From: Natrinema salifodinae
Lineage (GTDB): Archaea; Halobacteriota; Halobacteria; Halobacteriales; Natrialbaceae
Assembly (NCBI RefSeq): GCF_900110455.1
Contig: NZ_FOIS01000001.1
Span: 744,001 to 808,000, forward strand
Reading direction: 5' to 3'
DNA: 64,000 bases
Below, piece by piece: positions 1 through 64,000 of the stretch. The first letter of the stretch is position 1, and each line of letters starts with the position of its first letter. The position numbers and the translations under genes were made by a program. The notes beneath the pieces are model-generated. The model worked only from the letters and a program-made list of their open reading frames with translations, had not been told where the DNA came from and searched no databases.

Positions 1-181
1 TGCCGACCATCGCCACGTCGGCCGCGGACTTCGACATCCGGGCGATGCCGGTCACGATGCGCGGCCAGGCGAGATCGGTCGTTCGCTCGACGCGGCGCTG
101 ATCGACGATCCCGGCGCGAACGAGCAGGGACCCGATCGACAGCAGGAGCCAACGGAACGGATTCGGCACTCGAGAAGCCAC
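1..181 (-). CDS. MATE family efflux transporter, 5' fragment
   Basis: The first 60 codons of a minus-strand gene run off the left edge. The reading begins VASRVPNPFRWLLLS and continues through RTTDLAWPRIVTGIARM to SKSAADVAMVG. This is the cytosolic N-terminus and first helix (Trp-Pro-Arg-Ile-Val, then ADVAMVG) seen in haloarchaeal MATE-type multidrug/Na+ antiporters. The GTG at 181 is the only plausible start, because the frame is closed by a TGA a short way upstream with no ATG between. MATE proteins export cationic compounds through the cytoplasmic membrane using Na+ or H+. The family is inferred from this N-terminus only; the rest lies outside the window. Confidence 0.6.
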   Translation of the reverse strand, partial: MASRVPNPFRWLLLSIGSLLVRAGIVDQRRVERTTDLAWPRIVTGIARMSKSAADVAMVG

Positions 182-453
182 GAATAACCGTTCGTGTCTC
201 AGCGCTAAAACTCTTCATACCTCAGCGATACGTCATGGTTGATCACGCGCTATCGACGACGTTATCGGTCGTGTGTGAACGAATGGGACACATACTACTA
301 GATTACAATAGTATCTCGAGTGCGACGATCGCGCCGGCCGACATCCGCGTTCGGGCCGGGGTCGCGTTCCGTCGGTGCTCAACAATCAGTTCGTAATCGA
401 TCCCCGCGGATGCAGGCAGTACAGGCTTCCCGCGGACCGGCCCAGCCTCGGAT

Positions 454-2385
454 ATGTGCGCACGGTTCTCGGAGGACGACGTCGAGAAACGAGTCGAAAA
501 CGCGAACGGCGAGGTGATCGGCGCGATCACGGCCGTCGAGGGCGACACCGCCCACGTCGAACCGAAACAGGGGGTGATGGACTCGATCAGGGCGGCCCTG
601 GGCTGGAATCGAACGCACGAGGACACCGTGTTGATCCACGAGGACGCGATCGCCGGGGTGTCGGCGGACGTGATTCGACTCGAGGAGACCGACGCACAGG
701 CCGACGACGACACCGAGGCCGAAAGCCAGGCTGCAACCGGCCCGCCCGACCGGGCGGACGCCGAGACCGATCGATCGGACCCCGATATCGACGAGGACGC
801 CCGCACCGAGCCGGCCGCAGCGAGCGAGCCGACGCGCGAAGCCGACCCCGAACCGTCTGACGGCCCGGAGTTCGAACCGGAGGACGCCGCAGAAGAACCC
901 GGCAACGCCGCGGAGCGAGAGCCGGATCGCGATCGCGGTCCGGAGCCGGACCCGACCGCCCCTCGCAACGCGGCCGAACGGCCGAGCGGCGACGGCGGCC
1001 GGGGGACGACCGCCGACCCGGACGCACCGGAACCGACTCCCGAACCGGATCGGGCCGAGTCCGAAGCCGAGGGACCAGGCGACGTCGAGGAGCCGACCGA
1101 GGCCGGTGCTACCGAACCGAGTGCGACCGACGAGGTGGAACCGGTCGGGAGCCCCGACGAGCCGTCTCCGACCGAAGAAACGGCGACCGAACCGGCCGAG
1201 TCGCCGGCGATGGCCGAAGACGCCGCGACCGACGACCGGCCGTCGACGGCGGAGATGGACCTCGCCGACGAGCTAGATCGGGGCGTCGACATCGAGTCGG
1301 CCGCCGGCGAGCACGACGGCCTAGACGACGAGCCGAGTCCAACTGCGGACGACGACCTGACCGACGAAGTGAACACGGGCGTCGATATCGCGGCGGCCGC
1401 GGACGCCGTCGAAGCCGAGGGAGCGGCTGACGCCGACGTCGCGGGATCGTCGAGCGAGGAACGCGACCTGGCCGACGAGCTGAATCGGGGCGTCGACATC
1501 GAGTCGGCCGCCGGCGAGCACGACGGCCTGGACGACGAGCCGAGTCCGACTGCGGACGACGACCTGACCGACGAAGTGAACACGGGCGTCGATATCGCGG
1601 CGACCGCGGACGCCGTCGAAACCGAGGAAGCGGCCGACGCCGACGTCGCGGGATCGTCGAGCGAGGAACGCGACCTGGCCGACGAGCTGAATCGGGGTCC
1701 CGACATCGAATCGCTCGCGGCCGAAGCCCGCGAGCCGGACGCCGACATCGATCCGGAGAGTATCGCGGGGCAGGAAGTACCCGCCGAAGGCGGGAGTGAG
1801 GGGGCCGATCGGCGGACCATCGCCGAAAGCGAGTCCGACCTCCATTCCGCGATCGACCGTCGGCCGGCCGAGACGGCCGACGAGACCGAACGAACGCCGC
1901 TCGAGGGGTTCGATCCCGGCTCGTCGGCGGCGACCAGTGACCGACACCAGGCGACTACGCCACTGTCGGCGATGATCGCCGTCCAGCAGGCGGCGCTGGA
2001 ATCGAGCCAGCGGGCGATTCAGCAGGGTCTCGCGCTCCAGGAGACGATGGCTCGACGCGCACTCACCGGGCAGACGACGCTGCACCGCCAGCAGCTACGA
2101 CTCGCCCGGACGGCCGCCACGGCGCCCCTGGAGATCGCCGCCGCGATGACGGGGACGGAGACGGGAGACCGGCCGCCTCGCAACGACGAGCAGGGTAGCG
2201 CCGACACGGCGGGCAAGCGACTCGAACTCGTCGACGGGCTCGATGCGATGTACCGCAGGCGGCTCGTGGACGCGGGGATCGCCTCACTCGACGACCTCGC
2301 GCGGGCCGACCGCGAGACCGTCGCCGACGCCGCCGGCGTGACCGAGGCGCGTGCAGCCGGCTGGATCGAGCAGGTTGACGTCTGA
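454..2385 (+). CDS. Large acidic repeat protein with PRC-barrel-like N-terminus and helix-hairpin-helix-like C-terminus
   Basis: 643 residues. Residues ~10-75 (GEVIGAITAVEGDTAHVEP) have the small beta-barrel look of a PRC-barrel-like domain. Residues ~85-500 are a low-complexity Asp/Glu/Pro/Ala region. It holds a 69-residue tandem repeat beginning DLADELxRGVDIES at residues 269 and 338, with a partial third copy at 407. Residues ~503-566 form a Gln/Ala-rich amphipathic helical stretch. The last ~50 residues (LVDGLDAMYRRRLVDAGI ... ASLDDLARADRETVADAAG) resemble the helix-hairpin-helix or Rad51-N-like domain that haloarchaeal proteins often carry at the C-terminus. No function is recognised. 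The architecture suggests a scaffolding or nucleoid/envelope-associated role, but that is inference. The long antisense ORF here is a shadow of the GC-rich coding frame. Confidence 0.75.
   Translation: MCARFSEDDVEKRVENANGEVIGAITAVEGDTAHVEPKQGVMDSIRAALGWNRTHEDTVLIHEDAIAGVSADVIRLEETDAQADDDTEAESQAATGPPDRADAETDRSDPDIDEDARTEPAAASEPTREADPEPSDGPEFEPEDAAEEPGNAAEREPDRDRGPEPDPTAPRNAAERPSGDGGRGTTADPDAPEPTPEPDRAESEAEGPGDVEEPTEAGATEPSATDEVEPVGSPDEPSPTEETATEPAESPAMAEDAATDDRPSTAEMDLADELDRGVDIESAAGEHDGLDDEPSPTADDDLTDEVNTGVDIAAAADAVEAEGAADADVAGSSSEERDLADELNRGVDIESAAGEHDGLDDEPSPTADDDLTDEVNTGVDIAATADAVETEEAADADVAGSSSEERDLADELNRGPDIESLAAEAREPDADIDPESIAGQEVPAEGGSEGADRRTIAESESDLHSAIDRRPAETADETERTPLEGFDPGSSAATSDRHQATTPLSAMIAVQQAALESSQRAIQQGLALQETMARRALTGQTTLHRQQLRLARTAATAPLEIAAAMTGTETGDRPPRNDEQGSADTAGKRLELVDGLDAMYRRRLVDAGIASLDDLARADRETVADAAGVTEARAAGWIEQVDV
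1258..1713 (+). repeat. Tandem 207-bp coding repeat (2 full copies plus partial third)
   Basis: Copies begin at 1258, 1465 and 1672, exactly 207 bp (69 codons) apart. Copies 1 and 2 are nearly identical at nucleotide level; the third is cut after about 14 codons. The period keeps the reading frame, so the array can expand or shrink without breaking the gene. Confidence 0.9.
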
Positions 2386-2512
2386 GACGCCAACCGCGCC
2401 ATCGGTGGCGGGTTCGGTCGACGCCGCTCTCGATCCGGGTAGCCGACGGCGGTCGACCGACCACGATCCGCGATGAGAAGGGGCTTTACGGTGTCGTCCC
2501 TGGGTCGAAGTA

Positions 2513-3319
2513 ATGAGGCGACGTCGGCTGTTGCTCACCGGAGGTGCGGTCGCGGTAACCGGACTCGCGAGCGCCGCGGGTCGGCCGTCCGGCGACGACG
2601 CGTTGCTGGCGGCGGCGCGTCGATCCGACGGTACGGGCGAGACCGAGGCGTCGACGGAGACGATCCTCGCTGACACCGTCTACGAGACCACGCTGTTCGT
2701 CCGCGACGCGGGGCGCGACGGCCCCACGGCGATGGTCTTCGGCGGCGTCCACGGCGACGAACGAAACGGCATCGAGGTCGCGCGCGAAGTCGCCGACTGG
2801 CATCCCGATGCGGGACGGCTCGTCGTCGTCCCCGAGACCAACCGCGCGGCCGTCGACGACGATTCGCGGGAGGGTCCCGACGGAGACCTGAATCGCCACT
2901 TCCCGGCCGGTGAGGAGCCGGCGAGCGAACTCGCGCGCGGAATCTGGGACGCCGTCGCACGCCACGAGCCCGACGTCGTCCTCGACCTCCACCGATCGCT
3001 CGGCCTGGCCGCCGTTCATCCGCAGTACGTCGGCCAGGCGGTCTTCCACTCAGCGGACGCGCGCGGCGACGACCTCGCGGCGTACCTCAACGAGGTCGCC
3101 GTCCCGTGGGCCATGCCGTTCCACCGGGTTCGAGCGCGAGAGACGAACGCGTCGGGGCCGTTGCTCTTCCAGAAGGCGATCCGGGAGTTCGAGGCGACCG
3201 GCTACCTCTTCGAGACGACCGAGTTCCTGCTCGATCGGGCGGCGCGAAACGAGGTAACGCGGCTCGCGGCGGCGAAGGTGCTGGCGTTCCACGGGCTGCT
3301 CACGGAGGGGGGCCGATGA
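2513..3319 (+). CDS. Tat-exported succinylglutamate desuccinylase/aspartoacylase-type zinc hydrolase
   Basis: 268 residues. The N-terminus MRRRRLLLTGGAVAVTG is a twin-arginine-type signal, so the enzyme probably acts outside the membrane. The M14-like zinc site is visible: GGVHGDE gives ligands His80 and Glu83, and DLHRS gives His160. A Glu-rich ETTEF stretch (234-237) may hold the general base. Members of this family cleave N-acyl amino acids or peptides; the substrate cannot be told here. The stop overlaps the next start by 4 bp (ATGA), so the two genes are probably translationally coupled. Confidence 0.75.
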   Translation: MRRRRLLLTGGAVAVTGLASAAGRPSGDDALLAAARRSDGTGETEASTETILADTVYETTLFVRDAGRDGPTAMVFGGVHGDERNGIEVAREVADWHPDAGRLVVVPETNRAAVDDDSREGPDGDLNRHFPAGEEPASELARGIWDAVARHEPDVVLDLHRSLGLAAVHPQYVGQAVFHSADARGDDLAAYLNEVAVPWAMPFHRVRARETNASGPLLFQKAIREFEATGYLFETTEFLLDRAARNEVTRLAAAKVLAFHGLLTEGGR

Positions 3320-3606
3320 CGACCGCCGACATTCGGCGCGCCCTTACGAGTCCCGCGACGCTCGTCACCTACGCCGTGCTGGTCGTCCCGTTCGCGATCG
3401 GCTGGCTCAAGACGGCGCTCATGACCCCGCTCGCCCTGCCTGGCTACCTGCTCTTCGTGCTCGGGACGGCCGTCGGCAAGGCGATCGCGCCCGGCATCGA
3501 GTTCTGGGTCTACTGGGTGCCGTTCCTCGGCGGGTGCTACGGACTCGCGGCCGCGGTCGGCTACGGCTACGAGCGGTGGCGCGACGGGGCAAGCGCGCTC
3601 GACTAA
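3316..3606 (+). CDS. Small membrane protein coupled to the upstream hydrolase
   Basis: 96 residues from the ATG at 3316, which overlaps the stop of the hydrolase gene (ATGA). This start fits better than any earlier codon in the open frame. There are two to three hydrophobic segments: residues ~14-30 (VTYAVLVVPFAIGWL), ~36-52 (LALPGYLLFVLGTAVG) and ~60-82. No family was recognised. The overlap suggests that it works with, or is made in step with, the exported aspartoacylase-like enzyme, perhaps as a membrane partner (inference). Confidence 0.6.
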   Translation: MTTADIRRALTSPATLVTYAVLVVPFAIGWLKTALMTPLALPGYLLFVLGTAVGKAIAPGIEFWVYWVPFLGGCYGLAAAVGYGYERWRDGASALD

Positions 3607-3703
3607 CGGGAGCGATGCGCCGTCGCAACCGCGGCCGTGGCCGTGACGGGCCGCGATTTATTGCGTTCCGGACCATCGGTCGGACCACAGCGGATCCTGA
3701 GCG

Positions 3704-4120
3704 ATGACCCGAGACGATCACTACAAACTGTTCGGCGTCTACCTCTCGGCGCCAGCCTTCGACGCGCTCGCCACGCGCCTGTACGAGGACGCCGGCGTCG
3801 TCGATTACGAGAACTACTTCGACCCGTCCGCGTCGACGGTCCCCGTCGGCGACCCCGGTGCCGACGCGACCGACGACCTCGTCTCGGACCTGGTCGCAGA
3901 CTTCGCCGACCTTTACGACGCGGCGGATTTCGAGGCCGCCAGGCGGGTCGACCCCGATTCGTTCACCCTTGCGCATCTCGCGGCGGATCCCCAGACGGTG
4001 ACGAACGCCCGCGAGCGGTTTCAGGCGGCCGCCACGATTCAGGACACGGACCTGCGGACGGTCCACACCGCGATTCTATCGGCGTTCCTCGACGCGGAGG
4101 CGGACCTCGACGACCGATAG
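3704..4120 (+). CDS. Hypothetical acidic haloarchaeal protein
   Basis: 138 residues beginning MTRDDHYKLFGVYLSAP. It is acidic, predicted mainly helical, with no signal peptide, membrane segment or cysteine motif. The middle has alternating Asp/Ala stretches (DDLVSDLVADFADLYDAADFE). Codon usage is that of a genuine haloarchaeal gene. No known domain was recognised and the neighbours give no clear link. Confidence 0.55.
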   Translation: MTRDDHYKLFGVYLSAPAFDALATRLYEDAGVVDYENYFDPSASTVPVGDPGADATDDLVSDLVADFADLYDAADFEAARRVDPDSFTLAHLAADPQTVTNARERFQAAATIQDTDLRTVHTAILSAFLDAEADLDDR

Positions 4121-4217
4121 CGTCTGCGGAGTAGCGGCGGACAGCACGCCTGTTGTGGCGGCTCAGCGGATCGGGATGGATATCCGGTCGCTTCTCGGCT
4201 CGAAAAACGACGGCCGT

Positions 4218-4358
4218 TCAGGCCGCTTGACGCTCGACGATGCTTACCCAGTGATCGACGTACTCGGCCTCGTGGTCGCTGGCGTACCGGTTCGCCTCGG
4301 CCCAGTCCGAGCACTCCCGATCGAGGTCACAGCTGTCACACTGTAGTACGTATGCCAT
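4218..4358 (-). CDS. Cysteine-containing microprotein (46 aa)
   Basis: An ATG at 4358 (minus) reads MAYVLQCDSCDLDREC, then SDWAEANRYASDHEAEYVDH, and stops at 4218. A Cys-x2-Cys pair, a further Cys and later His residues fit a small metal-binding or redox microprotein of the kind common in haloarchaea. High GC at third positions and an A/T-rich stretch just upstream support a real gene. Function is unknown. Confidence 0.55.
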   Translation of the reverse strand: MAYVLQCDSCDLDRECSDWAEANRYASDHEAEYVDHWVSIVERQAA

Positions 4359-4598
4359 GTTGTATCATACAACGCGAGTTCGCTTAAACGTTCGTCGGGA
4401 GTGTCACCGCCGGCAACCGTCGCTCGTTCGGACGACGCGATCGGATGGGCGGCTCCGTCGACTACGGTTCCGCTCCGTCGTTCCTATGTCAATCGGGATC
4501 GAACGCCAGACTGGCTGGCGATCGAGACGATTCGTATGCGGGCCAGGCGTCTGCCGAAGACACGAAGATTCATTTTGGCTGGATTTGATTTGAGATTG

Positions 4599-5612
4599 AT
4601 GTATCGATATACGCCGGACGACATCGATCACGAACGCGCTGACCACCAGGCGGTCATTCAGGGCGCCGACGATCGCGATGCGAAGCGGATCGGCAATCTC
4701 GGGGAACTCGCGTTCGAACAGTTCTGTCGCGAGTACCTGCCCGTCGAGATGTGGGAGTGGAAAAACGAGGACGCGATCAGGCGGTGTAACCCGGAGAGTT
4801 TCTCCGGCCACGACTTTGAGGTCTTCGGCTACGAGGTGGACGTGAAGTCGTCGCGGGACGTCTCAGCGTTCTTACCCGAGTCGCTCGTCGAGCGCGATCC
4901 CGACGACGATATTGTGGTGATGGTCTGGCATCGTGACGACGAAGATAGTCTGATGTTGCTCGGCTGGGAGCGCCTCGCGACGCTCAAATCGAAGGCCGAG
5001 TACTCCGGCGAATCACCGGCGAAACTCGACCACCTCGCGGCCCGACCGATGAACGAACTGCTCGACCTCGGACCGAACACTGCCCACATGAACCAGAAGC
5101 CTGAGAATCCGTTCCAGCCAGGCGATCGCGTTGTGAAGGCCGAGGACGAGGATCCGTCCATCGGCGTCGTGGTCGAGGTGCTGCCGCCGGAGAAGAATAC
5201 TGGCGCGTTCGGGCAGGAGATCGACGGGGAGGTAGTCAGCGTTGCGTTCCCGAGTTCACTCGACAAGGGGCCGGCCGATTGGCGTGAGTACCACCCGGCG
5301 ATTCTCGCGTCGTACTGTGTCGATACGGATATCAAGCTCTGGAAGTACAAACACGAAAATCTCGAGTTCGCGGCGAACCCATACGTGCCAGGCGACCGCG
5401 TGATCAAAACCAGTCACGACGATCCGGATACGGCTGTTGTGGTCGAGACTCCGAACGGGCCTACCGGTGACGACGTTACCGTTGCGTACCTGAACGCTTT
5501 CGATGACGAGGGCGTTTGGCCCGGGAAGTTAGCGGAGCACTGTGAAGAGAACGGGATCAAATGCTACACGTACGAGCACTCGCAACTCGAGTTTCTACAG
5601 CGGGTTGAATAA
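4599..5612 (+). CDS. PD-(D/E)XK nuclease-like protein with duplicated C-terminal modules
   Basis: 337 residues from the ATG at 4599 (MYRYTPDDIDHERAD). An upstream in-frame ATG exists at 4401, but the sequence between is unlike the rest. Residues ~30-130 have a restriction-endonuclease-fold signature: helix Glu36 (GNLGELAFEQF), Asp72 (GHDFEVFG), then the DVK core Asp81-Lys83 in EVDVKSS. The C-terminal half contains two related ~85-residue modules, each opening NPxxPGDRVxK, then a DPxxxVVVE strand pair, and closing with YKHENLEF or YEHSQLEF. These could be SH3-like binding modules. GC is lower than in neighbouring genes, and the gene abuts a tRNA-derived direct repeat. A defence or nucleic-acid-repair role is inference. 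Confidence 0.6.
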   Translation: MYRYTPDDIDHERADHQAVIQGADDRDAKRIGNLGELAFEQFCREYLPVEMWEWKNEDAIRRCNPESFSGHDFEVFGYEVDVKSSRDVSAFLPESLVERDPDDDIVVMVWHRDDEDSLMLLGWERLATLKSKAEYSGESPAKLDHLAARPMNELLDLGPNTAHMNQKPENPFQPGDRVVKAEDEDPSIGVVVEVLPPEKNTGAFGQEIDGEVVSVAFPSSLDKGPADWREYHPAILASYCVDTDIKLWKYKHENLEFAANPYVPGDRVIKTSHDDPDTAVVVETPNGPTGDDVTVAYLNAFDDEGVWPGKLAEHCEENGIKCYTYEHSQLEFLQRVE

Positions 5613-5625
5613 AGCCACTATCACG

Positions 5626-5686
5626 CCTACGCTATCTATGGGTTCTCGCGAACGAAGTGTGCGAGTAGGTGGGGCAGATTTGAACT
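5626..5686. repeat. Left direct repeat (partial tRNA-Val 3' copy, attL-like)
   Basis: A 61-bp segment matches 6681-6742 with five mismatches and one gap. It contains the hairpin motif that follows the tRNA 3' end and a degenerate acceptor/T-arm (GGGGCAGATTTGAACT). The copy lacks the rest of the tRNA, as expected of a tRNA-targeted integration scar. Confidence 0.75.
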
Positions 5687-5954
5687 ACGCCGAGACGTGC
5701 TCGCTCCGCTCGCACCACAAGGGTGAAGGCAATATCACTTCCCTGTAGATCCTGTCTGCCCGCACTACGGCGTTCCCGTCAGACAACCATGATGGAACGT
5801 CGATCCCAAATGAAACCCGAACGCTTCTACTAGATTCTTCGGAATCTTCCACTATCGCATTACTTATGGTGTCTCTCCAGATGGCGTTAAATTCATATTC
5901 CTTGAACATACAGTTTGACAGATATGGCAACACTAACGTGTCTTGGGGATTGTG

Positions 5955-6287
5955 CTATCGGCCTATGAGTCCCAGTATCCGTCTGCGAACGTCCTCGGCT
6001 GAGTCATATGTTTGGTCATCAGTTGAAGAGAGTACCTCCTCCAGGGGTTTCTTGCCGCCCTGAATTTCAAGTTCATAATCGCCATAGGCCTCAACCAACT
6101 CAGTTGTCGTGGTTGGATAGTCGTGCGATTTGAGCGCTTCATCAAGATCACCAAGCCGCACGCTTTCGTCATCAAACAGCGGTTCCTTTTCATCGCCGCG
6201 GGCTTTAGCCTCCTCTAATTCTCGCTCACGCTGGCGATTCTCTTCACGATCTGCTTGCTCATCTCGACCCTGTTTATCATCTGCCAT
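5955..6287 (-). CDS. DUF5789-like haloarchaeal protein
   Basis: 110 residues from the ATG at 6287; a TTG two codons upstream is less likely. The N-terminus MADDKQGRDEQADREENRQR is a highly charged, Arg/Glu/Asp-rich helix. It is followed by VRLGDLDEALKSHDYPTTTTELVEAYGDYELE and a closing EEVLSSTDDQTYDSAEDVRRRI. This order matches the haloarchaeal DUF5789 family as I remember it. Its role is unknown. It is the only clear gene between the two tRNA-derived direct repeats, so it is probably cargo of the element. Confidence 0.65.
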   Translation of the reverse strand: MADDKQGRDEQADREENRQRERELEEAKARGDEKEPLFDDESVRLGDLDEALKSHDYPTTTTELVEAYGDYELEIQGGKKPLEEVLSSTDDQTYDSAEDVRRRILGLIGR

Positions 6288-6293
6288 ATACAA

Positions 6294-6680
6294 CAGTAGG
6301 AGATCCAGACGAATATAACTCTCGGCGGTTGGTTCGCAGGCACATTCTATCGGCTAATTCAGGATTCATTTGGAGAAAATAACGTAGCCCTTGTGCTGAC
6401 TACATCCTCTATATTCAGCAGGCGACTTTTGGCATGCTTCGGACAAATCAATAGCTGCCTCGGTAACTGCTTGCCCTATGCTGGCCAGAGCTACCACAAC
6501 CAAATACCGTGAAAATAAGGGTTGATACACTTCTTTGCTCGTCCGTGCTTCCCGCTGGTAACAGATCACCGGTAGAATTATCATTCCAGATTCCGTTAGT
6601 ACAATCGCACAACGGCGACAGCCCCCGACAAGGGACTTGATGGAATCCAGTTTCCAATACTGGCTTCACCTATAAACGTC
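6294..6680. other. A/T-richer stretch without a recognised gene
   Basis: Two overlapping minus-strand frames are open for ~72 codons each (6366-6584 and 6448-6669). One contains a Cys-rich PLCDCTNGIWNDN stretch and the other LVVVALASIGQAVTEAAIDL. Neither has a convincing start or a family I recognise. They may be the two halves of one frameshifted gene, or decayed element sequence. Confidence 0.35.
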
Positions 6681-6742
6681 CCTACGCTGTCCGTGGGTTC
6701 TCGCGAACGAAGTGAGCGAGTGGGTTGGGGCAGATTTGAACT
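6681..6742. repeat. Right direct repeat (attR-like) overlapping tRNA-Val
   Basis: This is the 62-bp partner of 5626-5686. It covers the 3' flank, the acceptor stem 3' strand and the T-arm of the intact tRNA-Val gene. The intact tRNA is on this side, so integration would have restored the gene here. Confidence 0.75.
6700..6720 (-). terminator. Stem-loop immediately 3' of tRNA-Val
   Basis: CTCGC and GCGAG arms (5 bp) enclose an 11-nt loop directly after the tRNA discriminator base. The same hairpin is kept in the left direct repeat, apart from one loop base. It may help processing or termination. This motif type (CGAACGAAGTG core) is common downstream of genes in haloarchaea. Confidence 0.4.
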
Positions 6743-6795
6743 GCCGACTTCCTCCGTGTGAAGGAGGTATCATAACCGGACTAGATCACCAACCC
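6721..6795 (-). tRNA. tRNA-Val (anticodon CAC)
   Basis: The minus strand folds as a 75-nt tRNA. Acceptor GGGTTGG pairs with CCAACCC, followed by discriminator A. The anticodon stem CCTCC/GGAGG closes the loop TTCACAC, giving anticodon CAC (Val, GTG codons). The T-arm contains GTTCAAATC. CCA is not encoded. Its 3' end is the target duplicated at 5626-5686. Confidence 0.93.
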
Positions 6796-7039
6796 GCACG
6801 AGGTGATATCGGTGCGTTCGACTTAAGGCTTCCTTTCGTCGATCGTCGTCGGCACCGATCGAGCGGGTCGTTCCCACACGACTCCGCACTGCACCGACCG
6901 CCTGGCGAGCCCGCGTCGCTCAATCGCGGCCGCATCGTTACGGACGCGTTCGCGACCCTGGCCAAGCCCGAACGCCGAGCCGGTGGGAGACCGCTGCCGC
7001 AATCGAGTTGTATACGGCCCTGGGAGCGAACGATCGCCC

Positions 7040-8824
7040 ATGAACGAACTGCAGCCGGTCGCGCTCGAGCGCGAGGGAGCGACCGCCGACCTGGTCGTCG
7101 AGGGCGGGCGCGTCTACTGTTCGCACCGCCAGGCGTTCCTCGAGCGCGACATCGCGGTCGTCGGCGACAGGATCGCCGCGTTGCTCGAGGACGCCGCGTC
7201 CGTCACGGGCCCCGAGACGACGGTCGTCTCGGCGGCCGATCGCGTCGTCCTGCCGGGACTGATCGACGCGCACACGCACGCTGATCTCCAGCTGATCCTC
7301 GATCGATCGGTCCCGGACGTGCTCGCGACCGGGACGACCGCGATCGTCACCGAGAGCTCCGGCCTGGGCGTGCTGTTCGGCAGCCGCGGCGTCGAGACCG
7401 TCCTCGAGCGGACCGCCGACTGCCCGCTCACGACGTATCTCACCCTGCCGCCCCAGGGCTTCGTCGACACGTTCGAGCCGGCGACCGGCACCGCTGCGGA
7501 ACTCGAATCGCTCGCCGACCTGCTCGATCGCGAGCGAGTGGTGGGCGTCGGCGAGATCGACTGGATCCACGTCGTCGGCCGCGACGCGCCGATCGAGGGG
7601 CTCTACGAGCGTGCACGCGAGGCGGACGCGACGATCGTCGGACACGGCGCGGGCTGTCGCGGCGCGTCGCTGCGCGCGTTCGCGACCGTCGCGGACAACG
7701 ACCACGAGGCGATCTCGGCCGACGGCATCCGCGAGCGCGCCGACAACGGGATCCACGTCGTCGGCCGCTGTGGCTCCATTCGAGACGACCTCGACGCGCT
7801 CATCGAGGCATTCCCCGATCTCGACCGCCGCAGCGTCTCGCTGTCGACCGACGGCGTCTGGCCAGGCGACCTGCTCGAGGGATTCGGGATGGCCGAACTC
7901 GTTTGCCGGTTGATCGACGCCGGCATCGCCCCGGCGGACGCGATCGACGCCGCGAGCCGCAACACCGCGGAACATTTCGGACTCGCCGATCGCGGCGTCG
8001 TCGCGCCAGGCGCGGTCGCCGACCTCCTCGTCGTGGACGACCTCGAGACGATGGCAGTCGAGACGGTTCTCGCCGAAGGAGAGATCGCGGTCGCTGACGG
8101 CGAGCCGGTCGTCGAGCCGAGGACGGACCCGTACCCCGACTACGTCTACGACACCGTTTCAGTCGACCTCGACCGCGACCGGTTCACCGCGTCGCGCGCG
8201 GCCGCGCCCGACGGCACCGTCCGCGCGATGGCGGTCGATCGCGGGCTCGTGACGACCGAGACGACCGTCGATCTCGGTGTCGGTGACGCCGATCCCGATC
8301 CCGACGAGGAGACCCCTCAGCGACTCGGACCCGCTCCTGAGCGCGACGCGCTCACCGCCACCCTGTTCGACCGCGATCCGGCGACCGAAGACCGACGTTT
8401 CACCGGCTTCCTCACCGGCTACGGCCTCGAATCGGGCGCCGTCGCCACGACCGCCACCTGGGAGACGGCCGGCCTGGTGACCGTCGCCGCGGACGCCGAC
8501 GACGCCGTCGTCGCCGCCGAGCGGGTCGCGTCGACGGGTGGGGGCACCGCGGTCGCTCGCGACGGCGAGGTGGTGGCCGATCTCCCGATGCCGATCGCCG
8601 GAACCGCGGCCGAGCTCCCGCCCGAACGATTCGCAGCCCGAGCCGCGGCCGTCGCGGACGCGCTCCGCGACGGGGGTGTCGACGTCGAGCGGCCGCTGTT
8701 GACGGTCCAGACGCTCACGTTCCCCGGCGTCCCCGCGCTGAAGCTCACGCCGTCGGGCTACGCGGACGTCCTCGGTCGGTCGCTCGTCGGCCTCGATCCC
8801 GAATCGGACGCCGGCGCGGACTGA
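7040..8824 (+). CDS. ade: Adenine deaminase
   Basis: 594 residues. It should hydrolyse adenine to hypoxanthine and ammonia in purine salvage, in the cytosol with a bound metal. The amidohydrolase barrel shows the HxH metal pair in GLIDAHTHAD (His78, His80), a later GHGAGC histidine, and the Asp in LSTDGVWPGDLLEGFG. NTAEHFGLADRG and VAPGAVADLLVVDDL are the usual closing segment of the barrel. A separate C-terminal domain (to KLTPSGYADV) is characteristic of adenine deaminases. The start at 7040 has a TATAC box at 7011-7015, 25 nt upstream. The family's usual double Asp after Thr reads Asp-Gly here, so substrate range could differ. Confidence 0.78.
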   Translation: MNELQPVALEREGATADLVVEGGRVYCSHRQAFLERDIAVVGDRIAALLEDAASVTGPETTVVSAADRVVLPGLIDAHTHADLQLILDRSVPDVLATGTTAIVTESSGLGVLFGSRGVETVLERTADCPLTTYLTLPPQGFVDTFEPATGTAAELESLADLLDRERVVGVGEIDWIHVVGRDAPIEGLYERAREADATIVGHGAGCRGASLRAFATVADNDHEAISADGIRERADNGIHVVGRCGSIRDDLDALIEAFPDLDRRSVSLSTDGVWPGDLLEGFGMAELVCRLIDAGIAPADAIDAASRNTAEHFGLADRGVVAPGAVADLLVVDDLETMAVETVLAEGEIAVADGEPVVEPRTDPYPDYVYDTVSVDLDRDRFTASRAAAPDGTVRAMAVDRGLVTTETTVDLGVGDADPDPDEETPQRLGPAPERDALTATLFDRDPATEDRRFTGFLTGYGLESGAVATTATWETAGLVTVAADADDAVVAAERVASTGGGTAVARDGEVVADLPMPIAGTAAELPPERFAARAAAVADALRDGGVDVERPLLTVQTLTFPGVPALKLTPSGYADVLGRSLVGLDPESDAGAD

Positions 8825-8856
8825 CGGGACTGCTCGGAGCCGCGCCCGCCCCGTGC

Positions 8857-9390
8857 TTAGTACTCGGGTGCGTCCTCGCGTTCGCCGTCGCGAGCGTTGA
8901 CGACGCGGGCGAACGTGAACAGCCCGTCCGAGAGCCGGTTGAGGTACTGGACCGCGTCCTCGTTGATCGCTTCCGACTCGGCGAGCGCGACCGCCCGCCG
9001 CTCCGCGCGGCGGCAAACGGTCCGGGCGTGGTGCAGCGCCGCCCCATCGTCGCCGCCGGTCGGCAGGATAAAGGAGGTCAGGGGCTCGAGTTCCTCGTCG
9101 TACTCGTCGATCCAGTCCTCGACGGTCTCGACGTGATCCGCCCGGATCGCCGGATCGTCCTCGTCAGGGTCCGGGTTCGCGAAGTCCGCCTGAACGACGT
9201 GGAGGTGGTTCTGGATCGCCGCTAGGCGCTCGTTGATATCGTCGTGGTCGGTCGGCCGGATCGTGCCGATGAGGGCGTTGAGTTCGTCGACGGTTCCGTA
9301 GGCCTCGATGCGGGCGCTGGCCTTCGAGACGCGGGTCATGTCCCGGAGGTCGGTCTGACCCTCGTCGCCGCGACCGGTGTAGATCGACAT
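8857..9390 (-). CDS. Cob(I)yrinic acid a,c-diamide/cobalamin adenosyltransferase (PduO type)
   Basis: 177 residues. It transfers the adenosyl group of ATP to cob(I)alamin to make coenzyme B12. The N-terminal ATP loop TGRGDEGQT (residues 5-13) is followed by the AYGTVDELNA motif typical of PduO-type enzymes. A C-terminal helix carries the Arg-rich CRRAERRAV nucleotide-binding signature and YLNRLSDGLFTFAR. The length fits the stand-alone family. It converges with the adenine deaminase gene. Users of adenosylcobalamin are not in this window. Confidence 0.92.
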   Translation of the reverse strand: MSIYTGRGDEGQTDLRDMTRVSKASARIEAYGTVDELNALIGTIRPTDHDDINERLAAIQNHLHVVQADFANPDPDEDDPAIRADHVETVEDWIDEYDEELEPLTSFILPTGGDDGAALHHARTVCRRAERRAVALAESEAINEDAVQYLNRLSDGLFTFARVVNARDGEREDAPEY

Positions 9391-9524
9391 GGCTGGACCG
9401 ACGGACGGATTGCACTTAATTTCCGGTCTTCACCGGTCCTTCGGGGTCGATCGCCGGCGAGGGCGTCGAACCGACCGTCGCCGAAATCAGTACGTTAAAC
9501 TCGCTTCGTTCGTTACCGTCGGGT

Positions 9525-9701
9525 ATGGCTCTGGAACTCGACCACGAGTGTCCCAACTGCGGCGGCGAGAAGACGTTCTACCGCGCCGCGAGCACGTCGC
9601 TGCACCTCGGCGAGAAGATCAAGTGGCACTGTCCGGACTGCGACTACGGCTTCGTCCAGATCCGCGAGAACGGCACCGTCGTCGACTCGAGCGCCGCGTA
9701 A
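9525..9701 (+). CDS. Small zinc-ribbon protein (58 aa)
   Basis: Reads MALELDHECPNCGGEKTFYR and ends near VDSSAA. There are two CxxC knuckles, CPNCG and CPDCDYG, 30 residues apart, as in a four-cysteine beta-ribbon. The form (HECPxCG, TFYRAAST, KWHCPxCDYGFV) is a conserved haloarchaeal microprotein. Function is unknown; nucleic-acid or protein binding is likely. A separate promoter is plausible because the upstream gene diverges. Confidence 0.8.
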   Translation: MALELDHECPNCGGEKTFYRAASTSLHLGEKIKWHCPDCDYGFVQIRENGTVVDSSAA

Positions 9702-9884
9702 TCGCGAGGACGACCGCTCGATCCGGTTTCGCGTCTCGCCCTCGATCACCGATTTCGAGGCACACCGCTTCTCACGTCTCACACGTTTCGACCGCGTCCG
9801 CGGTACGTCGACCCCGTCACGAGAGCGATCGACGGGTGAAAACCGACCGCGAGCGCGGTTTCGCCGCGCTCGGCGTCCGCCGAC

Positions 9885-11426
9885 TTATGACTCGTCGTCG
9901 AGCGCCTGCCAGGAGAGTCGCGGGGTCCGCGCGGCGCTCGTCTGATCGATCCGGCGCGCGGCGGTTCGTTCCGGCGCGTCGGCGAGGGTCTCGCCGTCCT
10001 CGTCGACGACGGCGTTGAACGCCGCGGCGAGCCGATCCAAGGTGTCCTTGCTCTCGACCTCGGTCGGCTCGGTCATCAGCGCCTCCGGCACGATCTCGGG
10101 CCACTTGGTCGTCGGCGGGTGGACGCCGTAGTCGAGCATCCGCTTTGCCACGTCCGCGGCGTCCTGCTCGCCCGCGCTGGCAACGAACTCGTGGTGGAAC
10201 GGCCCGTAGGGGACGTCGTACTCGATCCGCTCGGCGAGGTAGTTCGCGTTGAGCACCGCCGAGGCGCTGGCGTCCGCCAGGCCCTCGTCGCCGAGCCTGG
10301 CGATGTAGGCGAAGGCCTTGATCAGCACCAGCCAGTTCCCGTGGAAGCCGTGGACCTTGCCGATGGTGTGGTCGGGCTCGAACAGTTCGTAGACCGGTTC
10401 GTTGGCTTTCGAGCCGTCGGCGCGCTCACGGACCCGCGGCGCGGGCAGGAACGGCGCCAAGTCGTCGACGACGCCGACCGGACCGGCCCCCGGCCCGCCG
10501 CCGCCGTGGGGCGTCGCGAACGTCTTGTGGACGTTGTAGTGCATCACGTCGAAGCCCATGTCGCCTGGCCGCGCGCGGCCGAGCAGGGCGTTCAGGTTTG
10601 CCCCGTCGTAGTAGAGTAAGCCGCCGACGTCGTGGACCATCTCGGCGATTTCGGCGATGTCGCGCTCGAACAGTCCGAGGGTGTTCGGGTTGGTCAGCAT
10701 GAGCGCGGCCGTGTCCTCCGAGAGGGCGGCCTCGAGCGCGTCGAGGTCGACCCGCCCGTCCTCGTCGCTTGGCAGCGAGACGACGTCGTAGCCGCCCAGC
10801 GCGGCGCTGGCGAAGTTGGTGCCGTGGGCGCTCTCGGGGACGATAACCTCGTCGCGGCCCCCCTCGCCGTTGTGCTCGTGGTAGGCCGCGGCGACGCGGA
10901 TGCCGACGAACTCACCGGCTGCGCCCGCGGGCGGCTGGAGCGTCACCGCGTCCATCCCGCCGATCCGGCCGAGGTAGTCCTGGAGCCGGTACATGAGTTC
11001 GAGGGTGCCCTGAACGGACGCCTCGGACCGGTCGGGGTGGACGGCCGCCGAGGGCAGCGCCGCCACGTCCTCGGTGAACTTGGGGTTGTACTTCATCGTA
11101 CACGAGCCCAGCGGGTAGGGGCCGCTGTCGATCCCGTAGATCATCTGCGAGAGCCGCGTGTAGTGGCGCGCCAGTTCAGGTTCCGACAACTCGGGCAGTT
11201 CGAGCGAGTCCCGAGTGAGGTCGTCGGGCAGCGGCGAGTCGGTCTCGATCGTCCCGTCGGCGTCGCTCCCGTCGCCGCCGTCGCCGTCACCGTTGCCAAT
11301 TTCGACCCGCGTCAGGTCCTTCTCCGAGAGCAGCGGCTCGTACTCGCCGTCGTCGACGTAGCGGGCCTGGTCGTAGCGCGACTGCGAGTCGGTCCGGTCG
11401 TCCGAGCCGGCGTTTCCGTCCGTCAT
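9885..11426 (-). CDS. gcvPB: Glycine dehydrogenase (decarboxylating) subunit 2, P-protein
   Basis: 513 residues. With subunit 1 it forms the PLP-dependent P-protein of the glycine cleavage system, decarboxylating glycine and passing aminomethyl to the lipoyl arm of GcvH. The PLP lysine lies in [18 protein letters not shown]. Other P-protein landmarks are GSCTMKYNP near residue 110 and [10 protein letters not shown]. The ATG at 11426 overlaps the gcvPA stop (ATGA), so the subunits are coupled. The N-terminal ~60 residues include an acidic Gly/Asp-rich insert. The C-terminal ~40 residues extend past the usual end and vary between haloarchaea. Confidence 0.93.
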
Positions 11427-12766
11427 CGGACCACCTCCTCGACGGCCTCGACGAAGCGATCGAGCCGCTCGTCGGGGACGCCGGCGACGCAGATCTGGAT
11501 CTCGTGTTCGCCGACGACGTGGACCGCAAAGCCCAGCCGTTCGAGATCCGCCGCGATGGCCGCGGCGGGTTGATCGACACGCGCGACGAACTCCCGGAAG
11601 TGGTGACGGTCGTGGACCGGCGCTTGCACGCCGACGATCTCGTCGACTCGGTCGGCGAGGGTCGCCGCGCGCGTGACGCCGCGGTTCGCCAGGTCGACCA
11701 TTCCGCTCGGGCCGAGAGCCGCGGCGTGGATCGCGGTCCGGAGCGCGACCCACGCCTGGTTCGTGCAGATGTTGCTCGTCGCGCGCTCCCGGCGGATGTG
11801 CTGTTCGCGGGTCTGGAGCGTGAGCGTGAACGCGCGGCGGTCGGTCGCGTCCTCGCCGACGCCGACCAGGCGACCGGGGACCTGGCGGAGGTAGTCCTCG
11901 CGGGTGGCGAACAGGCCCAGGCCCATCCCGTAGCTGGTCGGGAGGCCGAGCACGCTCGCGTCGCCGATGACGACGTCAGCGCCGACGTCGGCGGGCCGCT
12001 GGAGCAGAGAGAGGGCGATCGGGTCCGAGCCGAGCGTAAACAGGGCGTCGTGCTCCTCGGCCAGCGAGCCGATCTCCGCGAGGTGCTCCTCGACGGCCCC
12101 GCGGACGGTCGGGTTCTCGGCGTAGACCATGACGACGTCCTCGTCGATCGTTTCCTCGAGTCCCGCGAGGTCGACGGTGCCGTCCGCGACCGGGAATGTC
12201 TCGACGGCGAGATCGGTGCCGGCGACGTAGTTCTCGAGCGTGCTCCGGCGTTCCTCGCGCAGGAGCGTCGGTTCGGGCACGAGCACGCGGTGGCCCGTGG
12301 TGGCGCGGACGCGGTCGGCCAGCGTGGCCGCCTCGCCCAGCGCCGTCGCGGCGTCGTAGATCGAGCAGTTCGCGACCTCGAGGCCGGTCAGTTCGACCAG
12401 CAGCGACTGGTACTCGAACAGGGCCTGCAGGAACCCCTGGGAGATCTCGGGTTGGTACTGCGTGTACGAGGTGAGAAACTCCGAGCGGTCCGCGAGGTGA
12501 TCGACCAGCGACGGGACGTAGTAGCCGTAGTGGCCCCGACCCAGCAGTTCGGTCACCTCGTCGTTGCGGCCCAGGATCGAGCGCACCAGGCGTCGGGTTT
12601 CCCGTTCGGTTCGCGGGTCGATGTCGAACTCTCCGTCGAAGCGCACCGCGTCAGGAATATCGAAGAGGTCCTCGACGGTGTCCGCATCGACCGCTTCGAG
12701 CATCGTCGAGCGGTCCTCCTCCGTGTGGGGAGCGTACGGACTCCCCGTGGCGTGTGATCCGTGCAT
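11423..12766 (-). CDS. gcvPA: Glycine dehydrogenase (decarboxylating) subunit 1, P-protein
   Basis: 447 residues from the ATG at 12766 ([19 protein letters not shown]). It is the first of a two-subunit P-protein; archaea and many bacteria split the single-chain enzyme this way. Recognisable segments are [23 protein letters not shown], written here in part as YTPYQPE-type, plus [33 protein letters not shown] and [19 protein letters not shown]. The partner gcvPB starts 4 bp inside its 3' end. The T and H proteins are encoded about 10 kb away on the other strand; the L-protein is not in the window. Confidence 0.92.
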
Positions 12767-13027
12767 AGTCAGCGGTAGCCGTGGTCTCGGTCGGTCGAGT
12801 CGCATCCCCTCCCGCGTCGACGGCGGCGTTCGATCCGAGACACGATACCTGCTTCTAACGGACAGGGGGTAATGAACGCACCCGTTTCGAGTGTGCGAGT
12901 GTCACGCGAGCGACGTAGCTAGCCCCGATCGGCGGGCGACTGCGAGCCGACGAGTCATGAGCGCCCCTCGTCGGCCCTGCAATCGCCGTGCGGACCACTA
13001 TGCGCGCTGGCGGTGTCGGGGGGTGCC

Positions 13028-13738
13028 ATGGTCGACGACCGCGACGACCGAGACGGCCCTCTCGATCGCGACGACCAGGAGATCGGCGCGACGGTCGCCG
13101 AGGACACCGACGCCCTGCTCGGCGTGCTTCCGCACTTCTACCGCGGCGAGGTCAGCCAGGCAAACAGCGCGCAGGACCGCATCGATCGCACGACCGACTG
13201 GGCGATCGCCCTGCTCGCGGCCCTCCTGTCGCTCGTGTTCTCGAGTCCGACCATGCCGGCGTTCCTGTTGCTCATCGGCCTCTTCGTCCTCGCGATCTTC
13301 CTCGTCTACGAGGTCCGGCGCTACCGGTTCTACGACCACTGGCGCGCTCGCGTCCGCTTCGTCCAGGAGAACGTGTTCGCGAACGCCTTGGAACCCGTCG
13401 GCGTCGAGCACCCGGCCTGGCGCGAGGAGTTGAGCGACGACCTCCGGAACCCGACGTTCAAGGTCTCGACGCTGGAGGCGCTCTCCCGGCGAATCCGTCG
13501 CGTCTACGGGCTGTTGTTCGCGGTGATCGGCGTCGCCTGGGCGTTCAAGGTCACGCTGTTCACGCCGGAACGGCAGTGGACCGAGGCCGCCGAACTCCCG
13601 GGCGTCCCCGGCGCGCTCGTGGCGGCGGGCCTCGGCGTCTTCTTCGTCGTCGTCCTCGCGCTCGGTCTCTGGCCGACCAGGCGCCGGGCGAAGGGCGAGA
13701 TTCACGGCGCGGAACCGGGCGACTGGAAGAACGACTGA
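13028..13738 (+). CDS. DUF2270 membrane protein
   Basis: 236 residues from the ATG at 13028; a GTG five codons earlier is less likely. An acidic N-terminus is followed by LPHFYRGEVSQANSAQDRID, the typical opening of DUF2270 proteins. Two hydrophobic hairpins follow, at residues ~60-100 and ~165-220. The intervening loop RVRFVQENVFANALEPVGVEH matches the family. It is located in the cytoplasmic membrane; the role is not established. Confidence 0.8.
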   Translation: MVDDRDDRDGPLDRDDQEIGATVAEDTDALLGVLPHFYRGEVSQANSAQDRIDRTTDWAIALLAALLSLVFSSPTMPAFLLLIGLFVLAIFLVYEVRRYRFYDHWRARVRFVQENVFANALEPVGVEHPAWREELSDDLRNPTFKVSTLEALSRRIRRVYGLLFAVIGVAWAFKVTLFTPERQWTEAAELPGVPGALVAAGLGVFFVVVLALGLWPTRRRAKGEIHGAEPGDWKND

Positions 13739-13758
13739 GCGACCGGCGAACGGCTCGG

Positions 13759-14967
13759 TTACGAGTCGGCGTCGCGTTCCGACTCCGACTCGGAGGCAGG
13801 GTCGGGATCGGGGTCAGCGTCGGGATCGGCCACCGACTCGGCGCGCCGCTCGGATTCCGAATCGGCCGCCTCGGGTTCGGTGGTCGTCGATTCCGCGGCG
13901 ACGGCCTCGGTTTCGTCGTCAGCGTCGGCGTCCGTTCCCGTCCCATCGATACGCTCCCGAGCGAAGATGTCGAGCGTGAGCTTCGCGCCGCCGAGGACGA
14001 CGGGGCCGACGAACAGCCCCACCGCGCCGAAGGCGATGAGCCCGCCGAAGATCCCGACCACGATGATCGCCGAGTTGAACGCGCTCGTCCGCCCGATGAG
14101 CGCGGGCCGGAGGTAGGTGTCCGAGAGCGTGACGAGCAGACCGTAGACCGCGAGCCCGGCGGCGGCGACCGGCCGACCGATCGCGACCAAATACAGTGAG
14201 ACGGGCAGCCACACGCCGAAGGCCCCGACCAGCGGGAGGAGGGTGAGCAGGAAGGTAAGGACGGTGAGCAACACGACGGCGGGGATGCCGAGCACCGCGA
14301 GGCCGACACCGAGTAGCACCGCCTGGATGACCGCGACGAGGACGTTGCTGATGACCGACGCCTGCATGAGCTCGTCCAGTTCCGCGAACAGCTCCCGCTG
14401 GATCTCGTCGTCGAGCGGGAGCACGTGGTACGACCAGGCCAGCAGTCGGTCGCCGTCGCGCAACAGCGCGAAGCAGACGAACAGCGTGATCGTCAGCCCG
14501 ATCGCGATGCCCGGCAGGCCGCCGACGATGTCGAGCGCGCCGGTCGCGAACCCCTGTAGCCCGCCCGTTATCGCGTCCTGATACGATTCGTACAGCCCGG
14601 CCAGATCGACCGCGTACCCCCTGTCGGCGAGCGCCCGCTCGATCGTCTCTATGTCCACGTCTCCGTTCCGAACGGCGGTGACGAGCTGGCCGGTCTGTCG
14701 GAGCGCGACGCTGAGGATATACGCCAGCGGCAGGACGATGACGAGTATCGCGACGACGACGGAGACGAACGCGGCGATCATCGGTCGCACGTACTCCTCG
14801 AGGCGTCGCTGAAGGGGCACGAGGATGTACGCGAGGACGACGCCGAAGAGGACATACTGCAGGTACGGCAGGATGATAAACAGCGCGAGGACGGTACTAC
14901 CCAGCGCGAGTGCGGTCAGGACGGGCTGTTCGACGACCCACGCCGGCGGCTCGTGACGATCTGCCAT
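13759..14967 (-). CDS. AI-2E family transporter (PerM/TqsA-like permease)
   Basis: 402 residues with about eight membrane helices. The family signatures are VLFGVVLAYILVPLQRRLEEYV near the N-terminus and DTYLRPALIG before the last pair of helices. A cytosolic tail of ~70 acidic, Ser/Asp/Glu-rich residues ends the protein. Members export small molecules or act in Na+/H+ exchange; AI-2 itself is unlikely in an archaeon, so the substrate is open. It converges with the DUF2270 gene, 20 bp apart. Confidence 0.85.
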   Translation of the reverse strand: MADRHEPPAWVVEQPVLTALALGSTVLALFIILPYLQYVLFGVVLAYILVPLQRRLEEYVRPMIAAFVSVVVAILVIVLPLAYILSVALRQTGQLVTAVRNGDVDIETIERALADRGYAVDLAGLYESYQDAITGGLQGFATGALDIVGGLPGIAIGLTITLFVCFALLRDGDRLLAWSYHVLPLDDEIQRELFAELDELMQASVISNVLVAVIQAVLLGVGLAVLGIPAVVLLTVLTFLLTLLPLVGAFGVWLPVSLYLVAIGRPVAAAGLAVYGLLVTLSDTYLRPALIGRTSAFNSAIIVVGIFGGLIAFGAVGLFVGPVVLGGAKLTLDIFARERIDGTGTDADADDETEAVAAESTTTEPEAADSESERRAESVADPDADPDPDPASESESERDADS

Positions 14968-15077
14968 ATGTCCGGGTGCGACGCCCCGATAGATGAGTCC
15001 GATGGAAGGAGCAGTCGAACTGCCGGCCAGGCGAGCCAGCCTGGCAGTGACCCGAACCGAGACCTACCGAATCGGTC

Positions 15078-16415
15078 CTATTCGACGTACCGGTACTTCC
15101 GCTCGCCCATGCGACCCCAGCCGTCGAAGACGAACTCCTCGCTGGGCGTCGTGAACTCCTCGACGTCGACGTCCATGTCGTGGTTGTGGGCGTCGTGGAT
15201 CTCCTCGTAGTCCTCCCAGCTGAGTTCGTACCGTTCGGCGAGCTGCTCGTCGACGTTCAGCGCCTCGATTTCTTCCTTCCAGCCGTCGCGGACCGTCTCG
15301 GCGTGGATCTCCGCCTGGGCGCCGCTGCCGTAGGAGCCGACCAGCAGCCGTTCGCCGGTCAGTTCGCGGTCGTTCTCGAGGGCGTGTTTGAGCGTGCTCG
15401 CGCGAGCGACGTGGACGGAGCCGGTGTACCAGTTGCCGACCTCGCGGGAGATCGTCAGCGACGGATCGATGGCCGCGTCGTACCACTCGGCGTATTGGTC
15501 GGTGTCTTTGAGCGCGTCCATGTATTCCCGGAGCGCGTCGCGGAACTCCTCGTCGGAGTCGAACGCTTCGGGCCGGGGCTGGCGCCCGATCTCCTCGGCG
15601 AGTTCGTCCTCGATGCCCGTGTCGCGGATGATGTGGCGGTAGGCCAGCAGGGCGGCCTTCCGGACCATGCCCGGGAAGGGAGTGTGGAAGGGGGCGTAGA
15701 CGAAGTCGTCCTCGTGGACCTCGCCGGCGACGCTCTCGAAGTCCTCTAGGGCTTCGCGCATCCGCGCGAGGTAAACCTGGACGGAGCGCTTGCCGTCGAC
15801 GGAGGGGAACTGCTGGTTGGGCTTGAGGAAGTCGGTCTCGTCGGCCGAGCCGTAACCCTGCTCGGTCGAGAGTTCGACCAGATCCGGGTCCTCGCTGATG
15901 AGCATCGCGACGGCGCCGGCGCCCTGGGTCGCTTCGCCGTCGTCGCCGCGGGCGTACAGCGCCGTGTCGGTCGCGATGACCAGCGCCGATCGGCCGCGGT
16001 TGCGGCCCGCGCGGATCCAGTTACAGGCGTCGTCTAAGCTCTGGGTACCCGCGATACAGGCGAACTTCCGTTCGCCCTTGTTGGCGTGGTGGAAGTTGCC
16101 GTCGTAGACCTGTTCGAGACAGCCAGCGACGTACGTCGAAACCGGCTTCGAATTATCGAACGCGCTCTCGGTCGCGACGTCGATCCGGCCGATATCGTCG
16201 GGTTCGAGCCCTTTGCGCTCCATCAGCCGGTGGGCAGCGTTGGCGCCCATCGTGACGATGTCTTCGTAACTGTCCGGGAAGGAGCTGACGTTGAGGCCGA
16301 GCCCTTTCGTGTACTTCTCGGGGTCTTCGCCCTTCTGCGGGGCGAACGTCCCGGGAAGGTCGAGCTTGAGGTTCCCGGTCCAGATCTCGACGGCGTCGAT
16401 ACCGACTGCAGTCAT
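15078..16415 (-). CDS. hmgB: Hydroxymethylglutaryl-CoA synthase
   Basis: 445 residues. It condenses acetyl-CoA with acetoacetyl-CoA to HMG-CoA, the entry to the mevalonate pathway that supplies isoprenoid lipids. The catalytic triad is visible: Glu83 (ATESAFD), Cys120 (KFACIAGTQ) and His244 (APFHTPFPGM). The length and the C-terminal WGRMGERKYRYVE fit haloarchaeal enzymes. The start at 16415 has an A/T-rich box about 25 nt upstream, pointing to its own promoter. There is no 3-hydroxy-3-methylglutaryl-CoA reductase in the window. Confidence 0.95.
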   Translation of the reverse strand: MTAVGIDAVEIWTGNLKLDLPGTFAPQKGEDPEKYTKGLGLNVSSFPDSYEDIVTMGANAAHRLMERKGLEPDDIGRIDVATESAFDNSKPVSTYVAGCLEQVYDGNFHHANKGERKFACIAGTQSLDDACNWIRAGRNRGRSALVIATDTALYARGDDGEATQGAGAVAMLISEDPDLVELSTEQGYGSADETDFLKPNQQFPSVDGKRSVQVYLARMREALEDFESVAGEVHEDDFVYAPFHTPFPGMVRKAALLAYRHIIRDTGIEDELAEEIGRQPRPEAFDSDEEFRDALREYMDALKDTDQYAEWYDAAIDPSLTISREVGNWYTGSVHVARASTLKHALENDRELTGERLLVGSYGSGAQAEIHAETVRDGWKEEIEALNVDEQLAERYELSWEDYEEIHDAHNHDMDVDVEEFTTPSEEFVFDGWGRMGERKYRYVE

Positions 16416-16708
16416 ACGTCGTCAATACAGGTGATAGTACAAGGTATTGTCGTTCGTTGTATCGACGATCGTCGAATAAGTCGCCGATTTATCGTTCTCG
16501 TCGTCCGATTGCCCGTGACCGATGCGAAGCGCCGATTAACGGTCGATTCGAGGCGGAAAATAACGTACGATCCGGGTACAGGTCAGTTCGAAATCGCGAG
16601 CGATCGACGACTCGCGTCCCCGAACACACGCGGCGTACGGGTCGGGCGCGATCTCACACTCACTAGATCGAGTGCCGAAAAGACGGCCGTCCGCGACGAA
16701 CGTCTCTA

Positions 16709-17287
16709 TTACTCGTCCTCCTCGACGACCTCCGGGTCGCTCATCGCGCTCTGGAGGCTGTCGAGGCCGTTAATCCACTCGGTGACCAGGCCGTACTCGA
16801 GGTCCTCGGCGACGGTCATGTCGAGGTCCTCGTCGTCGATGACGAGCGTCCCCGCCTGAGCGGCGTAGCCGAGCGCGGCGTCTAAGTCCTCCTCGGCCTC
16901 GGCGTCAGCCGCGGCGCCGAGATAGTCGCCGACGCTTCCGTCCTCGGCCGGGCCGTTGGCGATGTACTCCTCGGCGGCGAAGAAGACGCAGACGAGACTC
17001 GTCTGAACGCCGTCGACGAGGATCAGCTTCTCCTCGTCCTCGATGTCGACCTCGCCGAGGACGATCTCGCGAACGTCTTCGATCTCGGCGAGCGCGTCCT
17101 CCTGATCGAGTTCCCCGTCGTCGTAGGCCGAGACGATCTTGGCGACCGCGATGGCCGTGTCGTCCTGCAGGTTGAGCAGCAGCCGCGCCGATGACTCGTC
17201 CTCCGGATCGATGTCTTCGTCCTTGATTCGACCGATCCAGTTCTGCCAGCGTTCCTCCGAGTAGAACTCGGTCGGGGGATTGCTCAT
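16709..17287 (-). CDS. DUF2150 family protein
   Basis: 192 residues, strongly acidic. The N-terminus EFYSEERWQNWIGRIKDEDIDPEDE and the middle LLLNLQDDTAIAVAKIVSAYDDGELDQEDAL match the archaeal DUF2150 family from memory. It is all-helical and apparently soluble. Function is unknown. It stands alone between hmgB and the TatD-like gene. Confidence 0.85.
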   Translation of the reverse strand: MSNPPTEFYSEERWQNWIGRIKDEDIDPEDESSARLLLNLQDDTAIAVAKIVSAYDDGELDQEDALAEIEDVREIVLGEVDIEDEEKLILVDGVQTSLVCVFFAAEEYIANGPAEDGSVGDYLGAAADAEAEEDLDAALGYAAQAGTLVIDDEDLDMTVAEDLEYGLVTEWINGLDSLQSAMSDPEVVEEDE

Positions 17288-17469
17288 ACAGACACCTACA
17301 CCGGCCGCTTGAAATGCCTTTCTCTACACTAGCCGAATCTAGTGACTGTCTAGTTCGACTGAAAGAGCCGTAACAGCCTCTCAAGCGCCCGTCTTCGCTC
17401 TCGTCCGCGCTCGTCGGTCGTCGTGGATCGGGCGGGGGCGACGGGCACCGAGCGAGGCGACCGACCCCG

Positions 17470-18321
17470 CTACTCGTCCGGCTCGAGCGTCGCTTCCGTG
17501 TCGATGTCGTACACTCGCTTCGGCGTCTCGACGTGGGCGTTCCGGACCGCCTCGTCGTGGCCGTTCTCGAGCAGCCAGCGGACTCGCCGGGGGACCGTCT
17601 TCGGACCGAGCACCGCTCCCGGCCGATCGGGGTCGTCGATGTAGTCGGTCTCCATCAAGAACGGCTCGCCGCGCTCGGCGGCGGTCTCCAAGCGGTCCTT
17701 CTCGCTCATCACGCTCGGCGTCGGCCCCGCCAGGCGGCCGCTCGCGTAGTGTTTGACGACCTTGTGGGCCGGCATGCCGGCCTCTTCGGCCCAGTCGGCT
17801 ACCTCGGTCAGGTCCTCGCTGGCCTCGGTGTGCAGTTGGACGGCGCAGTCGAGGGCGGCCCCGTGCTCGAACGCGCGACGCATGACCGCGTTCGAGGCCG
17901 CCCAGACGTCGTCGTCGACCTCGTAGTGCGGGCGGCCGGACTTCAGCGCCAGGGCCTCGCCCGATTCGACGTACTCCGCCGCTACGTCGATCCCCGCCTG
18001 CATGAGGTCGCGGGCCTCCGCCGGCGTGAACCCGCGGTCGTCGACCAGGCGCGAGATCAATCCGGGGTGGACGCCGAGGACGGGCCAGGCCCGGCCCTCG
18101 AGTTCGGCCGAGGCCTCGGCGACGATTTCGATGGTGCGCTCGAAGACCGCGCGGAAATCCTCGCCGGTCTCGGCCTCGACGCCGAGGTGCCAGGAGGGTT
18201 TGTTCACCACGAGCAGGTGGGTCCCGCCGACGCGGGCGAAGTCTTTGACGGCGTCGATGCCTCGATTATTATCCGGATCGAGGTGGAGGTGGTCGTCCAG
18301 CACCGGCCGATCGTCGATCAT
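17470..18321 (-). CDS. TatD-related metal-dependent hydrolase
   Basis: 283 residues from the ATG at 18321 (MIDDRPVLDDHLHLDPDNN). The frame is open further upstream, but the sequence there is non-coding in character. HxH metal ligands are in DDHLHLD, with later conserved groups VLGVHPG, KSGRPHYEV (Lys ligand region), QLHTEAS and METDYIDD. These are the order expected of the amidohydrolase/TatD barrel. Probably a cytosolic phosphodiesterase or deacylase-like hydrolase; the substrate is unknown. Confidence 0.82.
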   Translation of the reverse strand: MIDDRPVLDDHLHLDPDNNRGIDAVKDFARVGGTHLLVVNKPSWHLGVEAETGEDFRAVFERTIEIVAEASAELEGRAWPVLGVHPGLISRLVDDRGFTPAEARDLMQAGIDVAAEYVESGEALALKSGRPHYEVDDDVWAASNAVMRRAFEHGAALDCAVQLHTEASEDLTEVADWAEEAGMPAHKVVKHYASGRLAGPTPSVMSEKDRLETAAERGEPFLMETDYIDDPDRPGAVLGPKTVPRRVRWLLENGHDEAVRNAHVETPKRVYDIDTEATLEPDE

Positions 18322-18575
18322 AGCCGTATGTGAGTGGGCCGCGCTCGAAAACTCACCGACTTCGAAGCGAGCGTGTGGCCCGTTCGACGGGTCCGGCCGG
18401 TTCGATCGCTCGCCGAGACGCGCTCGCAGGACGGAATCGATGGGTAAATGATAGACTTCGTGCGTATAGGATGAAGGACCGATAGCGACCGACGAGAAAT
18501 ACGATTCCAATACTGTCAGAAATGGTTATTATGACGGATACAGTTAGCACAATGTGGGAATATGAGTGAGATAAT

Positions 18576-20129
18576 ATGAGTGATACTGGGGACGGACCGA
18601 CCGACCAGTTCGTACAGCCCGGCAGCGGGGACCCGGACATCGAGTTCTACGGCGGCCGCGGGATGAGCGCGATCCCGATCGCGTTTTTCATCCTGTGGGC
18701 CATCGTCCAGACCGCCCTCTGGCGGATCGGGGACACCGGCGGGCTCATCGTCGGGATTCTGGTCGGCCTCATTCTGGGGATGTTCTTCGTTCGGGGGAAC
18801 TGGCAGACCTACGCCAACACGATCTTCGAGGGGATGACCCAACCAGTCGCGGTGACGGCGATCGTCGCCTGGATCTGGGCCGGCATGTTCGCCCAGTTGC
18901 TCCAGGACGGCGGCTTCGTCGGCGGCCTGGTCTGGCTGGCCGACGCCGCGGGCGTCGGGGCGGCGCTGTTCCCGGCGATCACGTTCGTCCTGGCCGCCGT
19001 CTTCACGACGGGGATCGGGACGGGCTACGGCGCGAGCATCGCCTTCGTCGGCCTGTTCTTCCCGGCCGGCGTGTTGCTCGGCGCCAACCCCGTCTTGCTG
19101 TTCGGTGCGATCCTTTCGGGGGCGATCTTCGGCGACAACCTGGCGCCCGTCAGTGACACCACGATCGTCAGCGCGGTCACTCAGGACGCCGACATCGGTG
19201 GCGTCGTCGCCTCGCGGTTCAAGTACGTCATCATCGCTGCGATCATCGCCTTCGTCGGCTACGTCGCCGCCGGCCAGGCGATGCCCGGCCTCGAACTCAG
19301 CGCCGAGGCCCAGGAAGTCCTCCTCGAGGAGAGTGAGGCAATCGGCCTGATCCACCTCGTCTCGATGCTCGCCGTGATCGGCGCGGCGGTCGCCGGCCGG
19401 CACATCGTCGAGGCGATCTCGTGGGGGATCGTCCTCGCGATCGCCTTCAACCTCGTCTTCGGACTGACGGGGCTCGGCGACATCGTCATGTTCAACGCGC
19501 CCCCGGACGCGCCGCTGTCGCAGCCGCTCGAGTCCCTGCCGATCCTCACGATCGTCGAGGATCCCGACGCGATCGGCGTCACCGGGAGCCTGATGACCGG
19601 CGTCTCGGGCTTTCTGGAGTTGTCGATCCTCGTCCTGCTGATCATCGGTGCGGCTCAGATCATGATCCGCGGCGGCGCGTTCGACGTGTTGCTCGAGTGG
19701 TCCGTCGAGAACCTGGCGACGAACGTCCGCAACGCCGAACTCACGATGGTGGGCACCGCGGCGCTGATCAACGCGATCATCACGATCAACACGGCCGCCG
19801 AGGTCGCGATCGGCCCGTACATCTCGAAGATCGGCGAGCGGTTCAACCTGAACGGCTACCGCCGGGCGAACATCCTGGACGGACAGACGGCCGCTATGGG
19901 CTACATCTTCCCGTGGTCGGGCGGCGTCCTCGCCGGCTACTCGGCGATGCAGGAGTTACCGGGATCGTACGACTGGTTCGACACAGGAATGCTCGTCACG
20001 CCGATCGACGTCGTCCCGTTCGTCTTCCAGGGATGGCTCCTGGTGGCGGTGTTCGTCATCGCGGCGCTGACCGGCTTCGGCCGCGAGTACGTGATCGACC
20101 GCGAGAGTGAGGAGGTGGCACGCGTATGA
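18576..20129 (+). CDS. Na+/H+ antiporter, NhaC family
   Basis: 517 residues with about eleven membrane helices. NhaC-family features include GTGYGASIAFVGLFFP, IFGDNLAPVSDTTIVSA and the C-terminal GQTAAMGYIFPWSGGVLAGYSAM. Members exchange Na+ for H+, or move amino or organic acids with either ion, and help keep cytosolic Na+ low in a halophile. The start at 18576 follows an A/T-rich region with a TTATTATG box near 18521. The stop overlaps the next start by 4 bp, so a small protein is translationally coupled to it. Confidence 0.88.
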   Translation: MSDTGDGPTDQFVQPGSGDPDIEFYGGRGMSAIPIAFFILWAIVQTALWRIGDTGGLIVGILVGLILGMFFVRGNWQTYANTIFEGMTQPVAVTAIVAWIWAGMFAQLLQDGGFVGGLVWLADAAGVGAALFPAITFVLAAVFTTGIGTGYGASIAFVGLFFPAGVLLGANPVLLFGAILSGAIFGDNLAPVSDTTIVSAVTQDADIGGVVASRFKYVIIAAIIAFVGYVAAGQAMPGLELSAEAQEVLLEESEAIGLIHLVSMLAVIGAAVAGRHIVEAISWGIVLAIAFNLVFGLTGLGDIVMFNAPPDAPLSQPLESLPILTIVEDPDAIGVTGSLMTGVSGFLELSILVLLIIGAAQIMIRGGAFDVLLEWSVENLATNVRNAELTMVGTAALINAIITINTAAEVAIGPYISKIGERFNLNGYRRANILDGQTAAMGYIFPWSGGVLAGYSAMQELPGSYDWFDTGMLVTPIDVVPFVFQGWLLVAVFVIAALTGFGREYVIDRESEEVARV

Positions 20130-20398
20130 GCTTCCTAGAGAAGTACCTCAAAGGCTGGCAATTCCGGGCGAACCGTCCCTCCCTCGACGAGGGGAGCGAA
20201 ATCGACGTCTTCGTCGCCGAGACCAACGGTTCGACGGGCCGGGCGTACGTCGGCGACACGGAACTGCTCATCGACGGCGCCGGCCCCGAGACCGTCGAGA
20301 TGCAGGTCCGAGTCCGCGTGACTCGATTCGACGAGACCACGGCGACCGGCGAAGGCGACCTCGTCGAGATCATCGGCGAGAGCTCCTACAGCGGGTAG
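20126..20398 (+). CDS. DUF7513-like small protein coupled to NhaC
   Basis: 90 residues, MSFLEKYLKGWQFRANRPSL onward. Predicted mostly beta strands (EIDVFVAETNGSTGRAYVGDTELLID; VEMQVRVRVTRF), an OB/TRAM-like small barrel in character. TRAM-like features (GRAYVGDTELLIDG, ATGEGDLVEIIGE) fit a haloarchaeal DUF. ATGA overlap with nhaC. It could be a regulator or an accessory of the antiporter, or simply a co-transcribed RNA-binding protein (inference). Confidence 0.65.
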   Translation: MSFLEKYLKGWQFRANRPSLDEGSEIDVFVAETNGSTGRAYVGDTELLIDGAGPETVEMQVRVRVTRFDETTATGEGDLVEIIGESSYSG

Positions 20399-20618
20399 CC
20401 TCTCCGTTTTCGTCTCTCAAACCGACGCGGAGTGACGTACTGCGGCCTCGCTTTCGCTCGGCTGCGCGATCGACCGACCAGGCCGCGGTACGGCTTCCGG
20501 TCGGTCCGTCCGTCGAGGAGTCGCTGTCGCACTAGCAGTTGTACACGACTCGGATCGTACACGCACGCTCGCGACCGGGACTTCGGTCCCTGAATTCCAT
20601 ACTTCGGGCTCCGGACGC

Positions 20619-21095
20619 TCAGTCACCGAGCGTGATCGCCTCGTCGGCCGCGTTCCGCAGCGCGTCGGAGCGGCCGTGCGAGCCAGGCGCGATCGCGATC
20701 GTCTCCGCGCCGACGGTGCCCGCGTACTCGAGGACCGGCTTGAAGTCCGTGTCCCGCGAGGCGACCGCGAGCCGGTCGATGGTGCCGTCGCCGGTCAGGG
20801 CGGTCGCGTCGACGGCGAGTTTCACGTCGACGTCGCCGCTGGTGACGATCACTTCGAACCCCCGGGCCTCGGCGGCCTGGATGAGGCCGGGCGTCGCGTG
20901 TTCGTCGAGATAGAGTCGAATGACCCCGACGCGGCCGAGGTCTCTGGCGGCGTCGCGGAGGTCGTCGAGGTCGACGTCGAACTCGTCGCGGAAGACGTTC
21001 GGCCCGTCGACGAACAGCCCCACGGACGGCTCGGCGGAGGACTGCGAATCGCCGCCGCCGAGCGCGGCGAATCGGGCGCGAACGCGGTCGAACAT
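20619..21095 (-). CDS. NYN domain protein (PIN-like, TIGR00288-type)
   Basis: 158 residues from the ATG at 21095 (MFDRVRARFAALGGGD). The upstream extension of the frame lacks coding character. NYN/PIN acidic sites are visible: VGLFVDGPNVFR (Asp), GDVDVKLAVDA (Asp-x-Lys) and VASRDTDFKPVLEYAG (Asp-x-Asp-Phe). This order matches archaeal LabA/DUF88 proteins. They are suspected metal-dependent ribonucleases acting on cellular RNA. It is cytosolic and transcribed alone. Confidence 0.85.
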   Translation of the reverse strand: MFDRVRARFAALGGGDSQSSAEPSVGLFVDGPNVFRDEFDVDLDDLRDAARDLGRVGVIRLYLDEHATPGLIQAAEARGFEVIVTSGDVDVKLAVDATALTGDGTIDRLAVASRDTDFKPVLEYAGTVGAETIAIAPGSHGRSDALRNAADEAITLGD

Positions 21096-21387
21096 ACCCG
21101 GACTTTCCCCGGCCGCGAGATAGATGTGACGAAACGCGACCGCGGCGGTCGGCCGGTCGTCCCGACGCGAGTCGAACGCTGCGGCCCGAGGTGACACGCT
21201 TCCGACCACAACCCCGCGTACGTTTCTCCCCGACCAATCGGCGGCCGTAATCGGCGGCCTTCATATGTTCAGTAGCTATCCCCCGACCAGATTGTCTTCT
21301 GACATCGAGAGACGCGTATCTTCGGAAATAAACGACGGATAGTTCGATAAGCGTTTACTAATTTCAGACTTTGGTGACTGTCGTCCT

Positions 21388-23049
21388 ATGACGCAGAACG
21401 GTCCCCCCGAGGAGCCGGATTCCACGGCCGACCCCGACGCCGACCGCACGTACGACCGCCGATCAGTCCTGACCGGTGCCGGTTCGATCGCCGTCGGCGG
21501 CCTGGTCGGGTCGACCGGCGTCGCGAGCGCGACGCCTGGCCGCGATCCGGGCCCGAAGAAAGACGAGATCATCGTCGGCATCTCCGCGGCGGTCGCCGGC
21601 GCGGACGTAGCCCGGGAGGCGCGCGACGCCGTCCCCGGCCAGGCCGACGTCGTCCACGCGAACGAGACGATCCGCTATGCCGTCGTCGAGTTCCCGTCGG
21701 ATGCGCCGGACCACGCCCGCGAGCAGTTCATCGAGGCCATCACGAGTTCGCCCGCCGTCGAGTACGCCGAGCCGAACGTCACGGTCCAGTCGCTGCTCGA
21801 CCCGGACGACCCCTACTACGACTACCAGCACGCGCCCCAGCAGATCGGCTGCGAAACCGCCTGGGAGACCACCCGCGGCAGTGAGGACGTCGTCGTCGCC
21901 GTCGTCGACCAGGGGATCCAGTACGACCACCCCGCGCTGGCGGGCGTCGTCGACGACCGGATCGGCGCGGACTTCGTCGACGGTGACGGCGACCCGTACC
22001 CGGCGAGCGACGAGACCCACGGCACCCACGTCGGCGGCATCGCCGCCGGCGGCACCGACGACGGTACCGGGCACGCCGGTATCAGCGACTGCTCGCTGCT
22101 CTCGGTCCGCGCGCTCGACGGCAGCGGCCAGGGCTCGCTCTCGGACATCGCCGACGCGATCCAGTGGGCCGCCGACGAGGGCGTCGACGTCGTCAACCTC
22201 TCGCTGGGCGTCGACGGCTCCTACCGGACGCTGACGGCGGCCTGCGAGTACGCGGCCGACCGGGGCGTCCTGCTCGTCGGCGCGGCCGGCAACGACGGGG
22301 CCGATCGCGTCTACTCGCCCGCCGCCGAGGACACCGTCGTCGCCGTCTCGGCGCTCGAAGACGACGACTCACTCGCTTCCTTCTCCAACACCGGGCCCGA
22401 GATCGAACTTGCCGCGCCCGGGACTCGCCTGGTCTCGAGCGTGACCGGAAACGGCTACGCTCGGATGTCGGGCACGTCGATGGCGGCCCCGGTGGTCGCC
22501 GGCGTCGCCGGCCTGGCGCTGTCGGCCCACCCGGAGCTCTCGCGGTCGGAACTGCGGAAGCACCTCCGGGCGACCGCGGTCGACGTCGGGCTCGGCGACG
22601 ACGAACAGGGGCACGGCCGGGTCGACGCGGCCGCCGCGGTGACGACGGCTCCGTTCTCCGACAGAGAGACCGGGAGTGACGGCGACGAGACGAACGAGGG
22701 TGCGACCGGCGAGTGCGGCGATGAGACGGTCACCGCGAGCGCCAGCGGCGCGCTCGACGGTAGCGGGTGGTGGGGCGAGACCGCCCGGTACGGCTACTCC
22801 CTGCGGACGAGCGATCCCTGTTCGGCGACGATCGCGATCGACGGGCCCTCCGGGGCGGACTTCGATCTCTACGTGACCACCGACGGTCGCTCGCCGAGTC
22901 GGTGGATCCACGACGAGTCGGCGACCGGGTCGGGCGCGAGCGAATCGATCACCGTCCCGCTCGACGGCGACGAGGAGTTCGGCATCGAGGTCCACGCAAC
23001 CGGCGGCAGCGGCGAGTACACGCTGCGAATCGAGGAGCGCGGTCGATAG
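21388..23049 (+). CDS. Halolysin-type S8 serine protease (subtilase), Tat-secreted
   Basis: 553 residues. A twin-arginine signal is at residues 24-48 (DRRSVLTGAGSIAVGGLVG). A propeptide of ~80 residues (RYAVVEFPS, VEYAEPNVTV) precedes the catalytic domain. The triad is Asp174 (VAVVDQGIQYDHP), His211 (ETHGTHVGGIAAG) and Ser364 (MSGTSMAAP), with oxyanion Asn302 (AAGNDGAD). The C-terminal ~115 residues after an acidic linker form a PPC-type beta domain (DFDLYVTTDG, GEYTLRIEE), as in halolysins. It degrades protein outside the cell. A TTTACT box lies at 21354-21359, about 30 nt before the start. Confidence 0.93.
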   Translation: MTQNGPPEEPDSTADPDADRTYDRRSVLTGAGSIAVGGLVGSTGVASATPGRDPGPKKDEIIVGISAAVAGADVAREARDAVPGQADVVHANETIRYAVVEFPSDAPDHAREQFIEAITSSPAVEYAEPNVTVQSLLDPDDPYYDYQHAPQQIGCETAWETTRGSEDVVVAVVDQGIQYDHPALAGVVDDRIGADFVDGDGDPYPASDETHGTHVGGIAAGGTDDGTGHAGISDCSLLSVRALDGSGQGSLSDIADAIQWAADEGVDVVNLSLGVDGSYRTLTAACEYAADRGVLLVGAAGNDGADRVYSPAAEDTVVAVSALEDDDSLASFSNTGPEIELAAPGTRLVSSVTGNGYARMSGTSMAAPVVAGVAGLALSAHPELSRSELRKHLRATAVDVGLGDDEQGHGRVDAAAAVTTAPFSDRETGSDGDETNEGATGECGDETVTASASGALDGSGWWGETARYGYSLRTSDPCSATIAIDGPSGADFDLYVTTDGRSPSRWIHDESATGSGASESITVPLDGDEEFGIEVHATGGSGEYTLRIEERGR

Positions 23050-23193
23050 CCGCCGCCTGGAGCGAGACCCCCGGCGCGCGGCGACCCCGTCGCCGGCAGC
23101 AGCGATCGGCGTCGCCGTCTCGGCTCGCCAGGCGGGCAGCGTCGCGTGCGGCCGACGAAAAGACATTACTACCCCGCGGATGACGATTGGAGT

Positions 23194-24291
23194 ATGCCGC
23201 TTCAGACGCCGCCGTTACGTGGGATACACGACGAGCGCGGGGCGAAGTTCACGGAGTTTGGCGGCTGGGACATGCCCGTCGAGTTCGATTCGATCCAGAC
23301 GGAGCACGCGGCCGTTCGAGAGGACGTCGGCATCTTCGACGTCTCGCACATGGGTCAGATTCACGTCACCGGCCCGGACGCGACGGAGTTGATGCAACGG
23401 CTAACGACGAACGACGTCTCCCGTCTCGGGGTCGGCGATTCGCAGTACGCCGCCATCACAGACGAGGAGGGACTCATCCTCGACGACACCGTCGTGTATC
23501 GACTGCCCGCCGAAGGCGAACATCCGACGTACCTGTTTATCCCCAACGCCGGGACCGACGAGGAGACCCACGAGCGGTGGATCAGCTACCGCAACGAGTG
23601 GGACCTCGAGGCGACCGTCGACAACCGGACCGACGAGTACGCGATGTTCGCCGTCCAGGGACCGAACGCGGCCGCGCTCGTCGCCGAGGTCACCGAGGAC
23701 TCGGTCGACGAACTCGATCGGTTCGAGGCCACCTACGCGACGATCGGCGACGTCGACTGCTGGACGGCCCGAACGGGCTACACCGGCGAGGACGGCTTCG
23801 AACTGATCGTCCCCTGGGCGGCCGCCGAGGAGATCTGGGCGGCGTTCGACTGCCAGCCCTGCGGGCTCGGCGCCCGCGACACGCTCCGCATCGAGGCCGG
23901 CCTCCTGCTGGCCGGTCAGGACTTCGATCCGGAGTCGAACCCGCGCACGCCCTACGAGGCCGGGATCGGCTTCACCGTCGCGCTCGACACCGAATTCGTG
24001 GGCCGGGACGCCTTAGCGAAAGTCGAGGAGGCCGGCGTCGAGGAGCAACTCGCCGGCTTCCAGCTAATCGACCGCGGCGTCCCCAGACACGGCTACGACA
24101 TCACGAACCCCGAGGGCCGGGTGATCGGCACCGTCACCAGCGGCACGATGAGCCCGACCCTCGAGAAGCCGATCGGGCTGGGCTACGTCCCGGTCGAGTA
24201 CGCCGAGCCGGGGACGACACTGCAGGTGGTCGTCCGCGGCCGGTCGAAGAAAGCGAGAGTCGAAACCACACCCTTCATCGACACCGTATAA
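23194..24291 (+). CDS. gcvT: Aminomethyltransferase, glycine cleavage T-protein
   Basis: 365 residues from the ATG at 23194 ([19 protein letters not shown]), preceded by a GGAG-like site. It transfers the one-carbon unit from aminomethyl-lipoyl GcvH to the folate carrier, releasing ammonia. Typical GcvT segments are [67 protein letters not shown] and [21 protein letters not shown]. gcvH follows after 17 nt. gcvPAB lie ~10 kb to the left on the other strand. Confidence 0.95.
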
Positions 24292-24308
24292 CGATACCCG
24301 TACACACC

Positions 24309-24692
24309 ATGAGCTTCGACGTTCCCGACGACAGACGGTATCTGGAATCGCACGAGTGGGCACTCGAGACTGACGACGTCGTCCGCGTCGGTATCACCAA
24401 CTTTGCGCAGGACGAACTCGGCGACGTGGTCTTCGTCGAACTCCCCGACGAGGGCGACACCCTCGATCAGGAGGGCGAGCTCGGCGTCGTCGAATCGATC
24501 AAGGCCGTCTCCGACCTTTACGCGCCGGTCAGCGGTGAGGTTACCGCGGTCAACGAGGCGCTGTTCGACTCCCCCGAACTCGTCAACGACGACCCCTTCG
24601 GCGAGGGGTGGATGCTCGAGATCGAGCCTGACGACATGGACGAACTCGACGAGCTACTCACTGCCGACGAGTACGAGGACCAGATCGCCTGA
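24309..24692 (+). CDS. gcvH: Glycine cleavage system H-protein
   Basis: 127 residues. It is the lipoyl carrier that shuttles aminomethyl between P- and T-proteins. The lipoylated Lys65 is in [43 protein letters not shown] and the acidic C-terminal [10 protein letters not shown] complete the family profile. It is 17 nt after gcvT, so the two are surely co-transcribed. Confidence 0.96.
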
Positions 24693-24794
24693 TCGGCATC
24701 CCTTTTCGACGACGAGAGGACGTCCGCGTAGCCGTAGCAGCGCACCGGGACGGCTCCACGGGTCGATCCGTCGAATCGAGAATCCACCGCCGAA

Positions 24795-25505
24795 CTACTC
24801 GAGCGAGACCAGGCGATCGAGCATCTCGTCTAACGGGGCGTCGGTCACGGCCAGCGAGTAGCCGTCGATCCGGGCCAGGTCGGCCGCGTGGTCCCAGAGG
24901 GAGTCCTCGTCGATCCCGTGGAGGATGACGGCGTTGGGCGTCGGGTTGACGACCCGCAGCGCCACGAGCGGGGATTCGCCCCGCGTAACCCCCGTGAACA
25001 CGAGCACGCGGTTCGTGCTCTGGCCGTAGAGGCGGAAGAACTCCTCGCTCGAGAGGCGGGTGATCGCTTCGATGCTGTCGATGACCGTGTGGCCGCTGAT
25101 GCGGTCGGTGCCGCCGGCGGCCACCTCGGTCGCGCCCAGTTCGGCGTAGAGCCGCGAGAGCGGGATCGAGGTGGCGTACTCCCGTAAATCGTGGACGACG
25201 TCGCTCTCGAAGCCGGCCGAGAGGACGCGCCCGTACTGCCGGATGCGCTCGCCGCCGCGGCGCTCGTCGATCGCGAGCAGTCCGTCGACGAGCCTGGCCA
25301 CGACGGCGATGCCGGGGCTTTCCCGGCGACCGCTCTCGTAGTCGGAGATGACCGACGAGGAGACGTCCAGTTCGGCCGCGAGATCGGTCTGCGAGACGTC
25401 GAAGTCGGTGCGCCACTTCCGCAGGGTCGCACCGGGATCGTCGCTCAGCGTGATCTCTCCGGCGATCTTCTCCGCGAGCTCCCGTTTCGGTCCGCGCCCG
25501 CCCAT
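24795..25505 (-). CDS. XRE-type archaeal transcriptional regulator
   Basis: 236 residues. A helix-turn-helix at ~28-70 (LRKWRTDFDVSQTDLAAELD then VSSSVISDYESGRRESPG) is of the Cro/XRE type. A C-terminal ~150-residue domain (FFRLYGQSTNRVLVFTGVTRG; NAVILHGID) looks like a ligand-binding or oligomerisation domain. This arrangement is that of the archaeal COG1709-type regulators. Target genes are unknown; it converges with gcvH. Confidence 0.85.
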   Translation of the reverse strand: MGGRGPKRELAEKIAGEITLSDDPGATLRKWRTDFDVSQTDLAAELDVSSSVISDYESGRRESPGIAVVARLVDGLLAIDERRGGERIRQYGRVLSAGFESDVVHDLREYATSIPLSRLYAELGATEVAAGGTDRISGHTVIDSIEAITRLSSEEFFRLYGQSTNRVLVFTGVTRGESPLVALRVVNPTPNAVILHGIDEDSLWDHAADLARIDGYSLAVTDAPLDEMLDRLVSLE

Positions 25506-25605
25506 ATACCCGTGGGTCGTCCGGTCGGCTCAAGTAGCTACCGGAGACGATCCGCGGCCTTCGCTTCGCGCATCGAGAAGCACCCCAACAGTAAATAGTC
25601 GGACC

Positions 25606-26271
25606 ATGTCGTACGTTATCATGCCTTCGGTCGCCGTCCACATCGCCCTCGCCGGCCTGGTCGGGACAGCACTCCTCGGCGATCGGTTCACGCCGAAAGC
25701 GATTCTACTCGTCATGATTCTGACTGCGGCCCTCGACGCGGACACCCTGATCGGGCTGTTCGTCCCCGGCGCACACCGCACGCTCTTGCACAACGTTTGG
25801 CTCGTCGCCGTTCTGGCCGCGGCGCTGGTCTGGGACGGCCGGTACCGCGACCGGTCGGTCGTCCGCGAACGCTGGGGCGCTGGCGGCTATCGGATTGCGT
25901 GGGTCGCACTCGCCGCGATGCTGTTCGTCCACATCCTGCTGGACGCCTTCTACAACGGTGCGAACCTGTTCTGGCCCCTTCAGGACCGGTTTTACGATCT
26001 CTCCGGGGAGCTACTGCTCACCGATCAGCGCGGCGTCGTCCAGACGTTCATTGAACTCGACGGCGGCAGCGCCGGGGTCGTCGAATCGATTTCGCGGGGC
26101 ACGACCGACGACGTCCACTACGCGACCGGCTTCAACCCGACGCGAGAGAAGTCCGCCTCGAACGTCGAGCGCGTGTTTCCGGTCGCGGGTAACGGCGAGC
26201 GGCTGGTACTCGTCGTCACGGGGTTCGCAACGGTGCTGGTCCGAACGGTCGAGCACTACCGGATCAGGTGA
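25606..26271 (+). CDS. YdjM-like membrane-bound metal-dependent hydrolase
   Basis: 221 residues (MSYVIMPSVAVHIALAG); a second ATG at 25621 is also possible. Four hydrophobic helices carry conserved acidic and His residues: TAALDADTLIGLF, GAHRTLLHN and FVHILLDAFYNG. This pattern is that of the YdjM/LexA-binding membrane hydrolase family, with His and Asp residues probably binding metal. No activity is established. It is transcribed divergently from the XRE regulator (100 bp apart), so the regulator may act on it (inference). Confidence 0.75.
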   Translation: MSYVIMPSVAVHIALAGLVGTALLGDRFTPKAILLVMILTAALDADTLIGLFVPGAHRTLLHNVWLVAVLAAALVWDGRYRDRSVVRERWGAGGYRIAWVALAAMLFVHILLDAFYNGANLFWPLQDRFYDLSGELLLTDQRGVVQTFIELDGGSAGVVESISRGTTDDVHYATGFNPTREKSASNVERVFPVAGNGERLVLVVTGFATVLVRTVEHYRIR

Positions 26272-26305
26272 CCGACCGGCTGTCGAATGGCCGACCGGCG
26301 GGTCG

Positions 26306-27103
26306 TTATTCGACCGCCCCCTCGTCTCCGTCCCCGTCCACGCCCTCGTCTTCGTCCCCCTCGGCCACCGGCGGCTCGGTCGTCTCCACGTTCGCTCGGA
26401 GCCACTCGACGGCTTCCTCGACCGTCTCCGGATCGGTACTCGAGACGCGAAGCCGGCCAGGCCGGTTCTCGCTGCGCGGGTAGCTCCCGACCGAGACGTC
26501 GAACCGCTCGGAGACGGCCTCGAGGGCCTCGTGGAGCGCGCCCTCCGGGGCCGGCGTGTAGAGCGTGCGGGCGACCGAATCGCCCTGGAACTCCTCGGAC
26601 ACCGCTTCGAACATCGCTTTCATCTCGTCGGGAATCCCCGCGAAGACGTAGACGTTCTCGGCGATACAGCCCGGTGCCCACCCCTCGTCGGTGACGATGG
26701 GCGTCGCCCCCGCGGGGATCGACGCCGCGGCGTCGACGTCGAGTTGCAGGTCGTAGTCCTCGACCAGATCCGGATTCTCGTCGCGGAACGCGGCCGCCTT
26801 CTCGACCAGGCGCTCGCGGATCTCGCCGTGGACGACGTACTCGCGGTCGAGACCGTCGGCGACGGCTTCGACGGTCACGTCGTCGGGCGTGCCGCCGATG
26901 CCGCCGGTGACGACGACGGCGTCGAAGTCGTCGCTCCAGCGGGCGACGTAGTCCGCGATGAGGGCGCGGTCGTCGGGGATCGTCAGAATGCACTCGACCG
27001 TGCTCCCGCGCTCGGTCATTCGTTCGGCCAGCCACGACGCGTTGGTGTTGGTCGTCGACCCGGCGAGTATTTCGTCGCCGACGGTGACGATCGCGACGTT
27101 CAT
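26306..27103 (-). CDS. CinA/MoCF-domain nucleotide- or molybdopterin-binding protein
   Basis: 265 residues. The N-terminal ~170 residues are a MoCF_biosynth domain: VAIVTVGDEILAGSTTNTNA, VVVTGGIGGTPDDVT and VTDEGWAPGC, then VYVFAGIPDEMKAMFE. This is the COG1058 arrangement, in which family members bind or hydrolyse nucleotide pyrophosphates. The C-terminal ~90 residues fold separately (DVSVGSYPRSENRPGRLRVSST) and end in an acidic tail. The CinA deamidase domain is absent, as in other archaea. Confidence 0.85.
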   Translation of the reverse strand: MNVAIVTVGDEILAGSTTNTNASWLAERMTERGSTVECILTIPDDRALIADYVARWSDDFDAVVVTGGIGGTPDDVTVEAVADGLDREYVVHGEIRERLVEKAAAFRDENPDLVEDYDLQLDVDAAASIPAGATPIVTDEGWAPGCIAENVYVFAGIPDEMKAMFEAVSEEFQGDSVARTLYTPAPEGALHEALEAVSERFDVSVGSYPRSENRPGRLRVSSTDPETVEEAVEWLRANVETTEPPVAEGDEDEGVDGDGDEGAVE

Positions 27104-27496
27104 AGCGGGTAGTGGGGGTCCCGGACAGTTATCGTCTCCGCACGACGCTGCGGTTCGCTCGGCGATACTCGATCAATAGCTCGACGACGCGACTCGAGAC
27201 GCGGGGCTCCGTGCGAGGACGGCCCGCCGATGCCTGCGCCACGATTTTGTGATTCGTCACCCTATCGTCCGTATGTCCGGCGTTCTCCAGGAGCGGCCGC
27301 GGCCGCCCGACGCGGCGCGGAGCTGCGGTAGCGGCGGCTCCAGCAGGGATCGCGATCCCGACGGAGCGACCGCTCTCGACAGTCGAACCGAGAGCCAGCA
27401 CGGCGACGGTATCGCCGCCGACACGTCGTCCGTGTCGCGGTCGCAGTATGCGAACTCGAACCTGAACCCGAATCAGGCGAGTGCGGGGTGGGACCG
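27104..27496. other. Gene-poor 393-bp interval
   Basis: There is no convincing gene. A plus frame (27249-27503) stays open but has Arg/Ser/Gly-rich composition and ends in overlap with the next start. Its minus counterpart is equally unconvincing. The interval should hold the divergent promoters of the CinA-like gene and the CNNM/CBS gene. Confidence 0.5.
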
Positions 27497-28867
27497 ATGG
27501 TAGACGTCGCGTTCTCGCTCGGACGGCTCGCCCTCGCCTTCTTTCTCGTCCTCCTGAACGGCTTCTTCGTCGCGGCGGAGTTCGCGTACGTTCGAATTCG
27601 GTCGACTCAGATCGAGACGCTCGTCGCGGAGGGCCGGTCGTCGGCGAAGCTCGTCCGGGAGGCCGAAGAGAACTTAGACGACTACCTCGCGGTCACGCAG
27701 CTCGGCATCACGATCGCCTCGCTGGGGCTGGGGTGGGTCGGCGAACCGGCCATCGCCTCGCTCATCGAACCCATACTCGGATCGGTGTTGCCCGCGGGCA
27801 CGATTCACCTGGTCGCGATCGCGATCGGGTTCGGCACGATCACCTTCCTGCACGTCGTCTTCGGCGAACTCGCGCCGAAGACGATCGCCATCGCGGAAGC
27901 CGAGCGGATCGCGCTGCTGGTCGCCCGCCCGATGAAGCTCTTCTATTACCTCTTCATTCCCGGTATCGTCGTGTTCAACGGGACGGCGAACTTCTTCGTC
28001 CGGCTTTTCGGCATCGCGCCGGCCTCCGAACGCGACGAGAGCCACAGCCCCGAGGAGATCATGCGTATCGTCTCCCGATCGGGCGAGCAGGGCGCCGTCG
28101 ACACGGACGAGGTCGAGATGATCGAGGCGGTCTTCGACCTCGGCGACACCGTCGCCCGCGAGGTGATGGTCCCCCGACCCGACGTCGTCACCATCGACGC
28201 GGACATGCCGCTTTCAGAGCTCCGCGGCGTCGCGGCGACGGGGAACTACACCCGCTTCCCCATTGTCGACGAGGACGCCGACGAGCCCGTCGTCGGCTTC
28301 GTCCACGCGAAGGACGTCCTCCAGGCCATCGAGTCCGCCGACGCGGACGACTCGGCGGCCGAGGATGCGGAGCCGGCCGCGCGTGACCTCGCCCGCGACG
28401 CGCTTATCGTTCCCGAGACCCGCCGGATCGACGAAATCCTCGCCGAATTCCGCCGACAGAACGTCCAGTTAGCCGTCGTCATCGACGAGTGGGGCGCCTT
28501 CGAGGGGATCCTCACCATCGAGGACGTTATCGAAGAAGTCGTCGGCGAGATCCAAGACGAGTTCGACGTCGCCGCGATGGAGCCCTCGATCGACGAACTG
28601 CCGGACGGCCGCTACGCCATGGACGGCGGCGTCGCCCTCGACGACGTCAACGACGTCCTCGGCACCGGCTTCGAGAGCGAGGCGTTCGACACCATCGGCG
28701 GCCTGGTGTTGAGTCGCCTGGGCCGTCCTCCCGAAGTCGGCGACGCGATTCGCGCCGACGATTACGAGGTGACCGTCGACGACGTGGAAGGGACGCGGAT
28801 CTCGAGCGTCATCGTCAGCGAAGCCGCGCCGGAAGCGGAGGCCGAAGCCGAGGAGTCGTCCGACTGA
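27497..28867 (+). CDS. CNNM/CBS-domain membrane protein (hemolysin C/CorC family)
   Basis: 456 residues from the ATG at 27497. A DUF21/CNNM domain with four helices (residues ~1-190: LLNGFFVAAEFAYVRIRSTQI; ELAPKTIAIAEAE) precedes a CBS pair. The pair begins MVPRPDVVTIDADMPLSEL and continues NVQLAVVIDEWGAFEGILTIED. A CorC_HlyC C-terminal domain (YAMDGGVALDDVNDVLG) and an acidic tail follow. Homologues take part in Mg2+ or Co2+ efflux. Cytoplasmic-membrane location is clear; ion specificity is not. Confidence 0.9.
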   Translation: MVDVAFSLGRLALAFFLVLLNGFFVAAEFAYVRIRSTQIETLVAEGRSSAKLVREAEENLDDYLAVTQLGITIASLGLGWVGEPAIASLIEPILGSVLPAGTIHLVAIAIGFGTITFLHVVFGELAPKTIAIAEAERIALLVARPMKLFYYLFIPGIVVFNGTANFFVRLFGIAPASERDESHSPEEIMRIVSRSGEQGAVDTDEVEMIEAVFDLGDTVAREVMVPRPDVVTIDADMPLSELRGVAATGNYTRFPIVDEDADEPVVGFVHAKDVLQAIESADADDSAAEDAEPAARDLARDALIVPETRRIDEILAEFRRQNVQLAVVIDEWGAFEGILTIEDVIEEVVGEIQDEFDVAAMEPSIDELPDGRYAMDGGVALDDVNDVLGTGFESEAFDTIGGLVLSRLGRPPEVGDAIRADDYEVTVDDVEGTRISSVIVSEAAPEAEAEAEESSD

Positions 28868-29139
28868 GCCGCCCGCTCGGCGGGATTCCCGTCGCCTTCG
28901 CTCGTTCTCGACCAGGCGAGTGTAATCGCGGCCCCGGACTGTGGTCTCGCCCCAGTCCGAACCCCGTAGTCCTGCGGTCCGTTCGAAATCCGCGGCGTCG
29001 CGGCCTCGTTCGCCGCCCGCGGTCGGTGTCGCTCGCGGCGACGGTCTGGTAGTCCGGACGCTCCGGTACGATTCGATGACTGTAATCGGACATAACATAT
29101 TTCATACATATTTATGCCGCGGGAGACGGAGTTCCGGAT

Positions 29140-30096
29140 ATGGATCGTCGGAAATTCGTCGTCGCGACAGGAGTCGGAGTAGGACTCGCCGGCTGTATCG
29201 ACGCGAACGTCGACTCATCGGGTGGCGGAACCGATCAGAGCGACCCGGGCGATTCGAACGGGCCGACCGGCTCGGGCGATTCGAGCGACGATTCCGATCC
29301 GTCGCTCGACGACGAGGCTTCGGCCGATGAGTCTCGCGGAGACGACGGCAACGGAGACCGTGACGGAGACGAAACCGACAACGAGGACGAAACTGAAGAC
29401 GGTCCGGACCGATCGGTGACGTTCCACTCCTGTACCCGGGCCACGGTCTCCGGCACGTTCGACGCCGACGACGTCGCCTTCGCGAGTACGGGGTTCTACG
29501 ACGAGGGGCTCTACGGCGATACGATCCTCGAAGACGGCGTCGTCTTTGGTGACGACGTCACCGCTCCGTTCTCGGGGTCGGTTACCTTCGAAATCGGCAA
29601 CGAGTCGAACGTGGACGCGGGTGACGAGGAAATCGTCGTCGAAGTACCGGACTATGGCAACGACGGCACCGTCATCACGTCGCTCACGACCAGGCGGGCC
29701 GACTACATGGGGGCCGCCCCCACGCACGCCAATCCGCACGCCGACGAGTGTCTCGGCGAGCTCGAGCCCGACGGCGACGGCGACGACGGGACCGCGACGT
29801 TCGACGTAGCCGGGGCCGAGACGAACGCGCCGGTTACCGCCGGGGAGTACCTCGAAGCGAGCGTCGAAATCGAGAACGCGGGTGGAACGTCGGGGACGGA
29901 GACCGTCGAACTGATCGTCGGTACCGACCCGGAACGGGTCGACGCCCGGCAGATCACCCTCGACGCCGGCGAGCGGACGATCCTCACGGTGGGGTACGAG
30001 ACCCCGCCGGTCGACAACGACCAGGAGTTTCCCGTTCGGGTCGAGACTGAGGGTGATGCGGTGACTCGCACCGTGCTGGTCTACGGTACGGGATAA
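29140..30096 (+). CDS. Tat-type lipoprotein with acidic linker and CARDB-like domain
   Basis: 318 residues. MDRRKFVVATGVGVGLAGC holds a twin-arginine motif and a lipobox with Cys19, so the protein should be lipid-anchored outside the membrane. Residues ~20-90 are a Ser/Asp/Gly linker. A first beta domain (~95-200: TVSGTFDADDVAFASTGFY) is followed by a CARDB-like domain (~228-316: APVTAGEYLEASVEIENAGG, GERTILTVGYETP). A TATA-like box (ATATTTATG) lies 25-32 nt upstream. The binding partner is unknown. Confidence 0.75.
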   Translation: MDRRKFVVATGVGVGLAGCIDANVDSSGGGTDQSDPGDSNGPTGSGDSSDDSDPSLDDEASADESRGDDGNGDRDGDETDNEDETEDGPDRSVTFHSCTRATVSGTFDADDVAFASTGFYDEGLYGDTILEDGVVFGDDVTAPFSGSVTFEIGNESNVDAGDEEIVVEVPDYGNDGTVITSLTTRRADYMGAAPTHANPHADECLGELEPDGDGDDGTATFDVAGAETNAPVTAGEYLEASVEIENAGGTSGTETVELIVGTDPERVDARQITLDAGERTILTVGYETPPVDNDQEFPVRVETEGDAVTRTVLVYGTG

Positions 30097-30151
30097 TCGC
30101 ATACCGGTTTCGAACGGGCTCCGGAAGCGGGGAGCGACCGCTGCGTCGGAG

Positions 30152-31675
30152 TCACCGGGCTTCAGGCCACTGGACGAGCGGCTCGCCGGTCCCCGACCGG
30201 CGGACGTACTCGGTCTGCATCTCGTACACTGCGTCCGCGAACGGTTCGCCCGCCTCGAGGCGGTCGCCGACGCGGTCCAGTTTCCACCGGCTCGGCGTCG
30301 TCCGCTCGGTCCACCGCGCCTCGATCGGACCGAGGTACTCCTCGACCGTGCCCGGCGGAACACCGCGCTCTCGGAGGCCACGCCGGGCGAACTCGAACAG
30401 CTCGTCGTAGATCACCGCTCGATCGCCCGTTCGCTCGCCGTCGGCGGTGACCCACACGAGGTCGGCGTCGAGCCCGTCTTCGACCGCGCGGTAGAAGCTC
30501 CGTTCGGCCGCGTCTCGATCGAGGGTCGCGAGCGGGTGGTCGGCCGCACACAGGCCGCAGATGAGCCCGGCGACCAGGCACTGGAATCCGATAGTTTCCG
30601 TCACCGTCGGCTGGGCGGGGAGGGGCCTATACTCGATGCGGATCGACCAGCGGTCGCCCTCGGCGACCGGTTGGCCGCCGACGACGGTGCGAAGCCACCG
30701 CCAGTACGTCCCTCGCTTGTGGTCGAGTTCCCAGAACCGGTCCGGAAACGTCTCGCGGTCGTCGTCGTGGAGCCACTCCCGGAGAAACGGCGCACACGTG
30801 GGATCGTCGACGAGCCGTTCGACGGTCTCGGCCGCGGTCCCGATATCGCCGGGGACGCGGACCTTCTCCCAGGCGCGATTGATGGACTGCTCGAACACCG
30901 GAATCCGGAGCTCGTGGTACGTTTCCTCGAGTAATCGGGCGGGATCGTCGACGTCGTACAGGTCCGGCGGTAACAGGGGCGAGTTCGTCGCCAGGGCGAG
31001 CACCGGACCGAGCGTTCGGATAGCGGTGTTGTAGTAGAACGGGAAGTCCTCGGCGGCGGGGATCTGGACGTGCGGTTGAATCGAACTCGCGAGGGATTCG
31101 AACAGGATCGACGGAAACCGGTGCTCGCTTCCGGGTACCGAGAGGGTGATCGGCCCGTCGATTCGCTCCGAGATGGCGTTATCGATCGCTCGATAGCGGG
31201 GTTTCGGCGCCATGTTCTCGGCGAGGATCACCCCGTCGTCGTCGCGGACGTCCGCGAGGTACTCGCGACTGCCGTCCGGCGGCGGAATCGTCCACATGGC
31301 GTCCGGGACGATCTCCACCCCCGCGCTCTCGGCGGCGCGTTGTGCGTCCCGGTAGCAGCGACGGAGCTCCGCCGCCTGTGCGGCGATCCCCTCCCCGTCG
31401 AACGGATCGGGATCGGTGTGGAATTCGACGTTGTGCACCCCGAGTTCCCGGTCACAGCGGTCGCCGAACACGGCGTCCGGCGCCCGAGCGAGCCGCCCGG
31501 CCTCGTCGACAACGTAGGCCTCGACCTCGAGCCCGAGACCGAAGCCGGGGCTGTCGAGTCGTCCGGCGCGGACGGCGTCGGTGAGACGGGCGGCCTGGTC
31601 GTCGACGCGACGATCGAACTCCCGCCTGGTCGCGTCCCGGAGCGATCGCTTGATCAGGTCGATCCGGTCCGCCAT
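30152..31675 (-). CDS. GCS2-family carboxylate-amine ligase-like protein
   Basis: 507 residues. The N-terminal FGLGLEVEAYVVDEAGRL is the ATP/Mg-binding opening of glutamate-cysteine ligase-like (GCS2, COG2170) proteins. VHNVEFHTDPDPF, LSVPGSEHRFPSILFESLASSIQPHVQ and WSIRIEYRPLPAQPTV are further family elements. The last is the conserved Arg/Glu strand of the active site. Haloarchaea accumulate gamma-glutamylcysteine made by a shorter GCS2 enzyme, so this longer copy may be a paralogue with another amine substrate. Glutamate and cysteine specificity is not shown. Confidence 0.7.
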   Translation of the reverse strand: MADRIDLIKRSLRDATRREFDRRVDDQAARLTDAVRAGRLDSPGFGLGLEVEAYVVDEAGRLARAPDAVFGDRCDRELGVHNVEFHTDPDPFDGEGIAAQAAELRRCYRDAQRAAESAGVEIVPDAMWTIPPPDGSREYLADVRDDDGVILAENMAPKPRYRAIDNAISERIDGPITLSVPGSEHRFPSILFESLASSIQPHVQIPAAEDFPFYYNTAIRTLGPVLALATNSPLLPPDLYDVDDPARLLEETYHELRIPVFEQSINRAWEKVRVPGDIGTAAETVERLVDDPTCAPFLREWLHDDDRETFPDRFWELDHKRGTYWRWLRTVVGGQPVAEGDRWSIRIEYRPLPAQPTVTETIGFQCLVAGLICGLCAADHPLATLDRDAAERSFYRAVEDGLDADLVWVTADGERTGDRAVIYDELFEFARRGLRERGVPPGTVEEYLGPIEARWTERTTPSRWKLDRVGDRLEAGEPFADAVYEMQTEYVRRSGTGEPLVQWPEAR

Positions 31676-31742
31676 TACGGAACTAAAGCGGTCCCAGTCG
31701 CTTAGAACTACTGTGCGACCGCCGACAAGAGCCCCGCGAGCG

Positions 31743-32531
31743 CTACGCGTCGACGCGGACGTCGAACCGCGTCGTGATCAGGACCCCCGCCGGCCTGGCC
31801 TGCAAGAACAGCCGGTACCGGCCGGGGGTCGGAAACCGCGCGCCGAACTCGACGCGACCGCTGTCTGATGCGGTCTCCGCCGGGTGGACGTGGAGATACG
31901 CGAGATCACCCTCCCGGAGCGCGACGAGGTGGCCGAGCGCACCGAGGTACGCTCCCAGTTCCGGGACCGGCTCGCCGTCGCGCCGAATCTCGAACGTCAG
32001 TCGACTCCGTTCTCGAGCGGCGACCCCGTCGGTGCGCAGTTCGATGTCGTAGCCGTCCGCCGTCGCCCGATGCGAGGAGTCCGGCCGCGCCTCGATCTCT
32101 CCCGGCCCCGACGCGAATAAATCGAACCCGAGCGTCGTCGGCTGCCCGTCAACGACGATGTCGACGAACGCGCGATAGACGCCTGGATCCGGGAGTGAGA
32201 GCCCCTCGACGCGCCACGCCCCGTCCGATTCCATGTCGGGATGCAGGTGCTGGAACCGGGTCAGGTCTCGCCGAACGAGGATGAGGTGGCTCCGTTGTCC
32301 GTGTGCCGCCTCGAAATCGGTCACGACCCGCCCGTCCTCGCCGACGATCCGGTACGTCCAGTCCGCGGACTCGCCCGGGTCGAACCGCGTCGCCGCCGGC
32401 TCGAGGCGGAGCCCGTTCGCGGCGAGCGCGAGCCCGCCTGGCGTACCGTGGCCGCCTGGCGCATAGCCGCGGGTCGGTTCCGGGCCGTCGTCGTGGCCAC
32501 CGTGATCGTCGTGGCTCGAGTGATCCGCCAT
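31743..32531 (-). CDS. His/Asp-rich protein with duplicated beta domains, possible metal binding
   Basis: 262 residues. The N-terminus MADHSSHDDHGGHDDGPEP is a His/Asp-rich stretch typical of metal-binding segments. Two beta-domain halves follow, each with a conserved histidine motif: RFQHLHPDMESDGAW and LAYLHVHPAETASD. PGVYRAFVDIV and PGRYRLFLQARPAGV are matching strands. Related proteins occur near copper or heavy-metal genes in bacteria, from memory. No signal peptide is visible, which is odd for such a role. The gene is 67 bp upstream of the GCS2-like gene on the same strand. Confidence 0.5.
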   Translation of the reverse strand: MADHSSHDDHGGHDDGPEPTRGYAPGGHGTPGGLALAANGLRLEPAATRFDPGESADWTYRIVGEDGRVVTDFEAAHGQRSHLILVRRDLTRFQHLHPDMESDGAWRVEGLSLPDPGVYRAFVDIVVDGQPTTLGFDLFASGPGEIEARPDSSHRATADGYDIELRTDGVAARERSRLTFEIRRDGEPVPELGAYLGALGHLVALREGDLAYLHVHPAETASDSGRVEFGARFPTPGRYRLFLQARPAGVLITTRFDVRVDA

Positions 32532-32721
32532 AATGGGTCACTCGCCGCCGAAGGGCTTACTGTTTAGCGTCGGTCGCCGTGACGTATTCTCTGACACGAT
32601 GCTCACTCTGGATCCGTCGAAAGACAACACATTACACCAAAACTGTGACAGATGTCTCGAACCGCTCATCTTAGCGCGTTAGTTAATATCTCGCAGAGCC
32701 TATTTACACTGAGTGAGGGTA

Positions 32722-33189
32722 ATGACAATGGACAAATCGATGAGAATGATGGAAGCGAATAAAGAACTCGTCAAGCAGGCCTCGTTCGAGACGTACACCG
32801 AAGGCAACACGGACGTTATCGACGAACTGGTGAGTGACAGCTACGTGCTTCACGATCCCACGAGTCCCGAAGCGATCCGCGGTCGTGAGGCGTTCAAAGA
32901 ACACGTCGAGTCGATCCGACGTGCCTTCCCGGACCTCACTACCACGATCGAACACACCGCTGTCGAAGGCGATCTCGTTGCGGTGCAGTTCACCGTCGGC
33001 GGAACGCACGAAGGACCGTTTCCCGATCTCGACCTCGAACCGACCGGCGAGACGTTCGAAATGGACGGGATGGAATTCGACCGGATCGAGGACGGCCAAC
33101 TGGCCGAAACGTGGCTCGTGTTCGATTCGCTCGCGTTCGCACAGCAATTGGGAGCGGTTCCTGATGAGGACAGTGCCACCGTGCACTAG
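32722..33189 (+). CDS. SnoaL-like/ester cyclase family protein (NTF2 fold)
   Basis: About 155 residues (MTMDKSMRMMEANKELVKQ; the ATG at 32728 is also possible). The NTF2-like pattern is NTDVIDELVSDSYVLHDPTSP, REAFKEHVESIRRAFPDLTTTIE, VAVQFTVGGTHEG and FDRIEDGQLAETWLVFDS. This is the order of helix-strand elements in SnoaL-like polyketide cyclase proteins, which act as small-molecule enzymes or binding proteins. The substrate is unknown. It has an A/T-rich upstream region and stands alone. Confidence 0.8.
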   Translation: MTMDKSMRMMEANKELVKQASFETYTEGNTDVIDELVSDSYVLHDPTSPEAIRGREAFKEHVESIRRAFPDLTTTIEHTAVEGDLVAVQFTVGGTHEGPFPDLDLEPTGETFEMDGMEFDRIEDGQLAETWLVFDSLAFAQQLGAVPDEDSATVH

Positions 33190-33552
33190 GATGTGCAGAG
33201 CAATCACTAGTCCAACCACTTCTTTCGGTGATTACTTCGAAGCTCTACTGAACGGCCGATTCATCCCTGCTCGGATAAGCGATCTCGCGGGAAGCGCCGT
33301 CTCACCTGTTGGAATCCGGTGAGTGCTTCCCGCCAGGCGAGCATATCGCGCGGGTTTAGCGTATCTAACTACCTCACCTCCCGATCTTAACCACAGTGAG
33401 TTGATCTCGGGAATTGTCGGATCGCGTCAGGGCGACACCGAACCGAAGGTCCACAGGCTCAGAGTCCACTGATAACGAGAACCTTTGATTCGTTAGTCGG
33501 CGAGGGTGTCCCCTCTTCCGCAACGAACAGAACGGAGAGAAATGCGCACCAT
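33190..33552. other. Interval without a recognised gene
   Basis: A minus frame (33374-33613) is open for 79 codons and reads sensibly in part (FSLSVDSEPVDLRFGVALT). It has no recognisable family and no good start, and it overlaps the duplicated rfcL promoter. I treat it as unproven. Confidence 0.4.
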
Positions 33553-33609
33553 AACCACTAAACACGGCATACATCGAGAGGATAGTATATGGATTGGACC
33601 GAGAAGTAA
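33553..33609 (+). repeat. Second copy of the rfcL upstream region and first six codons
   Basis: AACCACTAAAC and a diverged spacer lead to a perfect 25-nt match with the rfcL start (33584-33608 versus 39782-39806). The copy reads MDWTEK and then meets TAA at 33607-33609, where rfcL continues with TAC. It is therefore a non-functional duplicate or a six-codon minigene with a promoter. Confidence 0.85.
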
Positions 33610-33762
33610 CCATAATCCAGGGGCAGCCATATATTTGAACAAATTTTACTCATAGAGAATTTCCTTCAGCAGCGTTGAATCCACAGCCGCTGACATTGTG
33701 GCATGATATCTCGATCTCAGTGATGCCGAACTTTAACCGTCTGAATCGAGTACCCCGGTCTA

Positions 33763-36681
33763 ATGAATCAAACCGTTGGACGCTATGACCAGCCAGAAGT
33801 ACTGGACCTCGAAAACGGTCTCGAGGCATTTCAGTCCAGTCCTGAGTTCCGGGGCCCGGTTGAACCGTTCGACGGGCATACCTGCAACGATCACTTCGCA
33901 CATATCTATGAGACACATGAGGAGATGTTTGAGGCTGCCATCCCGTTTATTCGGCATGGACTCGAGCGCGGCGAGCGCGTCATGTATATCATCGAGAAGG
34001 GTACTGAAGCCGAGGTGCGGGAAGCGATGCGCGACGCCGGACTTGACGTTGATACCGCGCTTACTGCGGGCGCATTGACGTTCCACACCGTACAGGAGAC
34101 CTATCTCCGAAACGGATCGTTTGACCCCGACGAGATGATCGACTTCTACGGTGAGATGGTCACCGAGGCTACTGAGGACCACGAGGCGCTCCGGATTGTC
34201 GCCGAGATGACGTGGCTCAACAACGATGATACGTCGGTCGAGCAGTTCATAGAGTACGAACAGAAAATCAACGATCTCTTCGACCACACGGATTCGCTTG
34301 CGATCTGCCAGTACAACCGCAACTTGTTCGCACCGGAGGTCATCCGGAACGTCGTCCAGACGCATCCGCATCTCATCTACGACGGCGCTGCATGCCACAA
34401 CGTCTACTACACGCCACCAGAGGAGTTCTTCGGTGCCGATGCACCAGCCCGTGAAAACGAGCGCATGCTCCAGACGCTCCGGGACCGGACCATAGCGAAG
34501 GCCCAACTCCACCGCCGCGAACGATTCCTGCAATATCTCTACGAAGTCTCGTCCGATCCCACGCTCTCATTCGAGGAGAAACTGCAGGCACTGTTCGATC
34601 TCGGATGCGAGCAGTTTGGCCTCGAACTCGGGGCGATGGCCAAGGTCGACCCCGACGCCGATCAGTTCGAGATCGAATTTGTGAGTGACGATCACGAGTA
34701 CTTCGAGGCAGGTCTCGAACTCCCTCTGTCGGAAACGTACTGCACCGCAGCGACCAACACCAGCGGGATCGGGAGCGTGGCTGATCCCGTTGAGGCCGGG
34801 TACGATGATATCTACGTTCATAATGAGTTCGGCATCAAGACGTATCTCGGCACCTATATCGAGGTCGAGGGCGACGACAACCGAACGTTCTTCTTCGTGT
34901 CCGAGGAGCCGCGCGACGAGGACTTCTCGGCTAACGAGCGCACGTTCCAGCGGTTGCTGGGGCAGTGGGTCAAGTACGAACTCGAACGCCAGCAACGCGA
35001 ACAGTTCCTCCACAAGTGTTACGAGATCACGTCCGATCCCGCCCTCGACTTCGAGGAGAAACTCGAGCAGTTACTCGAACTCGGGTGCGACCAGTTCGGC
35101 CTCGAGATCGCCGGACTGAATCACTTGCCGTCATGGGACGGCAAATTCCGACTCGAGAAGGGCATCGGACTCGGCTTAGATTCCGATGAGGAGCTATGGA
35201 CCGACCCGGACAATGGCTGTTACTGCCGTCAGACCATGACCGAGGATAGTCCGGTCGAGATGGTCGACGTGCGCGACACCCATTGGGCCGAGGATACGAT
35301 CTACCAAGAGTTTGGACTAACGAGCTACCTCGGGACGAAAGTGTCGACCGGAGCCGCACCATACGGCACGCTCTGGTTTGGGAGTACCGAACTACGGGAG
35401 CGACCGTTTTCGGAGACCGAGCGCTCGTTTATCGAGTTGATGGGGCAGTGGGTCAGCTACGAAATCGAGCGGCGCGAAAACAATGATTCCCAGCGGAAGC
35501 TCTACGAAATCACCGCAAATCCCGATCTCGATCCTGACGAGAAGATTGATCAATTGCTAGAAGTCGGCTGCAAGCGGCTGAACCTACCAATTGGGATGCT
35601 CACTCGCAAACGCGAGCAGGCATTCGAGATCGAGCATATGCACGGTACGCATCCCGAGCTTGACGAAGGGTCGCTCACCCCGCCGTTGACGGACAACTAC
35701 TGCCGTCGCGTCGTCAACACTGGCAACTCGATTAGTGTCGGCGACGCTGGGGCGGCCGGATGGGACGGCGACGCGCTCTACCACGAATTCGATCTCAAAT
35801 GTTACTCTGGGACACAGGTGTTCGTCCGCGGTGAGAACTATGGCACCGTCTGTTTCACGGATCTGGCCACCCGAGAAGAATTCACCGAGGCGGAGCAGGT
35901 GTTTCTCGATATCCTCGGCCAGTGCGTGAGCTACGAAATCGAACGCCAACAGCATGAGGCCGACCTCAAGGAAACAATCGATCAACTAGAACAGTCCAAT
36001 GACCGACTGAGGCAGTTCGCCTATGCCGCCTCGCACGACCTACAGGAACCGCTCCGGATGGTTTCAACGTATCTACAGCTACTGGAGAACCGGTACAAGG
36101 AGGATCTCGACGAGGACGCGCAGGAATTCATCAATTTCGCAGTCAATGGAGCTGACCGGATGCGGGCAATGGTCGATGATCTGCTTGCGTTCTCACAGGT
36201 CGAACACGCCGGTAACGAGTTCGATTCAGTTGACTGTGACGCAGTCCTCGACCACGTCACCGACGATCTCCAGATACAGATCGAGGAGAACGACGCGGAG
36301 ATCATCAGCGAGTCACTTCCGACGGTGAGAGGCGACCAAGAGCAACTCGAACACCTATTCAGTAATCTCGTCTCAAACGCTATCAAGTATAACGAAAGTA
36401 ATCAGCCGCGCGTCGAAATCTCGGCCGACCAGCGGTCTAACCGCTGGGAATTCGCAGTTACCGATAACGGAATTGGGATCTATCCAGACGAAACGGACAA
36501 GATATTTGAAGTTTTCAAGCGGCTCCACCACGATGACGAGTACTCGGGGACAGGGGTCGGTCTCTCGCTATGCCAAAATATTGTCAACAATCACTATGGA
36601 GAAATCTGGGTCGAGTCCGAACCTGATGAGGGATCGACGTTCTCATTTACGCTTCCCGCGGGCGAGAATCCGACGCAGTAA
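33763..36681 (+). CDS. Sensor histidine kinase with MEDS and three GAF domains
   Basis: 972 residues. The N-terminal ~45-230 is a MEDS (DcmR-type sensory) domain: HFAHIYETHEEMFEAAIPF, MYIIEKGTEAEVREAM, LRIVAEMTWL and ICQYNRNLFAPEVI. Three tandem GAF-type repeats follow (~255-400, 415-570, 575-730). Each starts near YEx(S/T)xxPxLxFEEK and ends with a GQWVxYEhER helix. The transmitter has phospho-acceptor His758 (ASHDLQEPLRM) and an ATPase with NLVSNAIKYNES, DNGIGI and GTGVGLSL. No receiver or membrane segment is present, so this is a soluble sensor; the response regulator is elsewhere. A TTTAA box lies about 25 nt upstream of the ATG. Likely duplicated relative to the next kinase at its 3' end. 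Confidence 0.92.
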   Translation: MNQTVGRYDQPEVLDLENGLEAFQSSPEFRGPVEPFDGHTCNDHFAHIYETHEEMFEAAIPFIRHGLERGERVMYIIEKGTEAEVREAMRDAGLDVDTALTAGALTFHTVQETYLRNGSFDPDEMIDFYGEMVTEATEDHEALRIVAEMTWLNNDDTSVEQFIEYEQKINDLFDHTDSLAICQYNRNLFAPEVIRNVVQTHPHLIYDGAACHNVYYTPPEEFFGADAPARENERMLQTLRDRTIAKAQLHRRERFLQYLYEVSSDPTLSFEEKLQALFDLGCEQFGLELGAMAKVDPDADQFEIEFVSDDHEYFEAGLELPLSETYCTAATNTSGIGSVADPVEAGYDDIYVHNEFGIKTYLGTYIEVEGDDNRTFFFVSEEPRDEDFSANERTFQRLLGQWVKYELERQQREQFLHKCYEITSDPALDFEEKLEQLLELGCDQFGLEIAGLNHLPSWDGKFRLEKGIGLGLDSDEELWTDPDNGCYCRQTMTEDSPVEMVDVRDTHWAEDTIYQEFGLTSYLGTKVSTGAAPYGTLWFGSTELRERPFSETERSFIELMGQWVSYEIERRENNDSQRKLYEITANPDLDPDEKIDQLLEVGCKRLNLPIGMLTRKREQAFEIEHMHGTHPELDEGSLTPPLTDNYCRRVVNTGNSISVGDAGAAGWDGDALYHEFDLKCYSGTQVFVRGENYGTVCFTDLATREEFTEAEQVFLDILGQCVSYEIERQQHEADLKETIDQLEQSNDRLRQFAYAASHDLQEPLRMVSTYLQLLENRYKEDLDEDAQEFINFAVNGADRMRAMVDDLLAFSQVEHAGNEFDSVDCDAVLDHVTDDLQIQIEENDAEIISESLPTVRGDQEQLEHLFSNLVSNAIKYNESNQPRVEISADQRSNRWEFAVTDNGIGIYPDETDKIFEVFKRLHHDDEYSGTGVGLSLCQNIVNNHYGEIWVESEPDEGSTFSFTLPAGENPTQ

Positions 36682-36784
36682 GTCCACGTACCCATTCATC
36701 TCTGGTACCCGAGACCTGTCTTAAACCAATATTGACTACGACGGCTGGCCAGTATCTTCAGACCCACGCTCCGCAACCACTAAA
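36682..36784. repeat. 3' flank shared with the second kinase and rfcL promoter (copy 1)
   Basis: The 103 bp after this stop codon align without length change to 39659-39761. They end in the GACCCACGCTCCGCAACCAC block that sits immediately upstream of rfcL in the other copy. Here the similarity breaks off after CACTAAA, and no rfcL start follows. Confidence 0.8.
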
Positions 36785-37006
36785 TTGCGCGGAGCAGTTC
36801 CGAGCGAAGCAAGCAATCCCGAGGTGGGAAAATCTACGCTAAAAAAGCCGCTCGCTCTCGAACGGGTCCAGCACTTGTGACTCGACCGGAAGGATAACGC
36901 CTCCGCTTATATTGTCCGTTGCGAGCAGTTACATTTATTTTATACACTAAAAACCCAGATCTCGAACGTCGGGAGGCTTATCCCACTTAATCTCTACCAA
37001 AGGTAT

Positions 37007-39658
37007 ATGAGTACTCGTGCGGGCGCTAACGAAGAGGGATTTTGGAGAGATGTCGACGACGATGTCGCGCTCCATCGATACCAGACGCTCGTAGACACGA
37101 TTGCTGATGGGATCTACCAACTCGATGCGGACGGGTATTTCGTGGCTGTCAACAATGTTATCCTCGAGACGACTGGCTATGCTCGTGACGAACTCCTCGG
37201 TGAACACGTCTCGCTTCTCTTCGATGATGCCGATATCGAACGCATCGAACGCGAAATAGAGAGCCGACTCGAAACGAATGGCGACGACATCGCTACCTTC
37301 GAACTCGCCGCCCGTACTGCTGACGGCGACACAGTTCCATTCGAACTGCGGCTCAACCCGTTGATAGAGGACAGTGAGTTTCGGGGGACAATCGGCGTCG
37401 CTCGTGATCGCTCCGAGAAAGAACGCCGACAGGACACAGTCGAATCAACGAAGGCATCGCACGAGTCGATTACGAGCATCATCGACAAGGCCGATATCGG
37501 CGTCTGCGTCCTCACTGAGGACTCCGAGGTCGCATGGGCCGACGAAACTCTCGAACGGTACTTCGGTCTCGAGCGTGCGGACCTCCTCGAGCGGAACAGC
37601 TGGACGGTCATCGACGATACCCTCAAGACCAGATTCGCGGACCCGAACCGCTTCGCTGAAACCATCCTCTCTTCGTACGATGACAATATCTATATTGACA
37701 GTTTCGAGTGTCGGGTCAGCGGCGACAGAGACACCGTCGAAGAACGATGGCTCAAGTACCAGAGTAAACCGATTGAATCGGGGGAATTCGCCGGTGGGCG
37801 GGTCGAACTGTACTACGATATTACCGATCAGAAGCAATCGGAAGGGGCTCTACAGGAAAGTAAAGAAGAGTTCGAGTCCCTGGTTGATGCAGTCGAGGAG
37901 TACGCGATCTTCCGGTTAGACACGGATGGACACGTCATCAGTTGGAACAGAGGCGCACAGAACCTCAAGGGCTACGACCGCGAGGAGATCCTTGGCGAGC
38001 ATTTTTCGACGTTTTATACCAGTGCAGATCGTGCGGAAGACGTTCCTAAACGGAACCTCGAGACTGCGACCGAGAAGGGTTCCGTTGAGGATGAGGGATG
38101 GCGCGTTAGAAAGGACGGCGCGCGATTCTGGGCGAACGTAACGATCACGGAGATTCGAGACGATGATGGCACTCATCGTGGGTATCTCAAGGTAACACGC
38201 GATATGACTACCCGTCATAAACGTGAACAGGAACTCGAAAGCGAACTCCAGCGTATTCTCAGCAGGATCTCCGACGCGTTCTACGCGGTTGACGTCGAGT
38301 ACCGGTTCACCCACGTCAACGAACGCGCTGCGGAACTCCTCCAACACTCCGAGGAGGAACTACTCGGCGAGCAACTCTGGGACGTATTTCCCGATCTCGT
38401 TGATCTCGATGAAGTCTGGGATGCCTTCCACACAGCGTTGGAAACACAAGAACCGACCAGCTACGAACTCTACTACGATACGCTCGACTTCTGGGTCGAG
38501 GCCAATCTCTATCCCTCCGAAACCGGTATCTCGGTTTACTTCCGCGATGTCACTAGACGCCGAGAGCGCGAACAGGCACTCGAGAAGTCTGAACAGCGCT
38601 ACCGCACCCTCGCCGAGTACTTCCCGAACGGCGTCGTCATGCTGTTCAATCATGACCTCGAATACACGTTAGCGGCTGGTCAAGGATTCGATAGAATACC
38701 GGTCGCACCAGCCGATCTCGAGGGTTACCAGTTCCACGACGTCTGGCCCGACGAGACCGCTGACGCTATCAAGCCAGCGTTGGACGCTGCCCTCAACGGC
38801 GAGGAGCAATCAGTCGAACTTGAATACGCCGGTCGGGAATGGGTGCTCTACGCGGTCCCGATCACTGACAGCCGCGGTGATATCTTTGCCGGGGTGACGA
38901 TGGCTCACGATATCACCGAACGGAAGGAGAACGAGCGCAAACTCGAAAAGACGATTTCGCGACTCGAGGAGTCCAACAAACGGTTAGAACAGTTCGCCTA
39001 CGCAGCGTCGCACGATCTGCAGGAACCGTTACGGATGGTCTCGAGTTATCTCCAACTCATCGAGCGCCGCTACGCCGACGAGTTCGACGAGGAGGGCGAG
39101 GAGTTCCTCGAGTTCGCCGTCGATGGTGCAGATCGGATGCGGAACATGATCGAGGGGTTACTGGCGTACTCGCGGATCGAGACGGAGGGTGAGCCATTCG
39201 AACCAGTTAATCTCGATTCCATCCTCGAGAGCGTACTGGAGGATTTACAACTCCAGATCGAGGAGACGAACGCCGAAATCACGACCGAACATCTACCTCG
39301 CGTTGCGGGTGACGCCAGTCAGTTGCGGCAGGTGTTCCAGAATCTCCTGAGCAACGCACTCGAGTACAGCGGGGACGAGCCACCGCAGGTTCACGTCGAT
39401 TGCGACCAACGGGGTCGAGAGTGGACGATCTCGGTTCGCGACGAGGGCGTTGGAATGGATCCCGACGATCAAGATCGTATCTTCGAGGTATTCGAGCGTC
39501 TCCACGGTCGCGAGGAACATTCCGGCACTGGAATCGGTCTCGCAATCTGTCAGCGCGTCATCGAACGGCATGGCGGCGACATTTGGGTCGACTCCGAACC
39601 CGGCGCGGGAACGACGTTCTCATTTACACTTCCCGCGGCACGGAATCCGACGCAGTGA
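37007..39658 (+). CDS. Multi-PAS sensor histidine kinase
   Basis: 883 residues with about five PAS domains. They start near residues 25 (TLVDTIADGIYQLDADGYF), 150 (ITSIIDKADIGVCVLTEDS), 285 (LVDAVEEYAIFRLDTDG), 410 (ILSRISDAFYAVDVEYRF) and 530 (LAEYFPNGVVMLFNHDL). The transmitter has His669 (ASHDLQEPLRM), an N box NLLSNALEYSGDEPP and G boxes DEGVGM and GTGIGLAI. The transmitter closely resembles that of the upstream kinase, while the sensor parts differ. There is no receiver domain and no clear membrane segment. The output partner is unknown; an A/T box lies ~26-31 nt before the start. Confidence 0.92.
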   Translation: MSTRAGANEEGFWRDVDDDVALHRYQTLVDTIADGIYQLDADGYFVAVNNVILETTGYARDELLGEHVSLLFDDADIERIEREIESRLETNGDDIATFELAARTADGDTVPFELRLNPLIEDSEFRGTIGVARDRSEKERRQDTVESTKASHESITSIIDKADIGVCVLTEDSEVAWADETLERYFGLERADLLERNSWTVIDDTLKTRFADPNRFAETILSSYDDNIYIDSFECRVSGDRDTVEERWLKYQSKPIESGEFAGGRVELYYDITDQKQSEGALQESKEEFESLVDAVEEYAIFRLDTDGHVISWNRGAQNLKGYDREEILGEHFSTFYTSADRAEDVPKRNLETATEKGSVEDEGWRVRKDGARFWANVTITEIRDDDGTHRGYLKVTRDMTTRHKREQELESELQRILSRISDAFYAVDVEYRFTHVNERAAELLQHSEEELLGEQLWDVFPDLVDLDEVWDAFHTALETQEPTSYELYYDTLDFWVEANLYPSETGISVYFRDVTRRREREQALEKSEQRYRTLAEYFPNGVVMLFNHDLEYTLAAGQGFDRIPVAPADLEGYQFHDVWPDETADAIKPALDAALNGEEQSVELEYAGREWVLYAVPITDSRGDIFAGVTMAHDITERKENERKLEKTISRLEESNKRLEQFAYAASHDLQEPLRMVSSYLQLIERRYADEFDEEGEEFLEFAVDGADRMRNMIEGLLAYSRIETEGEPFEPVNLDSILESVLEDLQLQIEETNAEITTEHLPRVAGDASQLRQVFQNLLSNALEYSGDEPPQVHVDCDQRGREWTISVRDEGVGMDPDDQDRIFEVFERLHGREEHSGTGIGLAICQRVIERHGGDIWVDSEPGAGTTFSFTLPAARNPTQ

Positions 39659-39761
39659 GTCCACGTACGTACTGCTCTCGGGAACCTGATCCCGTCTCAA
39701 ACCAACATCGACTACGACGGCTGTCTCAGTATCTTCGGACCCACGCTCCGCAACCACTAAA
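39659..39761. repeat. 3' flank shared by the two kinases, here leading into rfcL (copy 2)
   Basis: This is the partner of 36682-36784. It is followed by the rfcL start at 39787, so the shared block is the rfcL promoter region itself. Confidence 0.8.
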
Positions 39762-39786
39762 CGCGGTACGCACCGATAGACAGTAT

Positions 39787-41274
39787 ATGGATTGGACCGA
39801 GAAGTACCGTCCGACGACGCTGTCGGAGGTACGCGGAAACAACAAGGCCCGCGACAAACTCGAGGAATGGGCCGAGACCTGGGACGAGCACCAAAAGTCG
39901 GTGATCGTCCACGGCAGCCCCGGCGTCGGGAAGACCTCCGCTGCCCACGCGTTGGCCGACGACATGGGGTGGCCGGTGATGGAACTCAACGCCAGCGACA
40001 ACCGCCAGGCGGACGTCATCGAGCGGATCGCCGGCGAGGCCTCCAAGAGCGGCACGCTCACCGGCGGCGAAGCGGGTCGCCGGCTCGTGATCCTAGACGA
40101 GGCGGACAACTTCCACGGCAACGCCGACTACGGCGGTTCGCGGGAGGTCACCCGCGTCGTCAAGGACGCCAACCAACCGGTTGTCCTCGTGGCCAACGAG
40201 TTCTACGACATGAGCCAGTCGCTCCGGAACGCGTGCGAGACGATCGAGTTCCGCGACGTCTCGAAGCGGTCGATCGTCCCCGTTCTGCGGGACATCTGTC
40301 GCCGCGAGGACGTCGAGTTCGAAGAGACGGCCCTCGAAAAGATCGCGGAATCGACCAGCGGCGACCTGCGATCGGCGGTCAACGACCTCCAGGCGGTCGC
40401 CGAGGAGGCCGAGCGGCTGACCGTCGACGACGTCGTCACGAGCGAGCGCGACACCACCGAGGGGATCTTCGACTTCCTCGACGCGCTCATCAAGGAGGAA
40501 GACGCCGAGGGAGCGCTGCGGGCCTCTTACGACGTCGACGAGAACCCCGACGAGATGCTGAACTGGATCGAGGACAACGTCCCGAAGGACTACGCGGGCG
40601 CCGAACTGGCCGACGCCTACGAGTTCCTCGCGAACGCCGACCGCTGGCTCGGCCGGGTGCGCTCGACCCAGAACTACTCGTTCTGGCGGTACGCGACGGA
40701 CAACATGACCGCCGGGGTCGCGGCCTCCCGACGCGAGCCCAAGGGCGGCTGGACCCGCTACGGGCCGCCGAGCTACTGGTCGAAGCTTGGTCGCAGCAAG
40801 GGGACCCGGAACACCCGCGACTCGATCGCCGAGCGCATCGCCGAGCGCGAAGGGGCGAGCGTCGCCACCGCTCGTCGAGAGATCCTCCCGTTCCTCTCGA
40901 CGATGACCCACCACTGCAAGAACCGCGAACTGACGATCCGCATGGCCGCCGCCTACGATCTCGACGAATCCGAGGTCTCGTTCGTCACCGGCAGCGGGAA
41001 AGACACCAACAAGGTCCAGTCGATCGTCGAGGAGGCCGAGGAGCGCACGGCCGAGGAAACGGTCGAGCACTCCGGCAACGCCTTCTTCGAGGCCGACCGC
41101 TCGAGCGGCGACCAGGCCGCCACGGCCGACACCGACGATGACGGAAACGACCAGCAGACGCTCGCGGCCGCGGAGGGCGACGACGGCAGTACTGCGGAGC
41201 CGGACTCGGTCGCGGACGACGCGACGGCCGACGAACCCGACGAAGACCAATCGGGGCTTAGCGACTTCCTCTGA
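39787..41274 (+). CDS. rfcL: Replication factor C large subunit (clamp loader)
   Basis: 495 residues. Together with RFC small subunits it loads the PCNA clamp onto primed DNA using ATP. AAA+ motifs are Walker A GSPGVGKT (43-50) and Walker B VILDEADNFHG, with sensor 1 NEFYDMS. MDWTEKYRPTTLSEVRGN is the family N-terminus. A long acidic tail ends in QSGLSDFL, which fits the PIP-box consensus that binds PCNA. The ATG is 26 nt after a promoter region duplicated at 33553 and 36682. No neighbour is functionally linked. Confidence 0.96.
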   Translation: MDWTEKYRPTTLSEVRGNNKARDKLEEWAETWDEHQKSVIVHGSPGVGKTSAAHALADDMGWPVMELNASDNRQADVIERIAGEASKSGTLTGGEAGRRLVILDEADNFHGNADYGGSREVTRVVKDANQPVVLVANEFYDMSQSLRNACETIEFRDVSKRSIVPVLRDICRREDVEFEETALEKIAESTSGDLRSAVNDLQAVAEEAERLTVDDVVTSERDTTEGIFDFLDALIKEEDAEGALRASYDVDENPDEMLNWIEDNVPKDYAGAELADAYEFLANADRWLGRVRSTQNYSFWRYATDNMTAGVAASRREPKGGWTRYGPPSYWSKLGRSKGTRNTRDSIAERIAEREGASVATARREILPFLSTMTHHCKNRELTIRMAAAYDLDESEVSFVTGSGKDTNKVQSIVEEAEERTAEETVEHSGNAFFEADRSSGDQAATADTDDDGNDQQTLAAAEGDDGSTAEPDSVADDATADEPDEDQSGLSDFL

Positions 41275-41456
41275 GCGGAATCCGCGGGGTTCAGCTGTCT
41301 TTTTCTACCGACACTGTCAACACACGGGTCACTGATGGCAGCGGTCGAGAGTCCGCCAGGCGCCACCGAACCGCGATGATCCGGGTTCTCCCTCGAGGAT
41401 ATGTCTATACATTGGGTGATAGACACTATTACGTCGATGACCGTCGAGAGGATAGT

Positions 41457-41669
41457 ATGATGACCGGCAGCATAACTGAGTCCCACGGCTGCCCGCTCTG
41501 TACGGAGTCGTACGACGACCGCATGGACCTCCGAGTCCATCTGGAGGTCGAACATCGGAAATCCGAAGTCGTCGCTTACTTGATGGAGTTCGACGCGGCG
41601 GTAACCGACGTCTCGGCCGATCGAGAACCGCCGACGGTCGACGAGGAGCGGTCGGCGCCCTCGGCTTGA
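41457..41669 (+). CDS. C2H2-type zinc-finger small protein
   Basis: About 70 residues from the ATG pair at 41457/41460 (MMTGSITESHGCPLC). The motif CPLCTESYDDRMDLRVHLEVEH gives Cys-x2-Cys and His-x4-His spacing, a classic C2H2 finger. The rest is an acidic tail (VSADREPPTVDEERSAP). The frame is open upstream to 41376, but that part has little coding character. Probably a nucleic-acid-binding or regulatory microprotein; its target is unknown. Confidence 0.65.
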   Translation: MMTGSITESHGCPLCTESYDDRMDLRVHLEVEHRKSEVVAYLMEFDAAVTDVSADREPPTVDEERSAPSA

Positions 41670-41696
41670 CGCTGTCGCGGGAAGCGGGACGAACGA

Positions 41697-42437
41697 TCAG
41701 TCGTTTTCTATCGGAAGTCGATCGCGAAACGCCGGCGACAGCGCCTGGCAGACGCCGGTGGCGAGTTCGCGCGGGTCGTCCTCACGCTCGCGCTCTCCGG
41801 TTCCGTTTTCGGTCCCTTCTTCGTCCCCGTCCCCGGCCAGCGGCGGCACCGTCTCGACCGCGTAGCCGGTCATCCGCTCGAGTTCGGCCGGGTTCGTTCG
41901 CTCGGCGGTCGTCTCGCCCGCGTACTCGTTGCAGACGATGCCGACGACGTCGATTCCGCGGGCCTCGAGCGCGTCGATCGAGAGCGCGGTATGGTTGAGC
42001 GTCCCGAGTCCCGATCGCGTGACTACGACCGCCGCGGCCCCGAGATCGGCGACCAGGTCGATCACCTCGCGGTCGTCTGCCAGGGGCACCCGGAGGCCGC
42101 CGATCCCCTCGACGATCGGGACCGGCGTCGTCGCGATCTCGCGCTCGCAGGCCGTGCGGATTGCCGCGTACTCGAGGGGTTCGTCGGTGACTTCGGCCGC
42201 GACCCGCGGTGCCAGCGCGGGTTCGAGGTAGTGAGGACAGGTCGCAGCGTCGGGATCGTCGCAGGCTGCGGCGACGAACGCCGCGTCGTCGTCGAGCGGA
42301 TGGCCGGTCTGGGCCGGTTTGATCGCTCGCGCCTCGTAGCCGGCCTCGCGGAGCAGTCGCGTCAGCCCGGCCGTTACGACCGTCTTCCCGACGCCGGTTC
42401 CGGTGCCGACGACGGCGATCGGCCGAGTCGCGGTCAT
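41697..42437 (-). CDS. bioD: Dethiobiotin synthetase
   Basis: 246 residues. It closes the ureido ring on 7,8-diaminopelargonic acid with CO2 and ATP to give dethiobiotin. The P-loop GTGTGVGKT is at residues 11-19, followed by AIKPAQTG and IVEGIGGLRVPL. The start at 42437 overlaps the bioF stop by 4 bp (ATGA), so the two are translationally coupled. An acidic Gly/Glu insert near the C-terminus is a halophilic addition. Confidence 0.94.
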   Translation of the reverse strand: MTATRPIAVVGTGTGVGKTVVTAGLTRLLREAGYEARAIKPAQTGHPLDDDAAFVAAACDDPDAATCPHYLEPALAPRVAAEVTDEPLEYAAIRTACEREIATTPVPIVEGIGGLRVPLADDREVIDLVADLGAAAVVVTRSGLGTLNHTALSIDALEARGIDVVGIVCNEYAGETTAERTNPAELERMTGYAVETVPPLAGDGDEEGTENGTGEREREDDPRELATGVCQALSPAFRDRLPIEND

Positions 42438-43675
42438 AGCAGTCCGACCGCTTCGCCCGCCGCCCGGAACGCCTCGAAGCAGGTCACGATGTCGTCCCGA
42501 TCGTGGGTGGCCATCGGGACGACGCGGAGCCGACTGGTCCCGTCGGGGACCGTCGGCGGACGGATCGCCGGCACGACGACGTCTCGCTCGCGGAGTCCGT
42601 CGGCGAGCGCGAGCGCGTCCTGCCGGTCCCCGACGACCACGGGGAGGATCTGGGAGTCGCCCCACACCTCGAAGCCCATCGACTCGAAGCCGTCGCGGAG
42701 GTGCGCGACGTTCTCCCAGAGGCGCTCGCGCGCGTCGCTGTGCCTGGCGACGTGCAGGGCTTCGCTCGCGGCCGCCGCGGCCGGCGGGGCGAGCCCTGTC
42801 GAGAAGACGAACGAGCGCGCGTCGTTGCACAGGCACTCGATCAGTTCCGCGCTGCCGGCGACGTAGCCGCCCTGGCTGGCCAGGGCCTTCGAGAGCGTGC
42901 CCATCTGGATCTGCACACGATCCTCGACCCCCTCCGCTTGAACGACTCCGCCGCCGTTCGCGTAGAGCCCGGTCGCGTGGGCCTCGTCGACCATCACCCA
43001 CGCGCCGAACTCCTCGGCGGCGTCGCAGATTCCCTCGAGCGGGGCGACGGTGCCGTCCATGCTGAACACCGAATCGGTGACGATCAGCCATGACTCGTCG
43101 GCCGGCTCGCGGCCCTCGCGGGCCGCCCGCTCGGCTCGCTCCGCGAGCTTCGCCCGCAGGCTCGCCGCGTCGCAGTGGTCGTAGACGACGGCGTCGGCGT
43201 CCGCGAGCCGGCAGCCGTCGACGATGCTCGCGTGGTTCAACTCGTCGGAGAAGATCACGTCCGGCTCGAGCGCGGTGATCGTGCCGACGTTCGCGGCGTA
43301 TCCCGAGGAGAACGTCAGCGCGCGCTCGGTGTCTTTCGTCTCGGCGAGCAGGCGCTCTAAGTCCCGGTGAACCAGCGTGTCTCCGGTGACGAGCCGGCTC
43401 GCGCCGGCACCCGTCCCGACGGTCGCGGCCGCCTGGCGAGCCGCGTCCTGGACGCGCTGGTCGTCGGTCAATCCGAGGTAGTTGTTCGAGGCAAAGACCA
43501 GCGCCTCCGCCGCGTCGAGCACGGGCAGATCGCCGCCCGAAGGCGCGGCGAAGTAGCCCCGCTCGGCGACCCGGTCGACGGGTGACAGCGCTCGCTTCAG
43601 ATCGTCCTCCTCGAGGGTCGCCAGGCGGTCCTCGAGGTCGAACCCGCGGTCGGCCATTCGGGTAAAGGGACTCAT
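42434..43675 (-). CDS. bioF: 8-amino-7-oxononanoate synthase (KAPA synthase)
   Basis: 413 residues from the ATG at 43675; the ATG at 43657 is also possible. It condenses a pimeloyl thioester with L-alanine to 8-amino-7-oxononanoate. Fold-type I PLP features are NNYLGLTDDQRV, TFSSGYAANVG, SDELNHASIVDGCRL, WVMVDEAHATG and the PLP Lys in GTLSKALASQGGYVAG. Glycine C-acetyltransferase has the same look, but the bioD/bioU/bioB neighbourhood decides for bioF. It overlaps bioD (ATGA). Confidence 0.9.
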   Translation of the reverse strand: MSPFTRMADRGFDLEDRLATLEEDDLKRALSPVDRVAERGYFAAPSGGDLPVLDAAEALVFASNNYLGLTDDQRVQDAARQAAATVGTGAGASRLVTGDTLVHRDLERLLAETKDTERALTFSSGYAANVGTITALEPDVIFSDELNHASIVDGCRLADADAVVYDHCDAASLRAKLAERAERAAREGREPADESWLIVTDSVFSMDGTVAPLEGICDAAEEFGAWVMVDEAHATGLYANGGGVVQAEGVEDRVQIQMGTLSKALASQGGYVAGSAELIECLCNDARSFVFSTGLAPPAAAAASEALHVARHSDARERLWENVAHLRDGFESMGFEVWGDSQILPVVVGDRQDALALADGLRERDVVVPAIRPPTVPDGTSRLRVVPMATHDRDDIVTCFEAFRAAGEAVGLL

Positions 43676-43816
43676 CGCCACGGTTTCACTCTCACGGTTC
43701 GGCTCTCTCGGGAAATTCCGGCCGTTCGAGCTTCGAGTCGGCCGATACGTCGCGATATCGGAGCTGAAAGTCGTCACGTTCAGCCGAAAGTGACGGATAC
43801 ATTTGCCGGAAATTGG

Positions 43817-44905
43817 TCAGAAGCCGGGCATCAGTTCGGCGGGGCCGACGACGCCGTACTCGCCGGCGCGGTTCCGCCGCACGCCGGCTTTCAGGTAGCC
43901 CAGCGCGGGCCCGTTGACGTTGGCCGCCATGCTCGTCTCGTCGCCCAACTGGAAGACGTTCGTCGCGGTTTCGCCGTCGAAGGTCGTCCCCGTCACGCGG
44001 ACCGTGGTCGTCGTCGGCTTCTCGTCGTCGCGGACGTCGAGGATGCCGCCGACCGTGACGTCCTCGGCGTCGCAGACGCCCGCGCGCTCGAGCAACACGT
44101 CGTCGGCGTGTTCCATGTCCTCGAACTCGAGGACGCCGTCGCGCTCGTCGATGAGCCGCTCGATTTCGTCCGCCGAGAGGTCGCGCGCGGTCTCGATATC
44201 GTACTCCGGGAGGTGCGCGATGTCCTCGCGGACGGTTCCGCGGTTGTCCTCGTAGCCCGACTTGAGGCCGACGCCCCACCAGATGTCGACCGACTCGACC
44301 TCGACGAACGACTGGGCGGCCAGCGCCGCCGCGCCGGTCAGCAGGCCAGGCGTCGCGCCGGCGCCGCAGACGAACGTGATCCCGGCGTCCTCGAAGGCCG
44401 CGCGACGATCGTCGAGCATGTCGATCACGCGTGAGCGCTTGAGGACGTCGATCAGGACGCCGGAGTAGCCGCCCTCGACGAACCGGTCGGCGGTCCGCGG
44501 GATGAAATCGTGCTCGTAGTTGGGCAGCGCGAGCAACACGGCGTCGATCCGATCGCCGCGGTCGACAATTTCCCCGATGGGGTCCTCGCTGGGGCGCGCC
44601 TGGTCGGAGGCGACGACGCCCCTGTCTTCGCCGTGTTGTTTGACGCCGTCGCCGCCGTCCTCGTTTCCGCCGCCGTCACCGTCGACGGCCGCGGTTCCCG
44701 CACCGCCGTCCGTCGCGACCTCGTTGTCGATGTTGCCTTCCGTCGCAGCCAGCAGTTCGTCGACGTCCAGCCCGTCGGCGTCGAGGGCGATGCCGCGGCG
44801 GTCGCACGCCGCGACGGGTGTCAGCGTCTCCTTGTGTTGGCTCACTTCGAGCGCTCGTCGGCCGATACCTCCGGTTCCGAGTACCGCAAACGTGATCTCG
44901 TCCAT
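43817..44905 (-). CDS. bioU: BioU-type enzyme replacing DAPA aminotransferase
   Basis: 362 residues. Rossmann-type NAD(P)-binding start VLGTGGIGRRALEVSQ. The later blocks LLALPNYEHDF, LIDVLKRSRVID, CGAGATPGLLTGAAALAAQSF, TVREDIAHLPEYD, NMEHADDV-type EDMEHADDVLL, DVTVGGILD and GDETSMAANVNGPALGYLKAG match, from memory, the BioU family of cyanobacteria and haloarchaea, often labelled saccharopine dehydrogenase-like. BioU makes 7,8-diaminopelargonate from KAPA, in cyanobacteria donating the amine of an active-site Lys. Lys156 in DVLKRS is the likely equivalent. A ~45-residue Gly/Asp-rich insert (60-105) is unusual. bioA is absent from the cluster. Placement between bioB and bioF supports the role. 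Confidence 0.78.
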   Translation of the reverse strand: MDEITFAVLGTGGIGRRALEVSQHKETLTPVAACDRRGIALDADGLDVDELLAATEGNIDNEVATDGGAGTAAVDGDGGGNEDGGDGVKQHGEDRGVVASDQARPSEDPIGEIVDRGDRIDAVLLALPNYEHDFIPRTADRFVEGGYSGVLIDVLKRSRVIDMLDDRRAAFEDAGITFVCGAGATPGLLTGAAALAAQSFVEVESVDIWWGVGLKSGYEDNRGTVREDIAHLPEYDIETARDLSADEIERLIDERDGVLEFEDMEHADDVLLERAGVCDAEDVTVGGILDVRDDEKPTTTTVRVTGTTFDGETATNVFQLGDETSMAANVNGPALGYLKAGVRRNRAGEYGVVGPAELMPGF

Positions 44906-44965
44906 AGATGCGTTGAATCGCTGTATTCGCTGAATCCGCTGTGTTCGCTTCCGTCGCTCTCGATC

Positions 44966-46084
44966 TCAGTCGTCGTTCGATTCCGCCGCGCTCGTCGTCT
45001 CCGTCGTCGTATCCATCGATTCCGCCGACTCCGCCAACTCACTGTGGCGGGCCGTGACCGCCTCGGGGTCGAAGTCGTTGACCGCTCGGTTTGGTGTCAG
45101 GCCCACGCGTTCGATGAGCTCGATATCCTCGCCAGGCGACTGGCCCTCGGTCGTGAGGTAGTCGCCGGTGAGGAGGCCGTCCGCGCCGGCTTCGAGCGGC
45201 AGGTGCTGTTCCTCGGGCGCGAGGTTCGCCTCGCGGCCGCCGGTGAGCCGGACCCGCGCCTCGGGGTGGAGCAGCCTGTACACCGCGACCGTCTTCACGA
45301 TCTCCTCGGTCGTGATGTCGACGCCCCGCTCGGCCAGCGGCGTCCCCGGGACCGGGTTCAGCACGTTCACCGGCAGCGAAGCGATCCCGATCTCCTGCAA
45401 CGCGACGGCGGCCTCCACCCGATCGGTCGGCGTCTCGCCCATTCCGAGGATGACGCCCGCACAGAGGTCCATGCCGGCGCCCTTGGCGACCTCGAGGGTC
45501 TTCACCCGATCCTCGAAGCTGTGGGTATCGACGATTTCCGGGAAGTACCGCGGTGATGTCTCGATGTTATGGTTGTAGTGATTGATCCCCTCCTCGGCGA
45601 GGATTTCCGCCTCTTCCTCGGTGAGGATGCCCAGGGAGGCGTCGACCTCGAGGTCGCACTCCTCGCGGACCAGGCGGATCGCCTCGATGACCTCGGCCCA
45701 CTCCTCGGGACGGCGGTCCTTCGAGACGCCCTTCTCGGCGACGACGATGCCGAACCGCTGGGCGCCGTCGCGCTCGGCCCGCTCGGCTGCCTCGAGGATC
45801 TTCTCGGGGCCGAGAAAGCCGTAGGTGTCGATACCGGTGTCGAAGTGGACCGACTGCGCGCAAAAGCCGCAGTCCTCGGCGCAGTTACCCGCCTTCGCGT
45901 TGACGATCGAGCAGGCGTCGACCGTCCCGTCGCCGAAGCGGTCGCGCACGACGGCTCCGGCCTCGGCCAGCGGCTCGACCGGCTGGGCGATCAGCGCCAG
46001 GCCGTCGGTGCGATCGAGCCGTTCGCCGGCCAGGACCCGCTCGAGTGCGTCGTCGATCGTCTCGTTTCCCGTCTCGTAAACCAC
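44966..46084 (-). CDS. bioB: Biotin synthase (radical SAM)
   Basis: 372 residues from a GTG at 46084. It inserts sulfur into dethiobiotin with S-adenosylmethionine and Fe-S clusters. The CxxxCxxC cluster ligands are Cys68, Cys72 and Cys75 (GNCAEDCGFCAQS). NYNHNIETS-type NHYNHNIETSPRYF, GMGETPTDRVE and LTGGREANL also match the family. It is first in the bioB-bioU-bioF-bioD order on the minus strand, with 60 nt before bioU. The tail of ~35 residues is Ser/Thr/Glu-rich. Confidence 0.95.
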   Translation of the reverse strand: MVYETGNETIDDALERVLAGERLDRTDGLALIAQPVEPLAEAGAVVRDRFGDGTVDACSIVNAKAGNCAEDCGFCAQSVHFDTGIDTYGFLGPEKILEAAERAERDGAQRFGIVVAEKGVSKDRRPEEWAEVIEAIRLVREECDLEVDASLGILTEEEAEILAEEGINHYNHNIETSPRYFPEIVDTHSFEDRVKTLEVAKGAGMDLCAGVILGMGETPTDRVEAAVALQEIGIASLPVNVLNPVPGTPLAERGVDITTEEIVKTVAVYRLLHPEARVRLTGGREANLAPEEQHLPLEAGADGLLTGDYLTTEGQSPGEDIELIERVGLTPNRAVNDFDPEAVTARHSELAESAESMDTTTETTSAAESNDD

Positions 46085-46616
46085 AGATCTAGACGTGGTT
46101 GACGTAGATATAATGTTTTTGGAAGGTCACGTCGATTGCGAAGCTCGACGCGGAAACGATCCGGACCGTCAGCGTTCGCTTTCGACTGCTCGAACGCGCG
46201 CGTGCGATCGAGCGGACCTCCCCCGCAAATACGGCGGCGGTCGAGGTCCTCTACGACGCTTTGCCGGTTCGCGATGGATCGACGGCCTGGCGAGAGTGGC
46301 CATCGACCGCGCGGCTACCGCGGGGACGATCGACGCCCTCGACGGCGATTCGGCCGCCGATATCCGTCGACGCGTAGCGATTTCCGACAGCATCCCAGAC
46401 ACGCTTAGTCGGACCGTCTTGCGGGCGAACTTGTGCTGATTCCTGATTGTAGGAACCGACTGGTGTGCGACGGATTAGTTCTATTTTATCAAATTTTGTG
46501 ACCGTCAGCCCCCCGTATCGGCCATCACACTAATACAGGAGCTCTCTCGTCGCTCCCAACCGGAAAAATTCCAAAAATTAAAGTCGCGTGATAATCCAGT
46601 GGCAGAGAGTGACCGT
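46085..46616. other. Gap with coding-like but broken frames
   Basis: From ~46120 to 46440 the plus strand has high G/C at third positions, first in one frame (KLDAETIRTVSVRFRLLERA, up to ~46290) and then in another (VAIDRAATAGTIDALDGDSA, from ~46295). Both are interrupted by stops if read alone. A decayed or frameshifted small gene is possible. No family was recognised. Confidence 0.3.
46106..46113 (-). promoter_or_regulatory. TATA box of bioB
   Basis: Reads TTATATC on the minus strand, 24-29 nt before the bioB GTG. That spacing indicates a nearly leaderless transcript for the biotin operon. Confidence 0.5.
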
Positions 46617-47420
46617 ATGACAGACAGTACGATGGAGCCCGATCCGGGCAACGGCGCGTTCGACGTGGGTGGGAGCGTCGATGACTTCTTCGGGGGGTTC
46701 GCGACGGACGCCGATACGGGTCGCGACCGGGCTGCAACCGACGACGACGGGGGCCGGGCCGGTGACGGCGTCGAGGATCAGACGGCTGCCGACGTCTTCG
46801 ATCAGCTCCTGATCGACGTCGACGACGAGGGGAGTGCCGACGTCATCCTCGCCGACGAGAGTCCGGACGACATCATTGCGAGCGCGGACGAACCCGAGCC
46901 CGAACCGCACGCGACGGTCGACGACGACCTGACGGCCGACGACGACGAACTCGCGGCTCTCTTGCTTCCCGGCCGCTCGATGGACGACGGGGAATTCCTC
47001 TGGGTCGATCCCGAGGCAGACGACGGGGTCGACAGTGACCGGGACAACGACAGTACCCCCGAATCGGTCCGGGAGACGACGCCCGACCGAGAGTCCTCGG
47101 AAGGCGACGCGGACGAATCCGTACCGGGCGAATCGGAACCCGAGGACGAACCCGACGGTGACGAATCGGCCGCGAGCGATACCGATACCGCGGCCGACGA
47201 ATCGCCGGTCTCCAATTCGAACGGCGACGCCGGTAGTGAAGAACACGACGGCCGAACCGGCGTCGACGACGGCAACGAGGCCGACGTGAGCGAGTCGGAA
47301 CCGAACCCGAAACCGGAATCGAACCCGGATCGGCCGGCCGACGGACCGGAGCCGACCAGGCCGGACGATTCGTCCGGGATCCTCTCTCGACTCCGATCGG
47401 CGCTCAGCGGACTCTTCTGA
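46617..47420 (+). CDS. Very acidic hypothetical protein
   Basis: 267 residues from the ATG at 46617 (MTDSTMEPDPGNGAFDVGG). The N-terminal ~40 residues (FDVGGSVDDFFGGF) and the last 15 (GILSRLRSALSGLF) look conserved; the latter is an amphipathic helix that could bind membrane or a partner. Between lies a long Asp/Glu/Ser/Pro-rich, probably disordered stretch. Only one hydrophobic patch exists (DELAALLLPG, then EFLWVDPE). Function is unknown. Confidence 0.6.
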   Translation: MTDSTMEPDPGNGAFDVGGSVDDFFGGFATDADTGRDRAATDDDGGRAGDGVEDQTAADVFDQLLIDVDDEGSADVILADESPDDIIASADEPEPEPHATVDDDLTADDDELAALLLPGRSMDDGEFLWVDPEADDGVDSDRDNDSTPESVRETTPDRESSEGDADESVPGESEPEDEPDGDESAASDTDTAADESPVSNSNGDAGSEEHDGRTGVDDGNEADVSESEPNPKPESNPDRPADGPEPTRPDDSSGILSRLRSALSGLF

Positions 47421-47468
47421 CGGGTAGCGATTTCGACTCCGGCGCGATTCGCGGTTCCTTTCGGTCGA

Positions 47469-47621
47469 TCAGGGATCGGGGTGCCAGACGATCCCGGCTC
47501 GGCGGACCGTATACGGGCGCTCGCCGCACTCGGGACAGCGCGTGCCGCCGTCGGGGTCGTCGGGTCGCTCCGGAATCGTGTGCTCGTACCCGCAGTTGTC
47601 GCATTCGAGCCAGACCGGCAT
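47469..47621 (-). CDS. Zinc-ribbon microprotein (50 aa)
   Basis: Starts at the ATG at 47621 (MPVWLECDNCGYEHTIPER). CDNCGY and CPECGE form a four-cysteine zinc ribbon, followed by YTVRRAGIVWHPDP. The shape is that of many conserved haloarchaeal microproteins. The upstream extension of the frame does not look coding. Function is unknown. Confidence 0.7.
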   Translation of the reverse strand: MPVWLECDNCGYEHTIPERPDDPDGGTRCPECGERPYTVRRAGIVWHPDP

Positions 47622-47852
47622 ACGAGACGCTGACGGGTGACGGACCCATGACGGTGCTGCGGGAGAACGACGGGTGACCGCGTTCGCCGTCGCCGATGCT
47701 GGTCGGTGCACGGATCGAAGCAACCGACGATCGGCGGGCGTCGAGTACCGCGAGCGGAGAAAAAGCGGAAAGAGAGAGGAGAGAAGGGGGCGTCGACCCG
47801 CGAGCGCAACTGCGCGTCGATCACGGCCCGACGCGAGCGCGAACTCGCAGCG

Positions 47853-48725
47853 TTAGCCGAGGAACTCCTCGATGTGGTCGGCGACTTCTTCGGGGGTGTC
47901 GCCGACGGGGACGCCGGCGTCGTTGAGCGCCGAAATCTTGCTCTCGGCGGTGCCGGTGCCCGAACCGGAGACGATCGCGCCGGCGTGACCCATCCGCTTG
48001 CCCGGCGGCGCGGTGCGGCCGGCGATGAAGCCGGCGACCGGCGTGTCGACGTGCTCGTCGATGTAGGCCGCGGCCTCCTCCTCGTCTTCCCCGCCGATTT
48101 CGCCGCACATGACGATGGCCTCGGTCTCGGGGTCGTTCTCGAAGAGTTCGAGGGCGTCGACGAAGTCGGTGCCGATGATCGGGTCGCCGCCGATGCCGAT
48201 GGCGGTGCTCTGGCCGATCCCGCGGTTCGTCAGGTTGTCGACGACCTGGTAGGTCAGGGTGCCCGAGCGGGAGACCAGGCCGACGTTGCCCTCGGCGAAG
48301 ATGTTGCCGGGGAGGATACCGAGTTTGGCCTCGCCGGGGGTGATGAGGCCGGGGCAGTTCGGACCGATGAGCCGCGTGTCGGTCTCGGAGAGACGCTTGT
48401 TGACCCGGGCCATGTCCTGGGTCGGGATGCCCTCCGTGATGGCGACCGCGAGATCGAGGTCCGTATCCAGTGCCTCGAAGACGGCGTCGCCCGCGAACGC
48501 GGGCGGGACGAAGATGACCGAGGTATCGGCGTTCTCCTCCTCGACGGCCTCGTGGACGGTGTCGTAGACGGGGACGCCGCTGACCTCCTGGCCGCCCTTG
48601 CCGGGGACGGCACCGGCCACGACGTTGGTGCCGTACTCCATCATCTGTTCGGCGTGGAACTTGCCTTCCCCGCCGGTGATGCCCTGTACCACGACGCGAG
48701 TGTCGTCGTCGACTAGTACGCTCAT
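47853..48725 (-). CDS. sucD: Succinate-CoA ligase alpha subunit (ADP-forming)
   Basis: 290 residues. It binds CoA and carries the phosphohistidine in the TCA-cycle step succinyl-CoA to succinate with ATP or GTP formation. The CoA-binding N-terminus is [18 protein letters not shown], with [25 protein letters not shown] and the phospho-His segment [12 protein letters not shown]. It overlaps sucC by 1 bp (TAATG), so the subunits are coupled. Confidence 0.96.
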
Positions 48726-49873
48726 TATTCGTTCACCTCCCCAGCGTACTCGACGGCACGCTGGACCGCATCCTCGAGGGTCTGCTCGACCGTCACGAGG
48801 TCCTCGTTCAGAATCTCCATGCCTTCCTCCCAGTTGGTGCCGGCCAGGCGGACGACGACCGGCTTGGGGATCTCGTCGAACTGCTCGAGCGCCTCGTTGA
48901 TGCCGCGGGCGACCTCGTCGCCGCGGGTGATCCCGCCGAAGATGTTGAAGACGACGGAGTCGACGTTGTCGTCCGAGAAGACCATGTCCAGCGCGTTCGC
49001 GATGCGCTGGGCCTTCGCGCCGCCGCCGACGTCCAGGAAGTTCGCGGGCTGGCCGCCGTAGTGGTCGACCAGGTCCAGCGTCGTCATCACGAGTCCGGCA
49101 CCGTTGCCGATGATGCCGACGTTGCCGTCCAGGCGGACGTAGTCGAAGTCGTACTCGTCGGCCTTCTGCTCGAGTTCGTCGCCGCCGGCCACTTCGTCCT
49201 CCATCTCGGCGAGTTCGGGCTGGCGGAACAGCGCGTCCTCGTCGATGTTCATCACGGCGTCGGCCGCGATGACCTCGTCGTCGCTGGTGACCATCAGCGG
49301 GTTAATTTCGGCGTCGGAGCCGTCCTTCTCGTCCCAGAGCTGGTAGAGCGTCGTCAGAACGCTCGAAACGTCGCGCGCGACCGATTGGTCGACGCCGGCG
49401 TCGTAGACGGCCTTGCGGGCCTGGTAGGGATGCATCCCGAAGGAGGGGTCGATGTGCTCCCGGGCGATCGCGTCGGGGTCCTCCTCGGCGACCTCCTCGA
49501 TGTTGACCCCGCCCTTGGTCGAGACCATGGCGACGGGCTTGCCCTCGCCGCGGTCCATCGTGATCCCGACGTAGAGCTCGTTCGTGAAGTCGACCGCTTC
49601 CTCGACGAGAACCTGGTCCACGTGGTAGCCCTTCAGGTCCATTCCGAGGATGGAGTCGGCCGCCTCGTGGGCCTCGTCCTCGTCCTCGGCGAGCTTGATC
49701 CCGCCGGCCTTGCCGCGACCGCCGACCTGTACCTGCGCTTTGACTGCGACCGGATACCCGATCTCCTCGGCCGCGGCGACGACGCCGTCGACGTCGGACG
49801 CGAGCTGCGAGTCCGGCGTCGGCACCCCGGCATCGGCGAAGACCTGCTTCGCCTGGTACTCGTGTAATTTCAT
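48725..49873 (-). CDS. sucC: Succinate-CoA ligase beta subunit (ADP-forming)
   Basis: 382 residues from the ATG at 49873. It has an ATP-grasp fold with [62 protein letters not shown] and [16 protein letters not shown]. Its 3' end overlaps sucD by 1 bp. A TTTAAG box 28-33 nt upstream suggests a nearly leaderless operon start. Confidence 0.96.
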
Positions 49874-49900
49874 ACCATTCGAACGGCCGTTCCGACCTTG

Positions 49901-49906
49901 CTTAAA
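49901..49906 (-). promoter_or_regulatory. TATA box of sucCD
   Basis: TTTAAG on the minus strand, 28-33 nt before the sucC start, the distance expected for a leaderless or short-leader archaeal transcript. The whole interval 49874-50183 (310 bp, divergent with the UbiA gene) shows no gene I can support. Confidence 0.5.
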
Positions 49907-50183
49907 TCCTGCCAGTTTCCACTCGCCGCGGGCGTTCCATCGACGCACATTAACGACACAGGCGGTGGAACTGCTGTACCGTTTCCGTATTGGCTTCCTA
50001 TGTGTGGATTCTAAACTGAAGTAGGATGTGAACTAACCGCACGTTCGAACTCGGCCCCGTCACGTCGTCACGAGTGGTCGATTTTCAAGCTGAGATCGCA
50101 GCGATCGATCGCCGAACGCCGATGGGGGCCGGCACAGCATTCAAAGTTCGCCTCTCCCTAGGAGCGACACGAGGCTTCCCTCT

Positions 50184-51056
50184 GTGAACAACCCTACCGC
50201 AACGCGTCGGACGACAGGGTGGGCGTCGTCGATCACGGCCGTCCTCCGCTTTCTGATTCACAGTAACCTCTTTATCTCGCTGGCGACGGTCAGCGTCGCC
50301 GTCACGACGATCCGCCTGGCGAACCTCCCGCTCGAGCCGCTGCCGCTTTTCATCGTCTTCGCGGCCACGATGTTCGTCTACACCGTCAACCGTTTCACCG
50401 ACATCGAGGAGGACGAGCAAAACGTCCCGCGGCGCGCGGCGTTTACGAGGCGCTATGGCCGGTACTGGCTGACCGCCGGCGTCGCGCTCTACGTCGCCGC
50501 GATCGGGGCCGCGATCGCGCTCGGCCTCCCCGGAGTCGCATATCTGCTCCTGCCGCTCGCGGTCGTGTTGCTGTACTCCGTCGGCGGCGTCAAGCAGTTC
50601 TTCCTCGTGAAAAACCTCGTCGTTGGCCTCGCCTGGGGCGCGATTCCGCTGGGCGTCGGCTACTACTACGCCCAACTCCGGACGCTCGAGGTCCTGTTCC
50701 TGTTCGTCTACGTCACGGCCATGATCACGATCGCCGCGGTGATCTTCGACGTAAAAGACATCGAGGGCGACCGCGCTGAAGGGATCCCGACGGTTCCGAA
50801 CCTGTTCGGGCCGGAGTGGACCCGCGTCGGTTCGCTGATCGCCACCGTCGCCGTCGCCGCAGCGGTCGTCACCCTCGTGGCGACCGGCGCGCTGCCGTGG
50901 GAGTACCTGGTCGTGCTCGCGATGAACGCCTACGTCTGCGCGTACATTCCCTTCGCAACGCCGGACCGCGGCCCGCTGTACTACGGGTTCGTCGTCGACG
51001 GCGAACACGTCTTCCTCGCGGCCGTCGTTTTGACGCTCGAGTGGCTGGTCTGGTAA
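50184..51056 (+). CDS. UbiA-family prenyltransferase
   Basis: 290 residues from a GTG at 50184. About eight membrane helices surround two Asp-rich motifs: VNRFTDIEEDEQN (~72-84) and FDVKDIEGDR (~185-194). These bind the Mg-diphosphate of the prenyl donor. In haloarchaea UbiA proteins make archaeal lipid, menaquinone or haem O precursors; this copy is divergent from sucC and has no tell-tale neighbour, so the acceptor is unknown. The second motif, often NDxxD, is DVKDIEGD here. Confidence 0.8.
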   Translation: MNNPTATRRTTGWASSITAVLRFLIHSNLFISLATVSVAVTTIRLANLPLEPLPLFIVFAATMFVYTVNRFTDIEEDEQNVPRRAAFTRRYGRYWLTAGVALYVAAIGAAIALGLPGVAYLLLPLAVVLLYSVGGVKQFFLVKNLVVGLAWGAIPLGVGYYYAQLRTLEVLFLFVYVTAMITIAAVIFDVKDIEGDRAEGIPTVPNLFGPEWTRVGSLIATVAVAAAVVTLVATGALPWEYLVVLAMNAYVCAYIPFATPDRGPLYYGFVVDGEHVFLAAVVLTLEWLVW

Positions 51057-51128
51057 CTACCGCAGCGGTCGGTAGCGCCGCGGAGATGCAGCGCTTGCGT
51101 TCCGGCCGCAGCGGGAACGTCGACCGGG

Positions 51129-51290
51129 TTATTCCTCGGGGATATCGATCGAGCGGTAGATTTCCGATCGTAACTCCGACGCCCGCTCGTCGTCGATTAT
51201 ATCGCTGTCCTCGAGTTCGTCGATAATACCGACGATCGCATCGCAGAGCCGTTCCGGACGATCGATGCGGGCATCGGGTTTGTCTTCCAT
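51129..51290 (-). CDS. Small acidic protein (53 aa)
   Basis: Starts at the ATG at 51290 (MEDKPDARIDRPERLCDAIV) and ends SIDIPEE. A single amphipathic helical repeat (AIVGIIDELEDSDIIDDER; ASELRSEIYRS) is predicted. Codon usage is coding-like and the start has a clear spacing from an A/T region. Family and role are unknown. Confidence 0.55.
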   Translation of the reverse strand: MEDKPDARIDRPERLCDAIVGIIDELEDSDIIDDERASELRSEIYRSIDIPEE

Positions 51291-51500
51291 ACGGCGTCTC
51301 CCACAGCGGGACTCTTCAATAAAAGGGGGCCGTACCGTCGGTCGGCGTTCCGGTCAAAAGCGACGGCAGCCACCGCTGAACCGGCCGTCGTGAGACCGAC
51401 CGAACGGCAGACGAATCGGCGCGGTTCCCGCCACTAAATCGGCCACCGCGTCGAGGATAGCGGTCGCTGCGGGTTGGCCGACGCTCCGGAGCGGACGCGA

Positions 51501-51728
51501 TCAGTCCCGATCCGTCTCGCTCCAATCGCAGTCCTGGCACTTCCTGCCGGTGACGAGCTCCGTGACCGACGGCATGTACGTCACCGTCAGGACGTTACCG
51601 CCGCAGTCCGGACACTCTTCGTCCGCCTCTCCGATCGAATCGACCTCCATGACGGAGTCGCCTTCGACCAGCTCGGCGAGTTTCTCAGCCGTCACCATTC
51701 GCCCCTGAACGACGCGATTCTCGCTCAC
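51501..51728 (-). CDS. DUF5795 family protein
   Basis: 75 residues from a GTG at 51728. MVTAEKLAELVEGDSVMEVD leads into CPDCGG and CQDCDW, a four-cysteine zinc-ribbon arrangement. The layout matches the haloarchaeal DUF5795 family, as I remember it. Function unknown. Confidence 0.75.
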   Translation of the reverse strand: MSENRVVQGRMVTAEKLAELVEGDSVMEVDSIGEADEECPDCGGNVLTVTYMPSVTELVTGRKCQDCDWSETDRD

Positions 51729-52205
51729 ACTCGGACTACCGGACGCGACGCCCTAAGGGTTTCCTGAACCGGTCGGCGCCGCGGCTGCGGTCGTGACCGT
51801 GACTGCGCCTCCGAGTCGAATGCGCCCCGCTTCCGGTTCCGAATTCCCGTACCGGATCCGTACCAGGCGCTCGGCACGATGCTCGAAACCGGACTGACGC
51901 CAGCAGAAATCCGAAGCGACGGCGGGTCCGACCGGGCCAGGTTTGGACCCGGCGTCGCCACGCGTCACCGTCGACCGGACCGGCCCGTCGTAGCTTCCCC
52001 TCCCGTTCGTGCGGGATCGATCGCCGCAGTGCGGTAGCCGTTCCACCACCTACCGCATCCGATACACCGGCGGGCTGGAATATCAGTGTAACCCGCACAG
52101 TGTGTGCGCGCCGTGCACACGGCCGTGTCCGAGTTGCAGCCCGCCGTTTCCGTCGGCTCAAACCCCTCCGGAGACGAATCCCTGCGCGCTACGACGTCTC
52201 CGAGA
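51729..52205. other. 477-bp interval without a supported gene
   Basis: Frames on both strands are Arg/Ser-rich and look like shadows. A short GTGTGC/GCACAC inverted repeat with a 7-nt spacer lies at 52102-52120. It is downstream of the FilR1-type gene and could be a weak transcription end signal, though no T-run follows. Confidence 0.5.
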
Positions 52206-52222
52206 CTACGACGTCTCCGAGA
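52189..52222. repeat. 17-bp perfect tandem duplication over the regulator stop codon
   Basis: CTACGACGTCTCCGAGA occurs twice head to tail (52189-52205 and 52206-52222). The stop codon of the regulator gene lies at the first base of the second copy. Confidence 0.9.
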
Positions 52223-53015
52223 GCGGCGTCGCTTGCTCGGCCAGGCGCTCGAATCGCTCGTCGGCCCACTCCGTGACGCGGTCGTCGGTCGTCTCGAGCA
52301 GCGCCGTCGGCAGGTCGCTCTCGTCGTGGACGCCGAACTGGACGGCGTCGTCGACGATCCCGAGATAGAACGGAATTTCGTCGGCCGCGACCGAGACGGT
52401 AAGGCCGTCGCTGTCGGCGATCGAGGCGAAGGCGTCCGCGATCGGCGGCTCCGAGCGGAACGCCTCCGCGACCGAGTCCGTGACGACAAGGTCGACGGTC
52501 GCGCCCGCATCGAGCGCGTCCCGGGCCTGTTCGAGCGGATCATGTCCCGTCGCCGGGAGCGTGAGCCGGGCACGGTCCGCGTCGGCCAGGCTCGCCGCGT
52601 GGTAGTCGACCGGGGCGTACGGGTTCGCGGCCGTAGACTCGACGACCGTCGCGTCGAGGAGTCGGTCGAGGTCGAACGCGAAGGTTCCGGACGGGAGTCG
52701 CTCGAGGACGGGGCGCAATCGCATCGCCGCGTCGATCCGGTCCAGAGTCCCGGAGAGCCCCGCCGTGACGAGTTCCCCCGCCGACGTAAGCTCGTAGGTC
52801 CGCTCTCGCTCGCGGAGCAGCCCCCGTTCCGCCAGTCCCGTGAGGTTCCGCTGGAGCGTCGTTCGCACGACGTCGAGTTCGGATCGCAACGTCGATCTCG
52901 AGACCGGCCCCTCCTCGTGGAGCAACTCGAGGATTCGGACGCGGGACGGCGTCCGTACCACGAATTCGAGCGCGTCAATCGCACCGCGCTGCCGATCGCT
53001 CATCACACCCGCCAC
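52206..53015 (-). CDS. FilR1-type winged-helix transcriptional regulator
   Basis: 269 residues from 53015; the ATG four codons later is also possible. A winged helix at ~15-90 (SRVRILELLHEEGPVSRSTL; RNLTGLAERGLL) precedes a ~150-residue domain (TGHDPLEQARDALDAGATVD; ADEIPFYLGIVDDAVQFGV). The latter is typical of the FilR1 middle domain found in methanogen and haloarchaeal regulators. Its targets are unknown. Its end carries the 17-bp tandem duplication. Confidence 0.85.
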   Translation of the reverse strand: MAGVMSDRQRGAIDALEFVVRTPSRVRILELLHEEGPVSRSTLRSELDVVRTTLQRNLTGLAERGLLRERERTYELTSAGELVTAGLSGTLDRIDAAMRLRPVLERLPSGTFAFDLDRLLDATVVESTAANPYAPVDYHAASLADADRARLTLPATGHDPLEQARDALDAGATVDLVVTDSVAEAFRSEPPIADAFASIADSDGLTVSVAADEIPFYLGIVDDAVQFGVHDESDLPTALLETTDDRVTEWADERFERLAEQATPLSETS

Positions 53016-53175
53016 CTCTCAGTGGACCTACTTTACCGCACTGGCCGCCTCGTCCGGTTCGAGGCTCCCAGCGGCCGAGCCGTGCGAGCCGACGCGACGA
53101 GCGGTAATCGAACCGGCCGCGCACCCTGTTTCTGCGGGCAGAACCGTATAGGCCGTCACGGGTGAACGGGCGCCC

Positions 53176-53505
53176 ATGGAGACGCGATGGGCGACCGTCG
53201 ACGGCGTCACCCTCGAGCTACCAGACGAGTGTACCGTCAGCGAGCTTCGAGACGCCCTCTACAAACCCGACGACGCGGTTCTAGTCGCGGTGACGGGGGA
53301 CCTCGTCTCGGTCGTCCACGACGAGACCCGACCGCTCTCGGAACTGGTCGCCGGCTGCGCGGACACCTACTACTTCCGGCGCCCGAACGAGCCCGAACGG
53401 AACGACATCCTGGCCGCCCCGGAACTCGAGGACGCGCTGGCCGAGTCGGACGACGACCGCGCGGATTCGGAGACGACGTTCCAGCGGCCCGGGATCGACC
53501 ACTGA
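53176..53505 (+). CDS. Hypothetical small protein with ubiquitin-like pattern
   Basis: 109 residues (METRWATVDGVTLELPDECT). The first ~65 residues (VDGVTLELPD, SELRDALYKPDDAVLVAV, LSELVAGCADTYYFRRP) have the strand-helix-strand order of a beta-grasp fold such as ThiS or ubiquitin, but there is no C-terminal Gly-Gly. The remaining ~40 residues are acidic and probably disordered. The resemblance is weak; function is unknown. Confidence 0.5.
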   Translation: METRWATVDGVTLELPDECTVSELRDALYKPDDAVLVAVTGDLVSVVHDETRPLSELVAGCADTYYFRRPNEPERNDILAAPELEDALAESDDDRADSETTFQRPGIDH

Positions 53506-53534
53506 CGCGCTGCGAGCTGACGTCCGGCCTCGAT

Positions 53535-54308
53535 TCAGTTTGCGACGATCTCGATCGAATCGCCCGCGCGGAGCGTGGCGCCGCGATTGGTCTCCGGCAC
53601 GCGCGCGATGATCATTGCCGAGTAGTAGTGATCGAACGCGTCCGAATCGGCCCAGTCGGGAAACGTTTCCTCGCGCTTCCGGACGAATCGCTCCCGAAAC
53701 TCCGGAATCGACTCCCCGGTGTCGGGATCGCGCTGGGGTACGACGCAGCGACCGCACGGCGTCACCCCCTCGAATCGAACGTCGCCGATCTCGAACGCCG
53801 GCGCGTCCTCGCCGACGAACCGATCCTCCCAGAACGGCTCGACGCCGGCGACCTCGACGTTCGCTCGCAGCCGCCGCCGCGCGCCCTCGACGGTCATCCC
53901 GTCGAACCAGTCGGCGACGGTCCGGAGCGTCGCCGTGCTGATCACCGACGGCCCCATCTCGCGGCGGTCCACGTACCCCAGCGACGGATCCCGTTCGAAC
54001 GAGAGGGCTTCGTCGAAGAACTCGCCGAACCAGGCGGCGGCAGTCTCGCGGTCGGCCTCGAGGTCGAACGCACGGGTCTCCCCACCGGGTGTTTCGACGG
54101 TGAGCGTGTGTATCGCCGGATCGAAGTCGGTGGCGAGGTCGTGGACGCGGTCGTCCCGTTTGCCGTTGAGGACCTCGTCCGCCTCGTCGAACAGCGCGAA
54201 CTCCCGGTCGTAGGCGAGCGTCCCACCCTCGAGTACGTCGCTCGCTTCGAGTTCGATGCCGTCGAGTCCCTTCACCGGATACACGCGGAGTCGGTCGAGT
54301 CGTGCCAT
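53535..54308 (-). CDS. MOSC domain protein (YcbX-like)
   Basis: 257 residues. An N-terminal beta barrel, VYPVKGLDGIELEASDVLEGGTL then DREFALFDEAD, is followed by a MOSC domain with the conserved Cys pair in TPCGRCVVPQRDPDTGE. MOSC proteins carry sulfur or bind molybdenum cofactor, as in reduction of N-hydroxylated compounds by YcbX or mARC. The acceptor here is unknown. It sits alone with the HalOD1 gene upstream. Confidence 0.85.
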   Translation of the reverse strand: MARLDRLRVYPVKGLDGIELEASDVLEGGTLAYDREFALFDEADEVLNGKRDDRVHDLATDFDPAIHTLTVETPGGETRAFDLEADRETAAAWFGEFFDEALSFERDPSLGYVDRREMGPSVISTATLRTVADWFDGMTVEGARRRLRANVEVAGVEPFWEDRFVGEDAPAFEIGDVRFEGVTPCGRCVVPQRDPDTGESIPEFRERFVRKREETFPDWADSDAFDHYYSAMIIARVPETNRGATLRAGDSIEIVAN

Positions 54309-54475
54309 CGATCGTCAGTATGTACGCCGGCCTCTTAGTCTTCTTTCGAACGGTATCGCATCGTAACTGAGACCGATGGCTACAGCGACAGGCCAGGCGA
54401 CCCGATAGTAGCCGCTCTCGGCGCCTCAGGGAACGAACAGTTATAGAAGTGGCCGCAGCGACGCGTGTCCCACGG

Positions 54476-54730
54476 CTACTCGATCGTAACGACGGGTCCG
54501 TCGTCCTCGTCGAACTCGACGCGCACTTCATGACCGGCGTACGTGAAGCCGACGTGGCCGGCCCGGAGTCCGCCCGACTCCGTGGTCTCGAAGATCGCTG
54601 CGAGTGCATCGGGATCGACCGCCTCGAAGAGGGGTGGAAGTTCCATCGGATCGCAGCCCTCAAGCGCTGCGATCCCGGTAACGATCCGTTCGTGCACCTC
54701 GTCGGTGTCGACCGCGAGGGTCTGAGCCAT
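54476..54730 (-). CDS. HalOD1 output domain protein
   Basis: 84 residues. The whole protein is one HalOD1 domain: VHERIVTGIAALEGCDPMELPPLFEAVDPDAL and GHVGFTYAGHEVRVEFDEDD. HalOD1 is the small output domain found fused to or near haloarchaeal two-component systems; stand-alone copies are common. No kinase or receiver is adjacent. Confidence 0.9.
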   Translation of the reverse strand: MAQTLAVDTDEVHERIVTGIAALEGCDPMELPPLFEAVDPDALAAIFETTESGGLRAGHVGFTYAGHEVRVEFDEDDGPVVTIE

Positions 54731-54862
54731 TGACGTCTACGGCCACACCACTCTATTAATAGGTTTCGGAACGATAATCAGTGAGAGGAAAAATTATTAG
54801 CGACCGACAGTCGGCGGCGAAGCGGCGGTCTCGAAGGAGTTCACGGCGGACCGATCGAGCGT

Positions 54863-55978
54863 TCACTCGGCTGCCGGTTCGGTTTCGTTCGCGTCTCCCG
54901 CGCCGTTAGCGTCGGGGAAGTACCCCCGCGCCCCGACGTCGATGCTCGCCAGGCTCGGGGCCGCGGCGTCCTCGTCCTCGAGGAAGGTTCCGTAGGCGAA
55001 GTTGGCGATGTACAGCGTCGTCGTCTCCTCGGTAGTGCCGAAGTGCACGTCGGCGGGGAAGTCCAGCCCCTCGCCGGCGACGACCGTCTCGAGGTCGTGA
55101 TCCGGCGTCACCCGGACGATCTCGTTTCGCGCGTTGACGGCCACGTACACGGCGCCGTCCTCGTCGATCGCTAGTCCGTCCGCACCGACGAGCCCCTCGT
55201 CCCGGACGACTTCCTCCGGCCGGCCGGCGTTGCCGTCCTCGACCGGAACGCGGATGATCGAACCCGCGTCGAGGTTGTCGACGTAGACGTCTCCGTCCGG
55301 ATGGACGGCCAGGCCGTCCGCGCCGACCGGGTTCGCCGCATCCGCGTCCGGTTCGAGCGACGGATCCGAGACCCACGGCTCGGCCTGGCTGTCGGTCGTC
55401 ACCCGCCAGATCGCACCGCCCAGGTGATCGGAGACGAGCAACGCATCCGATGCCCCGGGGTCGGGAATGATATCGTTGGGGACCGTCTCGTCGAACGGTA
55501 ACGCCGCGATCCGTTCGGGTTCGGCGTCGCCGTCGAGATCGACGCGCCAGGCGCCGTGGAACGCCTCGTCGCCCGCGGCGTTCGCGGCGTAGAGGCTGCC
55601 GTTGAGGAGCGCGATTCCCAGGAGGAGTCCCTCCTCGCCGGTCTCGATCGTCGCGACCGAGGACTGGCCGCCGTCGGGATCGACCGCGCGGATCTCGCCC
55701 GCTGGACCCGTGCTGAGATAGACCGTCCCCGCGCTGTCGATCGCGATGTTCTCGGGCAGCGACGGCGGCTCGAAGTTGGCCACGATCTCGAGATCGTCGC
55801 CGCCCTCGGCTGTCGTGCCCGGCCCGTCAGCGTCCTCCTGCCGGCCGAAAACGCCGGTCGGAACGCCCGCGAGCGCCCCCATCGCGGCGACGCTACCGAG
55901 GACCGACCGGCGGGACGGCCGTCCGCGAGAACGAGCGTCGATGATCGACTCGACCGTCGTGTTGGTGTCGTCGGTCAT
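54863..55978 (-). CDS. Tat-exported NHL/SMP-30-like beta-propeller protein
   Basis: 371 residues from the ATG at 55978 (MTDDTNTTVESIIDARSRG). The twin-arginine signal SRRSVLGSVAAMGALAGVPTG lies ~30 residues in. A six-bladed propeller follows, with repeats such as ENIAIDSAGTVYLST, ADGLAVHPDGDVYVDN and ADGLAIDEDGAVYVAV. This is the pattern of gluconolactonase/SMP-30/NHL proteins. It acts outside the membrane; substrate is unknown. The acidic C-terminus ends in NETEPAAE. Confidence 0.8.
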   Translation of the reverse strand: MTDDTNTTVESIIDARSRGRPSRRSVLGSVAAMGALAGVPTGVFGRQEDADGPGTTAEGGDDLEIVANFEPPSLPENIAIDSAGTVYLSTGPAGEIRAVDPDGGQSSVATIETGEEGLLLGIALLNGSLYAANAAGDEAFHGAWRVDLDGDAEPERIAALPFDETVPNDIIPDPGASDALLVSDHLGGAIWRVTTDSQAEPWVSDPSLEPDADAANPVGADGLAVHPDGDVYVDNLDAGSIIRVPVEDGNAGRPEEVVRDEGLVGADGLAIDEDGAVYVAVNARNEIVRVTPDHDLETVVAGEGLDFPADVHFGTTEETTTLYIANFAYGTFLEDEDAAAPSLASIDVGARGYFPDANGAGDANETEPAAE

Positions 55979-56247
55979 AGGTACGCGACGAACAAACCGG
56001 CCGAAATCGCGTAAATGAGTGCGATCGTTTCCTACCATATCAGTCGATTACCGCCAGTTACACCCGCGAAACGAGTGTTGTCTCTCAGACACGGCCGATT
56101 AGTTCCGCCGGTCGGCGTCGACACGCTCGCCATCGACCGGCACGCGTTCCTCGGTTCGCGTCGACCGCGGGACGAGCCGCGATGGACGGTCGGACGCTCG
56201 GGCCTGGCCGACGAGGATGAGGACGAGGGTCCGATCGACGGCGCGGA

Positions 56248-56550
56248 TCACCGAACGGACAGATCGTCGCCGCCCGACGGCTCCGTGAACTCGAGTTCGA
56301 TCTCCAGTTCCCGCTCTCGTTGTTCGGAGAACTCGATCTCGACCTCGACGGGGTCGCTGTAGTCGAAGGGGATCTCCCACTCCGTCGCGGAGATCGTAAA
56401 CGAGGTGCCCGTCTCGAGTTGGTCGGCCAGGTCCCGCAGGAACGCCGCCGTCTCCTCGCGCGAGAGGTAGACCTCCTGCTCGAAGAAGCCGCCCGTGATC
56501 GTCCGTCGCTCGCTGGTCCGGTCGTCGGGGAAGTTGACGCGGTCACTCAT
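56248..56550 (-). CDS. Amphi-Trp domain protein
   Basis: 100 residues from the ATG at 56550 (MSDRVNFPDDRTSERRT). The core EQEVYLSREETAAFLRDLADQLETG, then ATEWEIPFDYSDPVEVEIEFSEQ, is the amphi-Trp domain with its aromatic Trp strand. Such small proteins are frequent in haloarchaea and bacteria; function is unknown. The acidic tail ends in DDLSVR. Confidence 0.85.
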   Translation of the reverse strand: MSDRVNFPDDRTSERRTITGGFFEQEVYLSREETAAFLRDLADQLETGTSFTISATEWEIPFDYSDPVEVEIEFSEQRERELEIELEFTEPSGGDDLSVR

Positions 56551-56705
56551 GGGAACCCATCCCACGACGACCACGATAAATCTCCCGTCGCCACGAGTGA
56601 TCGAGATATCGTTCGACGCCTCCGTCGGCCCGGTTCGATTCGATCCACGTCCGTTCGATCGGTCGATGCCGTATCGACGCGTTCCCGACCCGAATCGCCG
56701 TGAGA

Positions 56706-57029
56706 ATGGGCGAAACGCTTCTTTGGACGGACGTGATACCAGTTCTCGTGACTCTCATCGACGCCCTGGGAAGCGGAACGCGCCTGGCCATTCTCAGGGA
56801 ACTCTCACGGGAGCCGATGTACGTCTCGGAACTCGCAGAAACGATCGGGATGGACGGAAAGTCCGCCGTGCATCACCTCTCGACGCTGGAAGAGGCCGGC
56901 CTGGTCGACCACTATAGGCGGGGCAACCGGAAGTACTACGAGCTAAATCGCCGCATCGAACTGCGCATCGCGCCGCCGCCGGAGCGGACGTTCATTCTCC
57001 AGGCCGACGAGGTCGACGACGAGCGGTAA
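56706..57029 (+). CDS. ArsR-type winged-helix regulator
   Basis: 107 residues from the ATG at 56706 (MGETLLWTDVIPVLVTL); an earlier GTG at 56700 is possible. A winged helix, GTRLAILRELSREPMYVSELAETIG then KSAVHHLSTLEEAGLV, is of the ArsR type. No metal-binding Cys cluster is present. The C-terminal FILQADEVDD is short. It sits 145 bp before two CaCA-type antiporters on the same strand, so it is a candidate regulator of them (inference). Confidence 0.88.
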   Translation: MGETLLWTDVIPVLVTLIDALGSGTRLAILRELSREPMYVSELAETIGMDGKSAVHHLSTLEEAGLVDHYRRGNRKYYELNRRIELRIAPPPERTFILQADEVDDER

Positions 57030-57173
57030 CGACGATTGGACGACGATTGGACGACAGGATACCGCCGTCCGCGGTCGCCCGCCGATGGCCGCAGCCGCGC
57101 GTGTAGAGATTTCCCATGGAATTCTCTCCCCGGCCTGTTAGATATATGCCACCGGTTACCATATTGGAGTGGT

Positions 57174-58517
57174 ATGTTAGATGTCCGCACGGGTGGGAGC
57201 GCCGGACCGCAGCGATCGCGGCTCGGCGCAGTCGGCCGCCTGGTCGGTGCGATCCCGCTGCCCCGTGGTGTCGATCGGACTCCGGTACCAGTGTCGTCGC
57301 GACCCGCCGTCGGGTCTCATCGCTCGGTTCGACGAGTCCTCGGCTGTTTCCTGCTGATCGCAATGCTCGTCGTCGCGGTCCCCGTCGCCCCGGCGTTCGC
57401 ACAGGACGACGGCGACCCAGACGACGATGACGCAGCGGAGAGCGAGGGCGGTCTCGAGGGAGCGATCGAAGGCGTCGTCGAGGAACAGGGCACGATCGGC
57501 GCGATACTCGCGCTCGTGCTGGGTGGGGTCTTGCTGACGGTCTGCGTCGAGAAACTGATTAACTACCTCACTCGAGCGGCGCTCGGGCTACAGATCTCGC
57601 TGTTCACCCTCGCGATCCTCTTTACGGGAATCGAGTTCGACGATACGGTCCTGGCGCTGGTCCTCTCGGCGGGCGACCTCGAGGGGGCGGCGCTCGGAAC
57701 GGCGCTGGGCACCGGCCTGGCGATCGTCGGCGTGACGCTGGCGCTCGCCGCGATCGTCACGCCGTTCCCGGTCGATCTCCCGTCCGATTACGTCGCCCTC
57801 TTCGCGATCGCGCCGGTGTTGCTCGTCCCGTTCGTCCTCTGGGGAACGTTGACGGTCGTCCACGGCCTCGTGCTCCTCGTCGCGTTCGTCCTCATGTTCG
57901 GTTACATCGTCGTTCGCGAGTATCATCGCGACGTGCCCGTCTTCCGAAATTCCGAACTCGGCCGGCGGGTTCAACCCGACGGCGGCGTGGCCCTGCCCGA
58001 GTCGGTCGCCGACATCCCCGAAGACCGCTTCGTCACCGGTCGGTCGACGGCGGGACTGATCTGGATCTCGCTCTCCGTCGTCGCGCTGGCCGGAATCGTG
58101 TTCGCGTCGATGCTGCTCGAGGCGGGATCGGAGGTCGTCGTCGACGGGTTCGGGATCGAGGAGACCGTCTTCGGCGCGACCGTCCTGACGGTGATCCTCA
58201 CGTTCGAGGACGTCATGCTGACGATCGAACCGGTCCGCCGGGGCGTCCCGGAGATCGGCGTCGGGAACGTCATCGGGAGCGTCCTCTTCTCGGTGACCGG
58301 CAACGTCGGCGTCATCATGCTCGTCAGCGACCTCGAGATCTCGCGGGCCGTCCTGCTGTTTCACCTCCCGACGGTGGTCGTCGTGACCGCCCTGGCCGCG
58401 TACTTCCTCTCCCGGGGCCAGCTGGAGCGGCGCCACGGCTACCTCCTCGGGGGGCTCTACGTCGCTTACTGGCTGCTCGCGATCCTCGTGTTCGGCGGCG
58501 TTCCCATCGGCGGGTGA
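57174..58517 (+). CDS. Sodium/calcium exchanger family membrane protein (CaCA)
   Basis: 447 residues from the ATG at 57174. An A/T box ATATA at 57142-57146, 28-32 nt upstream, supports this start despite a long ~60-residue region before a signal-like stretch (FLLIAMLVVAVPVAPAFA). About ten helices form two CaCA repeats. The second repeat is FGATVLTVILTFEDVMLTIEP followed by GVGNVIGSVLFSVTGNVG. The first repeat (SLFTLAILFTGIEFDDTVLALVLSAGD) has lost the usual acidic/Asn ion motif. The ion is probably Ca2+ or Na+ but is unproven. Confidence 0.78.
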   Translation: MLDVRTGGSAGPQRSRLGAVGRLVGAIPLPRGVDRTPVPVSSRPAVGSHRSVRRVLGCFLLIAMLVVAVPVAPAFAQDDGDPDDDDAAESEGGLEGAIEGVVEEQGTIGAILALVLGGVLLTVCVEKLINYLTRAALGLQISLFTLAILFTGIEFDDTVLALVLSAGDLEGAALGTALGTGLAIVGVTLALAAIVTPFPVDLPSDYVALFAIAPVLLVPFVLWGTLTVVHGLVLLVAFVLMFGYIVVREYHRDVPVFRNSELGRRVQPDGGVALPESVADIPEDRFVTGRSTAGLIWISLSVVALAGIVFASMLLEAGSEVVVDGFGIEETVFGATVLTVILTFEDVMLTIEPVRRGVPEIGVGNVIGSVLFSVTGNVGVIMLVSDLEISRAVLLFHLPTVVVVTALAAYFLSRGQLERRHGYLLGGLYVAYWLLAILVFGGVPIGG

Positions 58518-58598
58518 CGGCCGCTCCGTCTCGGCCGCTCCGAGTTGATACGTGCTAGCGGGCGACAATTAAGTGCGACGACGAGGTAGGCCACTGAC

Positions 58599-59747
58599 AT
58601 GGTCGGGCCGAGTTCCACGCTGGCGCTGGTCGCCCTGTTCCTCGTCGGCGTCGTTCTGGTGATCTGGTGCGTCGAGGTCTTCATCGAGGCCGTCGCCCAC
58701 AGCGCCGTCTCGCTCGGGATCTCCGGCTTCTTCCTCGCGGTCGTGCTGGCCGGCGTCGACCTCGAGAACGCCGTGCTCGGAGTGACCGCGGCGTTCGTCG
58801 AACTCCCCGACCTCGCGCTCGGGACGGTGTTCGGCGAGTCGCTGTTCGTCCTCGCCGTCGCGGTCGGCCTGGCGGGAATTCTCGTTCCCTTCCGGACGAA
58901 CGTCCCTCGCGTCTATCTGCTCATGCTCGTCCTCGCACCCGTTCCGGCGTTCGCGCTGTCGCTGGAGGGAACGATCGAGCTGCGCGAGGGGGCGGCGCTG
59001 GTCGCCCTGTTCGTCCCGCTGCTGGCGGGGATCTTCTGGCACGAGCGCCGCTCGGAGACGACGTTCCTGCTCTCGGGGGAGGTCCAGGAGGTCGTCGACT
59101 TCGACCCCGAACCGGACGCCGAATCCCGGGCCGCGTCCGGATCCGCGCTCGAATCGGGCGCGGAGGCGGCCGACGGCGGCGAACGGGCGACTCGATCCGA
59201 AGACGCGGAAGCAAAACCGGAAGCAGGGGAGGACGGACCAGAAGAGGGTCTCGACCTAGATCTGGACCTCGACCTCGACGAACTCGTCCCCTCGTTCGAG
59301 AACCGCAGCGGCCTCTTCGCCCTCGGCGTGGCCGTCCTCGCGGTCGTCGGCATGACCGTCGGCTCGGGCATCACGGTCTACAGCGCCGAAGGCATCTTCG
59401 TCGCCTTCGGCATCTCCGGCCTGGCCTTCGGCGCAACCGTGTTGAGCTTCATCGCCTCGATCGAGGAGCTGGCGCTGACCGTCGAACCGGTCCGACAGCA
59501 CCGCCCGGAGCTCGCCGTCGGGAACGTCGTCGGCAGCACGGTCTTCTACATGACCGCGAACGTCGGGCTCATCGCGTTGCTCCACCCCGTCAGTACCGGC
59601 GGCGACGTTCTAACAGTTCACTGGCCCTTCTTCGCCGCCGGCCTGGTCGTCGTGACGGTCATGCTCGCGCGGGGGAAGGTGACTCGCGTCGGCGGCGTCG
59701 TCCTGTTCGGCCTGTACCTGGCGTACTGGGTAGCGAACTACCTGTAG
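58599..59747 (+). CDS. Second sodium/calcium exchanger family protein (CaCA)
   Basis: 382 residues, directly after the first exchanger (81 bp). The N-terminal repeat reads GISGFFLAVVLAGVDLENAVLG then VTAAFVELPDLALGTVFGESLF. The C-terminal repeat is FGATVLSFIASIEELALTVEP followed by AVGNVVGSTVFYMTANVG. Both differ from canonical alpha repeats in the same positions as the upstream gene, so the pair looks like one subfamily. A long cytosolic loop holds a run of alternating Asp-Leu residues (DLDLDLDLDLDEL), a possible Ca2+ or regulatory element. Confidence 0.82.
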   Translation: MVGPSSTLALVALFLVGVVLVIWCVEVFIEAVAHSAVSLGISGFFLAVVLAGVDLENAVLGVTAAFVELPDLALGTVFGESLFVLAVAVGLAGILVPFRTNVPRVYLLMLVLAPVPAFALSLEGTIELREGAALVALFVPLLAGIFWHERRSETTFLLSGEVQEVVDFDPEPDAESRAASGSALESGAEAADGGERATRSEDAEAKPEAGEDGPEEGLDLDLDLDLDELVPSFENRSGLFALGVAVLAVVGMTVGSGITVYSAEGIFVAFGISGLAFGATVLSFIASIEELALTVEPVRQHRPELAVGNVVGSTVFYMTANVGLIALLHPVSTGGDVLTVHWPFFAAGLVVVTVMLARGKVTRVGGVVLFGLYLAYWVANYL

Positions 59748-59881
59748 CCGGTACGAACGTCCCGGCCGTTTCGACGGGACGACGCGGGGAGGTCGGACCG
59801 AAAACCGTCGGCGGATCGGAACGAGTTACCGCGGAGACGCGGTTTTCGACCGAATCGATCTCGACCGACCTCTCGCTTCGG

Positions 59882-60319
59882 TTACCGTGACCCGGCGCCC
59901 GACAGTTCGTCGAACAACGACGCGACCCGGGCCTCGATCTCGTCGCGGATTTCCCGACCGGTCTCGAGGTCTGCCCCGTGCGGGTCGTCGAGATTCCAAT
60001 CGCGGTTGTCCCCGCTCCAGGTGGCCGGACAGACGCCGTCCGCCGAACAGCCCATCGTAATCACGTAGTCGCAGTCCCGAAGGTCGTCGGGGGTGATTTC
60101 CCGCGGCGTTCGATCACGTAGGTCGATGGCTTCCTCTCGCATGACGTCGACGACGACGTCGTGAACGGAATCGGCTGGCCTGGTGCCGCCGGTCACGATC
60201 TCGACGGAGTCGGTCAGCGCTCGAGCGTCACGCTCGCGCTTGGCGAACGCGGCTGCCATCTGGGACCGCCCGGCGTTTTGTACGCAGACGAAGGCGATGC
60301 GCGTGGGAGTATCGCTCAT
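59882..60319 (-). CDS. Low-molecular-weight phosphatase / ArsC-type arsenate reductase family
   Basis: 145 residues. The signature CVQNAGRS (Cys12 to Arg18) is the phosphate-binding loop. MGCSADGVCPATW and DWNLDDPHGAD are the ArsC-type second-Cys and Asp loops. This arrangement is that of thioredoxin-type arsenate reductases. It may reduce arsenate or dephosphorylate a protein; no arsB or arsM is near. It converges with the exchanger pair. Confidence 0.88.
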   Translation of the reverse strand: MSDTPTRIAFVCVQNAGRSQMAAAFAKRERDARALTDSVEIVTGGTRPADSVHDVVVDVMREEAIDLRDRTPREITPDDLRDCDYVITMGCSADGVCPATWSGDNRDWNLDDPHGADLETGREIRDEIEARVASLFDELSGAGSR

Positions 60320-60477
60320 TATCGGGATACTGGTAGCGATTGTATTCGAGAGAGCAAAGAGGGTCGGAATGGCTCAATTGAAGCGGATTCCGTCGAGTCG
60401 GATCGGTTCGCGGCCCCGGATACCAACGCTACTGACTGACCGAACTCTCGCTATCTAGTGAGTAGGTATCGGAGAAA

Positions 60478-60552
60478 TGCTCCGTCTGGGATTTGAACCC
60501 AGGTCATCGGCTCGAAAGGCCGAAATGATTGGCCGGACTACACCAACGGAGC
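60478..60552 (-). tRNA. tRNA-Glu (anticodon TTC)
   Basis: The minus strand folds as a 75-nt tRNA. Acceptor GCTCCGT pairs with ACGGAGC, with discriminator A and no encoded CCA. The anticodon stem TCGGC/GCCGA encloses CTTTCGA, giving anticodon TTC (Glu). The T-arm is GGGTTCAAATCC. No repeat of its 3' end was seen nearby. Confidence 0.93.
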
Positions 60553-60762
60553 GATCGCGCTGTGCTCGCACCGAGGCCCGCATTACCGCGTTCAGCGCAC
60601 CAGCGGAGGCGTGCTTCGCGTCTGCAATTGCTTGTTGCTCAGGCCTAATGAAAAACGTTCCGTTCCGAGGGCGGAGTGGCACGATATCACGTACGGCGGA
60701 CCCCTTACGCCGCCGACAGCACCTGTCCGTCGTCACTCCTCGTCTCGGGTTCAGTCCCACCG

Positions 60763-62181
60763 CTACTCTTCTCCCCCGCCGCGCCGAAGCGACGACCCGT
60801 CGAACGCCATCGAGAGATCGTCCGCGATCCCGAGCAGATCCGCGATCGTCGGTGCCACGTCCGTCGCGTCGACCGGGCCGTCGCCATCGAACGCGGGTGC
60901 GGCCGGGCCGCCGAGGCCGAAACAACCGAACGCCGACTCGTCGACCCGGCCGTGGGAGCCGCCGACCTTCGACGCGTCCAGCGACACCAGGCCGTCGTCG
61001 CCGAAGAACAGCTCGCAGGGATCGAAGCCCGGCTTCTCGTGAATGTCCATGTCGGTCGCGTACGGCGGCGCGTTTTCGCGGTCGTCCCACCAGTAGTACT
61101 GGAACCAGGCGTCGGGCTCGGCGACGAGGACGAGGTCGCCCGCGTTGGGGTGGTCGATCTCGCGCTCGGCCTTGCCCGCGTCGTTGAGGACGGCGTCGAT
61201 CCCCTCGAGAGCCGCGAGGGCTTCGCGGGCGGCGTCGAGCGAGCCGTCGTCGGCGTAAACGTGGGCGATCTGGTGGTCGACCATGGCGAACGCGTCCGAG
61301 CCGGCGATGTCGACGTCGCCTTCGGCGTCCGTCTCGAGCAGGCCGGCCTGGCGGAGCGCGCGGTTGGGGAACACCGGTCGGTCGACGTCGTGGAAGCCGT
61401 ACTCGCTGACCAGCGCGAGGACGGTCTCGTCCCAGCGGTCGGTCTCGGCCAGATCGTCGAGGAAGTCCGCGAGGAGGTCGTCGACGGTCTCTAGTTCCGC
61501 CGCGAAGGCGTCGCTCTCGGGGCCGTCGCTCTGGCCGACGTAGTCCAGATGCGGGACGTAGATCCACAGCAGATCGGGGTCGAAGCGGTCGATCGCCTTG
61601 CGCGCGGCCGCGAGAATCCAACGGGATCCCTCCTCGTTCGCGCCCGGGCCCCAGTAGTTGTGGAGGGGGAAGTGGTTCAGGTCCGCCCGGAGATCGTCGT
61701 AGAAGCCGTCGGGGTTGGTCCAGCAGTTCATCTCGAGGATGTTGTTGTCCTCGTCCTCGATCGGCGAGGGCGTGACCGCGACGTCGGCGCTCGTGCCGAT
61801 CAGGTGCTGGAAGTTCAGGACGCCGGTGGTTAGCCCCGCCCGGTCGCTTGCGGTTTCCCAGAGGCGCTCGCGGCCGTCGCGGTCGCGCTCCCAGAACTCG
61901 GCGACCTGCCGCTCGCGGTCGAACTCACCGCTGGAGACGTCGCCGTGAGACGCGGGGCCGCGCCCGGTCGCGAGGGTCGTCTGGGATGGGACTGTCAGGG
62001 CGGGAAACGGCGGTTGGAGGTCGGTTACGGCGTCGCTCGGAAACAGCGATTCGAGCGTCGGCGTCCGCTCGGCGTCGACGTGCTCGGGTTGCAGGCCGAC
62101 GACGTCGAGGACGATCACGCGGTCGGGCGTCTCGGTCGGGTCGGCGATCGTGGGATCGGAGTCGGGATCGGGATCGGACAT
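60763..62181 (-). CDS. Alkaline-phosphatase-superfamily phosphodiesterase/nucleotide pyrophosphatase (EboF-like)
   Basis: 472 residues. A phosphodiesterase-like core begins VIVLDVVGLQPEHVDAERTP then TVPSQTTLATGRGPASHG (catalytic Thr and metal site). YVPHLDYVGQSDGPES, VSEYGFHDVD and VGGSHGRVDES carry further metal ligands (Asp/His). It is the type I nucleotide-pyrophosphatase-like arrangement. It follows the inositol-phosphate-synthase-like gene by 16 bp on the same strand, so the two are an operon. This pairing recalls the phosphatase of ebo clusters. Confidence 0.8.
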   Translation of the reverse strand: MSDPDPDSDPTIADPTETPDRVIVLDVVGLQPEHVDAERTPTLESLFPSDAVTDLQPPFPALTVPSQTTLATGRGPASHGDVSSGEFDRERQVAEFWERDRDGRERLWETASDRAGLTTGVLNFQHLIGTSADVAVTPSPIEDEDNNILEMNCWTNPDGFYDDLRADLNHFPLHNYWGPGANEEGSRWILAAARKAIDRFDPDLLWIYVPHLDYVGQSDGPESDAFAAELETVDDLLADFLDDLAETDRWDETVLALVSEYGFHDVDRPVFPNRALRQAGLLETDAEGDVDIAGSDAFAMVDHQIAHVYADDGSLDAAREALAALEGIDAVLNDAGKAEREIDHPNAGDLVLVAEPDAWFQYYWWDDRENAPPYATDMDIHEKPGFDPCELFFGDDGLVSLDASKVGGSHGRVDESAFGCFGLGGPAAPAFDGDGPVDATDVAPTIADLLGIADDLSMAFDGSSLRRGGGEE

Positions 62182-62197
62182 GGCTTCGCGGTGAGAG

Positions 62198-63412
62198 TCA
62201 GCTGTGTCGGTCGGCGTAGTCGTACAGGCGATCCAACTGTCGGGAGAAGTCGTGCTCGTCGACCCCGAGCGGGGCCTTGAAGAACGAGGCCAGCTGCGGC
62301 TGGAGTCCGCCCGAACCGTGCTCGTCGGCGTGAGCGATCAGCCGCACGAGGTCGAGCACGAGCGGCGCGGCCAGCGCGGAGTCCGAACCCTCCCAGGTGA
62401 ACTGCATCTTCATCTCGGTGTTCAGAAAGCCCCGGAAATGGACGTAGTCCCACGCGGTCTTCCAGTCGGCCAACGAGGGCGTGTAGTCGATCCGGACCCG
62501 GCTGTGGCCGATGTCGGGGAGGATCGAGTCGAGCACGTCGCCCTTGCTCGCGAGCTTGCCCGCGGCGTTTTCCTCGTCCTCGAGCACGAGCCCGTCCTCG
62601 TTGCCGAGGATGTTGTGCCCCTCCCAGCTCATGACGTGCAGGTTTCGGCCGGCGAACATGGGCGCGAGCGCCGACTTGACGAGCGTCTCGCCGGTCTTCG
62701 CGTCCCGGCCCGTGTGCGGGACCGACTCCTCGACGGCGAGTTCGCGCAGGCCGCCGAGCGCATTGCCGGTACTCGGCGTGAAGTTGACGAACGGGTGGCC
62801 GGCCGTCATCGCGGCGGAGGCGTAGAGGACGCTGGCCGGCAGATCGCGGTCGTCCTCGTCGATCGCGCGTTCGAGCGCGTCGCGGGTGTCGTACCGTTCC
62901 GGGTCCGCTAACTCGGGCTCCGTCGAGGCGACGTTGACGACCACGAGCCGATCGAGGTCGCGGCGCTCGCGGAACCGCTCGTAGTCGTCGCGGATCAGGT
63001 TGACGACGTCCCGGATCGCCAGGCTCTCGTCCACTTGCTCGCTGTCCGCTGAGACGGCGGCCCCGCAGTTGACCGCCGTCCCGACTTCGATCCGCTCGTC
63101 GATCTCGGCCAGATCCTCCCGGACGGCGTCGAGGGTCTCGCCGTCGGGGACGCCGTTGCGGTCGCGCTGGCGCTCGGCCCGGTCGACGAGCGATTCCGGT
63201 GCGATGTCGTGGCCGCCGAAGACGAAGCCGTCGACCGGCGGGAGGTCGAGGCTCGCGACCGGTTCCCGGGCCGTGACCATGCCGGTCTCACCGGTTACGC
63301 CCCGCGCGATGGCGCGGGCGCCGACGATCGCCATCGTCGCGACGTTCCCCCGGGCGCCGATGAGCCAGACGCCGGTCCGCCGGTCGGCCTCGCGCTCGGT
63401 CTCCCGGTTCAT
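62198..63412 (-). CDS. Myo-inositol-1-phosphate synthase-like protein
   Basis: 404 residues. The NAD-binding GVWLIGARGNVATMAIVGARA opens the chain. NVASTEPELADPERYDT, FVNFTPSTGNA, DAKTGETLVKSALAPMF and SWEGHNILGNEDGLVL match inositol-3-phosphate synthase. It would convert glucose 6-phosphate to inositol 3-phosphate, or act on a related sugar phosphate. It is 16 bp before the phosphatase and diverges from the TatD-like gene, 312 bp away, which suggests joint control. Confidence 0.85.
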   Translation of the reverse strand: MNRETEREADRRTGVWLIGARGNVATMAIVGARAIARGVTGETGMVTAREPVASLDLPPVDGFVFGGHDIAPESLVDRAERQRDRNGVPDGETLDAVREDLAEIDERIEVGTAVNCGAAVSADSEQVDESLAIRDVVNLIRDDYERFRERRDLDRLVVVNVASTEPELADPERYDTRDALERAIDEDDRDLPASVLYASAAMTAGHPFVNFTPSTGNALGGLRELAVEESVPHTGRDAKTGETLVKSALAPMFAGRNLHVMSWEGHNILGNEDGLVLEDEENAAGKLASKGDVLDSILPDIGHSRVRIDYTPSLADWKTAWDYVHFRGFLNTEMKMQFTWEGSDSALAAPLVLDLVRLIAHADEHGSGGLQPQLASFFKAPLGVDEHDFSRQLDRLYDYADRHS

Positions 63413-63724
63413 CGGGAATCAGCCCGCCTGGCCGGGCCGCCGTGGTGAGACTTCGGCGCGGTTCGTCCGCCGAGGCCGTCGGGCTCGGCCGGCGGCGGAC
63501 GCGCCACTCTCGTCGCGCGGTCGATACGAGTCATTCCAGCGTGAGTCGTGACCGGACGGGTTTCGTTATGACTCGCGTAGCGGAAGTAAAGCCGTATTGC
63601 CCCCTCACAACGGAGTATAACACCGTATTCCGCGGTCGGAACTGCCCTCACCCCCGCTTTCAATGACACGTTTGCCTGTCGAACGACCGGCACCCCCAAG
63701 CCCGCTGCCGGTGGGTCGGCCACT
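63413..63724. other. Divergent promoter region
   Basis: The 312 bp hold no supported gene. A/T-rich spots (ATAACACC near 63617 and TTCCG neighbours) may be TATA elements for the two divergent gene starts at 63412 and 63725. Confidence 0.4.
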
Positions 63725-64000
63725 ATGCGAATTATCGATCCTCACATGCACATGATCTCGCGCTCGGCCGAAGACTATCGGCGAGCGCGACGTGCGGGCA
63801 TCGAGTGCTGTATCGAGCCCGCGTTCTGGAGCGGCCAGGACAAGCGCCACGCGGGATCGTTCTTCGACTACTTCGAGCAGATAATCGACCACGAGACCGA
63901 CCGCGCCGAGCGCGCGGCCGGGATGGACCACTACGTCACGATCGGCCTCGAACCGAAGGAGGCCAACTACCGCGACATGGCCGAGGAGGTCGTCGACCGG
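63725..64000 (+). CDS. TatD-like metal-dependent hydrolase, 5' part (EboB-like)
   Basis: The first 92 codons, cut by the right edge. Reads MRIIDPHMHMISRSAEDYRR with the HxH metal pair of the amidohydrolase/TatD barrel, then GIECCIEPAFW and a second region DHYVTIGLEPKEANYRD. The gene diverges from the inositol-phosphate-synthase-like gene. In ebo-type clusters a TatD-like hydrolase of this form stands near a phosphatase and a UbiA gene, which supports the assignment, but the rest is outside the window. Confidence 0.75.
   Translation, partial: MRIIDPHMHMISRSAEDYRRARRAGIECCIEPAFWSGQDKRHAGSFFDYFEQIIDHETDRAERAAGMDHYVTIGLEPKEANYRDMAEEVVDR

Follow-up and report, generated by a model that had tools for sequence, protein, structure and literature searches.

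SXT is a conjugative element with its own integrase, and the gene cassettes of integrons are small, lack a recombinase and stack at one site. The dusA-specific islands and IMEs insert at the 5′ end of a protein-coding housekeeping gene, are bordered by short direct repeats of 21 bp, carry very diverse cargo at one site and have the integrase as their only universal gene (PMC4482086, PMC8409611). The ICE SXT has prfC as its site (PMC8409611). For archaeal tyrosine-recombinase elements, flanking direct repeats of 8 to over 100 bp and a restored target are described (PMC8371274).

The cassettes that we describe here at the 5′ end of the haloarchaeal gene rfcL resemble them in their 5′-end site, short repeats (21 bp there, 23–25 nt here) and diverse cargo. 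Judging from the alignments, the rfcL cassettes appear to share with dusA/prfC-type insertions a fixed 5′-end site, flanking repeats and a promoter and N-terminus supplied in frame; they depart from them in the integrase, which the dusA islands encode themselves and which was not seen among the cassette ORFs scanned. Unlike the dusA islands, they are archaeal, measure only ~0.8–3.2 kb, target a clamp-loader gene and stack. Integron cassettes are likewise small, recombinase-free and stacked at one site, but no integrase was found on the contig of the window (the whole 64,000-nt stretch of Natrinema salifodinae DNA analyzed here), and the rfcL cassettes carry the promoter and start of their target gene. 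Flanking direct repeats and a restored target are also known from the archaeal tyrosine-recombinase elements; the available portion of that source (PMC8371274) contains no description of an rfcL target or of integrase-free cassettes. No description of rfcL as an insertion site was found in the literature searched, a body that leaves most subscription journals aside. As far as that literature goes, the rfcL start site is a previously undescribed variation on 5′-end integration, and only proof of both a recombinase acting in trans and a set of cassettes free of integrase would make it a new kind.

The first-pass annotation of the window had noted a duplicate of the rfcL promoter and first codons on the far side of two kinases and had read it as a scar of insertion or recombination that restored the gene. 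The duplication itself is confirmed, and the features involved are as follows.

33545-33609, + strand: c1, truncated left copy of the rfcL start, insertion scar (attL-like); the junction matches that of G069 and is decayed in G086. It contains the promoter box AACCACTAAAC (33553-33563), the ATG (33589), MDWTEK and the stop codon TAA (33607-33609).
33610-33762, + strand: left end of the K1 cassette (CCATAATCC...), shared by G069 and G086 and, in part, by the g28 genomes.
33763-36681, + strand: K1, sensor histidine kinase, cassette cargo (MEDS, GAF-like, HisKA and HATPase_c).
36598-36784, + strand: c2, K1 tail, intergenic region and promoter box (36775-36784), forming the right end of the K1 cassette.
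36785-37006, + strand: stretch before K2, joining c2 at the promoter box.
37007-39658, + strand: K2, PAS-rich sensor histidine kinase (PAS domains, HisKA and HATPase_c).
39659-39786, + strand: c3, K1-type intergenic region and predicted current rfcL promoter (box, 39752-39762).
39782-39806, + strand: right copy of the 25-nt core (attR-like), identical to c1 over 25 nt.
39787-41274, + strand: rfcL, replication factor C large subunit, frame intact (NCBIfam NF003228).

Positions 33584-33608 (AGTATATGGATTGGACCGAGAAGTA) match 39782-39806 exactly over 25 nt at a spacing of 6198 nt, and the ~6.2-kb block that they bracket holds both histidine kinases (33763-36681 and 37007-39658), as annotated, each with HisKA and HATPase_c above curated cut-offs. 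The upstream copy translates as MDWTEK followed by TAA (33589-33609) and the downstream copy as MDWTEKYRP; the additional upstream similarity noted before reaches 33545, across the AACCACTAAAC promoter box, in an alignment of 33545-33608 with 39744-39806 that contains one gap. The right copy of the core takes in five nt ahead of the ATG of the working rfcL, its codons 1–6 and two nt of codon 7; the rfcL product scores 889.7 bits against NCBIfam NF003228 (cut-off, 456). The distance between box and ATG suggests that the box acts as the promoter of a leaderless rfcL transcript. This box is present three times in the window (c1, c2 and c3), the copy overlooked by the first-pass annotation lying in 36598-36784 (kinase 1 tail, intergenic region and box), which repeats 39575-39761 at ~80%. 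Separately, 15 nt near a candidate start of the ORF downstream of rfcL (41444-41458; TCGAGAGGATAGTAT) are identical to c1 at 33574-33588 and absent from c3; part of the c1 promoter was perhaps exchanged with that of this ORF. Further upstream, positions 31740-32462 of the window resemble g28 genomes at 78–80%.

As a control, exact direct repeats of ≥20 nt lying 300–10,000 nt apart were collected from both strands of the window plus 400 kb of the same replicon; to count, the downstream copy had to cover a candidate start and extend ≥15 nt inside an ORF of ≥150 codons. The rfcL repeat was the sole start duplication of this kind on either strand of the window, and none was found on either strand of the 400 kb (23 repeats per strand), which makes it, by these criteria, the single such start duplication across 464 kb of genome.

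Truncated rfcL starts were then sought in 69 rfcL regions (the window, 28 from the same genus, 36 from other genera of the family and 4 from other families) with a pattern that required the core with box, or the core with at most one mismatch. Upstream of rfcL, 26 such starts were found on the coding strand versus 3 on the other strand. As this core pattern includes the GT at the break, it could overlook breaks that lie earlier; searching with the box only (four mismatches allowed) yielded 25 upstream boxes versus 0 on the other strand. As many as 23 of the 25 run into an rfcL start, with the likeness ending 13–20 nt after the GAY codon, at or near GAGAAGT, and the two without a start are c2 of the window and a box in G115. 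The latter (L183, family f12) has one mismatch and lies at −190, between a p31 relative and rfcL. Native rfcL is preceded by the box AACCACTAAAC (up to two mismatches) within 60 nt in 66 of the 69 regions. By sequence, start and frame are kept on the right side in all cassettes shown, and the flanking direct repeats span 25 nt in the window and 23 nt in G087.

All 28 other genomes of the window's genus contain rfcL. Our own tally from the scar scan and cassette searches (29 genomes, including the window's) gives a truncated start in 12, an intact pair without visible scar in 2, remnants in 4 and nothing in 11. In 7 of the 28, rfcL lies 166–244 nt from a divergent GCS2-like gene. Three oddities of gene content were also seen. 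In G022 (L093), rfcL is split over matches in different frames, which may be a frameshift or a sequencing error; G021 has two rfcL copies with identical scores on contigs C1 and C4, either a duplication or a duplicated assembly piece; and CP031304.1, a 987-kb record of Natrinema thermotolerans listed as a plasmid, contains a gene annotated as replication factor C large subunit.

Sorted by cargo, the 26 scars comprise 20 with VapBC-like genes, three with K1 (window, G069 and G086) and one each in G002, G055 and G087, and the cassettes measure roughly 0.8–3.2 kb each. The VapBC-type cassette (~0.8 kb) consists of a PIN-domain gene (PF01850, 35.3 bits; cut-off, 23.6) and a small AbrB-like gene, a putative antitoxin that scores 19 bits to AbrB TIGR01439, below the 28.3 cut-off; a similar pair on a plasmid is annotated as PIN and AbrB/MazE/SpoVT. 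The cargo of G002 includes HTH_10/BAT, response regulator and HalOD1 domains, that of G055 membrane-protein-like ORFs (the one scanned had no Pfam match) and that of G087 a GH16-like protein. All of this unrelated cargo (K1, VapBC, G002, G055 and G087) has a common break within a few nt, the break in G055 being ~3 nt earlier or mutated.

In the named collection of 59 VapC loci, 40 lie directly upstream of rfcL, at 50–163 nt, 19 of them with a scar. The other 19, including Haloferax loci, were not seen near rfcL (in the case of L334, the contig ends there), and a search of 18 of these 19 for a duplicated neighbor start gave no clear rfcL-like case. At one of them, L335 of Halalkalicoccus paucihalophilus, a diverged direct repeat of ~390 nt flanks the VapBC locus and also covers the start of a 78-aa ORF. 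At another, L312 of Haloferax gibbonsii, VapBC lies between two CCCCACGACTTCATCTGTT copies, at approximately −760 and +200 of VapC, with near-identical surroundings; these copies may be another attachment site. VapC relatives were present in two plasmid records (E 1e-20), and none were found in phage records or in viral contigs. Cassettes also stack. Specifically, the order in G357 is K1, truncated start, VapBC and rfcL, and that in G069 is vapC remnant, truncated start, K1 and rfcL; in G010, a vapC remnant precedes a second VapBC.

The K1 cassette recurs beyond the genus of the window. A search with the first 729 residues of K1, in which two candidates were scored in each of 392 genomes from the order, returned five proteins at 91–100% identity, including the window's own, and the next best among the candidates scored reached 64%. 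All five, as well as the separately found protein of G069, are encoded directly upstream of rfcL (with K2 between in the window), and the carriers span four genera by genome labels. Over its first ~730 residues, K1 is 91–92% identical to the K1 proteins upstream of rfcL in G075, G086, G397, G357 and G069. The truncated start of G069 (GAGAAGTAACCATAAT) equals the window junction, with the rfcL promoter, ATGACCGACTGGACCGAGAAGTA and then ACCATAATTCGG to the left of K1; the same scar is present in G086 in decayed form, and no scar copy was found left of K1 in G397, G075 or G357. On the right side of K1 in G357, the rfcL start is in turn cut short at GAGAAGT, and another cassette follows it. None of the 28 same-genus genomes has a K1 or K2 relative above 60 bits in the 11.2–12.6 kb upstream of rfcL, and plasmid records contain K1 relatives in 103 cases, all below 60%. 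A different K1-like kinase (45–68%) was observed in G051 (L133, −2.1 to 0 kb of rfcL), where a vapC tail separates it from rfcL; it is perhaps another kinase cassette on a VapBC-type right end.

Filled and empty left flanks were compared in 13 cases, in 52-nt windows over ~400 nt. Four of the 13 are clean: G357 versus G075 and versus G397 (90–100% each), G010 versus G011 (90–100%) and G002 versus G022 (73–98%). Partial agreement was found for G009 (L078) versus G021 (79–94%, save one window at 52%) and versus G007 (37–92%), for G002 (L073) versus G028 (60–88%) and for G016 (L071) versus G025/G015 (73–92% over the last ~100 nt, 46–75% over the rest), and the pairs G069/G085, G019/G013 and G087/G055 are poor (44–85%). 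The left flank of the window does not align with that of G002, and no relative sharing it with an empty site was found. Hence, the search for empty sites succeeded for sisters with other cassettes but not for the window's exact left flank; the opposite picture, in which relatives show the same two copies and no empty site, was not seen. Between G357 and G075, rfcL is 92–100% alike and the preceding 40 nt are 70% alike, which indicates that the promoter was swapped and the gene body kept.

In some lineages, cassettes have also moved between genera. The VapBC cassettes of L071/L078 (g1) and L140/L174 (g16) are 98–99% identical, compared with 83–88% for rfcL, and this identity begins at the scar and drops within the first ~65 nt of rfcL; the right border of the transfer cannot be placed more finely because these ~65 nt are nearly invariant in these genomes. 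Among 208 between-genus pairs of 24 carriers, cassette identity exceeded rfcL identity by ≥8 points in 16, and the median excess was 1.2 points. Recent cassette jumps are thus clear in some lineages, and most pairs are compatible with old co-inheritance.

We consider it likely that small cassettes, which stack and restore the gene, land repeatedly and at a specific position in the 5′ end of rfcL. A cassette would enter after MTDWTEK or MDWTEK (ATGACCGACTGGACNGAGAAGT|), leaving the previous promoter and start behind on the left as a dead copy, and the right end of the cassette would supply its own rfcL promoter region and the first six or seven codons. Since the cassette brings a promoter and first codons, rfcL would be restored, often with a foreign promoter, and since the next cassette would enter at the new start, cassettes would stack. 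The alignments document the junctions, the before/after pairs, the cassette-only transfer between genera in some lineages, the stacking and an end motif described below. The insertion scar that restored rfcL, as proposed for the window alone, is well supported as a general feature beyond it by the same junction in relatives, by other cassettes and by filled/empty sister pairs. The recurrent breaks at the same place bear that proposal out, but the window itself probably records more than one event: the arrival of K1, of the kind just described, and that of K2, which is less clean and appears to have taken its tail and promoter from a K1-type cassette.

What moves the cassettes is a more evenly balanced question. 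We favor an integrase-type recombinase supplied in trans, as a comparison with the dusA and prfC islands would suggest, at about even confidence, over spread by homologous recombination alone. More tentatively still, and on somewhat lower expectation, haloarchaea may possess an archaeal cassette system of integrase-free cassettes with conserved ends, with the rfcL start as attachment site and the recombinase encoded elsewhere. A motif, RTGTAY/RTACAY, starts +21 to +25 after GAGAAGT in 20 of 34 left ends (shuffled mean, 0.48), occurs 0–3 times in other windows of the same size and is found in 0 of 69 native rfcL genes. The 34 ends comprise the 26 scanned scars and 8 of the 19 named scars (the other 11 were taken as already included), and they contain the 12 ends in which the motif was first noticed. 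As most of them are homologous VapBC ends and not independent, the weight of the motif rests on the non-VapBC ends: it is present in G002, G055, G087 and K1 of G069 and absent from K1 of the window and of G086, i.e., present in one of three K1 left ends. In G087 (L130), TACACA-type repeats flank the core, preceding the right start and following the left break, in the manner of arm sites.

No integrase was detected by Pfam in K1, K2, the VapBC pair or six ORFs from G002, G055 and G087 (one cut to 260 aa). All 14 Phage_integrase matches of the window's own genome lie on contigs other than that of rfcL. When the longest ORFs from these 14 integrase loci were compared with the 69 regions by tblastn, matches ≤2 kb from rfcL occurred in three regions (G094, G061 and K2 of the window), and K2 was the only match in the scanned cassettes. 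We reject the K2 match as an integrase, as it pairs residues 253–367 of a 709-aa frame, in our reading not the integrase part, with the PAS part of K2, and the G061 match, for which the query ORF reads as a membrane protein. In G094 (L184), a tyrosine-integrase gene, real by its Pfam-derived relatives, lies 0.8–1.9 kb upstream of rfcL beside a decayed VapBC remnant; it is not tied to the cassettes because the nearest relative of this integrase, in G131, is encoded 60 kb away from rfcL. The junction (left-end) pattern had no match in viral contigs. The 16-nt core occurred there in at least 80 stretches, of which, among the matches listed, three passed a promoter-or-ATG filter and none of these was rfcL-like, and longer core patterns gave three and two matches. 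A core-plus-motif pattern, strict enough to miss many scars, including that of the window, matched 8 of 212 genomes, five at rfcL and three without DWTEKY in forward frames; in these 212 genomes and the viral contigs, neither a circular form nor a copy of a cassette junction outside rfcL was found, which counts against the cassette reading.

The absence of an integrase from the scanned cassettes counts against the favored reading and for homologous recombination alone, in which each cassette type would have arisen once and spread through its rfcL-start flanks with no recombinase, by crossovers in the box (~20 nt), in the core or in the first 65 nt of rfcL, which hardly vary. We regard this main rival as a serious possibility, although one with appreciably less than an even chance. 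The duplicated start is itself homology, and different genera have almost the same box and first 65 nt of rfcL. One spacer is common to both copies in ~7 of 18 VapBC cases (judged by eye, in 18 of the 20 VapBC scars), which fits gene conversion and counts against the site-specific model, since a single core crossover does not give the same spacer twice. Against homologous recombination alone, unrelated cargo has a common break, and some of it shares an end motif at a fixed distance. Moreover, the left spacer of L071 and L078 is host-like, which places the crossovers in the core rather than in the longer stretch of box and spacer, and the two copies in G087 share only the 23-nt core. Sequence diversity was also considered: in the window's genus, 4-fold diversity at codons 1–12 is 0.146, the lowest of 27 windows, followed by 0.191 at codons 13–24. 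However, this argument for recombination is weak because the dip is not special, with 0.178 at codons 37–48, and because, across 20 genomes of other genera, codons 1–12 (0.256) do not have the lowest value.

A local tandem duplication of kinase and promoter in one genome, with no incoming cassette, is very improbable. It draws on the likeness of K1 and K2, whose tails, intergenic regions and promoter boxes are ~80% alike. Yet the close likeness of K2 to K1 is confined to the final ~85 nt of the gene and the intergenic region (in 40-nt windows, 48–70% before these ~85 nt versus 75–100% after), and in other genera K1 precedes rfcL with no K2 in between, the left junction being the same in G069. 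In addition, the stretch before the window's rfcL is 93% identical to G086 and at most 70% identical to the other genomes aligned (L128 and L169 left out). As the sole cause, local duplication is therefore rejected for K1 and survives only as part of the K2 step. Returning to cassette insertion, c2 breaks off inside the promoter box, not at codon 7, and its start codons are missing. We read K2 as a second arrival with a tail and promoter derived from a K1-type cassette, which is the least certain step; the tail was probably acquired when the conserved end of the kinase domain recombined.

Chance, or convergence on a second start-like site kept for regulation, for which one could cite only the intact c1 promoter box that might still fire, is so improbable as to be negligible: the repeat control (0 comparable cases in 400 kb) rejects a chance repeat, 25 identical nt form the single such case in 464 kb by the criteria used, the same structure recurs at rfcL in many genomes and only on the coding strand in the box search, and the filled/empty pairs refute both variants.

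The clamp-loader gene is essential. If the proposed landing site is real, rfcL would be a haloarchaeal gene-capture hot spot at a replication gene rather than a tRNA gene, and the pairs G357 with G075/G397, G002 with G022 and G010 with G011 open its mechanism to direct testing. As foreign sequence replaces the region before rfcL in several lineages, clamp-loader expression may differ between strains. A cassette would become hard to lose by providing the clamp-loader gene with its promoter and N-terminus, and a toxin-antitoxin pair would be added by many cassettes. Toxin-antitoxin-like genes tied to the rfcL promoter would offer a concrete and testable example of a selfish cassette that resists deletion.

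Follow-up and report, generated by a model that had tools for sequence, protein, structure and literature searches.

The genes at the right end of the 64-kb window, that is, the whole stretch of DNA analysed here (C1:744001-808000 of the 4.27-Mb Natrinema salifodinae genome), raised the question whether an ebo-type cluster exists in haloarchaea and, with an inositol-phosphate synthase in it, what such a cluster might make. For this purpose the sequence was read on to C1:822000; positions in the extended locus (L003) correspond to window positions after addition of 58000. On the minus strand, nt 60763-62181 encoded a 472-aa EboF-like protein of the PF01663 phosphodiesterase/alkaline-phosphatase superfamily (170.7 bits), separated by 16 bp from the gene for a myo-inositol-1-phosphate synthase (MIPS) at nt 62198-63412 on the same strand, the product of which had 404 aa and matched PF07994 (157 bits) and PF01658 (111 bits). 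Across a divergent intergenic region of 312 bp (nt 63413-63724), the plus strand carried the gene for an EboB orthologue, a TatD-like amidohydrolase (PF01026, 70.8 bits; nt 63725-64525, crossing the window edge at nt 64000). ORF positions and Pfam matches thus bore out the sequence-only reading, in which a phosphodiesterase-like gene and a MIPS-like gene 16 bp apart diverged from a TatD-like gene. Downstream of EboB, beyond the window, followed TIM barrel 1 (PF01261, nt 64528-65358), an EboC-like UbiA protein (NF035940, nt 65360-66367) and TIM barrel 2 (PF01261, nt 66481-67329), these four genes forming a tight operon divergent from MIPS and EboF. The genes beyond TIM barrel 2, which encoded an FAA hydrolase, a metallo-beta-lactamase-fold protein and an Nramp-like transporter, were left out of the cluster, there being no reason to include them. 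In an alignment of five haloarchaeal MIPS/EboB intergenic regions from one family, a block at about nt 63561-63589 (TTTCGTTATG..CGTAG....GTAA) was well conserved and is a possible promoter or operator.

The EboB of the window shared 39-47% identity with bacterial EboB over its full length, versus 25-28% with other haloarchaeal TatD proteins; in a search of 72,556 plasmid records, four haloarchaeal matches ranked first, the next 47 were bacterial, and the last three were other haloarchaeal TatDs from the 25-28% range. It scored 44 bits against the TatD nuclease model TIGR00010 (cut-off 206), and a true TatD nuclease was ruled out, since a gap separates EboB-type proteins from the remaining TatD proteins of archaea. 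Retained in the EboB alignment were the positions HxH, E107, H138, H169 and D218, which we take to be the expected ligands of a TatD-type metal site. The best NCBIfam match of the UbiA protein was EboC (NF035940, 201.5 bits, E = 1.8e-59, over the whole model; curated cut-off 250), followed by the SCO3242 prenyltransferase family (152.5 bits; cut-off 260), and its NDxxDxxxD and YDxxxK motifs were intact. The two TIM barrels were similar to each other and to the isomerase-like protein of actinobacterial ebo clusters; they reached 23-26 bits against the EboE model NF035939 (cut-off 250), and their best NCBIfam relatives, fructoselysine 3-epimerase and 5-keto-L-gluconate epimerase, were matched with scores far under all cut-offs. 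No EboD was found in the window locus or in 21 haloarchaeal loci, and no convincing match to EboA or EboG in the haloarchaeal loci; genome searches for EboD and EboA, run without a positive control, were likewise empty. True EboE was not found in the haloarchaeal loci, its only counterpart there being TIM barrels of a neighbouring family.

The edge of an ebo-like cluster proposed from the window alone was supported past nt 64000 by the EboB-type TatD protein, two PF01261 barrels and the EboC-like UbiA protein, and the downstream genes were partners of EboB, not unrelated genes. Among the members predicted to lie there, UbiA and xylose-isomerase-like genes were present, whereas EboA and a dehydroquinate-synthase-like EboD were not found up to C1:822000; the expected TIM-barrel isomerase was represented twice, but by a family neighbouring EboE and not by true EboE. 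The cluster is almost certainly homologous to ebo.

The cluster MIPS was the only PF07994 match in the genome, its gene being present in a single copy. Full-length homology was shared with the Archaeoglobus fulgidus enzyme (PDB 1u1i; E = 6e-85), and D225, N255, D261, K274, K278, K306, D332 and K367 (A. fulgidus numbering) were identical in every row of the MIPS alignment. Although the A. fulgidus enzyme possesses the same eight active-site residues, it was located on a different branch: in a quick tree, in which one row was identical to the solved Archaeoglobus enzyme, haloarchaeal MIPS joined the MIPS of actinobacterial ebo clusters (SH-aLRT 96), with those of Archaeoglobaceae and other archaea apart. 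The Archaeoglobus gene is not known to belong to an ebo cluster. This was the only supported grouping, as the sister groups of haloarchaeal EboC, EboB and EboF were not settled by their trees. The MIPS of Haloferax volcanii, HVO_B0213, is assigned by a review to the synthesis of polar lipids, for the inositol head group (PMC8305020); HVO_B0212, its neighbour by locus-tag number, is a small zinc-finger protein according to the literature.

EboF of the window shared 33-41% identity with bacterial EboF and had the altered metal positions specific to this family. Two-zinc nucleotide pyrophosphatases/phosphodiesterases have the seven residues D54, T90, D210, H214, D257, H258 and H363 (numbering of XaNPP, the Xanthomonas enzyme), of which all but H363, located via the family alignment only, were mapped via a profile alignment. 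Equivalents of T90, the nucleophile threonine, D210 and H363 were kept in all 89 EboF sequences, whereas in essentially all of them the D54 position was occupied by V (three had I or A), the H214 position by Q or L, and the D257 and H258 positions by E and Y, respectively. Most canonical zinc ligands were thus lost from EboF in all ebo variants. Because the equivalents of D54, H214, D257 and H258 are replaced, the standard two-zinc phosphodiesterase reaction is unlikely for EboF, and its accepted role as a phosphate hydrolase, suggested in section 3.4.3 of the study that named ebo (PMC5133447), is doubtful.

Among 145 Halobacteria genomes, a strong EboC match was present in 13, exactly the same 13 that had a match to the window MIPS. 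The co-occurrence of MIPS and EboB was near-obligate in 386 Halobacteria genomes, 55 of which possessed EboB, 52 MIPS and 50 both, with EboB only in five and MIPS only in two (Fisher p = 1.8e-54, shared ancestry being ignored). The two genes were less than 6 kb apart in 44 of the 50 genomes with both, MIPS being located away from the EboB cluster in the other six. Comparison of gene order, which the sequence-only reading had proposed, revealed that the layout EboF-MIPS / EboB-TIM1-UbiA-TIM2 recurs in full in most cluster-bearing haloarchaeal genomes, and the arrangement is therefore not due to chance. Among the genomes read, a few had TIM2 in a displaced position and one had a split cluster; a TatD gene standing alone in relatives, which would have spoken against a cluster, was not the situation observed, EboB being clustered in the haloarchaeal relatives. 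Clusters without MIPS were found in Haloarcula pellucida, in the draft genome of which no MIPS was found anywhere, and on one Haladaptatus plasmid, and MIPS without ebo genes on two Halomarina plasmids. Non-haloarchaeal members of the phylum encoded EboB-like TatDs (140-186 bits); these were rejected as ebo, because the nine loci that were read contained neither a strong TIM-barrel match nor a gene for EboC, EboF or MIPS next to the TatD gene. One of the nine (L168) spans 3 kb only and says little on neighbours.

EboD is a sugar-phosphate ring-closing enzyme of a family unrelated to MIPS. When ebo loci from plasmids and from the species-representative genomes of the EboB alignment were classified with profiles, 63 had MIPS (45 bacterial and 18 haloarchaeal, contig L086 being counted as haloarchaeal), 27 had EboD and none had both, counts that are confounded by ancestry; the same exclusion was seen in the plasmid match lists. 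The EboD-type clusters belonged to Pseudomonadota, Bacteroidota, Balneolota, Spirochaetota, Acidobacteriota, Deinococcus and one cyanobacterial plasmid. In actinobacteria the order was MIPS, UbiA, isomerase, usually EboA, then EboB, EboE and EboF. Thus, the inositol-phosphate synthase is indeed joined to the haloarchaeal ebo cluster, but is not a haloarchaeal oddity, since actinobacterial clusters also carry MIPS in the place of EboD. Some Streptomyces loci and one Lentzea locus had neither enzyme inside the cluster, and several of these genomes had MIPS elsewhere. A mosaic was observed in Gemmatirosa, in which MIPS and the isomerase occur with an EboG-type gene, EboB adjoins Deinococcus EboB in the tree, and EboE and EboF are nearest to EboD-type proteins; the ring-forming enzyme has therefore probably been exchanged more than once. 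Since one branch of the EboC tree splits EboD-type from MIPS-type loci (SH-aLRT about 80) and the EboB tree requires at least two ring-enzyme changes, there is a hint that EboC tracks the ring enzyme, but placement of Gemmatirosa EboC with the EboD type was not rejected in a test (p-AU 0.33). The product of MIPS retains its phosphate, whereas that of EboD-type enzymes does not, so the variants may lack a common intermediate and differ in downstream chemistry.

Like the eustigmatophyte and bacterial ebo operon, known as the EDB cluster in Pseudomonas (PMC5133447, PMC6282210), the haloarchaeal cluster brings together EboB, an EboC-type UbiA protein, EboF and a PF01261-type barrel. It differs in that EboD, EboA/EboG and true EboE were not found, and in possessing MIPS, two TIM barrels of another subfamily, two divergent operons and an archaeal host. 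The actinobacterial MIPS type, such as that of Streptomyces sp. NBC_00376 (L052; MIPS-SCO3242 prenyltransferase-isomerase-EboA-EboB-EboE-EboF), shares with it a related MIPS and an isomerase-like barrel replacing EboD as well as relatives of EboB, EboF and UbiA, but keeps EboE and usually EboA in a single co-directional operon. The haloarchaeal UbiA fits EboC (201.5 bits) better than SCO3242 (152.5 bits), the family of the actinobacterial cluster prenyltransferase. In RefSeq, EboA and EboE are labelled in Streptomyces clusters while the haloarchaeal cluster genes bear generic names only; the actinobacterial variant is therefore already visible in public annotation. No paper on a link between MIPS and ebo or on archaeal ebo was found in the literature searched (subscription literature being outside its scope).

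An isoprenoid-cyclitol product was proposed in 2016 from the pairing of EboD with EboC, in the study naming ebo, which put forward sedoheptulose 7-phosphate as the substrate of EboD and did not mention inositol (PMC5133447). The exchange of EboD for MIPS lends independent support to a cyclitol, and suggests a six-carbon phosphate substrate as a further candidate. The sequences themselves establish the families, the conserved layout, the pairing of MIPS with EboB, the exclusion between MIPS and EboD, and the kinship of haloarchaeal and actinobacterial ebo MIPS. On balance, we lean towards the reading that the cluster is a haloarchaeal MIPS-type ebo variant building a prenylated cyclitol. MIPS would convert glucose 6-phosphate into myo-inositol phosphate, EboB and one or both TIM barrels, which belong to an isomerase/epimerase family, would alter the cyclitol ring, and EboC, a membrane enzyme, would add an isoprenoid chain to give a membrane-anchored prenyl-cyclitol; the order of steps after ring closure (isomerases, EboB hydrolase, EboC prenylation) is one that we infer. 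EboD would supply the cyclitol in most other bacteria, and the product might assist export, as has been put forward for Nostoc, or might be the end metabolite. An analogy, and an analogy only, is offered by the isoprenoid-cyclitol pathway of BE-40644 (cited as precedent in PMC5133447), in which a sugar-phosphate cyclase makes the cyclitol and a UbiA-superfamily enzyme prenylates it, although cyclase family and UbiA subgroup differ from those of the haloarchaeal cluster. Counting against a prenyl-cyclitol are the five EboB-positive genomes, Haloarcula pellucida and the Haladaptatus plasmid in which MIPS was not found, the two genomes with MIPS and no EboB, the absence of EboA and EboE, which are required for scytonemin export in Nostoc, the score of UbiA under the EboC cut-off, and the Streptomyces clusters with neither MIPS nor EboD inside. 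A more specific version, to which we give a low probability, is that the product of MIPS-type clusters is inositol phosphate carrying an isoprenoid in ether linkage, with EboC prenylating a phosphorylated polyol in much the same way as the DGGGP synthase of archaeal lipid synthesis.

Three other explanations were weighed against the prenyl-cyclitol. In Nostoc punctiforme, every ebo mutant still produced scytonemin monomer but failed to export it to the periplasm (PMC6282210), EboE is named a metabolite traffic protein by NCBI, and EboF, having lost canonical zinc ligands, may be non-catalytic; the cluster might accordingly encode a membrane complex that exports other metabolites with no cyclitol end product. 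Yet the active-site residues of MIPS, the metal-site positions of EboB and the UbiA motifs are all kept and therefore suggest chemistry, EboA, the proposed bridging partner, is absent, and scytonemin does not occur in haloarchaea, which possess a single membrane. Export as the sole function seems improbable to a similar degree as the inositol-phosphate ether, and both roles may be true, with the prenyl-cyclitol as carrier.

Slightly less probable still is that MIPS feeds the archaetidylinositol head groups of ordinary membrane lipids, its proximity to ebo reflecting shared regulation only. This would accord with the placing of HVO_B0213 under polar-lipid synthesis (PMC8305020), with the six genomes in which MIPS lies away from the EboB cluster and with the Halomarina plasmids, but 334 of the 386 Halobacteria genomes lack such a MIPS, 50 of its 52 carriers have EboB, and its closest relatives reside in actinobacterial ebo clusters and not in other archaea. 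The epimerase models nearest to the TIM barrels, and the Gfo/Idh/MocA, isomerase or ABC-transporter genes near several cluster copies, could point to degradation of inositol-type or uronate sugars by the TIM barrels and EboB, with the other genes incidental. Such catabolism is very improbable: MIPS is biosynthetic, UbiA, the motifs of which are intact, is a membrane prenyltransferase, the barrels fall far beneath the cut-offs of all epimerase models, and an inositol dehydrogenase or transporter was never a constant member of the haloarchaeal and bacterial clusters compared.

The haloarchaeal cluster, with no EboA, EboE or EboD, is the smallest natural ebo set met in this analysis, and haloarchaea are genetically tractable. 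Its occurrence makes it questionable that archaetidylinositol lipids are what haloarchaeal MIPS is for. In the widespread ebo cluster, the substitution for EboD of an unrelated enzyme whose reaction is well known narrows the first steps to cyclitol formation and offers a defined starting compound. If the inositol-phosphate ether were indeed the product, haloarchaea would share with actinobacteria an unrecognised class of membrane lipid, and the function of MIPS would be filled in the other bacteria by EboD as its analogue.

The genes at window 57036-58517 and 58599-59747, both on the plus strand and adjoining each other, encode multi-pass membrane proteins that probably resemble sodium/calcium exchangers, and a small phosphatase/arsenate-reductase-like gene is located at 59882-60319 on the minus strand; all three were assigned by eye only. 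EboF of all ebo variants, both the EboF-like protein of the window (60763-62181, minus strand; included in L003, the locus continuing past the window edge) and those of the comparison loci L047-L162, retains only 3 of the 7 canonical zinc-phosphodiesterase residues, with V, Q, E and Y occupying the lost positions almost invariantly. Judged from these residues, EboF may have lost enzymatic activity (a pseudoenzyme) or may catalyse a novel reaction.

The ebo cluster on plasmid 2 of Gemmatirosa kalamazoonensis (L070) is a mosaic, carrying an EboG-type gene alongside MIPS and the isomerase, and its EboB was placed beside the EboB of Deinococcus, whose cluster is of the EboD type; here the enzyme that forms the ring has been exchanged in nature. 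In a Streptomyces subgroup (L126, L130, L131, L144 and L157), the ebo cluster includes the isomerase and neither MIPS nor EboD; some of these genomes have MIPS elsewhere.

Plasmids of Roseomonas, Hymenobacter and Methylobacterium (L053, L054 and L074) carry a separate MIPS-containing cluster, in which no ebo genes were found; the two annotated examples contain MIPS, a Gfo/Idh/MocA oxidoreductase, a YcaO-like protein and a sugar-phosphate isomerase. Two Halomarina plasmids (L051 and L071) also have a MIPS of the haloarchaeal type but no ebo genes; in L051, the annotated one, glycosyltransferase genes surround it.

In the halobacterial genome G591, the EboB-adjacent MIPS (G591:C12:438857-439832) is split into two frames, and an intact second MIPS lies on a different contig; in G527, which lacks EboB, MIPS is interrupted by an internal stop (G527:C1:2810738-2811934). 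These broken copies suggest that MIPS decays when not needed.
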